Source of the DNA: Thiocapsa marina 5811
Lineage (GTDB): Bacteria; Pseudomonadota; Gammaproteobacteria; Chromatiales; Chromatiaceae
Direction: 5' to 3'
Length of the DNA: 32,331 nucleotides
NCBI RefSeq assembly: GCF_000223985.1
Contig: NZ_AFWV01000024.1
Span: 1 to 32,331 of the forward strand
In this document: positions 1 to 32,331 of the stretch, in pieces
How positions within the stretch are numbered: position 1 is the first letter of the stretch
How the letters are laid out: each line of letters starts with the position of its first letter
Translations under genes and position numbers: made by a program
Notes under the pieces: generated by a model
What the model was told of the DNA's origin: nothing
Databases searched by the model: none
What the model saw: the letters and a program-made list of their open reading frames with translations, nothing else

Positions 1-139
1 CTCGATTCGACCCAGGTCGAATTTGACGTCGCGCCCGGTGGTGGCGAGCGCGGCGAAGGTGAAGCGCAGCGCGTCGGTGCCGAAGCCGGGGATGCCGTCG
101 GGGAAGTCCTTGCGGGTCTGTTTGGCGATCTTCTCGGCC
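1..139 (-). repeat. Exact duplicate of an internal valS segment (5'-truncated valS remnant)
   Basis: All 139 bases from the left window edge are identical, base for base, to positions 3214-3352 inside the complete valS, in the same orientation. The segment corresponds to roughly codons 591-637. The match ends abruptly at 139/140 and may continue beyond the left edge of the window toward the 3' end of valS. The valS-like piece here has no 5' part, so it cannot make a synthetase. Together with the intact gene it brackets the ATPase/DUF4276 module. A recent duplication or insertion explains the perfect identity; a contig-end assembly artefact is the alternative. Confidence 0.93.
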
Positions 140-146
140 GCGTCTG

Positions 147-210
147 CCGGGGACAGACCACCGTTGTTTCATTCGTTCTTCTTTACTATATAAACGGGGT
201 TTGTCCCTGG
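147..210. repeat. REP-like imperfect inverted repeat at the valS-fragment junction
   Basis: CCGGGGACAGACC (147-159) and GGTTTGTCCCTGG (198-210) are inverted copies matching at 11 of 13 positions, separated by an AT-rich spacer. GGGGACAGACC/GGTCTGTCCCC-type palindromes are common intergenic repeats associated with Y1 (REP-associated) transposases in proteobacteria, although the two transposases in this window have different flanking repeats. It starts 8 bp beyond the break in valS identity and lies just downstream of the DUF4276 stop codon, so it may also act as a weak terminator for that gene. Confidence 0.55.
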
Positions 211-226
211 TTATCCCTGTAACCTG

Positions 227-835
227 TCATTGCTCGGATTGCCCACCGGCTCGCGCCGCCTGTTTCGACCACTCGCTGCAGAGCTTACGAAAGGAGCGGC
301 TGAGATCGAAGGCTTGCCCGAGGTCCATGACGGCCGAGAAGGCCGGTTGATCCGTCGTTTCTCGATATTTGCCTCCGGCCATCCGTTCACCCAGCCAGCC
401 CTTCGCGTCACGCGGTCGCTCGGGGTCGAAACTCGGTGAATGCGCATATGCAAAGCCGCGCTGCCCGTGCAGGGATGCCCCGGCCGCAAGAAACCATGCC
501 TCGTATTCGCGATTGGCCAGCACGACCGAGACGGCCCGGTGCGGAACAACCGCGCGAGCGCGCTCCAGAACCTGCGGGGCCAACTGTGCCGGACAGTCGT
601 CGTCGGCGTCCAGCAGCACCAATATCCAGCCTTTTTCGCCCGATTTGGCGGCAGCCAACAGCAGGTGGCGACGAAACTCGTCGTCTCGGTTCAAGAATCG
701 ATCGCGCCGGACGCGGATCGGCTGGGAAACGGCGGCGTGAACGTCGGGTGTCAGCCAAGCGCAGATGCGGCGCAGCAGAATCGGCAGGGCTGCAACTTCT
801 CCGTCCCCCTCGACAATCGAGACGACGGTCGTCAT
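227..835 (-). CDS. DUF4276 family protein, TOPRIM-like, partner of the ATPase
   Basis: This 202-residue protein looks like the DUF4276 family. The N-terminus carries VEGDGE (Glu9, Glu13) at the end of a first beta strand. A second hydrophobic strand ends in DADDD (Asp76, Asp78-80). Together these resemble the glutamate and DxD motifs of TOPRIM nucleases. NREYEAWFLA and a later K-Y-x-x-T-x-DQ-x-F segment also fit the family. The ATG overlaps the TGA of the upstream ATPase gene (ATGA at 832-835), so the two are translationally coupled. By analogy with OLD-type and PARIS-type ATPase/TOPRIM pairs, it is probably the effector (nuclease) half of a defence module. That role is inference; no activity can be read from the sequence. 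Confidence 0.8.
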   Translation of the reverse strand: MTTVVSIVEGDGEVAALPILLRRICAWLTPDVHAAVSQPIRVRRDRFLNRDDEFRRHLLLAAAKSGEKGWILVLLDADDDCPAQLAPQVLERARAVVPHRAVSVVLANREYEAWFLAAGASLHGQRGFAYAHSPSFDPERPRDAKGWLGERMAGGKYRETTDQPAFSAVMDLGQAFDLSRSFRKLCSEWSKQAARAGGQSEQ

Positions 836-2037
836 GTCTGTGGATCGCCGAATAGATCGGCCTGGCGCCGATCTTCGGCCGCGAGGACCTCATCGTCCGG
901 CATCAGCTGGTTAAGCCGAAGAAGTTCTCCGGCGGTGAACAGCTGATCCCTCAATGCGGAACGTGACGCCTCGTCGAGCGAGGCGATGCGTGTCTCGCCG
1001 GCTCTAGAGACGACGGCCAGCAAGGCGTCTGCCGACAAACTCACGTCATCGAGCAGGTCCGGGCTATGACTGGTGACAATCACCTGGGTCTTCTCCGAAG
1101 CCCGCTGCAGCGCCTCCCGCAGCGCGGCCGAAGCAGCGGGATGGAGTGCCGTCTCGGGCTCTTCGATGCCGATCACCGTTGGCGAGTAGTCCCGATTCCC
1201 CTGAAACAGCGCCGTCAAGACGCCCAGTGCGCGGAGTGTCCCGTCCGACATGTTCTGGGCAAGAAACCGCCATGGATGCTTGGCGCCGGCCATGTCCTGG
1301 CGGAACTCCAAGGTCTCCATCGGGCCGATGGCCTTTCGCTCGACACCGTGCACCATCGGCACGACGGTCTGGAGGTATTCCTGGATGACGCCGAGGGCAT
1401 CCGGTGCCGTGCGCTCGAGATGACCGATGACACTGGCGATGTTCTCTCCCGCGGGCTTGAGCAATCGTCCATCCTGGGGTTTCTGTAGCTCGCGGATCAG
1501 TTTCGGATTCAGGTTGTAGAAACCCATGGCCGTCAATGCATCGAAGACGGGACGAAACACCGACAGGCCCGATGCACTGACCAGCGCCAAGCGATCCGAG
1601 GTCACGGAGGGGAAAGTGGCCTCGCTGCTGGCCTTCAGCTCACCGCGTTCAAGTCGGAAGGAAGGCCCCTTGCCGGCACCGTCGAGCACGCATTCTTCGG
1701 TCTGTACCTCGTATCCACGCCCGGAAAGCGCACCGACATTGAACGCATAGTGGCCTGATCGGCCATCGCGCAAGCGAAACTCCAGTCGCAGTCCGAAATG
1801 TGTCGGATGGCCACTCGACCGACGGCGCACCTCCGAGAGTCCGCCGCGTTCGCTCAACGCGTTGTCCAGCGACCCCGTCAAGGCGTCCCGCACTAGGTGC
1901 AGGGCGTCAATGAAGTTGCTCTTGCCTGATCCATTGGCCCCGACCAGGTAGGTTAAAGGGCCGAGGCGGACATCGCAGGTGGCGATGCTCTTGTAATTTC
2001 GCAGCACCACGCGGGAAAGAAAGCCTGATGCATTCAC
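832..2037 (-). CDS. SMC/OLD-like AAA ATPase (AAA_21 / COG4637 type)
   Basis: This 401-residue ABC/SMC-class ATPase begins RNYKSI...LGPLTYLVGANGSGKSNF, with the Walker A motif GANGSGKS at residues 33-40. An SDGTLRALG stretch occupies the ABC-signature position. Walker B is IGIEEPETALHP near residue 290, followed by VIVTSHSPDLLDD with the switch histidine. The layout matches predicted ATPases of the RecF/OLD class that lack a fused nuclease. The start is GTG at 2037, chosen because a GGAG sequence lies about 9 bases upstream; no in-frame ATG precedes it. The gene sits about 210 bp downstream of valS on the same strand and overlaps the DUF4276 gene by 4 bp. It probably senses a trigger and controls the DUF4276 partner; this is inferred from similar pairs. 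Confidence 0.85.
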   Translation of the reverse strand: MNASGFLSRVVLRNYKSIATCDVRLGPLTYLVGANGSGKSNFIDALHLVRDALTGSLDNALSERGGLSEVRRRSSGHPTHFGLRLEFRLRDGRSGHYAFNVGALSGRGYEVQTEECVLDGAGKGPSFRLERGELKASSEATFPSVTSDRLALVSASGLSVFRPVFDALTAMGFYNLNPKLIRELQKPQDGRLLKPAGENIASVIGHLERTAPDALGVIQEYLQTVVPMVHGVERKAIGPMETLEFRQDMAGAKHPWRFLAQNMSDGTLRALGVLTALFQGNRDYSPTVIGIEEPETALHPAASAALREALQRASEKTQVIVTSHSPDLLDDVSLSADALLAVVSRAGETRIASLDEASRSALRDQLFTAGELLRLNQLMPDDEVLAAEDRRQADLFGDPQT

Positions 2038-2247
2038 GTCATGATGCTCCGTATGAGGCGAGCCAGGTCGAGCGGCGGTCTATTGAGAAGGCGTCGGTTG
2101 CCATGGGGTTTCTGATCCTACCCGCCAACCAAGTGACTGAGTTCCAGCGTCCCGCGCCTGTCGATCTTTATGAAATCTTCGGGCTCCGAAGCAGTGACGA
2201 TGGTGTCATCGGCTCGTTTGCATTCCCGGTTGTGACAACCGAACCGA

Positions 2248-5124
2248 TCAAAGCGCCGCAATCTTCTCCCGCTGCGCCTGCAGGTTGCCGATCGCCGTTG
2301 ATTGCTCGGCGAGCCGGGCGCGCTCCTTGTCGACCACCGCGGCCGGGGCCTTGTCGACGAAGCTCGGGTTGGCGAGCTTCTGCCCGATCCGCGCGATCTC
2401 GTCGGTCAGGCGGCCGATCTCCTTGTCGAGACGTTTGAGCTCGGCGTCCTTGTCGATCAGGCCGGCCATCGGGATGAGGAGCTTCATGTTGCCCACGAGC
2501 GCGATCGCCGATTCGGGGGCGCTCGACTCGTCTTCGAGCAGGGTGACCGATTCGATGCGGGCGAGAAAATCCAGATAGGGCCGGGCGACGGCGAGCCAGG
2601 TCTTGTCCTGCTCGGAGGCGTTGGCGACCAGGACCGGCAGGGGTTTGCCGGGCGCGATGTTCATCTCGCCCTTGATGCGCCGCACGCCGAGGATGACCTG
2701 CTGGACCCACTCGATCTCGGCGACGGCCTCCGGGTCGTCGGCACCCGCGTCGGCGACGGGGTAGGGCGCGAGCATGATGGTTTCGCCTTGGGCTCCGGCC
2801 AGGGGCGCGACCTTCTGCCAGATCTCCTCCGTGATGAAGGGCATGATGGGGTGGGCGAGCCGCAGCAGGGTCTCCAGGGTCTCGACCAGGGTGCGGCGGG
2901 TGCCGCGCTTGGCGGCATCGCTGGCGGCCGTGCCGGTGAGCACCGGCTTGGACAGCTCCAGATACCAGTCGCAGAAGGCGTTCCAGGTGAAGTCGTAGAT
3001 CGCCTGGGCGGCGAGGTCGAAGCGATAGCCCTCGATGGCGTCGGTGACCGTCGCCGTAGTGGCGTGGAGACGGGCGCGGATCCAGCGGTCGGCTGCGGAG
3101 AACTCCAGCTCGCCGCCCGACTCATCAGGGGCTTGGCCGCAATCCTGATCCTCCGTGTTCATCAGCACGTAGCGCGAGGCGTTCCACAGCTTGTTGCAGA
3201 AGTTGCGGTAGCCCTCGATTCGACCCAGGTCGAATTTGACGTCGCGCCCGGTGGTGGCGAGCGCGGCGAAGGTGAAGCGCAGCGCGTCGGTGCCGAAGCC
3301 GGGGATGCCGTCGGGGAAGTCCTTGCGGGTCTGTTTGGCGATCTTCTCGGCCAGATGCGGCTGCATCATGCCCTTGGTGCGTTTCTCGACCAGTGCTTCG
3401 AGTCCGATCCCGTCGATCAGATCGATGGGGTCGAGCACGTTGCCCTTGGACTTGGACATCTTCTCGCCGTGGGCGTCGCGCACCAGGCCGTGGATGTAGA
3501 CGTCCTTGAAGGGGACATCGTCCATGAACTTCAGGCCCATCATGATCATCCGGGCGACCCAGAAGAAGATGATGTCGAAGCCGGTGACCAGGACCGATGT
3601 GGGATAGAAGGCGTCGAGGCGATCGGTCTGCTCCGGCCAGCCGAGCGTGCTGAAGGGCCAGAGTGCGGAGCTGAACCAGGTGTCGAGCACGTCCGGGTCC
3701 TGGAGCAGGACGACCTCGGGGCCGAAGCCGTGACGCGCGCGGATCGCGTCCTCCGAGCGGCCGACATAGACGTTGCCTTCCACGTCGTACCAGGCCGGGA
3801 TGCGGTGCCCCCACCAGATCTGGCGGCTGATGCACCAGTCCTGGATGTTGCGCATCCAGTCGTAGTAGGTGTTCTTCCAGTTGTCCGGGACAAAGCGGAT
3901 GCGCCCGTCCTCGACCGCGGCGATGGCCGGTTCGGCCAGCGGGGCGACGCGCACGTACCACTGATCGGTTAGATAGGGCTCGATGACGGCGCCCGAGCGA
4001 TCGCCGCGCGGCTGCTGAAGCCGGTGCTCTTTGACCGCCGCGAGCAGGCCGAGCGAGTCGAGATCGGCGACGATCAGCTTGCGGGCCTCGTAGCGGTCGA
4101 GCCCGACGTAGGCGACGGGCAGCAGCGCGCCTTCTTCGGGCTGATTGGTGCGGATCGCGGCATCCGGGGTGAGGATGTTGATCAGGCCGCCGTGCGGCTG
4201 CTCGGCGATGGCGTTCTCGTCGCGGTGGCGCAGCCAGACCTGATGGTCGTTGAAGTCGTGCGCGGGCGTGATCTTCACGCAGCCGGTCCCGAACTCGGGG
4301 TCGGCGTGCTCGTCGGCGATGACGGGGATGCGCCGCCCGGTCAGGGGCAGCTCGACGAACTCGCCGATCAGGTGTTTGTAGCGCGGGTCTTCCGGGTTGA
4401 CGGCCACGGCGCAGTCGCCGAGCAGGGTTTCGGGACGCGTGGTCGAGACGACGAGATGCGCCGGCCCCGTCGCGCCGGGCGGCAGCACCAGGGGGTAGCG
4501 GATGTCCCACATGTGGCCGGACTCTTCCTCCGAGATGACCTCGAGATCGGAGACCGCGGTGTGCAGGGCGGGATCCCAGTTGACCAGACGCTTGCCGCGA
4601 TAGATCAGCCCTTCCTCGAACAGACGCACGAAGACCTCGCGCACCGCGTTGGAGAGCCCCTCGTCCATGGTGAAACGCTCGTGCTGCCAGTCCAGCGAGG
4701 AGCCGAGACGGCGCAGCTGGCGTGTAATGTTGCCGCCGGACTCCTGTTTCCACTCCCAAACCCGCTCGATGAAGGCCTCGCGTCCGAGGTCGTGACGGGT
4801 TTGGCCCGCGGCCTCCAACTGGCGCTCGACCACCATCTGGGTCGCGATCCCGGCGTGATCCGTGCCCGGCTGCCAGAGGGTGCGATCGCCTTTCATGCGG
4901 TGATAGCGCACCATCGTATCCATGATGGTGTTGTTGAAGCCGTGACCCATGTGGAGGCTTCCGGTCACGTTCGGCGGCGGGATCATGATGCAATAGGCCC
5001 CGGCCCCCGCGCCTTCGGCCCGGGTGCTCCCGGTCTGATCGGCCGGGACGAAATAGCCCTTCTCTTCCCAGAAGCGATACCAGTTTTTCTCGAGGGTTTG
5101 GGGGTCGTAGTTCTTATCCAGCAT
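2248..5124 (-). CDS. valS: Valyl-tRNA synthetase
   Basis: ValS charges tRNA-Val with valine in the cytoplasm and edits mischarged threonine. The 958-residue product is full length for the family. It has the class I signature HMGH (about residues 58-61, after PPPNVTGS), an inserted editing domain, and KMSKS followed by KGN (about residues 555-559). After the anticodon-binding domain comes the C-terminal coiled coil ([10 protein letters not shown]...[21 protein letters not shown]). The ATG start gives the usual N-terminus ([24 protein letters not shown]). Codons ~591-637 are duplicated exactly at the left edge of the window. It is divergent from the lipid transport operon at 5276. Confidence 0.98.
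3214..3352 (-). repeat. Intact-gene copy of the duplicated valS segment
   Basis: This part of valS is identical over its whole length to positions 1-139. The identity stops at 3353. Because 139 is limited by the window edge, the duplicated stretch may extend below 3214 toward the 3' end of valS. The distance between the two copies, about 3.2 kb, contains the 3' third of valS and the ATPase/DUF4276 module. Confidence 0.93.
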
Positions 5125-5275
5125 GATGGTGTCGCCGTCCGAGAAGCGCGTTCGAATGAAGAGGCGAGTATATACCGAAGGCGCCTGGCGCTTGCTGAGC
5201 GCTCGTTTCGGATGGAGCGCCGGCGCGTCGGCGGTTTAAGATGAACGACCAAGCTGCTCGGGGATACGGTCAGGC

Positions 5276-6073
5276 GTGATGGGAGTCGACGACAGACACA
5301 GGGGCCCCTTCAGCGGGCCGACCGGTTGGATCGAGGAGATCGGCTTCGCCGCGGTCGCCCTGGCGAGCTGTCTGGCGTTGTACATGAAGATCCTGCTCGG
5401 CCGCGCCCGCTTGGACATGCCGGCGTTTTCCGCGTCCCTGCGTCAGGCGGGCATCTCCATCCTTCCGGCCATCACCCTGGTGAGCGTTTCACTCGGGTTG
5501 ATCCTCGGTCACCAGATCGAGGCCGTCCTCGCGCAGATCGATCTGCCGGGGCTGGTCCTGCTGACTCTGACCTACGCGACCGTGATGGAGCTGGTGCCGA
5601 TCCTGGTCGGCATCCTGGTGGCGGGGCGAGCCGGTGTCGCGCTGGCCGTGCGACAGGCAACCCTGACGGTGACCGGCGAGATGGACGGGTTGCTCGCGAG
5701 CGGGATCCACCCGGTGCAGTTCACGGCCGGTCCGGTGTTGTTGGCGATGCTGCTGATGAGCTTCGCCTTCGTGGTCTGGAGTACGGTGATCACCTTTGTT
5801 GCGGCGGGGGCCTGGTTGTGGGGGATGGCGGGGATCTCGCCGGCCTTGCTCTTCGAGTCTTTGAGTCGTGCGCTGAGCGTCGGCGCACTCGTCGAGGCGC
5901 TCGTCAAGCCGCTGCTGTTTGCGCTCTTGATCGCCCTCATCGCGACCGTGAACGGGACCGGTGCCGGGCGCAATCCCGAGGGTATCTCGCGGGCCGCGAC
6001 GCGCACCATGATCGGCGCCGTGTCGGCGATCCTCGTCACCGACCTGCTCTACATCTTGTCCTTGCGGGTGTGA
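5276..6073 (+). CDS. MlaE-like ABC transporter permease
   Basis: The 265-residue inner-membrane permease belongs to the MlaE/DUF140 family, which moves lipids between membranes together with MCE proteins. Five or six hydrophobic segments are visible, with the conserved cytoplasmic-loop region ELVPILVGILVAGRAG followed by EMDGLLASGIHPVQF. The start is either GTG 5276 or, equally possible, ATG 5279; a weak TCAGG lies just upstream. It is the first gene of a four-gene operon with an ATPase, an MCE protein and a lipoprotein. It is separated from the ATPase gene by about 100 bp of low-complexity, C-rich sequence. The family assignment is firm; the exact substrate is unknown. Confidence 0.92.
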   Translation: MMGVDDRHRGPFSGPTGWIEEIGFAAVALASCLALYMKILLGRARLDMPAFSASLRQAGISILPAITLVSVSLGLILGHQIEAVLAQIDLPGLVLLTLTYATVMELVPILVGILVAGRAGVALAVRQATLTVTGEMDGLLASGIHPVQFTAGPVLLAMLLMSFAFVVWSTVITFVAAGAWLWGMAGISPALLFESLSRALSVGALVEALVKPLLFALLIALIATVNGTGAGRNPEGISRAATRTMIGAVSAILVTDLLYILSLRV

Positions 6074-6185
6074 TGCAGCCGCCTCCAGCCTCCGGCCTCC
6101 GGTCTCCCGCCTACAGCTTGGTCCTGCTGTGCGGATGTGGCGCCGGCCATGACCCTGCGCGGCGAGGGCTGCCTCGGTGGGCGGG

Positions 6186-6923
6186 ATGACCGCAGCACTG
6201 GTGCTCGACGGGGTTTACCAGCATGTCGCCGGGCGGATGGCGTTGAACGACATTCGGCTCGCTTTGCCCGAGGGTGCGTGGCTGCTGATCTGCGGGCCGA
6301 ACGGCGCGGGCAAGAGTCTCTTGATCCGATTGATCCTGGGACTGGATCGGCCCTCCGCGGGTACAATCGAGGTACTCGGGCAGGATCTGAGCCGGATCGG
6401 CGACTCCGCGCTGGTGCGTCTGCGCGGCGATATCGGGGCGGTCCTGCAACGCGGCTCGCTGCTTGCCGACTACAGCGTGCTCGAGAATCTACTGCTGCCC
6501 CTGCGCAACGCCGCCATGACCCGTTACGACATGGCCCGTGCCGCGCGCTTGACGATGACCTTGCTTGGATTGGACGGACTCGAGAACCACATGCCGCGGG
6601 CACTCTCTTTGGGACAACAGCGGCGGGTCGAGCTGGCGCGAGCGCTGATTCACCGACCCAGGCTGTTGGTCTGGGACGGGCTTTCCGACGGGCTCGACCC
6701 GAGCGTCGCGCGCGAGACCCTGGAGGTCCTGCGCACCTTGAAGGGAAATCGAAACCTGAGCTTGATCGCCACCGACAATGCGCCCGATGCCTTGACCGGA
6801 GCGGACGATCGGGTCGCGGTCATGGATCGCGGACGCCTGCTCTTCGAGGGGACGCGCGAGGCGCTCGAGGCCGCCGGCGCGACCCGTCTGGATCTGCGCG
6901 TCGCCCTGTGGGGGCACCCGTGA
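6186..6923 (+). CDS. MlaF-like ABC ATPase with substituted catalytic residues
   Basis: The 245-residue ABC ATPase is paired with the MlaE-like permease. Walker A is intact (GPNGAGKS, residues 37-44) and a Q-loop glutamine is at 88. The signature motif is LSLGQ rather than LSGGQ (about 140-144). After the Walker B aspartate (Asp164) the catalytic glutamate is replaced by Gly165 (WDGLSDGLD, codon 6678-6680), and the switch histidine is replaced by Asp197 (ATDNAPDA, codon 6774-6776). It should bind ATP but hydrolyse it poorly, if at all. I prefer ATG 6186; GTG 6177 would add three residues. Its stop overlaps the MCE gene start (GTGA at 6920-6923), so these two are coupled. Confidence 0.9.
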   Translation: MTAALVLDGVYQHVAGRMALNDIRLALPEGAWLLICGPNGAGKSLLIRLILGLDRPSAGTIEVLGQDLSRIGDSALVRLRGDIGAVLQRGSLLADYSVLENLLLPLRNAAMTRYDMARAARLTMTLLGLDGLENHMPRALSLGQQRRVELARALIHRPRLLVWDGLSDGLDPSVARETLEVLRTLKGNRNLSLIATDNAPDALTGADDRVAVMDRGRLLFEGTREALEAAGATRLDLRVALWGHP

Positions 6924-8038
6924 CCCTGCGACCTGACCCCGCGGATCGCCGGCTCGATCGGCTCTATTCGCCGCCCGAGATCGGCGCGCCGGGAAAACGT
7001 CGCGCACGCGCCGAACGTCGCGATCTCCTCGTTTCGGGCATCTTCGTGATCGCTATGGCCGCCGTGGTGCTCGCTGCCTTCACCTTGGTGCTGCCGGGTC
7101 TCTTCGGTCGGACCTATCGTTTGCAGGCGTATTTTCCGGACGCCAACGGACTCGACGCCGGGATGCAGGTCGTGCAGGAGGGGTATGTGATCGGTTTGGT
7201 CGAGAGCGTCGTGCCGGTCTTCCCGGACGGGACCGACACCCATCGATTGCATTGCCCGAAGCCACCGCCCGAGGTCTCGGCACGCTCGCCGAGCCTGCCC
7301 TGTTTCCGCGCGACCTTGCGGATCCGCGAGAACTGGCCCGTCCCGCAGGGCAGTCAGGCACGGTTGACGACCCTGGGATTGTTGCAGGGCGAGGCCATCG
7401 GGATCCAACCCGGGAGCTCGGCCGAGCTCTATGCAGACGGCGCCGTGATCGACGCCAAGGCACCCGATGCCGACTTGACCGAGCGGCTCGCTGCCCTGAC
7501 GGAGACGGTCCGCATGGTGGTCGAGGACAGCATCGCACCGACGCTTGCGAGCATTCGCGATCAGGTCAAGACCATCGAGCTTTTGATCGGCACCGGCGAG
7601 GACCAGGGCGAGAATCGCGATCGGCTCGCCGGTGCCTTCGAGAATCTTCGGATCTTGTCGGAGAATCTCGCCACGGCGGTGGACCCGGATGCCGTGGCCG
7701 CCATCCTCGGCTCGGTGAAGGACATGTCCGCGAGCCTCGCGCTCATCACCGGCGACATGACCGGGAGCACCGAGGACATGCGCCGCGCGGTGGCCGACTA
7801 CGGCAGTCTCGCGGTGGAGATTCGCGGCCTGGTCAACGAGAATCGCCCGGCCATCCAGCGCTCGCTCGACGACACCCAGTTCCTCTTGCAGTCGCTCTCC
7901 GCGGCCTTGATCCCGATCTTGACCAACATCGAGGACGCGAGCCGCAATCTCTCGGCGCTCGCACGCGATCTGCGCGGCGATCCCGCGATCATCATCAAAG
8001 GCCGCGAGCAGACGGAGCAGGCCCCTTGGTTTCGGTGA
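6920..8038 (+). CDS. MlaD-like MCE domain protein, membrane anchored
   Basis: This is the substrate-binding MCE component of the lipid transporter, 372 residues from the GTG at 6920 that overlaps the ATPase stop. A basic N-terminus is followed by one transmembrane helix (about residues 36-62) and an MCE fold (YRLQAYFPDANGLDAGMQVV, ...LGLLQGEAIGIQPGS). The domain contains an extra proline-rich loop with two cysteines (Cys112, Cys128) that could form a disulfide in the periplasm. A long helical C-terminal region (about 190-360) resembles the helical tails of PqiB/Yrb-type proteins. It is coupled to the downstream lipoprotein gene by another GTGA overlap. Confidence 0.92.
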   Translation: MTLRPDPADRRLDRLYSPPEIGAPGKRRARAERRDLLVSGIFVIAMAAVVLAAFTLVLPGLFGRTYRLQAYFPDANGLDAGMQVVQEGYVIGLVESVVPVFPDGTDTHRLHCPKPPPEVSARSPSLPCFRATLRIRENWPVPQGSQARLTTLGLLQGEAIGIQPGSSAELYADGAVIDAKAPDADLTERLAALTETVRMVVEDSIAPTLASIRDQVKTIELLIGTGEDQGENRDRLAGAFENLRILSENLATAVDPDAVAAILGSVKDMSASLALITGDMTGSTEDMRRAVADYGSLAVEIRGLVNENRPAIQRSLDDTQFLLQSLSAALIPILTNIEDASRNLSALARDLRGDPAIIIKGREQTEQAPWFR

Positions 8039-8700
8039 CACGCCCCTATCGGGCACTCGGTGGGATCTCGGCCCTGCTTTTGGCTCTCGCGGCGAGCGGT
8101 TGCGGGTCGTCCGCGCCCGCGCGGCCGGACCTCTTCTATTCGCTGGATCCCGATCCCGTCGAGCTCCCGAGCGGCTCGCCCCTGCCGGCGACCCTGCTCG
8201 TCAACGACTTGGCCGCACGCGGCTTTCTCGGCGGGCGCCAGATCGTCTTCCGCACGCAATCCGAGCCGCTGCGCGTACAGCGCTACGACGACCTGCTCTG
8301 GGCCGACCCGGTCCCGCGCGCGCTCGCGCGCAACCTGGTTCGCGCCACCCGCGCGGCTCGGGTCTTTGCCTTCACGCTCATCCCGGCCGACCGGGGCACC
8401 GCCGATTATCTGCTCGGGGGCGAGGTGGAGCGTTTCGAGCATCTGCCGAGCGCGGACACGCGCGCCGCGCCCTCGCGTGTCGCCGGAACCCTCAACCTCG
8501 TGCTGGTACGCGCCGACGACCGCCGCTCGCTTTGGGACCGCAGCTACAGCCGCGAGATTGCCGTGGAGAGCGAGGGCGAGCGCGAGACCCCCGACGACAT
8601 GGCGCGGGCCTTCAACCGTCTCGCCGCTCTGCTGGCGTCCGACGTGGTGCGCGACCTGCGCACCTTGCCGAGGCCGTCGCGCCCGCAGAGCGGACCATGA
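8035..8700 (+). CDS. PqiC-like ABC transport auxiliary lipoprotein
   Basis: The 221-residue product starts at GTG 8035, which overlaps the MCE gene stop. The first 23 residues form a lipoprotein signal (ISALLLALAASGC, lipid-modified Cys23). The body fits the ABC-type transport auxiliary (PqiC/YmbA, DUF330-like) family, with a LFYSLDP opening, an RQIVFRTQSEPLRVQRYDDLLWADP segment and a C-terminal alternating region (ETPDDMARAFNRLAALLASDVVRDL). These lipoproteins sit in the outer membrane and receive the MCE tunnel. An MlaE/F/D core combined with a PqiC-type lipoprotein makes this operon a mixture of the Mla and Pqi layouts. The alternative in-frame TTG at 8026 is less likely. Confidence 0.85.
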   Translation: MTRPYRALGGISALLLALAASGCGSSAPARPDLFYSLDPDPVELPSGSPLPATLLVNDLAARGFLGGRQIVFRTQSEPLRVQRYDDLLWADPVPRALARNLVRATRAARVFAFTLIPADRGTADYLLGGEVERFEHLPSADTRAAPSRVAGTLNLVLVRADDRRSLWDRSYSREIAVESEGERETPDDMARAFNRLAALLASDVVRDLRTLPRPSRPQSGP

Positions 8701-8748
8701 GCGAAGAGACGGATCTGCGGTTGCGGTCTCTCCCGGCGGGCGGCGCGG

Positions 8749-10080
8749 ATGTCTCCTGATCGGTTCGCCGCCCTCTACCCGCGCGACCTGGATCGGTTGA
8801 GGGTGGCTTGGCATCATCTGCGTATCCAGGGTCCTCCGGCCGACTACGAGCTGACCCGCGAGGAGGCCGAGCACCCGGATCCGGGTCGGCGCTACGCACG
8901 CAGAACCATTCAGGAGATCGCCTGCGCGGGCGATCGTCTGGCCTTGATCGACAAGGTCTCGCCCCACAGCCTGTACGACCTGATGGTTTCGGAGATCTCC
9001 GATCCGTCCAGGGCCACGCCTGCTGCGGTCGACCCGCTCACCGGGCGCGTGCTCTGGCGGACCGGGCACGCCTTCGTTCGCTTCGTCTCCGACCCCGATG
9101 TCATGCGTCGCTTCGACCTCGCCGACGGCGAGCTGCATCTTGCGCTCAACTGCGATCCCAACACCCGGGATCGAGAGAGCGTACAAGCGGCGAAGCAATT
9201 CCACCTCCATCTGCTGTACTGGCCGGGGGATGCGTTGAAGCCGTTGGAGAAGGCCGCGCGCTTCGGCGCGGTCCGGGAGACCCGACTGCGCCGTCAAGCC
9301 GTCGATCCGCTCACGTTCCTCGGGGCGCATCTGATTTACGAGTCGCTGGCCGGCTTTGACCTGCACCTCCCGGGTGCCCGGCGGTTGCAGCCCGAGGACC
9401 GCCTGGCGATCCGCGGCGAGCGGCCGTTCGGCTGTCTGATCGAGCTGCCCGGTTGGAAGGTCCTCGACGATTTCGCGTTCGAGGATCTCGTCCGACGTCT
9501 GCATCTACATCTGGAGACGCTTGCCGCGCAGCTGCTCGAAGTGTTCACCGGGCAGCGCAGACCGCCGCTGCCCTGGCATCGGCACCCCTTGCGTGCGAGC
9601 GCCGAGATCGCGCGGGGGCTTGCGGCGCTGCCCCTGTCCGTCGGGACCCGGGCCGGCTTGCGCGCGCTGTCCGGGGCACTCCGAGACCTGTCCGCCTCGA
9701 CCACACGGCGTCTCGAACGGGCCGATCCAATGCGGCGCATGGACCTCATGACCCTCAATCAACCCTGCTACGCCCTGAGCCTGCATGGCCCCGAGCGCAA
9801 CCGCCCGGGGGCGACCCTCGAAGACGCCGGCGTCGTGCATCTCGCGATCCAGCCGAAACTCTTCTCGGGCATCGGCGGGGCCGGTCTGCTCGGGCTCGGC
9901 GGGGTGCCCAGCGTGCGGATCCTGCGCGGGGAGGGTCGCTCGAGCGCCGAGAGCTGGCATCGTCGAGGCCGGTTCCAGCGGGCCTTTGCGGAATTCAACC
10001 GAAGTCACCAGGGCGATGTTTCGGACATCCGTTTTCAACCCGTGAAGCGATTCGTCGACCCGAGCACCGGCTGGGTGTGA
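8749..10080 (+). CDS. Conserved-looking protein of unknown function (443 aa)
   Basis: I do not recognise this protein. It is 443 residues long, soluble-looking, rich in Arg and Leu, without a signal peptide or transmembrane helix. Notable stretches are an AAKQFHLHLLYWPGD segment around residues 144-158, LPGWKVLDDFAFEDLVRRLH in the middle, and a glycine-rich C-terminal part (FSGIGGAGLLGLGG). The QFHLHLL core faintly recalls the H-x-H-x-x signature of HIT/GalT-type nucleotidyltransferases, but the evidence is too thin to assign a fold. The gene follows the lipid transport operon after 48 bp and abuts the EamA gene, all on the plus strand, so it may be co-transcribed with them. The start is ATG 8749 with no clear ribosome binding site. 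Confidence 0.75.
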   Translation: MSPDRFAALYPRDLDRLRVAWHHLRIQGPPADYELTREEAEHPDPGRRYARRTIQEIACAGDRLALIDKVSPHSLYDLMVSEISDPSRATPAAVDPLTGRVLWRTGHAFVRFVSDPDVMRRFDLADGELHLALNCDPNTRDRESVQAAKQFHLHLLYWPGDALKPLEKAARFGAVRETRLRRQAVDPLTFLGAHLIYESLAGFDLHLPGARRLQPEDRLAIRGERPFGCLIELPGWKVLDDFAFEDLVRRLHLHLETLAAQLLEVFTGQRRPPLPWHRHPLRASAEIARGLAALPLSVGTRAGLRALSGALRDLSASTTRRLERADPMRRMDLMTLNQPCYALSLHGPERNRPGATLEDAGVVHLAIQPKLFSGIGGAGLLGLGGVPSVRILRGEGRSSAESWHRRGRFQRAFAEFNRSHQGDVSDIRFQPVKRFVDPSTGWV

Positions 10081-10086
10081 CCGCGG

Positions 10087-10989
10087 ATGGATTTCTCCGA
10101 TGTCGCCCACCTCTGGATCCTCTTCTCGCTGGCCTCGGCCTTCTTCCATGCCTCGCGTCTGGCGGTCACCAAGCATCTCAGTCTCGATTTCTCCACCGAG
10201 GTGCTCACCTTCTATGTCAACCTCAGCAGCCTGGTCATCACCCTGCCGCTGATCCTCTGGCATCACCACTTTCCCTTTCACGACCCCGTCTATCTGATCG
10301 CGGTTGCGAGCGGCGGCGTCCTCTCGGCACTCGGCGGCTGGGCGCTGAATGCGGCGCTGCACAAGACCGAGGTTTCGCTGGTCGGGCCACTCATGACGCT
10401 GACCCCGGGCTTTGCGATCCTCGTCGAATGGCTCCTGACCGGCGCCTTGCCCGCATCGGTCGGACTGCTCGGCGTGGTTTTGCTCGTGGGCGGCGGCTAC
10501 ATCCTGAGTCTCGGCGACCACGACGTGCGCTGGTATCTCCCCTTCAAGCGTCTGATCGTCGACCCCGGCAGCGTGCTCGGACTCGCCGCCGCCGCCTGCT
10601 TCGCCGCCGCCAGTGTCGTCGGGCGGATCGGCATCCAACTGAGCGATCCGCTGTCCTTTGCCGTGGTCGTCGCCATCGTCAATCCGCTGGTGATCTTCGT
10701 GCTCTTCAGCCTTCGAGACCGGGGCTTTTATCGGCAGATCTTCACGCCCAGGGCGCGCCGACGCATTCGGCCGCTGTTGGTGCTGGGGGCGCTGTTCGCG
10801 CTCATGCGCATCGCCGACCAGATCGCGCTCAGCCTGACACTCGCCTCCTACGCCATGGCCGTGAAGCGAACCGCCGGGATCTTTTCCGTCGTTCTGGGTC
10901 GCTGGTTCTTCAACGAGAGCCATGTTGTCGTGAAGCTCATCGGCTCGGCCGTGATGCTCCTCGGGGTGGTGGCGCTGACGCAGAAATAG
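10087..10989 (+). CDS. EamA/DMT-family transporter
   Basis: This 300-residue integral membrane protein has about ten hydrophobic helices arranged as two EamA repeats. The first half contains ALGGWALNAALHKTEVSLVGPLMTLTPGFAILVEW, the second AMAVKRTAGIFSVVLGRWFFNE, both typical of drug/metabolite transporter ends. It lies 6 bp after the unknown gene at 8749-10080. The substrate cannot be deduced; members export amino acids, nucleosides and other metabolites. Confidence 0.88.
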   Translation: MDFSDVAHLWILFSLASAFFHASRLAVTKHLSLDFSTEVLTFYVNLSSLVITLPLILWHHHFPFHDPVYLIAVASGGVLSALGGWALNAALHKTEVSLVGPLMTLTPGFAILVEWLLTGALPASVGLLGVVLLVGGGYILSLGDHDVRWYLPFKRLIVDPGSVLGLAAAACFAAASVVGRIGIQLSDPLSFAVVVAIVNPLVIFVLFSLRDRGFYRQIFTPRARRRIRPLLVLGALFALMRIADQIALSLTLASYAMAVKRTAGIFSVVLGRWFFNESHVVVKLIGSAVMLLGVVALTQK

Positions 10990-11000
10990 CGCATCCCTAG

Positions 11001-11190
11001 ACGATCACACCCACGCGAATCCAATCCGTAGATCGGATCATGTTGCACTCGGTCGACCGGCCGATTCCGCTTGGAGGGCGGGTTGGCTCCGCTACGCGCC
11101 GTCACCGGACTGTCGACGGTTTGCCGCGAGGTCGCCTGTCGGATTACGCTTCGCTCATCCGGCCGACGCGGCGTTTGGGCGGGTCGACGC
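11001..11190. other. Intergenic region before topB with repeat-like remnants
   Basis: About 200 bp separate the EamA gene from topB. The stretch contains pieces such as TCGGATTACGCTTCGCTCATCCGG and GTTGGCTCCGCTACGCGCC. These resemble the common proteobacterial intergenic palindromes of the TCGGATTACGC / GCGTAATCCGA type. I see no coding potential or clear promoter. A GGAG at 11191-11194 serves topB. Confidence 0.35.
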
Positions 11191-11200
11191 GGAGATCGGG

Positions 11201-13897
11201 ATGACGATCGTGGTGGTAGCGGAGAAACCGAGCGTTGCCCGCGATATCGCGCGGGTTTTGGGGGCGCGCCGCAAGGGCGAGGGGTTTCTCGAGGGCAACG
11301 GCTATCGGGTCACTTGGGCGATCGGTCATCTGATCCATTTCGCCGAGCCGGACGAGTACGGCGAGGTTGCGGGCGTCGATTGGGCCGGGCGTTGGTCCTT
11401 GGGCCAGCTTCCGATGATCCCCGATGCCTGGAAGCTCAAGACATCGAAGCAGACCGCCGCTCAGTTCAAGCTCGTCAAGGCGCTCATCACGGCCCCCGAC
11501 ACCGAGCGTCTGGTGTGCGCGACGGATGCCGGTCGCGAAGGCGAGCACATCTTTCGCCTTATCTATCGGCACGCCCGCTGCAAAAAGCCGTTTGACCGAC
11601 TCTGGATCTCAAGCCTGACCGACGAGGCGATCCGCGAGGGCTTTCGGGCGCTGCGCCCCGGCCAAGCCTACGATCCTTTGGCCGATGCGGCGCGTGCCCG
11701 TGCGCAGGCGGATTGGTTGATCGGCATGAATCTCACCCGGGCCTACACGGTGCACAACCGGGTGCTCTGTACCATCGGCCGGGTGCAGACGCCGACCCTG
11801 GCGATGATCGTCGCCCGCGATCAGGCCATCGCGGCATTCACCAAGGCATTCTTCTACGAGCTGGTCGCGCATCTGGTCACCGCCGATGCGGCGCGCTTCG
11901 ATGCCCGCTACGTCCGCGACGGCGAGACCCGCATCGAGAAGAAGGAGGAGGCCGAGCGGCTACACCGCGAGCTGAGCCCCCATCGCACCGGCCGGGTCGC
12001 GAAGGTCGAGAAGAAGATCCGCACCGTCCGTCCGCCGCCACTCTATGATCTGACCAACCTGCAGCGCGACGCCAACCGGCGCTTCGGCTTCACCGCCGCG
12101 CAGGTGCTCGAACATGCCCAGTCGCTCTACGAGACCCACAAGCTCATCAGCTATCCGCGCACCGAGAGCCGTCACATCTCCGAGGACATGCTGCCCGAGC
12201 TGCCGGGCATCCTGAAGGGTCTGCAACATCCGCTCGCCGCCGAGGCCCTGGATCGGCTCCAAGGAGGCCATCGCCTGAGCAAGACGTACGTCGACCGCAC
12301 CAAGCTGACCGACCATCACGCCATCCTGCCGACCGGCAAGGCGCCGTCGCCTGATCTGCCGGTGCCGCTGCGCAAGATCTACGATCTGGTGGCGACGCGC
12401 TTCGTGGCGGTCTTTCTGCCGGATCAGCGCATCGAGGAGACGCGCGTGGAGATCGCGATCGGGGACGCGACCTTCCTCGCGCGCGGTGCGCTGGTGCTCG
12501 ACCCCGGCTGGAAACGGGCGGAAGCCGCGGGGCGCGCGCCGGCCCGGGGCGAGCCGGCCCCGGGTGCGGCGCCGGTCGAGGGCGATGCCGCAGAGGAGAC
12601 CGGCGAGTCAGGTGTCCAGCCACCGCTGGTCCAGGGACAGGAGCTGGCCGTCGACAGCCTGGAGGTACAGGAGAAGGAGACCCAGCCGCCGCGTCACTAC
12701 GACGATTCGACCCTCTTGGCCGCCATGAAGAACGCCGGTCGCGAGATCGAGGACGATGCCTTGGCCGCAGCCATGAAGCAATCCGGTCTGGGCACCCCGG
12801 CGACGCGCGCCGAGATCATCGAGAAGCTGATCCGCACCCGCTATGTCGAGCGTCGACGCAAGCAGTTGCATGCCACGCCGAAGGGGATTGCCCTCATTGG
12901 TCTGGTCGCACCGGTACTGCGCAGCCCGGAGCTGACGGCCGAGTGGGAGCAGCGCCTCAAAGATGTCGAGCACGGCGAGCTGCCGGTCGAGGTCTTCGAT
13001 CGCGACATCGTCGGCTTCCTGCGCGATCTGGTACCCCAGATCGCCCAAGGTCCGGCGATGTCGGCCGAGCAGGTGGCGGCCGAGCGCGCCGAACGCCCGG
13101 CGGGAAAGGGCGGGAGGTCCGGGAAGGCAGGTGGTGCGCGCAAGGCCGGGCGGCCGAGCCGGGGCGGAGCCTCGCGCGGATCGGGCGAGCCGGCAGCGGG
13201 CGGACTCGGCACCTGTCCCATCTGTCGCGAGGGCGAGGTCACGGAGAACGCGCGCGCCTACGGGTGCAGCCGCTATCGCGAGGGCTGCGGCTTTACCGTC
13301 TGGAAGACGGTTGCCGGTTTGGCGCTGACGCAGGATCAGGTGCGCCGACTCATCGCGCAGGGTCGGCTGCCGCACATGGAGGGCTTCACCTCGAAGGCAG
13401 GCAAACCCTTCGGCGCCGGGTTGCGGCTGGATGCGGCCGGCAAGGTCGTCTTCGATTTCGAGGCCGAGGCGACCGACACCGGGTCGGCGGAGGCGGCCGT
13501 CGAGGACGCGCAGGTGGCTCGCAAGACCTCTCGATCCAAGCGAGGCAGATCGATGGCTCCGGTCACACCGGAGCAAGCGAAGGACATCCGCGCGCCGACC
13601 CCCTCGATTCGCGACCAACCCCCCGTCTGTCCGAAATGCGGCCAGGGCAAGATCATCGAAGGCCGACGCGGTTTCGGCTGCAACCGCTTTCGCGAGGGCT
13701 GCGACTTCGTCGTCTGGAAGACCCACGACGGCCGGGATCTGGAGGAGACGGACATCCGTGCCCTGATCGAGCACGGGCGGACTCGGTTGATCGAGGGCAA
13801 TGGGGCCGGCCTCGGTTCGGTCCGGCTGCGTCTCGATGCGCAGTGGCAGGTCGTGACCGAGACCATGGCGACCGATGCGCCCGAGGAGGGCTTCTGA
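11201..13897 (+). CDS. topB: DNA topoisomerase III
   Basis: This type IA topoisomerase relaxes and decatenates DNA by cutting one strand. The N-terminal TOPRIM domain shows VAEKPSVARDIA (Glu8) and ATDAGREGE (Asp109 to Glu115). The active-site tyrosine is in ISYPRTESRH (about Tyr318). After the core (to about residue 620) comes a basic Gly/Lys/Arg linker. Two cysteine-containing C-terminal repeats follow (CPICREG...GCSRYREGCGF and CPKCGQGK...GCNRFREGCDF), looking like degraded zinc ribbons. At 898 residues it is longer than E. coli TopB because of these repeats. A GGAG lies 6 bases before the ATG. The final codons overlap the 3' part of a convergent truncated hicB. Confidence 0.95.
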   Translation: MTIVVVAEKPSVARDIARVLGARRKGEGFLEGNGYRVTWAIGHLIHFAEPDEYGEVAGVDWAGRWSLGQLPMIPDAWKLKTSKQTAAQFKLVKALITAPDTERLVCATDAGREGEHIFRLIYRHARCKKPFDRLWISSLTDEAIREGFRALRPGQAYDPLADAARARAQADWLIGMNLTRAYTVHNRVLCTIGRVQTPTLAMIVARDQAIAAFTKAFFYELVAHLVTADAARFDARYVRDGETRIEKKEEAERLHRELSPHRTGRVAKVEKKIRTVRPPPLYDLTNLQRDANRRFGFTAAQVLEHAQSLYETHKLISYPRTESRHISEDMLPELPGILKGLQHPLAAEALDRLQGGHRLSKTYVDRTKLTDHHAILPTGKAPSPDLPVPLRKIYDLVATRFVAVFLPDQRIEETRVEIAIGDATFLARGALVLDPGWKRAEAAGRAPARGEPAPGAAPVEGDAAEETGESGVQPPLVQGQELAVDSLEVQEKETQPPRHYDDSTLLAAMKNAGREIEDDALAAAMKQSGLGTPATRAEIIEKLIRTRYVERRRKQLHATPKGIALIGLVAPVLRSPELTAEWEQRLKDVEHGELPVEVFDRDIVGFLRDLVPQIAQGPAMSAEQVAAERAERPAGKGGRSGKAGGARKAGRPSRGGASRGSGEPAAGGLGTCPICREGEVTENARAYGCSRYREGCGFTVWKTVAGLALTQDQVRRLIAQGRLPHMEGFTSKAGKPFGAGLRLDAAGKVVFDFEAEATDTGSAEAAVEDAQVARKTSRSKRGRSMAPVTPEQAKDIRAPTPSIRDQPPVCPKCGQGKIIEGRRGFGCNRFREGCDFVVWKTHDGRDLEETDIRALIEHGRTRLIEGNGAGLGSVRLRLDAQWQVVTETMATDAPEEGF

Positions 13898-14091
13898 GCC
13901 GGCCGGCCAGTACCTTCGCTCACTTCGAGGTAGTGATCGACCGTCTCATGGAAGGCAGTTTCCCACTCATCGACCGTGGTGCCGTGAAACACGGCGATAT
14001 CCTTGATGTCGGCCAGCCGGCCGACAAAGATGCGGTCCTCCGGATCGTAGTCGATGCGGGCGGCATAGCCGCGGTAGGTCATGGCGTTCAT
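13879..14091 (-). pseudogene. 3'-truncated hicB-family antitoxin gene
   Basis: From ATG 14091 the minus strand encodes a clear HicB-family N-terminus of about 71 residues: MNAMTYRGYAARIDYDPEDR, then FVGRLADIKDIAVFHGTTVDE and AFHETVDHYLE, ending in RPAQKPSSG. Family members usually continue with about 40 more residues that form a ribbon-helix-helix DNA-binding domain. Here the frame instead runs open into the antisense of topB, so that domain is missing. The homologous part overlaps the last 19 bp of topB. No hicA is visible upstream. A truncated, non-DNA-binding remnant is most likely; a long fused read-through product is conceivable but improbable. Confidence 0.7.
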
Positions 14092-14254
14092 GGCGTGATC
14101 CCGGCGTTTTCGAGGCACTCGCGCGCTGCAACGATACCGCAGGCAAGCGGGCGGGCGCATCGGCTAATCGCCTCCGCGATGGTCGTCCGGCACTCCTGAA
14201 ATCGCGACAAGCGAAATCACCCCCGACGATTGCGGGGCTTTCAGACATCCGTCT

Positions 14255-14270
14255 TGTCGGGAATCGAACA
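14255..14270 (+). promoter_or_regulatory. NifA upstream activator site (TGT-N10-ACA)
   Basis: TGTCGGGAATCGAACA matches the NifA binding consensus TGT-N10-ACA exactly. It lies about 75 bp before the predicted nifE transcription start, a normal position for a NifA enhancer. An AT-rich tract (14287-14310) between this site and the promoter could help DNA bending. Confidence 0.8.
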
Positions 14271-14310
14271 GGGTCGTGGTCTTCTCTTTTAAAAACAAAA
14301 ATATAACGAT

Positions 14311-14327
14311 TGGCATAACGTCTGCTT
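14311..14327 (+). promoter_or_regulatory. Sigma-54 (RpoN) promoter of the nifEN operon
   Basis: TGGCATAACGTCTGCTT has the invariant GG (14312-14313) and GC (14324-14325) separated by exactly 10 bases, close to TGGCAC-N5-TTGCA. The nifE ATG is 35 bases downstream. With the NifA site upstream, this indicates nitrogen- and oxygen-controlled expression of nifEN. Confidence 0.85.
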
Positions 14328-14361
14328 AAGAAGCTCCAAAGCGAACGCCTTCGGAGCCTTC

Positions 14362-15825
14362 ATGAAACAGAAAGAGATCGCTGCGCTGCTCGACGAGCCG
14401 GCCTGTGCGCACAACGCGAAGGACAAATCCGGCTGTGCCAAGCTCAAGCCCGGCGCGACGGCCGGGGGCTGCTCGTTCGACGGGGCACAGATCGCACTCC
14501 TGCCGATTGCGGATGTCGCGCACATCGTGCACGGCTCGATCGCCTGCGCGGGCAATTCCTGGGACAACCGCGGGGCGCGCTCGAGCGGGCCGAGCCTCTA
14601 CAAGATCGGCATGACGACGGACCTTACCGAGCAGGACGTCATCATGGGCCGCAGCGAAAAGCGGCTCTTTCTCGGAATCAAGCAGGCGATCGAGAGCTAC
14701 AAGCCCGCGGCGGTCTTCGTCTACAACACCTGCGTGCCGGCCCTCACCGGCGACGACGTCGGCGCGGTCTGCCGGGAGGCGCAGACGCGTTGGGGCACGC
14801 CCGTGGTCTCGGTCGATGCCGCCGGCTTCTACGGCACCAAGAACCTCGGCAACCGGATCGCGGGCGAGACCATGGTCACGCAGGTCTGCGGCACCCGCGA
14901 GCCCGACCCGGTCCCGCCGGGGATCGAGCACGCGGGCTTTAAGGTCCACGACGTCAATCTGGTGGCCGAGTACAACATCGCCGGCGAGCTCTGGAACGTC
15001 CTGCCCTTGCTCGACGAGCTGGGTCTGCGCGTGCTCTGTAGCCTCTCCGGGGACGCACGTTTCCATGAGGTGCAGACCATGCATCGCGCGGAGGTCAACA
15101 TGATGGTCTGCTCCAAGGCCATGATCAACGTCGCGCGCAAGCTCAAAGAGACCTACGGCATCCCTTGGTTCGAGGGCAGCTTCTACGGCGTCGCGGACGT
15201 CTCGCAGGCGCTGCGCGACTTTGCTCGGATCATCGACGACCCGGATCTGACCCGCCGCACCGAGGCACTCATCGCCCGCGAGGAGGCCAAGATCCACGCC
15301 GCACTCGAACCCTATCGGGCGCGTCTGCAGGGCAGGAAGGTCCTGCTCTACACCGGCGGGGTCAAGAGTTGGTCGATTATCTCGGCCCTGCAGGATCTGG
15401 GCATGACGGTGGTCGCGACCGGCACCCGCAAGTCCACGGAGGAGGACAAGGCGCGCATCCGCGAGCTGATGGGCGAGGACGCGGTCATGATCGAGGACGG
15501 CAATCCGCGCGGTCTGATCGATCGGGTCCGAGAGAACGACGTCGACATCCTGATCGCCGGCGGACGCAACCTCTACACGGCGCTCAAGGCCCGTATCCCT
15601 TTCCTGGATATCAATCAGGAGCGCGAGTTCGGCTATGCCGGCTATGTCGGTATGGTCGAGCTGGCGCGCCAGCTCTGTCTGACGGTCGAGAGTCCGATCT
15701 GGGATGCGGTGCGGCGTCCGGCGCCCTGGGCCGCGACGGACGGCCAGTCCCACCAGGCGTCTGCAAAGTCCCTCTCGCTAGCAGCCCCTGAACGCGCTCC
15801 GGTCGAGGTGCCGTCCCATGCCTGA
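14362..15825 (+). CDS. nifE: NifE, FeMo-cofactor scaffold subunit alpha
   Basis: NifE pairs with NifN to form the scaffold on which NifB-cofactor is matured to FeMo-co. The 487-residue protein is of normal length. Cys37 (GGCSFDG), Cys62 (IACAGNSWD) and Cys124 ([12 protein letters not shown]) fall where the cluster-binding cysteines of the Azotobacter protein are known to be. A Rossmann-type C-terminal half is present ([15 protein letters not shown]..., [15 protein letters not shown]). It is the first gene after the NifA/sigma-54 promoter and overlaps nifN by 8 bp, implying coupled production of the two subunits. Confidence 0.97.
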
Positions 15826-17209
15826 GATCATCAAGCGCAACAAGGCCCTGTCGGTCAGTCCGCTGAAGGCCAGCAATACGGTCGGCGCGGCGCTCGCGTT
15901 CCTCGGATTCAATCGGACGATTCCGATGCTGCACGGATCCCAGGGCTGCACGGCCTTCGGTAAGATCTTCTTCGTGCGGCACTTCCGCGAGCCGATCCCC
16001 CTGCAGACCACGGCGATCGATCAGGTCAGCGCCATCATGGGCAGCGAGGCGCAGGTCGTCGAAGGGCTCAAGACCCTCTGCGAGAAGAGCGCCCCGGACC
16101 TGATCGGACTGCCGACCACGGGTCTGGTCGAGACCCAGGGCGCGGACATCGAGATGGCGGTGCGGGTCTTTCGTGAGACCTGGCCGCAGTTCGCGGGCAC
16201 CGCCGTCGTGCCGGTGTCCACACCGGACTTTACCGGCTGTATGGAGTCCGGCTACGCCCAGGCGACCAAGGCCATCATCGAGACGCTCGTCCCGACCGCC
16301 GCCGAGGCCGGTACCCGGCCCGGACGTCGCGAGCGGCAGGTCAATGTCCTGCCCGGCTCGCACCTCACGCCCGGCGACATCGAGTACCTGAAGGATCTGA
16401 TCGAGGCATTCGGTCTATCCCCGATGGTCTTGCCGGATCTCTCGGACTCGCTCGACGGCCATCTGCCCGAGACCGACTACAACCCCCTGACCATCGGCGG
16501 CACCCGCGTCAGCGATCTGGCGAGCGTCGGCGATGCCACGGCGACACTGGTGATCGGCGCCTCGATGGATGCGGCGGCCGATGCCTTGGCGGCACGCACC
16601 GGGGTTCCGGATCATCGCTTCGCGCATCTCATGGATATCGACGCCGTCGACAGGCTCGTCATGGCGCTCGCGCGGATCGCCGATCGCCCGGTCCCGGCCA
16701 AGATCGAGCGCCAGCGTGCGCAGCTTCAGGACGCCCTGCTCGATTGCCACTTCATGCTCGGCATGTCGCGTTTTGCGATCGCCGCGGACCCGGACCTGCT
16801 GGTCGGCTTCAGCCGGATGCTGGCGAGCGTCGGGGCGGAGGTGGTTGCGGCGGTGGCCCCGGCCAATGCACCGGCACTGCAGGATGTCGCAGCAGCCGAG
16901 GTCAAGATCGGCGACCTGGAGGATCTCGAGATCGCCGCGCGCGAGCGCGACGCCGAGATCCTGATCGGCAACTCGCATGCGGTTCATACCGCGGAGCGGT
17001 TGGGCATCCCCATGCTGCGCGCCGGTTTCCCGCAGTACGACCGTGTCGGCGGCTTTCAGCGGACCTGGATCGGCTATCGCGGGACCCGCGACGCCATCTT
17101 CGATCTGTCCAATCTGCTGCTCGGCGAGGAGCGCGGCGAGATCCATCCCTATCGTTCCAGGCTCAAGCAGTATCCGGAGGACGAGCGCGAGATGTCGCGC
17201 CCGCACTGA
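15818..17209 (+). CDS. nifN: NifN, FeMo-cofactor scaffold subunit beta
   Basis: This is the beta subunit of the NifEN scaffold, 463 residues. The N-terminus has [17 protein letters not shown] followed by [13 protein letters not shown], whose Cys44 is the conserved cluster ligand. [17 protein letters not shown] and the [16 protein letters not shown] region are typical of NifN/NifK-like proteins. The start codon lies inside the nifE 3' end. A terminator-like hairpin follows the stop codon, so transcription into nifX may be partial. Confidence 0.97.
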
Positions 17210-17221
17210 CAGGCTGCGCTT

Positions 17222-17262
17222 CAAGCCGAGCCCGGACCCGCACGGCTTGGAGTTGTTTTTTT
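17222..17262 (+). terminator. Rho-independent-like terminator or attenuator after nifN
   Basis: CAAGCCG (17222-17228) pairs with CGGCTTG (17243-17249) across a 14-base loop, and a run of seven T follows at 17256-17262. The U-tract begins 6 bases after the stem, a bit farther than ideal. It may reduce rather than stop transcription from nifEN into nifX. Confidence 0.5.
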
Positions 17263-17266
17263 CATT

Positions 17267-17363
17267 CTCCTTAAAGCGCGGCTCTCATGAGCCGCCACGT
17301 CGGCAACCGGACAACACTCCATGAACCCCACGCACGCCGCGATCAAAAAAGCGCTTTAAGGAG
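17267..17363 (+). promoter_or_regulatory. Perfect 13-bp inverted repeat covering the nifX ribosome binding site
   Basis: CTCCTTAAAGCGC (17267-17279) is the exact reverse complement of GCGCTTTAAGGAG (17351-17363). The right arm contains most of the nifX Shine-Dalgarno AAGGAGG (17358-17364), which is 5 bases before the ATG. In RNA the left arm would act as an anti-Shine-Dalgarno and could block nifX translation. A second hairpin, GCGGCTC-TCAT-GAGCCGC (17278-17295), shares two bases with the left arm, so the two folds partly compete. What would switch between them cannot be seen. Confidence 0.6.
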
Positions 17364-17369
17364 GCCCGA

Positions 17370-17861
17370 ATGGGAATGGAACGACGATTAAAGATCCTGA
17401 GCATGAGCGACGAGACGACAGCGATGGAGACCGAGACAGCCATCAAGGCGGCCTTTGCCTCCTCTGACATGAAGCAGATCGACCAGCACTTCGGCGCGGC
17501 CGAGTCCTTCGTGGTCTATTCGATCGATGCGCGGGAGCATCACCTGCTCGAGGCGATCCAGTTCGCGCGTCTCGAGATGGACGGCAACGAGGACAAGCTC
17601 GGCGCCAAGATTGCAGCGCTGGAGGGTTGCGACGTCGTCTATTGCGAAGCGGTCGGCGCATCGGCCGTGAGTCAGCTTCGCGCCAAGGGTATCCAGCCGA
17701 TGAAGGTCGGCTCGGGGACATCGGTCAGCAGTCTGATCCGCGATCTGCAAGGCGAGCTGCGCGACGGGCCGAGCGCCTGGCTCGCACGCACACTTGCGGG
17801 GCGGGCCCCCGAGCGTAACCGTCGCTTCGATGCGATGGAGGCGGAGGGCTGGAGCGAATGA
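17370..17861 (+). CDS. nifX: NifX, FeMo-cofactor intermediate carrier
   Basis: NifX binds NifB-cofactor and later FeMo-co precursors and exchanges them with NifEN. The 163-residue product shows the family fold: KAAFASSDMKQIDQHFGAAESFVVYSID, then DKLGAKIAALEGCDVVYCEAVGASAVSQL and GIQPMKVGSGTSVSSLI. The strong AAGGAGG 5 bases before ATG 17370 fixes the start; it lies in the right arm of an inverted repeat. The stop overlaps the start of the following RseC-family gene (ATGA at 17858-17861). Confidence 0.95.
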   Translation: MGMERRLKILSMSDETTAMETETAIKAAFASSDMKQIDQHFGAAESFVVYSIDAREHHLLEAIQFARLEMDGNEDKLGAKIAALEGCDVVYCEAVGASAVSQLRAKGIQPMKVGSGTSVSSLIRDLQGELRDGPSAWLARTLAGRAPERNRRFDAMEAEGWSE

Positions 17862-18313
17862 TCGAGACATCCGCCACCGTCGTCGAGGTGAAGCCCGGAC
17901 TCGCCTGGGTCGAAACCGTTCGGCAGAACGCCTGCGGGCACTGCGAAAGCGCGGGCAGCTGCGGTACCTCGGTGCTCGCAAAGCTGTTCGGTGCATCTCG
18001 GAGCCGTTTACGCATCGAGGATGCGTCGGGGCTGCGCGTCGGCGAGCAGGTCGTGATCGGTATCCCGGACGGGATACTGGTGCGGGCATCGTTCGTCGCC
18101 TATCTGATCCCGCTGGTGTTCCTGATCGCGGCCGCGGGCGTTGCGACACATCTCGGCGCGGGCGAGGGGCGTGTGGCCCTGATCGGCCTCGCCGGACTCG
18201 GCGTCGGACTCTGGGCGAGCGGACGACTGACCGGCGGGGCATCCGCCCGGGAACGCTATCGCCCTGTTCTCGTGCGCCGCGGGTCCGCGGTCGAGATCCC
18301 GATGCCTTTCTGA
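17858..18313 (+). CDS. RseC/MucC-family (SoxR-reducing type) membrane protein in the nif operon
   Basis: The 151-residue protein has a cysteine-rich N-terminal cytoplasmic part (Cys26, Cys29, Cys35 in NACGHCESAGSC) and two transmembrane helices (about residues 67-90 and 97-115). This is the RseC/RsxC-associated architecture. Family members are tied to Rnf/Rsx electron transfer complexes and to sigma-E or SoxR control. Its start overlaps nifX by 4 bp, so it is an integral part of the nif operon. It probably supports a nitrogenase-dedicated Rnf complex or cluster redox state; this is inferred from location. Confidence 0.85.
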   Translation: MIETSATVVEVKPGLAWVETVRQNACGHCESAGSCGTSVLAKLFGASRSRLRIEDASGLRVGEQVVIGIPDGILVRASFVAYLIPLVFLIAAAGVATHLGAGEGRVALIGLAGLGVGLWASGRLTGGASARERYRPVLVRRGSAVEIPMPF

Positions 18314-18373
18314 GGCGCGCACTGCACAAGACCGCATGTCCGGAACGGACAACCACTTAAAGAGGAAATGACC

Positions 18374-18847
18374 ATGACCGAGACGCTTGCCGGAATCGCC
18401 GCCGACGAGGGCCTGATGCAGTCCCAGTTCGTTATCGAGATGGACCGTCAGATGCGCGCCATCGATCCCTACGGCGAATTCGACCGACTCTCGACCGCCG
18501 AGCTCCTGGAGCCCTTCATCCTGACCAAGGAGAAGCGCCGGGAGATCCCCTTGGTCGGAGATCCCGACGAGACCGTCGTGGCGCGGATCAAGGCCTACTA
18601 CAACGCCATCTCCGCCATGATCGAATCCGAATGTGGGCTGATGGCCGTGCCGCTGGTCCACCTGAGCCACGAAGGGTTCGGGCGCGTCATCATCACGGTC
18701 GGCAAGCTGGTCGTGCTGGACCGCTCGGTGCGCGACGTGCATCGGTTCGGCTTCCCGACCCTGTCGAAGATGAAGGACGAGGCCGACAAGGTGCTGTCGG
18801 TCGCGCTCGAATTGATCGGCGAGCATTCCAAGGTCGCGGGCCTCTAA
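18374..18847 (+). CDS. NifX-associated nitrogen fixation protein (DUF269)
   Basis: The 157-residue protein belongs to the DUF269 family, found next to nifX in most diazotrophs. Recognisable parts are QSQFVIEMDRQMRAIDPYG, LVGDPDETVVARIKAYYNAI and VIITVGKLVVLDRSVRDVHRFGF. The ATG at 18374 is preferred over 18368, because AGAGGA (18361-18366) is 7 bases from the former and only 1 from the latter. The biochemical role is not established; a support function in FeMo-co assembly or nitrogenase maturation is assumed. Its TAA stop lies inside a palindromic intergenic repeat. Confidence 0.93.
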   Translation: MTETLAGIAADEGLMQSQFVIEMDRQMRAIDPYGEFDRLSTAELLEPFILTKEKRREIPLVGDPDETVVARIKAYYNAISAMIESECGLMAVPLVHLSHEGFGRVIITVGKLVVLDRSVRDVHRFGFPTLSKMKDEADKVLSVALELIGEHSKVAGL

Positions 18848-18928
18848 ATCGCGCGGTCTGCGATCCGCGTTGTTTGCGCGGAACCCGGGCCTCCCGGTTG
18901 TCTGCGACCTCTGCGGGGCGCGATTTAG
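18844..18928. repeat. Palindromic intergenic repeat, copy 1
   Basis: CTAAATCGCGC (18844-18854) and GCGCGATTTAG (18918-18928) are perfect 11-bp inverted ends of an ~85-bp element. The TAA in the left end is the stop codon of the DUF269 gene. The next bases (TGCGATCCGCGTTGTTTG) resemble the corresponding part of copies 2 and 3. Its transcript could fold as a long hairpin between two nif genes. Confidence 0.7.
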
Positions 18929-18968
18929 GTGATTCAGAAAACTCAGACGTAGGTTGGAGGTTGAGGGT

Positions 18969-19184
18969 ATGACGGGTGATGAGATTCGTGCCTTGGAGAA
19001 GGCCGTGAGCAAGGCGAAACGCATCGCCACCGAGCGGGCCGGTGAGCTGCATGACCTGGTGGAGGATCGGTTGCCCGCCGGGTACGAGGAGATTCCCGGC
19101 ATCGCTCAAGCGACTTACGACGCATGCCTCGCCTGGGCGCAGGCCAATGCTGCGCTCAAGGCGGCTCAGGCCGAGAGTGCTTGA
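18969..19184 (+). CDS. DUF683 small nif-associated protein (CCE_0567-like)
   Basis: This 71-residue helical protein matches the DUF683 family, a small Rop-like helical hairpin coded in nif clusters. Two amphipathic helices (EIRALEKAVSKAKRIATERA and ATYDACLAWAQANAALKAAQ) flank a loop with LPAGYEEIPGIA. The start is ATG 18969 because GGAGG (18956-18960) is 8 bases upstream; the TTG at 18954 overlaps that site and is unlikely. A family relative is described as a metalloprotein, but the role in nitrogen fixation is unknown. Confidence 0.9.
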   Translation: MTGDEIRALEKAVSKAKRIATERAGELHDLVEDRLPAGYEEIPGIAQATYDACLAWAQANAALKAAQAESA

Positions 19185-19217
19185 ACGAAACCCTTTTTCG
19201 AACATGGAGAAACACCC

Positions 19218-19529
19218 ATGAGTGTCATCACAGGCATGACCCGCGGCGGCGTCGAATGGACGCCTGCGTTCATCGAGAGCATCAATCAAAACAACTGCAT
19301 CGGCTGCGGCCGCTGCTATAAGGTCTGTCCTCGGGATGTCTTCGAGCTGGTCGACCGCGAGGATCTCGATCTGGAAGAGCTCGACGACGAGGGCGACGAC
19401 GACTTCGACGAGGCACCGGGCATGGTCATGAATCTCAAGGACGCCCTCGACTGCATCGGCTGTCAGGCGTGCTCCCGGGTCTGTCCCAAAAAGTGTCTCT
19501 CGCACGAGCCGCTTGCGGTCGCTGCCTAA
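19218..19529 (+). CDS. fdxB: Nif-specific ferredoxin III (2[4Fe-4S])
   Basis: The 103-residue electron carrier has two cluster motifs: Cys27/30/33/37 (CIGCGRCYKVCP) and Cys79/82/85/89 with an extra Cys93 (CIGCQACSRVCPKKC). They are separated by a very acidic loop (about residues 46-65) typical of ferredoxin III from nif operons. GGAGA lies 7 bases before the ATG. It probably donates electrons to FeMo-co assembly proteins or to nitrogenase. The TAA stop is inside repeat copy 2, which ends the operon. Confidence 0.95.
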   Translation: MSVITGMTRGGVEWTPAFIESINQNNCIGCGRCYKVCPRDVFELVDREDLDLEELDDEGDDDFDEAPGMVMNLKDALDCIGCQACSRVCPKKCLSHEPLAVAA

Positions 19530-19610
19530 ACCGCGCCCAGCGTGGTATGCGTCGTGTGTTGAATCGGTCTGGCCGCGCCGGCTCCGATCATTCTCGGAGC
19601 CGGCGCGGTT
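19526..19610. repeat. Palindromic intergenic repeat, copy 2
   Basis: Left end CTAAACCGCGCC and right end GGCGCGGTT (19602-19610) bound an ~85-bp element, with at least 9 bp of perfect inverted match. The TAA at 19527-19529 is the fdxB stop codon. The block GCGT-G-ATGCGTCG after the left end is shared with copy 3 (27912). A separate strong hairpin occupies its right half. Confidence 0.7.
19573..19608 (+). terminator. 15-bp hairpin at the end of the nif operon
   Basis: Positions 19573-19587 (CCGCGCCGGCTCCGA) are the exact reverse complement of 19594-19608, with a 6-base loop. This is one of the strongest hairpins in the window and lies 44 bp after the fdxB stop. There is no proper U-tract behind it, so it may stall polymerase or protect the 3' end of the transcript rather than act as a classic terminator. 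Confidence 0.6.
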
Positions 19611-19644
19611 GCCGTTCGTCATCCTGCCGGATTCGGCGGACCGA

Positions 19645-20319
19645 TCAGGCCGTAATAGGCACGATCGTGATATCGACCCGGCGGTTGAGCTGGCGGCCTG
19701 CTTCGGTCTCGTTCGAGGCGATCGGCTGATTCTTGCCGTAGCCGGTGGCGATGATGCGCTGCGGCAGGACCCCGTCGGACTCCATGTAGTACTGAACGGC
19801 ACCGGCGCGTCGCTGGGAGAGCAGTTGGTTATGTTCCGCCGAGCCGGTACTGTCGGTATGGCCGGAGATCAAGAGCTCGGTCTTGCCGTACTTGCTGACG
19901 ATTGCCGAGATCTTGTCCATGGTGCTGTAAAAGCCCGGCTGGATGCGGTCTGAATCGATCTCGAAGGTGGTCGCACCCGTCATCCGGACCAGCAGTTGAT
20001 CGTTCGGCAGCTTCTGCACGCTGATCATGCCGCTGGCGATCTCGTCGGCGAGCGCCTTTTCGAAATCCTTACGTTGATCTTCCATATAGGCGCCGACGGC
20101 GGTCCCGATGAGGGCCCCGCCGACCGCGCCGATCAGGGCACCGCGCCCCGCGTTGGCACTGAACGAGCCGATGATCGCACCCGCGGCCGCCCCCCCGGCG
20201 CTGCCGATCGCGGCGCCCGCGCCGGTTTCGGTCAGGCCGGAGCCGTCGGCTGCGCAGCCGACGACCAGGACAGCGGCAAGCGCGGATGCGGCGAGGCGTT
20301 TCAAGGGACGCATTGTCAT
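19645..20319 (-). CDS. OmpA-family lipoprotein with glycine zipper (YiaD-like)
   Basis: The 224-residue lipoprotein has a signal peptide ending in VLVVGC (Cys22). A Gly/Ala-rich glycine-zipper stretch follows (GAGAAIGSAGGAAAGAIIG...ALIGAVGGALIGTAVGAY, about residues 30-80). The C-terminal OmpA domain binds peptidoglycan and carries the hallmark ISGHTDSTGS...NQLLSQRRA and GYGKNQPIASNETEAGRQLNRRVDI. It anchors the outer membrane to the cell wall. The start is ATG 20319 with a GGGAG upstream; the longer open frame to 20379 would put 20 residues before the signal sequence. Confidence 0.92.
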   Translation of the reverse strand: MTMRPLKRLAASALAAVLVVGCAADGSGLTETGAGAAIGSAGGAAAGAIIGSFSANAGRGALIGAVGGALIGTAVGAYMEDQRKDFEKALADEIASGMISVQKLPNDQLLVRMTGATTFEIDSDRIQPGFYSTMDKISAIVSKYGKTELLISGHTDSTGSAEHNQLLSQRRAGAVQYYMESDGVLPQRIIATGYGKNQPIASNETEAGRQLNRRVDITIVPITA

Positions 20320-20581
20320 CTGGGTTCTCCCGTAGAGCGGTATTGGTGATTCGAGGTCGAAATCGTGATCGCGGATCATAGCAGAGGCGCGCGGGGCTCG
20401 CGTCGGGGAGACACGCCCGGAATCACCGATGTTCCTGCTGCACCTTCAGCGTGTCGGCTCAAACCGCTCATGTGATCTCTCAAACGCCGCCCACGACTGC
20501 ATGTCGGTGCGGGCGCTTGTCTCGGGGCGGAGCGACACAACATGTTCCCGAACGAACGACAACCCGCGGGACACGAGATCG

Positions 20582-21148
20582 ATGCTCAGACTTGCCGTGA
20601 ACCTCATCGCCTTCCAGATCGCCTGGTTTGCCTGCGTGCTGGGCGGTGCGCACGGATGGCCTTGGCTCGGGGTCGGCGTGGCCGCGCTGGTCGTTGCCCT
20701 GCACTTGCGGTTGTCCGACGCGCCGCGTCGGGAGGCGATGTTGTTGGTGCTCGTCGGCGTCATCGGCGCCGTCTGGGACGGATTCCTGGTGCGCTTCGGG
20801 TTTCTCGAGTATCCGTCCGGCATGCTCCTGCCCTGGCTTGCGCCGGTTTGGATCATTGCCATGTGGGTGGCGTTCGCGACGACCTTGAACGTGGCGCTGA
20901 GTTGGCTGAAGGGGCGTTGGACCCTGGCGGTCGTGCTCGGCGCGATCGGCGGGCCGCTCGCCTTCTACGGCGGTCACAAGCTCGGCGCCGTCGCCTTTCC
21001 GGATACGGTGGTCGCGATGGCCGTCCTTGCGGGTGGTTGGTCTTTCCTGATGCCGCTGAGCGCCTGGTTGGCGCAGCGGTTCGACGGCGCGGGTTTTCCG
21101 AAGGCCCCCGCTTTAGCCCCACTCACACAGGACAGTGCGCATGTTTGA
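20582..21148 (+). CDS. DUF2878 family membrane protein
   Basis: The 188-residue inner-membrane protein has about six hydrophobic segments and family features such as AFQIAWFACVLGG, DGFLVRFGFLEYPSG and LAPVWIIAMWVAFATTLN. The start at ATG 20582 is chosen because it begins directly with the first membrane helix. In other proteobacteria DUF2878 genes cluster with DUF1295, lipocalin and cyclopropane-synthase-like genes, often under photo-oxidative stress control. Here it is followed, with an 8-bp overlap, by the DUF1295 gene. Its function is unknown. Confidence 0.85.
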   Translation: MLRLAVNLIAFQIAWFACVLGGAHGWPWLGVGVAALVVALHLRLSDAPRREAMLLVLVGVIGAVWDGFLVRFGFLEYPSGMLLPWLAPVWIIAMWVAFATTLNVALSWLKGRWTLAVVLGAIGGPLAFYGGHKLGAVAFPDTVVAMAVLAGGWSFLMPLSAWLAQRFDGAGFPKAPALAPLTQDSAHV

Positions 21149-21935
21149 TCTCGGTCTCTACCTCGCCGGCTTGGGGGCCGCGCTCGTCATGGGTCTCGGC
21201 GCCTGGTTGGTCAGCCTGAAGCTGAACGACGTCAGTATCGTCGACTCGCTCTGGTCGCTCTTCTTCCTGCTGATGGCCGCGGTCTTCTTGCTCGGCGCTG
21301 CGGAGGTGGGCGAGCGCGCCTATCTGGTCTTCTTCCTGGTCACGCTCTGGGCGGTAAGGCTCAGCGTCTTCATCACCAAACGCAACTGGGGCCACGGCGA
21401 GGATCGGCGCTACCAGGCGATCCGGGCGGAAAACGAGCCGGGTTTTCGTTGGAAGAGCCTCTACATCGTCTTCGGTCTGCAGGCCATTCTGGCCTGGATC
21501 ATCGCGCTTCCGCTGTTGGCGGCGACACTCGGCACCAATCCGCTCGGGTGGCTCGACTACGCGGCGTTGTCGTTTTGGCTCGTCGGGCTCTTCTTCGAAG
21601 CCGTCGGCGATCAACAACTAGCCGATTTCAAGGCCCGGCCCGAGAATACGGGCAAAGTCATGGATCAAGGGCTTTGGCACTACACCCGTCATCCCAACTA
21701 TTTCGGGGAGGCCTGCATCTGGTGGGGCTACTTCTTATTTGCGCTCGCAGCCGGCGGGTGGTGGACGATCGTCTCGCCGGTGCTCATGACCTTCCTGTTG
21801 CTGCGCGTGTCCGGGGTGGCCTTGTTGGAGAAGGACATCGGCGAGCGCCGGCCGGCTTACCGCGACTATATCGCGCGGACCAATGCCTTTTTTCCGGGTC
21901 CGCCGCGGCGCGCCCGGAGTGATTCGAATCTTTGA
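21141..21935 (+). CDS. DUF1295 membrane enzyme (steroid 5-alpha-reductase / ICMT-like)
   Basis: This 264-residue polytopic membrane protein belongs to the DUF1295 family (COG3752). The C-terminal catalytic-type signature is LWHYTRHPNYFGEACIWWG, followed by a hydrophobic stretch and a LLEKDIGERRPAYRDYIARTNAFFP tail. The RHPNYFGE motif is shared with isoprenylcysteine methyltransferases and reductases that bind SAM or NADPH. ATG 21141 has AGGA 8 bases upstream; GTG 21135 is a weaker option. A role in modifying membrane lipids fits its neighbours. Confidence 0.88.
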   Translation: MFDLGLYLAGLGAALVMGLGAWLVSLKLNDVSIVDSLWSLFFLLMAAVFLLGAAEVGERAYLVFFLVTLWAVRLSVFITKRNWGHGEDRRYQAIRAENEPGFRWKSLYIVFGLQAILAWIIALPLLAATLGTNPLGWLDYAALSFWLVGLFFEAVGDQQLADFKARPENTGKVMDQGLWHYTRHPNYFGEACIWWGYFLFALAAGGWWTIVSPVLMTFLLLRVSGVALLEKDIGERRPAYRDYIARTNAFFPGPPRRARSDSNL

Positions 21936-21976
21936 AACCTCGGGGGTCGGGTGGACCAGTGTCGTATGGACAAACG

Positions 21977-22059
21977 CCGTAGGGTGGACAAGCACTGCGT
22001 GGTCCATCGGCGACGCCGCGGGGTTCGGTGGACTTCGCTCCCGCTCGTCCACCCTACGG
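21977..22059. repeat. GTAGGGTGGAC-type intergenic palindrome
   Basis: CCGTAGGGTGGAC (21977-21989) and GTCCACCCTACGG (22047-22059) are perfect 13-bp inverted ends of an 83-bp element between the DUF1295 and DUF6134 genes. A related GGGTGGACCAGTGTCGTATGGAC stretch lies just before it. GTAGGGTGG.../...CCACCCTAC elements are dispersed intergenic repeats in many gammaproteobacteria. Confidence 0.7.
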
Positions 22060-22115
22060 TGCTGGTTCGCCCTGCCGGCCGGCCTCATGAACAACGTCTA
22101 TCGGGAGACATCTAG

Positions 22116-22823
22116 ATGGCAATCAAACAAAGCCGGTCGCGACGTGCGACCGGGCAGCAGTCGCAGGCAACTGCAAGCCGTTGGTGGTCGGCCGCCGCGG
22201 TGGCGCTGATGATCGGGGCCGCACCCTTGGTCTCGGCCAACACCGAGTCGGGGAGTTTTCGATTCAAGGTCTTTCTGGATCAGGATCCGATCGGCGAGCA
22301 CAGCTTCGATGTCCGCGCGCTCGGCGAGGGCGCGCAGGTGTCGAGCCGCGCCAGCTTCGACATCAACTTCTGGATCTTCACCGCCTACAGCTACCGTCAC
22401 GAGAGTCGCGAGACCTGGCGCGACGGCTGTCTGCAGACGATCGAGGCGACCACGGACGACAACGGCAAGGACTATCGTGTTCAAGGCATGGAGAGCGGGG
22501 AGGCGCTTGCCCTGTCGGTCAACGGCGAGTCGCGGCGTCTGCCCGGTTGTGTCATGACCTTCGCCTATTGGGACCGCGATTTTCTGAAACAGGAGAGCCT
22601 CCTGAACCCTCAGACCGGCGAGCTGGTGCCGGTGCGCGTCCAGCCTCAAGGGACCGAGGCGATCCGCTTCGGCGGGGAGGACGTCGCCGCGGCGCGCTAT
22701 AAGCTCAGCACCGACGAGCTCGAGCTGATCCTCTGGTACTCCGACGAGCACGGATGGGTCGGTCTCGAAAGCGATACCGGCAAGGGCAAGACGCTGCGTT
22801 ACCAACGGATGGCGCCGACATGA
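22116..22823 (+). CDS. DUF6134-like exported protein
   Basis: The 235-residue product starts with a basic N-terminus and a signal peptide (WWSAAAVALMIGAAPLVSANT, cleavage about residue 42). A mature beta-rich domain follows, starting SFRFKVFLDQDPIGEHSFDV and ending SDEHGWVGLESDTGKGKTLRYQ. This fits the DUF6134 family, thought to form a lipid-binding-type beta fold. A GGGAGA ribosome site is upstream. The stop overlaps the lipocalin start (ATGA at 22820-22823), so the two are coupled and probably act together at the envelope. Confidence 0.8.
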   Translation: MAIKQSRSRRATGQQSQATASRWWSAAAVALMIGAAPLVSANTESGSFRFKVFLDQDPIGEHSFDVRALGEGAQVSSRASFDINFWIFTAYSYRHESRETWRDGCLQTIEATTDDNGKDYRVQGMESGEALALSVNGESRRLPGCVMTFAYWDRDFLKQESLLNPQTGELVPVRVQPQGTEAIRFGGEDVAAARYKLSTDELELILWYSDEHGWVGLESDTGKGKTLRYQRMAPT

Positions 22824-23359
22824 AGAGACTCTCGGCCCTTTTGCTCATCACACTCATGCTCGCCTTTGCGAGCGGCTGCACCGAAGAAGGAGGCGCGCCC
22901 ATGGATACCGTCAAACAGGTCGATCTCGAACGCTTCATGGGCAAGTGGTACGTGATCGCCAACATCCCGACCTTCGTGGAGAAGGGCGCCTACAACGCGG
23001 TGGAGTCCTACGCGCTCAATCCGGACGGTACCATCGCGACCACCTTCATCTTCAACAAGGACGGGTTCGACGGACCCCTGAAGACGCACAACCCGAAGGG
23101 CTTCGTGCGCGATACGACCACCAACGCACTCTGGTGGATGCAGTTCATCTGGCCCTTCAAGGCGGATTTCCGCATCGTCTGGTTGGAGCCGGACTACAGC
23201 ATCACCGTCATCGGCCGGGCCAAACGCGATTACGTCTGGATCATGGCCCGCGAGCCCGAGATCCCGCAGGCCAAGTACGACGAGATCGTCGCCTTCATCG
23301 GCGGGCTCGGCTACGACACGAGCAAGATCGAGAAGGTGCCGCAGCGTTCGGCGGGGTGA
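22820..23359 (+). CDS. Outer membrane lipocalin lipoprotein (Blc-like)
   Basis: The 179-residue bacterial lipocalin has a lipoprotein signal ending LAFASGC (Cys20). The lipocalin start motif MGKWYVIANIP is at about residues 41-51. Later family stretches are FNKDGFDGPLKTHNPKGFV, the second motif VWLEPDYSITVIGRAKRDYVWIM, and a C-terminal helix. Such proteins bind fatty acids or lysolipids at the outer membrane. The ATG overlaps the DUF6134 stop. Confidence 0.92.
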   Translation: MKRLSALLLITLMLAFASGCTEEGGAPMDTVKQVDLERFMGKWYVIANIPTFVEKGAYNAVESYALNPDGTIATTFIFNKDGFDGPLKTHNPKGFVRDTTTNALWWMQFIWPFKADFRIVWLEPDYSITVIGRAKRDYVWIMAREPEIPQAKYDEIVAFIGGLGYDTSKIEKVPQRSAG

Positions 23360-23366
23360 GATGCGG

Positions 23367-23397
23367 GCGGGGGTGTTTGGCCCCCGCGCCTCCCTTT
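23367..23397 (+). terminator. Terminator after the lipocalin gene
   Basis: GCGGGGG (23367-23373) pairs with CCCCCGC (23381-23387) over a 7-base loop, followed shortly by a pyrimidine run with TTTT. It lies 7 bp after the lipocalin stop and before the convergent PIN toxin gene. Confidence 0.6.
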
Positions 23398-23417
23398 TCG
23401 GCAGCACGCTCGAAGAC

Positions 23418-23855
23418 TCAATCCGGCTGGCGGATGAGTTCCAAGGCCTGAGCCGGCGATAGAATCCGAATCTTCTCCAGCACCGAGGCCAGATCGAGCA
23501 GATCGGTATCGCCGCTGACCAGCCACTCGGCATCCCCGACCATTGCAGTCCACACGAACTTGTCGTCGTCCGGGTCGCGACTGAAACGCTTTCGGTCGTG
23601 GTCATCCTGATCCAACTCAACCCACTCCGCTGCCGCACTGAAGTCGTGAAGGAGTGCTTGACGGTCCTCCAGCGTGAGGTATCGGTCGAACTTGGGACGC
23701 CACAAGCGGGTCTCCAGCTCGGCGAAGGTTTCCCGGGAAAACAACAAGCGTCCGTGCTCAAGCAGGAAGTGCGTCACGAGCGAGGGCGGCGTGCCGGTCG
23801 TCAATGCGGCGCTGATCAACACATTGGTGTCGATCACCGCACGCTTAGCTGTCAT
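23418..23855 (-). CDS. PIN-domain toxin (putative VapC-like RNase)
   Basis: This 145-residue PIN-domain protein is of the COG1569 'putative toxin-antitoxin system' type. Acidic active-site candidates are in AVIDTNVLISA (Asp9), ETFAELETRL, and the pairs DPDDDKFVWTA and SGDTDLLDL. PIN toxins cut RNA when their antitoxin is degraded. It overlaps the upstream antitoxin gene by 11 bp, the usual layout of an antitoxin-first operon. Confidence 0.88.
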   Translation of the reverse strand: MTAKRAVIDTNVLISAALTTGTPPSLVTHFLLEHGRLLFSRETFAELETRLWRPKFDRYLTLEDRQALLHDFSAAAEWVELDQDDHDRKRFSRDPDDDKFVWTAMVGDAEWLVSGDTDLLDLASVLEKIRILSPAQALELIRQPD

Positions 23856-24096
23856 CGGCCAGAAGCGTTTCGAGCTGCTGCTGGGTCAGCCCCTGAGCTG
23901 TGGCGTGCGCGGCGGTTTGATCCAACGTCCGGCGCAGTCGATCGGCGTAAAAAACCCGCATGGCCTCGTAGTCGCCCGGCGACACCATGATGCCTACGAC
24001 CCGATTTCTGCGTGTGACGCGAACGGGTTCGCGTTGCGCGCGATCGATAAATTCACCGAAATGGGTCTTGGCTTCGTTGGCTGTGAAGGTTTGCAT
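23845..24096 (-). CDS. Phd/YefM-family antitoxin
   Basis: The 83-residue antitoxin has the typical Phd/YefM N-terminus (MQTFTANEAKTHFGEFIDRA) and VTRRNRVVGIMVSPGDYEAM. A C-terminal tail (LTQQQLETLLADDS) would wrap the toxin. The start is ATG 24096 with GGAG just upstream; the open frame to 24123 adds nine unlikely residues. It is expected to repress its own operon and neutralise the PIN toxin. Confidence 0.85.
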   Translation of the reverse strand: MQTFTANEAKTHFGEFIDRAQREPVRVTRRNRVVGIMVSPGDYEAMRVFYADRLRRTLDQTAAHATAQGLTQQQLETLLADDS

Positions 24097-24327
24097 ACTC
24101 GGGCTCCGTCGCCGTTGAATCATGGCTTAAACTAGCCGAATCGTTCGATTCGTTCAATGCGCGTCGATCCTCATCCGGGTCGTTTCTCGTGCTCATGGCC
24201 ACGTGTTCGGTGCGTCTCGGCGCGAGAGCAACCGCCTCGTGTGAGTTTTTTCGTTGCCCTGCCGGTCCCCCCTTCCTTATCCTCCCCCGATTCGGGTCGA
24301 TTGGCCCGCTTCCAGGCAGATCGCACT

Positions 24328-26169
24328 ATGTCCGTCAACGCTTGGCTCAAGTCTCACCGTCCGCTTGCCGGAGCTGCGCTCAAGCGCACCATCGGGCTGG
24401 GGGTGGGGCAGGGGCTGCTCGCCATCGCACAAGCCTGGTTCCTTGCCCTGATCCTGAACGCCGTGATCTTCGAGGGGGCGGGTCTGACCGAAATCGGGCA
24501 TTTGATGGCGGTCCTGCTCGGGCTGTTCTTGATGCGCGGCTTGATCGTCTGGTTGGGCGAGCGCTCGGCCTTCCAAGCCGCTGCCTTGGTCCGTACCGGA
24601 TTGCGTGATCAGGTGTTTCGCCACCTGCAACGACTCGGCCCGCGCTACCTGGCCAACGAGCGCAGCGGTGCCTTGGTCGAGATGCTCACCAAGGGGATCG
24701 ATGATCTTGAGGGCTATTACGCACGCTTTCTCCCGGCGATGACCCTGACGATGATCCTGCCCGTGGTGATCCTGGTCGTGGTCTTTCCGGCGGACTGGGT
24801 TGCCGGTGCGGTCATGCTGGTCACCGCGCCGCTGATCCCGCTCTTCATGATCCTCATCGGATCGAGTGCGCAGTCTAAGAATCAGCGCCAATGGAAGGAG
24901 CTTGCCCGCATGAGCTCGCACTTCCTCGACGTCATTCAGGGACTGACGACCCTGAAGCTCTTCGGGGCGAGCCGCAGCGAGGCGGACGAGGTCGCGCGCA
25001 TCTCCAATGCCTACCGCAGCAGCACCATGCAGGTCTTGCGGGTCGCCTTTCTCTCCTCGGCCGTTCTCGAGTTCTTCGCCGCCATCGGTATCGCCATCAT
25101 CGCGGTGTTCGTCGGCTTTCGGCTCTACGGGCTGGTGATGCCGCTGCCGGAGTGGCTGATGGCGCTCCCCGAGATCACCTATCTGCAGGGACTCTTCATC
25201 CTGATGTTGGCGCCCGAGTTCTATGCCCCCTTACGCAATATGGGGACCCAGTATCACGCGCGCATGGCCGCCGCCGCTGCCGCCGAGCAGATGATTCTCG
25301 TGCTGGATGCCGAGCCGGAGCCGCGGTCCGCGCCCGACGCGAACGCACCCGATCGGGCCGCATCCGGTCATGCCTCGCTGCGCGCCGCGCGCCCCTTCGG
25401 TCTGCGTTTTCAGGACGTGCATTTCAGCTACGAAGCGGGCCGCGATGCGCTTCGCGGAATGGACTTCGAGGTCCCCGCAGGCGCCTGGGTCGCGCTGGTC
25501 GGCACCAGCGGGGCCGGCAAGACGACCGTGATCAACCTCCTGCTGGGGTTTCTCTCGCCGACCTCGGGGCGGATCTTGATCGGCGATCAGGCACTCGCTG
25601 ACCTCGACCTCGAGGAGTGGCGCAGCCATCTCGCCTGGGTCCCGCAGCAGCCGCGTCTCTTCCAAGGGACGATCGGCGACAACATCCGGCTCGGCCGCCC
25701 GGATGCGGATCTCGAGTCGGTCCGTGCGGCGGCCCGTCGCGCGCGTGCCGCCGACTTCATCGAGGCATTGCCCGCCGGCTACGACAACCTGGTCGGCGAG
25801 CGCGGTGCCGGTCTCTCGGGCGGTCAGATCCAACGCATTGCACTCGCCCGTGCCTTCTTGCGCAACGCCCCGCTGGTCATCCTGGACGAGGCGACAGCCA
25901 ACCTCGATCCGGAGAGCGAGCGTCTGGTCCAGGAGGGCATCGAGGAGCTGGCCAAGGGTCGCACCCTCTTGGTCGTCGCCCATCGACTCGCGACCGTGCG
26001 CCGCGCCGACCGCATCCTGGTGCTCGAGTCCGGCCGCGTCGCCGAGTCCGGGACCCACGAGACCCTCTCCGCGTCTAACGGGATCTACGCCCGGATGATC
26101 GCGGCTTACGGCCACGCCGCACCGGCGCAGGTCGACCCTTGGAATCCGGAGCGGGAGGACGACCGATGA
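24328..26169 (+). CDS. cydD: CydD, ABC exporter subunit for glutathione/cysteine (cytochrome bd assembly)
   Basis: CydDC exports reduced thiols to the periplasm and is needed to assemble cytochrome bd oxidase. The 613-residue CydD has an N-terminal six-helix membrane domain (starting RTIGLGVGQGLLAIAQAWFLA) and a C-terminal ATPase. The ATPase shows Walker A GTSGAGKTT, signature LSGGQ, Walker B VILDEAT and H-loop VAHR, all intact. The start at ATG 24328 matches the usual N-terminus; upstream in-frame codons lack family similarity. The stop overlaps the cydC start (ATGA at 26166-26169). cydAB are not in the window. Confidence 0.93.
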   Translation: MSVNAWLKSHRPLAGAALKRTIGLGVGQGLLAIAQAWFLALILNAVIFEGAGLTEIGHLMAVLLGLFLMRGLIVWLGERSAFQAAALVRTGLRDQVFRHLQRLGPRYLANERSGALVEMLTKGIDDLEGYYARFLPAMTLTMILPVVILVVVFPADWVAGAVMLVTAPLIPLFMILIGSSAQSKNQRQWKELARMSSHFLDVIQGLTTLKLFGASRSEADEVARISNAYRSSTMQVLRVAFLSSAVLEFFAAIGIAIIAVFVGFRLYGLVMPLPEWLMALPEITYLQGLFILMLAPEFYAPLRNMGTQYHARMAAAAAAEQMILVLDAEPEPRSAPDANAPDRAASGHASLRAARPFGLRFQDVHFSYEAGRDALRGMDFEVPAGAWVALVGTSGAGKTTVINLLLGFLSPTSGRILIGDQALADLDLEEWRSHLAWVPQQPRLFQGTIGDNIRLGRPDADLESVRAAARRARAADFIEALPAGYDNLVGERGAGLSGGQIQRIALARAFLRNAPLVILDEATANLDPESERLVQEGIEELAKGRTLLVVAHRLATVRRADRILVLESGRVAESGTHETLSASNGIYARMIAAYGHAAPAQVDPWNPEREDDR

Positions 26170-27899
26170 AGGAGCTGTTGCGTCTCTGGAGCCTGTTTCG
26201 GCCCTACCGCGGATGGATGATTGCCGGCACCCTGATCGCCCTTCTGACCCTGATCGCCAACGTCGCGCTCATGGCCTTGGCCGGCTGGTTCATCACCGCC
26301 ATGGCGGTGGCCGGTGTCGCCGGGGTTGCCATCAACTACTTCGCGCCCGCCGCCCTGATCCGCCTGAGTGCGGTCATGCGCACGGCCGGCCGCTATGCCG
26401 AGCGGCTGATCAACCACGAGGCCACCTTCCGGCTGATCGCCGAGCTGCGGGTCTGGTTCTACCGCCATCTCGAGCCGCTGGCCCCGGCGCGCCTGCAGCA
26501 GTATCACAGCGGCGATCTGCTGAGCCGCATCCGTGCCGACATCGACGCCTTGGACAACCTCTACGTGCGCGTGCTGGTGCCCGTGGCGGTCGCTGCCATC
26601 AGTGCGGTGCTCTTCTTCGTCTTCCTGTTGCTTCACGACCCGCTGCTGGCGCTCTCCGGGCTTGCCTTCCTGCTGATCGCCGGTGTCGTCCTGCCCGTCT
26701 GGTCGCAGGGTCGCGGTCAGGCGCCCGGCCGTCGGCTCGCCGAGGACGAGGCCGAGCTGCGCGCGGCCGTCATCGACGGTGTTCAGAGCATGGCCGAGCT
26801 AACGGTCTACGGGGCCAACGCACGCCAGGCCGAACGGGTCGACGCCCTGGGGCGGCGCCTGATCGCCGATCAGGCCCGTTTGAGCAGCGATCACGGCATC
26901 ACCCAAGCGGGGGTGGGTCTGAGCGCGAGCCTGAGCCTTTGGGTGCTGCTCTGGCTGGCCATCCCCATGGTGCACGACGGCACCCTGATGCCGCCGCAGC
27001 TGGCCATGCTTGCACTCTTCACGCTTGCGAGCTTCGAGGCCGTCGCGCCATTGCCGCAGGCCTTCCAGCTTCTCGGGCGGACACTGGCCGCGGCGCGGCG
27101 GATCTTCGCCATCGTCGATACCGATCCGCCGGTTGTCGAGCCGACCACGCCCTCGCCCCGGCCGGAGCGCTTCGACATCCGCTTCAACGGTGTCGGATTC
27201 AGCTACCCGGGTGCCGCGACACCGGCCGTCGCCGACATCGACCTCGAAGTCCCGGAGGGCACCCGCGCCGCAGTCGTCGGCGCCACCGGCTCGGGCAAGA
27301 GCACGCTCTTCAACCTGCTGCTGCGCTTCTGGGAGCCGGATGCCGGAGAGATCAGCATCGGAGGTCACTCCATCACCAACTTCCGCGGCGACGACCTGCG
27401 CACCCATATCGCGGTGGTCAGCCAGCAGACCTATCTCTTCGACACCACCATCCGCGAGAACCTGCAGATCGCTGCACCCGCGGCCACGCAGGAGGCGATC
27501 GAGGCCGCTTGCCGCGTCGCCCAGATCCACGACTTCATCAGCGAGCTGCCCGACGGCTACGGCACCTGGGTGGGGGAGACCGGCGTGCGTCTCTCCGGCG
27601 GACAGGCCCGGCGGATCGCCGTCGCCCGCGCCCTGCTCAAGGATGCCCCCATCCTGCTGCTGGACGAGCCCACCGAGGGTCTGGATGCCGAGACCGAGCG
27701 CAGCCTCATGCAGGCACTCGACCGGCTCATGGTCGGGCGCACCGTGCTGCTCATCACCCACCGTCCCGCCGGGCTGGACTGGGTCGACCGCGTCCTGGTT
27801 CTCGATAACGGACGCGAGGTCGCGCGCGGTGACTCCAACGTCATCCCGGAAGCCACGCAGGGGGCCTTGCTGCGGGACGCCGCGGGTGCGGTGGCGTAA
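26166..27899 (+). CDS. cydC: CydC, second subunit of the thiol exporter
   Basis: This is the 577-residue partner of CydD. The membrane domain starts LLRLWSLFRPYRGWMIAGTL, and the conserved LSRIRADIDALDNLYVRVL coupling region is present. The ATPase domain has Walker A GATGSGKST, LSGGQ, Walker B ILLLDEPTEGLD and H-loop ITHR, so both CydDC sites look competent. The ATG at 26166 overlaps the cydD stop. A palindromic repeat of the type found in the nif operon begins 12 bp after the stop. Confidence 0.94.
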   Translation: MKELLRLWSLFRPYRGWMIAGTLIALLTLIANVALMALAGWFITAMAVAGVAGVAINYFAPAALIRLSAVMRTAGRYAERLINHEATFRLIAELRVWFYRHLEPLAPARLQQYHSGDLLSRIRADIDALDNLYVRVLVPVAVAAISAVLFFVFLLLHDPLLALSGLAFLLIAGVVLPVWSQGRGQAPGRRLAEDEAELRAAVIDGVQSMAELTVYGANARQAERVDALGRRLIADQARLSSDHGITQAGVGLSASLSLWVLLWLAIPMVHDGTLMPPQLAMLALFTLASFEAVAPLPQAFQLLGRTLAAARRIFAIVDTDPPVVEPTTPSPRPERFDIRFNGVGFSYPGAATPAVADIDLEVPEGTRAAVVGATGSGKSTLFNLLLRFWEPDAGEISIGGHSITNFRGDDLRTHIAVVSQQTYLFDTTIRENLQIAAPAATQEAIEAACRVAQIHDFISELPDGYGTWVGETGVRLSGGQARRIAVARALLKDAPILLLDEPTEGLDAETERSLMQALDRLMVGRTVLLITHRPAGLDWVDRVLVLDNGREVARGDSNVIPEATQGALLRDAAGAVA

Positions 27900-27911
27900 G
27901 CTGTTGGCGAG

Positions 27912-27998
27912 CTAAACCGCGTCTGGCGTAGCATGCGTCGTTCTTGGATTGGATCGGGTAGGGCCGAGACCACGAGTGTTGGAGCCGACGCGGTTTAG
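27912..27998. repeat. Palindromic intergenic repeat, copy 3
   Basis: CTAAACCGCGTC (27912-27923) and GACGCGGTTTAG (27987-27998) are perfect 12-bp inverted ends of an 87-bp element just after cydC. The block GCGTAGCATGCGTCGTT inside it resembles copy 2 (GCGTGGTATGCGTCGTG). Size, ends and position after a gene match the two nif copies. Confidence 0.8.
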
Positions 27999-28127
27999 GA
28001 TTCTGGAAATATGGCTGTTAAACCGTTTCACCGCCGAGGCGCGGGGTGTGCTCACGGTTTGACTCAGGCGTAACCGACACTATTGTTCTGGACACGGTTC
28101 AGCACAGCCCGGCACAGGACCATCCTC

Positions 28128-28697
28128 ATGACGCAGCCCGCGGCGCTTCTTCACATCGGTCTCGACGACTATCTCCAAGGCGAGCTGGCCAGCGACATCC
28201 GCCATGAGTATGTCGCCGGTCAGGTCTTCGCCATGGCGGGAGCCGGCGAGGCGCACAATCGGATCAGCCTGAACATTGCGTTTCACCTGCGCGCAGCGAC
28301 CCGCGGCACGCCCTGCGGCGTCTTCATCAGTGACATGAAGGTGCGGGTGGCGGCACACGAGGCCTTCTATTACCCCGACGTGCTCTTGACCTGCGATCCG
28401 CACGACCGGGAATCGCTCTACAAGACATCGCCCTGTCTGATCGCCGAGGTGCTCTCGCCCTCGACCGAGATCATCGACCGTCGTGAAAAGCTCATCGCCT
28501 ACCGGACCCTACCGTCCCTGCGCGATTATCTGCTGGTCGCACAGGACAGCCGCCGCGTGGAACGGTTTCGGCGCACGGAGGCGGGGGACTGGCGCCACGA
28601 GATCCTCGAGGACGGTGACCTGGCCTTCACCTGCGGCGACCTCGAGGTGCGCATGTCCGTGGCCGACCTATACGAAGACGTCGTGCTTGAGGGTTGA
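28128..28697 (+). CDS. Uma2-family (DUF820) PD-(D/E)XK nuclease-like protein
   Basis: The 189-residue protein of the Uma2 family has a restriction-endonuclease-like fold. Family marks are IRHEYVAGQVFAMAGAGEAHNRI, the strand FYYPDVLLTCD with the metal-binding Asp, and PCLIAEVLSPSTEIIDRREKL with the catalytic Glu region. I start at ATG 28128 (TQPAALLHIGLDDYL); the open frame from 28083 adds 15 poor residues. These genes are numerous in cyanobacteria and purple bacteria and often travel with mobile DNA; their role is unknown. Confidence 0.88.
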   Translation: MTQPAALLHIGLDDYLQGELASDIRHEYVAGQVFAMAGAGEAHNRISLNIAFHLRAATRGTPCGVFISDMKVRVAAHEAFYYPDVLLTCDPHDRESLYKTSPCLIAEVLSPSTEIIDRREKLIAYRTLPSLRDYLLVAQDSRRVERFRRTEAGDWRHEILEDGDLAFTCGDLEVRMSVADLYEDVVLEG

Positions 28698-28768
28698 ACC
28701 CGAAAGAGCCTGAGCCGGAACGGGGCTCGTGCAGCACTGCGGAAGACTCGATACCGCCTCCCGGGTAC

Positions 28769-28810
28769 GCCGACTTCAGTCGGCACCGGGGGAGGCGGAC
28801 TTCAGTCCGT
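28769..28810. repeat. Pair of GACTTCAGTC palindromes
   Basis: GCCGACTTCAGTCGGC (28769-28784) and GCGGACTTCAGTCCGT (28795-28810) are two near-identical short palindromes with the same GACTTCAGTC core, 26 bp apart. This looks like a dispersed intergenic repeat pair between the Uma2 and DUF1275 genes. Confidence 0.65.
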
Positions 28811-28968
28811 CGTGGACCCAAGCTCGAATGGCTTCGGAAATTGTGCGGCTTTGCACTCGGTGGCGGACCGGGCATTGGATCGGATCATGTCTGCCGCGTC
28901 GGGATGTCGCCGAGCAAGCGCCTCTACGTCGCCGATCTCCACATCGGTGCACCTGATTTGGACCGCAC

Positions 28969-29691
28969 ATGCGTTGGCGCTCCGAGATCTCGCCGCTCTT
29001 GTTGACCCTCGCCGCGGCCGGCGTGGACGCAATTGTCATCCTCGGCTTCAATGTCCTCACCGCCGCCCAGACGGGAAACACCGTTCTGCTGGCGGTCGCC
29101 GTTGCGCGTGGCGATGCGGAGACCGGGTCGAGTGCCGCCGTCTCGGTCGCTGCATTCGTCGCGGGCGCGATTGTCGGGGAGCTTCTGTGCGGTCGGCCGG
29201 GGTCGGGTCGTCGGCGCGCGCCGGTCATCCTGCACGCACTGCTGATCGAGATGCTCCTGCTGATCGCCCTGCTGCTGCTTTGGTTGCTCACCGAACCCGC
29301 CGCCGGCCGCTCCGCGATCGCGCTCGCCGCATCGGCCATGGGGATCCAAAGCGCCGCCGTACTCCGGTTGCAGGGTCCCTCGACCACCTACATCACCGGG
29401 ATGTTGGCGACCTTCACTACCGGATATGTCCGCTGGATCCGAGCCGGTCAAGTCCGCCGTCCCCGGTCCCGGTCGGCCGAGTCGAATGCGCAACCGCCCG
29501 ACCGCCTACCCTGGCGCAACGGCCTCATCTGGGTGGTCTACCTGAGCGGCGCCATCGCGTGCGGAATACTCTTCCTCCGGTCAGGCGTGCTCGCCCTTCT
29601 AGTCCCGATCGCGGCCATCTGCGCGGTCATCGCCATCGAACTCCCGGCACCGGCCGCGGAGACGGGCGACGGCGCCCGGAACCATCGTTAG
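28969..29691 (+). CDS. DUF1275 (YoaK-type) membrane protein
   Basis: This 240-residue integral membrane protein of the YoaK/DUF1275 family has six or seven hydrophobic helices. The family hallmark GFNVLTAAQTGNTVLLAVA is near the N-terminus and GIQSAAVLRLQGPSTTYITGMLATFT in the middle. The function is unknown; some relatives are assumed to be transporters. The ATG has only a weak GGA upstream. Confidence 0.87.
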   Translation: MRWRSEISPLLLTLAAAGVDAIVILGFNVLTAAQTGNTVLLAVAVARGDAETGSSAAVSVAAFVAGAIVGELLCGRPGSGRRRAPVILHALLIEMLLLIALLLLWLLTEPAAGRSAIALAASAMGIQSAAVLRLQGPSTTYITGMLATFTTGYVRWIRAGQVRRPRSRSAESNAQPPDRLPWRNGLIWVVYLSGAIACGILFLRSGVLALLVPIAAICAVIAIELPAPAAETGDGARNHR

Positions 29692-29711
29692 CCGGACGGC
29701 TTCCCGTAATT

Positions 29712-30293
29712 TTACCCGGTACCTTTTCCACGCGCCGCTAGGCGAGCCTTTTCGCCGAATCGCGATCCGCGCAGGTCAGCGATGTCCGTCCCGTCCGGCT
29801 CGCCGATGAAGCGATCTTGGTCCGAAACCAGCTCCAAGAGCGGTCGCACGCTGACGATCTCGTCGTCCGCTGCGGCCAGATGGGCGCGGGCGCTCGACCA
29901 CGGCCAGTCCTGCGGCCGTCCACTGAGCCGCGCGCGGACGGGATTTCGCTCGACAGACCTGGCAGCGGCGATGAGATGCCGCTCGTCCATCACGAACGAG
30001 TGAAAACGTTCCTGCCAAAGGTGCCCTCGCCAGCCTTCCCGGAAATTGATCCTGCGGGTGTAGCGACGGTGCGCCTCGCCCAGCGCATCACGCAACCCGA
30101 GCTCATCGCCCCGGACCAGGATCGGATGCACATGATTCGGCATGAGACAGTAGCCGAGCACCTGCGTGCCGCACGCGCGACAGGATGTCGACAGCAATCG
30201 CCGATACTCGGCGTAGGCCTTATCGCCAAAAAAGGTCCGCTGCCGTCGATGACCGCGTTGTGTCACATGATGTGGAAGCCCGGGAACAACCAC
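29712..30293 (-). pseudogene. Decayed REP-associated Y1 transposase (RAYT)
   Basis: The frame encodes 193 residues of an IS200-like Y1 transposase: VVVPGLPHHVTQRGHRRQ, the HUH segment CLMPNHVHPILV, and a conserved WRGHLWQERFHSFVMDE region. Two key elements are damaged. The usual MARLPR start can be read upstream (30294-30311), but the ATG is AAG, preceded by an in-frame stop, leaving only an internal GTG at 30293. The catalytic tyrosine in the YxxxN motif (normally RYVERNPVRA) is serine here (codon at 29955-29957). The reading frame is otherwise open, so the loss looks recent. Confidence 0.8.
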
Positions 30294-30330
30294 TCTGGGA
30301 AGTCTTGCCTTGGATCAGCTAGCCGCACGT

Positions 30331-30350
30331 CACGGAAACGTCGTTTCGTG
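30331..30350. repeat. Short hairpin upstream of the decayed RAYT
   Basis: CACGGAAACGTCGTTTCGTG folds into a short hairpin with one bulged G. It lies 20 bp above the lost RAYT start and may be a REP-type end or part of the preceding cassette boundary. Confidence 0.4.
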
Positions 30351-30414
30351 TTCTAACCGATCCGGGTCATCTCGTCGAGGGCATTAAGTAAACTGTCCGG
30401 GGAACTCGGGGCTC

Positions 30415-30477
30415 GTCCAACAAACGGTTCAGACCGTCGCTCGCTGCGCTCGGACGCTCTAACCTTATTCGTTAGGC
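30415..30477 (-). other. attC-like recombination site after hicB (integron cassette boundary)
   Basis: On the minus strand a 63-bp segment starts with GCCTAAC (30471-30477, fits RYYYAAC) and ends with GTTGGAC (30415-30421, fits GTTRRRY). Inside, GGTTAGA near the left end can pair with TCTGAACC near the right end, leaving one unpaired base, as attC L boxes do. The TAA of GCCTAAC is the hicB stop codon, a classic feature of integron gene cassettes. No integrase gene is visible, so this would be an integrase-less cassette cluster. Confidence 0.55.
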
Positions 30478-30711
30478 GACATCTTGTAGTCTGTTTGCCA
30501 GGTCATGGCCGGCGGTTGGCGCTGGCAGAGGCTTGCCGTCCTGGTGATACAGCGCGATCACCTCGTCTACGAGATCGCAGAGTTCCCGAAAAACGGCAAT
30601 CTCGTCGCTGCCGTGGCAACCACCGAACATAAGTCCAGGGCAACTGCCAATGTAACACTGGTCTTCGTCAGACCACTCGACGACTTTCGCGTAACGGTCA
30701 CTTTCCTTCAC
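30472..30711 (-). CDS. hicB: HicB-family antitoxin
   Basis: The 79-residue protein has the HicB N-terminal fold (YAKVVEWSDEDQCYIGSCPGLM, then GCHGSDEIAVFRELCDLVDEVIALYHQDGKPLPAP). It lacks a long C-terminal DNA-binding domain, so it may neutralise HicA without strong autorepression. The start is GTG 30711 with GGAGG 6 bases upstream, inside the end of hicA, which it overlaps by 14 bp. The stop codon lies in an attC-like site. Confidence 0.88.
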   Translation of the reverse strand: MKESDRYAKVVEWSDEDQCYIGSCPGLMFGGCHGSDEIAVFRELCDLVDEVIALYHQDGKPLPAPTAGHDLANRLQDVA

Positions 30712-30904
30712 GCTCAGCCTCCGCTATTGCTCGTTGTACGGCTCGGACGAGGTATTGCTTTGCATCGTCACCTAACTTCCCCGGAACCGTGATTGGCTTT
30801 GCGACACTCGGGTGAACGAAATTTCGGTGACTCCCTTTGCCGCCGCGATTCACGAAGCCAGCTTTCTCAAGACTCGACACGAGCTCTCTGATCTTCGGTG
30901 GCAA
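30698..30904 (-). CDS. hicA: HicA-family mRNA interferase toxin
   Basis: HicA degrades mRNA in a ribosome-independent way until bound by HicB. The 68-residue product has the dsRBD-like fold with GGKGSHRNFVHP, His26 being the catalytic residue, and KPITVPGKLGDDAKQYLVRAVQRAI. The start is TTG 30903 (30902-30904), with GGAG 8 bases upstream. Toxin-first order with a downstream overlapping hicB is normal for this family. Confidence 0.9.
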   Translation of the reverse strand: MPPKIRELVSSLEKAGFVNRGGKGSHRNFVHPSVAKPITVPGKLGDDAKQYLVRAVQRAIAEAEREGK

Positions 30905-30928
30905 ATGGGATACTCCGTGTTCTTCATT

Positions 30929-30952
30929 GCCTAACGCCTGAGCTAAGCGGTC
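30929..30952 (-). other. Half attC-like site between the GIY-YIG gene and hicA
   Basis: Read on the minus strand, the stretch GCTTAGCTCAGGCGTTAGGC ends in a perfect GTTRRRY box (GTTAGGC) preceded by an L-box-like sequence, as at the 3' end of many attC sites. It begins a few bases after the GIY-YIG stop and ends 25 bases before the hicA start. I could not find a matching RYYYAAC left box, so the site is partial or degenerate. Confidence 0.45.
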
Positions 30953-30955
30953 GCA

Positions 30956-31246
30956 TCAATCGCGATACTTCGGCCACCGGTTGTAGCCGACTGATGGATC
31001 GTTTGATTTGTACTTGCGAATGAACTCGACTTCTTTCGCCGCAAGCTCCGCCTCTGAGGCATCTGCCGACTCCCAAAGGATCTGCTTGCGGATCGTGTAG
31101 TCGTGCCGGATCTCGATTGGCAACTTGGCGAAATCGGCATTGACCGTCTCCATGTCTGGGCTGCCGTAGTAGCGATAGCTACCGACGCTGTCCTTGCCGA
31201 CGTAAATCTTCCCGGTTGGATAGGCGATGAGGTAGACCTGTTTCAA
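30956..31246 (-). CDS. Small GIY-YIG-like nuclease
   Basis: The 96-residue protein begins KQVYLIAYPTGKIYVGKDSVGSYRYYG, fitting a GIY-YIG nuclease core with YLI and KIYVG strands. EAELAAKEVEFIRKYKSNDPSVGYNRWP holds the likely catalytic Glu and conserved Asn. It has no further domain. The start is TTG 31244-31246; there is no in-frame ATG. It is placed between attC-like boundaries, so it could be a cassette gene. It may be a homing-type or repair nuclease; the role is unknown. Confidence 0.7.
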   Translation of the reverse strand: MKQVYLIAYPTGKIYVGKDSVGSYRYYGSPDMETVNADFAKLPIEIRHDYTIRKQILWESADASEAELAAKEVEFIRKYKSNDPSVGYNRWPKYRD

Positions 31247-31270
31247 GTTTGCCTAGCCGCTTCCAATGGG

Positions 31271-31294
31271 TCCTAACGTTAAACCTAAGCCGAG
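31271..31294 (-). other. Possible degenerate attC right end beside the RAYT
   Basis: The minus strand reads GGCTTAGGTTTAACGTTAGG, similar in layout to the GCTTAGCTCAGGCGTTAGGC half-site at 30929-30952, but the last base of the GTTRRRY box does not fit. It lies between the GIY-YIG start and the inverted repeat of the RAYT element, which may have split an attC site. Confidence 0.3.
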
Positions 31295-31306
31295 GGTGTG
31301 ACGGTT

Positions 31307-32161
31307 TCAGGTCTTGCCTTTTGCCTCTTTGGCTGCGCGAGCGATGCGGCTGACCCGCGCGTAATGCAAGCCAAAATGGCTTCCGATTTCTTTCAGAGCG
31401 TATCCGCCGCTGGCGTACGCTGCTGCAATGGCTTGGTCTCGATCGCGGTACCGGCTGACGTACTCGGCCAGCGGCTTGGCGGGTGGGCGCCGCTGCGCGA
31501 GGGGGACTTCGCCTAAGTCCCGGTCGTTCGGCACCCGGCGGCTGAGTTCTTCAACGAACGCGTCCGATCCGAGGAAGACCTGTTGCTTCAACTGCTCCCA
31601 AGGGCCGGCCTGTCCGATGCCCTCGGCGACGAAGCGTCGATAGCGAGCAACGGCAGCCTCTTCGCTCGAGCCAAAGGCCGACAGTAACCAATCCCGGCAC
31701 AGCCAATCCGGACAGGGTGCATGATCCGTCGTCGCTAAGTAACTGCTCCACGGCCAATCCTGCGGTCGCTCGACCATGCGCGCCCGCACCGGATTCAAGA
31801 CGATGTAACGCGCCAACTCCTTCAGGTAGGTCTCCTTCTGGACGATGATCGCTTTGTAGCGCCCCTGGAAGACGTGTCCGCAACGTCCGTGTGAATCGTT
31901 GAAGCGCCGCGTGTAGACGCCGTTGAGTTGCCGCATGCCCCGGGACAAGTTCGCATCGGGCGTCTCCATCAACAAGTGGTAGTGGTTCGACATTAAGCAG
32001 TAAGCGTGTCCCCGCCAGTTGAAGCGCTCACAGACTTCAGCAAGCAGCGCAAGGAACATCTGCCGGTCCCCGTCACCCCGATAGATGTCCTCGCGCGCAT
32101 CACCGCGCGAAGTGATGTGGTACAGAGCGCCGGGAAACTCGATTCTGAGAGGGCGAGCCAT
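31307..32161 (-). CDS. REP-associated Y1 transposase (RAYT) with C-terminal helix-turn-helix
   Basis: The 284-residue transposase starts MARPLRIEFPGALYHITSRG. The HUH motif is in CLMSNHYHLLMET, and the catalytic tyrosine is intact in ARYIVLNPVRARM (YxxxN). The C-terminal part (about residues 240-280, SGGYALKEIGSHFGLHYARVSRI) is a helix-turn-helix of the DnaA type. RAYTs process single-stranded palindromes of the REP type. Perfect inverted repeats lie at both ends of the gene, and the TGA stop is the first three bases of the left one. Confidence 0.92.
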   Translation of the reverse strand: MARPLRIEFPGALYHITSRGDAREDIYRGDGDRQMFLALLAEVCERFNWRGHAYCLMSNHYHLLMETPDANLSRGMRQLNGVYTRRFNDSHGRCGHVFQGRYKAIIVQKETYLKELARYIVLNPVRARMVERPQDWPWSSYLATTDHAPCPDWLCRDWLLSAFGSSEEAAVARYRRFVAEGIGQAGPWEQLKQQVFLGSDAFVEELSRRVPNDRDLGEVPLAQRRPPAKPLAEYVSRYRDRDQAIAAAYASGGYALKEIGSHFGLHYARVSRIARAAKEAKGKT

Positions 32162-32202
32162 GTCGCAAGCCTAGCTCGGAACGGGCAAAAGGCAAGACCT
32201 GA
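31307..32202. mobile_element. RAYT unit bounded by a perfect 19-bp inverted repeat
   Basis: TCAGGTCTTGCCTTTTGCC (31307-31325) and its exact reverse complement (32184-32202) frame the transposase gene. The left copy overlaps the gene's last codons and stop; the right copy lies 22 bp before the ATG. These are candidate REP/terminal sequences recognised by the transposase, giving an 896-bp unit. No target duplication was seen. Confidence 0.8.
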
Positions 32203-32288
32203 TAAGCATCTAGCCGACCCCGCCCGTGGGCCTACAGTTAAGGTAGAAGAAAAGACCTGAGCTGGAGACCCGGCAGGAGGAGTCGACG

Positions 32289-32331
32289 ATGAAACTCTAC
32301 GGCGGAATCGATCTGCATTCCAACAATAGCG
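32289..32331 (+). mobile_element. IS110-family transposase, 5' end only (cut by window edge)
   Basis: The last 43 bases encode MKLYGGIDLHSNNS, the start of an IS110-family transposase; Asp8 in GIDLH would be the first residue of the DEDD catalytic set. A strong AGGAGGAG site lies 7-8 bases before the ATG. The rest of the element is outside the window. The 86 bp between the RAYT repeat and this gene could hold the IS left end and possibly part of its guide (bridge) RNA, which cannot be confirmed here. Confidence 0.8.

Follow-up and report, generated by a model that had tools for sequence, protein, structure and literature searches.

The nifX gene of a Thiocapsa genome of 5.6 Mb (G000) is preceded by a leader in which a perfect 13-bp inverted repeat covers the Shine-Dalgarno (SD) sequence of the gene. 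This repeat is real and beyond chance. Among the genomes searched, its sequence elements are confined to the nifX leader, and the block that they bound is more conserved than four-fold sites; the pairing of the arms is predicted. The likeliest reading is that a long-range helix between the arms locks nifX translation. Its opening by ribosomes that cross a 12-codon frame within the loop we regard as a fair guess, and to the whole proposal, helix and opening together, we assign a probability somewhat short of even.

To our knowledge, the means by which diazotrophs match cofactor carriers, NifX among them, to the NifEN scaffold are little known. Descriptions of post-transcriptional control of nif genes concern mainly RNAs that act in trans, for example NfiS and NfiR. 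If the proposal is true, the nifN-nifX lock would be a means of setting stoichiometry and might serve as a part in the design of nif clusters.

The nifN-nifX spacer and its operon

The window, meaning the whole stretch of DNA analyzed (32,331 nt), has nifN and nifX separated by a spacer of 160 nt (Table 1). In 21 of the 44 loci measured by script, Thiocapsa included, nifN overlaps the nifX match; this is a mechanical count. The NifX search had given 46 loci in total; the two that were cut off (L046 and L047) were left out, and L002 was read by eye.

Table 1. Features of the nif locus around the nifX leader, in window coordinates
Feature	Position	Strand	Remarks
nifE	14362-15825		
nifN	15818-17209		Stop at 17209
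Terminator-like stem	17218-17253	+	-19.2 kcal/mol; T7 at 17256-17262, 7 T in next 8 bases
Outward extension of left strand	17261-17266	+	TTCATT; complementary, with one bulge, to AATGGAA at 17375-17381 (nifX codons 2-4)
Left arm, anti-Shine-Dalgarno	17267-17279	+	CTCCTTAAAGCGC
Hairpin, 7 bp	17278-17295	+	GCGGCTC-TCAT-GAGCCGC, loop TCAT; shares 2 nt with left arm
Conserved middle segment	17296-17320	+	Contains CCGGAC, weak SD-like site for small frame
Small frame, 12-codon ORF	17321-17359	+	MNPTHAAIKKAL-stop; TAA is first part of nifX SD TAAGGAGG
Right arm	17351-17363	+	GCGCTTTAAGGAG; includes nifX SD and last two sense codons and stop of small frame
nifX	17370-17861	+	Pfam PF02579; TIGR02663 at 107.4 bits, just below its cut-off of 112
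rseC-like gene (RseC/MucC family)	17858-18313	+	PF04246; overlaps nifX stop as ATGA
DUF269 gene	18368-18847		Followed by nif-specific ferredoxin gene

The RseC/MucC-family gene is placed between nifX and the DUF269 gene. In all seven genomes that carry the inverted repeat and small frame (hereafter, the element), the nifX stop reads ATGA. In the window, the only one of the seven in which the rseC-like gene was identified, this ATGA is also the rseC start, an arrangement that would permit the coupling of RseC to NifX that was proposed in an earlier note on this DNA.

A NifA-type site, TGT-N10-ACA, lies before nifE at 14255-14270; the window has two such sites, which is the level found in shuffled sequence. 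Also before nifE, at 14312-14325, a GG-N10-GC, sigma-54-like site was seen by eye; it is too far from the consensus for our sigma-54 scan to report. That scan gave no match in the nifN-nifX spacer at ≤2 mismatches, a result to be read with its failure to report the nifE site in mind. The spacer also had no NifA-type TGT-N10-ACA match, and a scan for sigma-70-like sites over 14000-20500 found none. Because the spacer has no promoter-type match, nifX is most simply taken to be transcribed from upstream, and the operon would then be read as one transcript.

Two other inverted repeats were noticed downstream. A perfect 15-bp repeat with a 6-nt gap lies at 19573-19608, shortly 3' of the nif ferredoxin gene and directly before a possible start at 19609, and a 24-nt repeat (83% complementary, arms 49 nt apart) lies at 21970-22066. 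An Rfam scan of the window at the gathering score gave no matches.

The inverted repeat, its conservation, and its distribution

The earlier note had described in the spacer a stem followed by a T7 tract, a hairpin sharing two bases with the left arm, and a perfect 13-bp repeat, and all of these are in place. The arms are 100% complementary over 13 bp and separated by 71 nt; as the note had said, the right arm is the nifX SD region and the left arm is an anti-SD. Perfect inverted repeats of at least 13 nt are in themselves no rarity: among the 24 pairs listed for the window with arms within 150 nt, 3 are of this kind. What is rare is the coverage of an SD. No SD-covering 13-bp helix arose when the sequence 5' of the right arm was dinucleotide-shuffled 20,000 times (the longest was 11 bp), which bears out the view that such an arm is unlikely by chance. 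The window holds 126 SD-plus-start sites, two of them nifX's own, and among the other 124 look-alikes an SD-covering helix reaches at most 8 bp. The folding z score is -3.3 for positions 17210-17400 and -5.6 for 17262-17376, the ends of the latter having been picked after the arms were seen. In the whole genome the 13-mer of the arms has two copies, both of them the arms, so for perfect matches the genome encodes no sRNA elsewhere that could pair with all 13 nt of the left arm; an sRNA target was one of the roles that the earlier note had imagined.

The conservation of the block from arm to arm (17267-17363) exceeds that of four-fold sites. Among the seven genomes, 62 of its 97 columns are invariant versus 114 of 277 four-fold sites in nifN and nifX of the same genomes (binomial p 5e-6), by a rough test that assumes independent columns and neutral four-fold sites; columns with gaps did not enter the counts. 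When every coding site of the two genes is counted, the invariant share is 75-76%. Within the block, the invariant columns number 9 of 13 in the left arm, 9 of 10 in its core CTTAAAGCGC (p 0.002), 11 of 16 in the hairpin (p 0.02), 18 of 26 in the middle segment (17295-17320; p 0.004), 14 of 30 in the body of the small frame (p 0.33), and 11 of 13 in the right arm. The nifN side, with the terminator-like stem (17210-17254), has only 6 of 44, and the T tract has 5 of 11. This difference between the block and the nifN side defines the conserved unit: it extends from about the left strand to the SD and excludes the terminator.

The terminator-like hairpin of the earlier note thus exists in the window, with its stem and T7, but is not conserved in relatives. 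In the other six genomes the corresponding stems are weaker (-6.2 to -15.8 kcal/mol, with 2 to 5 T in the next eight bases), and we rejected a terminator or attenuator as a conserved part. A consensus terminator scan, which accepts loops of 3 to 8 only, did not report the stem in the window. In the hairpin region, five pairs, CGCGG/CCGCG, are possible in each of the other six genomes. A frame starting in the hairpin loop was rejected as coding, its length varying between 24 and 192 codons among the seven genomes (as read by a script that stopped about 490 nt into nifX), with no third-position excess.

The pairing of the arms is largely kept across the seven genomes. For the 13 arm pairs, 88 of 91 cells are paired, and the outward extension TTCATT pairs with nifX codons 2 to 4 in 41 of 42 cells; five of its six pairs are invariant, and the sixth departs by one unpaired cell only. 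Over the whole given structure 95.4% of cells are paired, versus 27 to 51% when the partners are slid by 1 to 3 columns, a comparison that leans toward the given structure, which was derived from these same sequences. The check for covariation that the earlier note had proposed turned out negative: none of the 13 arm pairs has a compensatory double change. Because the right arm is the SD it is nearly fixed, and with 9 of the 13 pairs invariant this test has little power. The covariation score of the 25-pair structure was reached by all 500 shuffles, and the covariation term of RNAalifold was unfavorable (+0.82). Two double changes, both in an inner helix, were set aside since that helix is broken in several genomes. 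An inner pairing of two CATG stretches, which held in 38 of 42 cells and showed no double change, was also set aside, and no inner structure was common to the predictions.

By prediction, the SD lies in a stable helix with the upstream anti-SD, hidden only partly in G003, and the seven inner pairs (AAAGCGC/GCGCTTT), which fall outside the core of the SD, have probabilities of 0.52 to 1 in six of the seven genomes. Two genomes depart from the pattern. In G001 a C-A mismatch falls inside the helix, and the predicted probability of the core drops to 0.03; the prediction nevertheless has its SD paired, the partner being the hairpin region rather than the left arm. In G003 two outer pairs are lost and the SD is displaced; its predicted SD pairing is 0.66 to 0.71 versus a median of 0.67 for control starts. 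Both genomes, as modeled, argue against strict maintenance of the helix. The control starts (n = 218) belong to long reading frames that have an SD, taken from the window and from L002-L045; some of these frames are surely non-genes. Predicted SD pairing reached 0.8 at 22% of the starts and 0.9 at 11%. Strong SD pairing is thus, in such models, not rare in this GC-rich DNA, and by itself it makes a weak argument. The conservation and the position of the pairing count for more.

Within the genomes searched, the element is confined to one Thiocapsa clade. Ten of 11 Thiocapsa genomes have nifX (G006 has no nifX match), and the element is present in 7 of the 11, or 7 of the 10 that have nifX, as one copy each and beside nifX. 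The pattern CTTAAAGCGC-N55-85-GCGCTTTAAG occurs at a single place in 6 of the 11 genomes, always next to nifX; the controls gave 0 matches. Neither a DNA search nor a covariance model, applied to 194 genomes of the family (an even draw from a larger family), found the element elsewhere, bar one weak match each; the DNA search scored 4 candidates in most of the genomes listed, and the covariance-model search, under stricter filters, scored 20. We took both weak matches as chance: that in G181 (32 bp, query 109-140, E 8e-4) includes neither arm, and that in G092 (25.3 bits) has no AAGGAG in the letters read. The model's hit on the reverse strand of the window (20 bits) consists of the palindromic arms, and the model had no match at E 1 on 30 other loci. 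A dispersed repeat is not supported, both the 13-mer and the element being confined to the nifX leader.

The seven genomes with the element form one clade of close relatives with G010 as its sister (tree rooted on G007); most branches inside the seven are poorly supported. The G010 spacer can be aligned, and by eye it lacks both matching arms and the small frame, while the middle segment is partly alignable. Outside the genus, the nifN-nifX spacer of Thiorhodococcus minor (L011, directly before position 3001) has a different, imperfect inverted repeat of the GCAAAGGACGC type, seen by eye.

The small frame and the control of nifX

In all seven genomes the loop contains a frame of 12 codons that begins with ATG and ends with a TAA overlapping the nifX SD, with no indel. 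The stop opens the sequence TAAGGAG (TAAGGGAGG in G003) and lies 9 nt before the nifX start in five genomes, 10 nt in G000, and 12 nt in G003. The encoded peptide is under no visible selection. Pairwise codon differences are 21 synonymous versus 89 non-synonymous, and the other two frames are similar; variable columns number 4, 7, and 5 at codon positions 1, 2, and 3, which is no third-position excess. (G008, which has a 2-nt insert, was excluded from the count on the longer block.) The SD of the frame is weak, with an anti-SD energy of -3.2 kcal/mol in all seven genomes versus -8.4 to -12.1 kcal/mol for nifX. A frame kept solely for the passage of ribosomes would look like this, and so would a chance frame.

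We propose that the left strand (17261-17279) reaches across the 71 nt to pair with the SD of nifX and perhaps also with the codons just past the start. With its SD paired, nifX would hardly be initiated on its own. The small frame in the loop would be weakly initiated, and a ribosome translating it would melt the right arm, terminate at the stop codon inside the nifX SD, 9 to 12 nt before the nifX start, and either reinitiate at nifX or leave the SD open; rseC translation would follow through the ATGA overlap. The amount of NifX, and with it that of RseC, would thus stay under that of NifEN and hinge on a second, weak initiation event. The gating of NifX translation that the earlier note suggested is the best-supported reading in that the SD lies in the predicted helix, the arms bound a conserved domain, and the nifX stop reads ATGA in all seven genomes; the compensatory changes that it hoped for in relatives did not appear.

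Some of this evidence would suit other explanations. The helix may be a plain, unregulated damper that fixes nifX translation at a low level, the small frame being accidental in a conserved sequence. The unconstrained peptide, the weak SD of the frame, and a helix that is stable at every modeled temperature would all fit; however, an accidental frame would not be expected to keep its start, stop, and length in seven of seven genomes, and a plain helix gives no reason for the conservation of the middle segment. We consider the damper unlikely, if a serious contender. A long near-perfect helix between two cistrons, with its possible extension to nifX codons 2 to 4, could also be an element of mRNA processing or stability that, through an RNase III-like cut or by shielding the downstream RNA, splits nifEN from nifX-rseC. 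Conserved stem-loops are reported near processing sites in Anabaena nif and vnf transcripts (PMC4284476), but a processing signal does not require that the right arm sit on the SD, and such a role is quite unlikely.

A switch is a further candidate, in which the conserved 97-nt domain would sense a ligand, a protein, or an sRNA and open or close the helix. It would account for a middle segment that is more conserved than four-fold sites and partly alignable in G010; the empty Rfam scan, the predictions that share no inner structure, and the occurrence of the element in one genus only make it improbable. We have similarly small expectations of a bolder version of our own, in which a Thiocapsa-specific RNA domain would set the NifX:NifEN stoichiometry via the small frame while the middle segment sensed a nif-related signal. 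If the arms were instead promoter or regulator sites in the DNA, arranged as inverted copies with RNA pairing as a by-product, a conserved block between them would make sense. The right arm on the SD and the lack of sigma-70-like sites speak against this, as does, weakly, the sigma-54 scan, and we find the idea very hard to favor. The earlier note had also suggested an RNA thermometer, in keeping with an SD within a helix. The modeled helix is far too stable for that: at 37°C, keeping the left strand unpaired would cost 9.7 to 17 kcal/mol across the seven genomes, and in all seven the modeled SD pairing barely shifts between 20 and 45°C. We give the thermometer next to no credence.

Comparison with known systems

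The principle of control in the proposed lock is known from other genes; nifX is a place for which we found no earlier report of such an element in the open-access literature searched. In Anabaena, stem-loops close to where the nifH1, vnfH, vnfDG, and fdxH1 transcripts are processed are linked to stability (PMC4284476). Like the Thiocapsa element, they are structured RNAs within nif operons, but they are not tied to a hidden SD before nifX. Coupling by termination and reinitiation is illustrated by geneV-geneVII of M13, where a ribosome finishing one frame shortly ahead of the following start can go on to translate the second gene (PMC2268962). In the nifX leader, by contrast, the upstream frame is 12 codons long, and no product of it is known.

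The closest parallel is mgtQ in the Salmonella mgtC-mgtB spacer, an 8-codon ORF with a strong SD, alternative stem-loops, and functional Asp/Glu codons, whose control was tested by fusions (PMC8092293). Both spacers are unusually long for the inside of an operon, both have a very short ORF (8 codons there and 12 here, the latter with a start and stop conserved in seven of seven genomes), and in both a structure, predicted in our case, masks the ribosome-binding site of the gene that follows. The nifX small frame differs in that its SD is weak. Furthermore, the mgtQ ribosome occupies stem region 1 rather than the stem in which the mgtB site is hidden (PMC8092293), whereas the nifX spacer would form one long-range helix, and the small frame ends inside the hidden SD. 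With these differences, we take the proposed lock, opened from within, to resemble mgtQ-mgtB in its logic.
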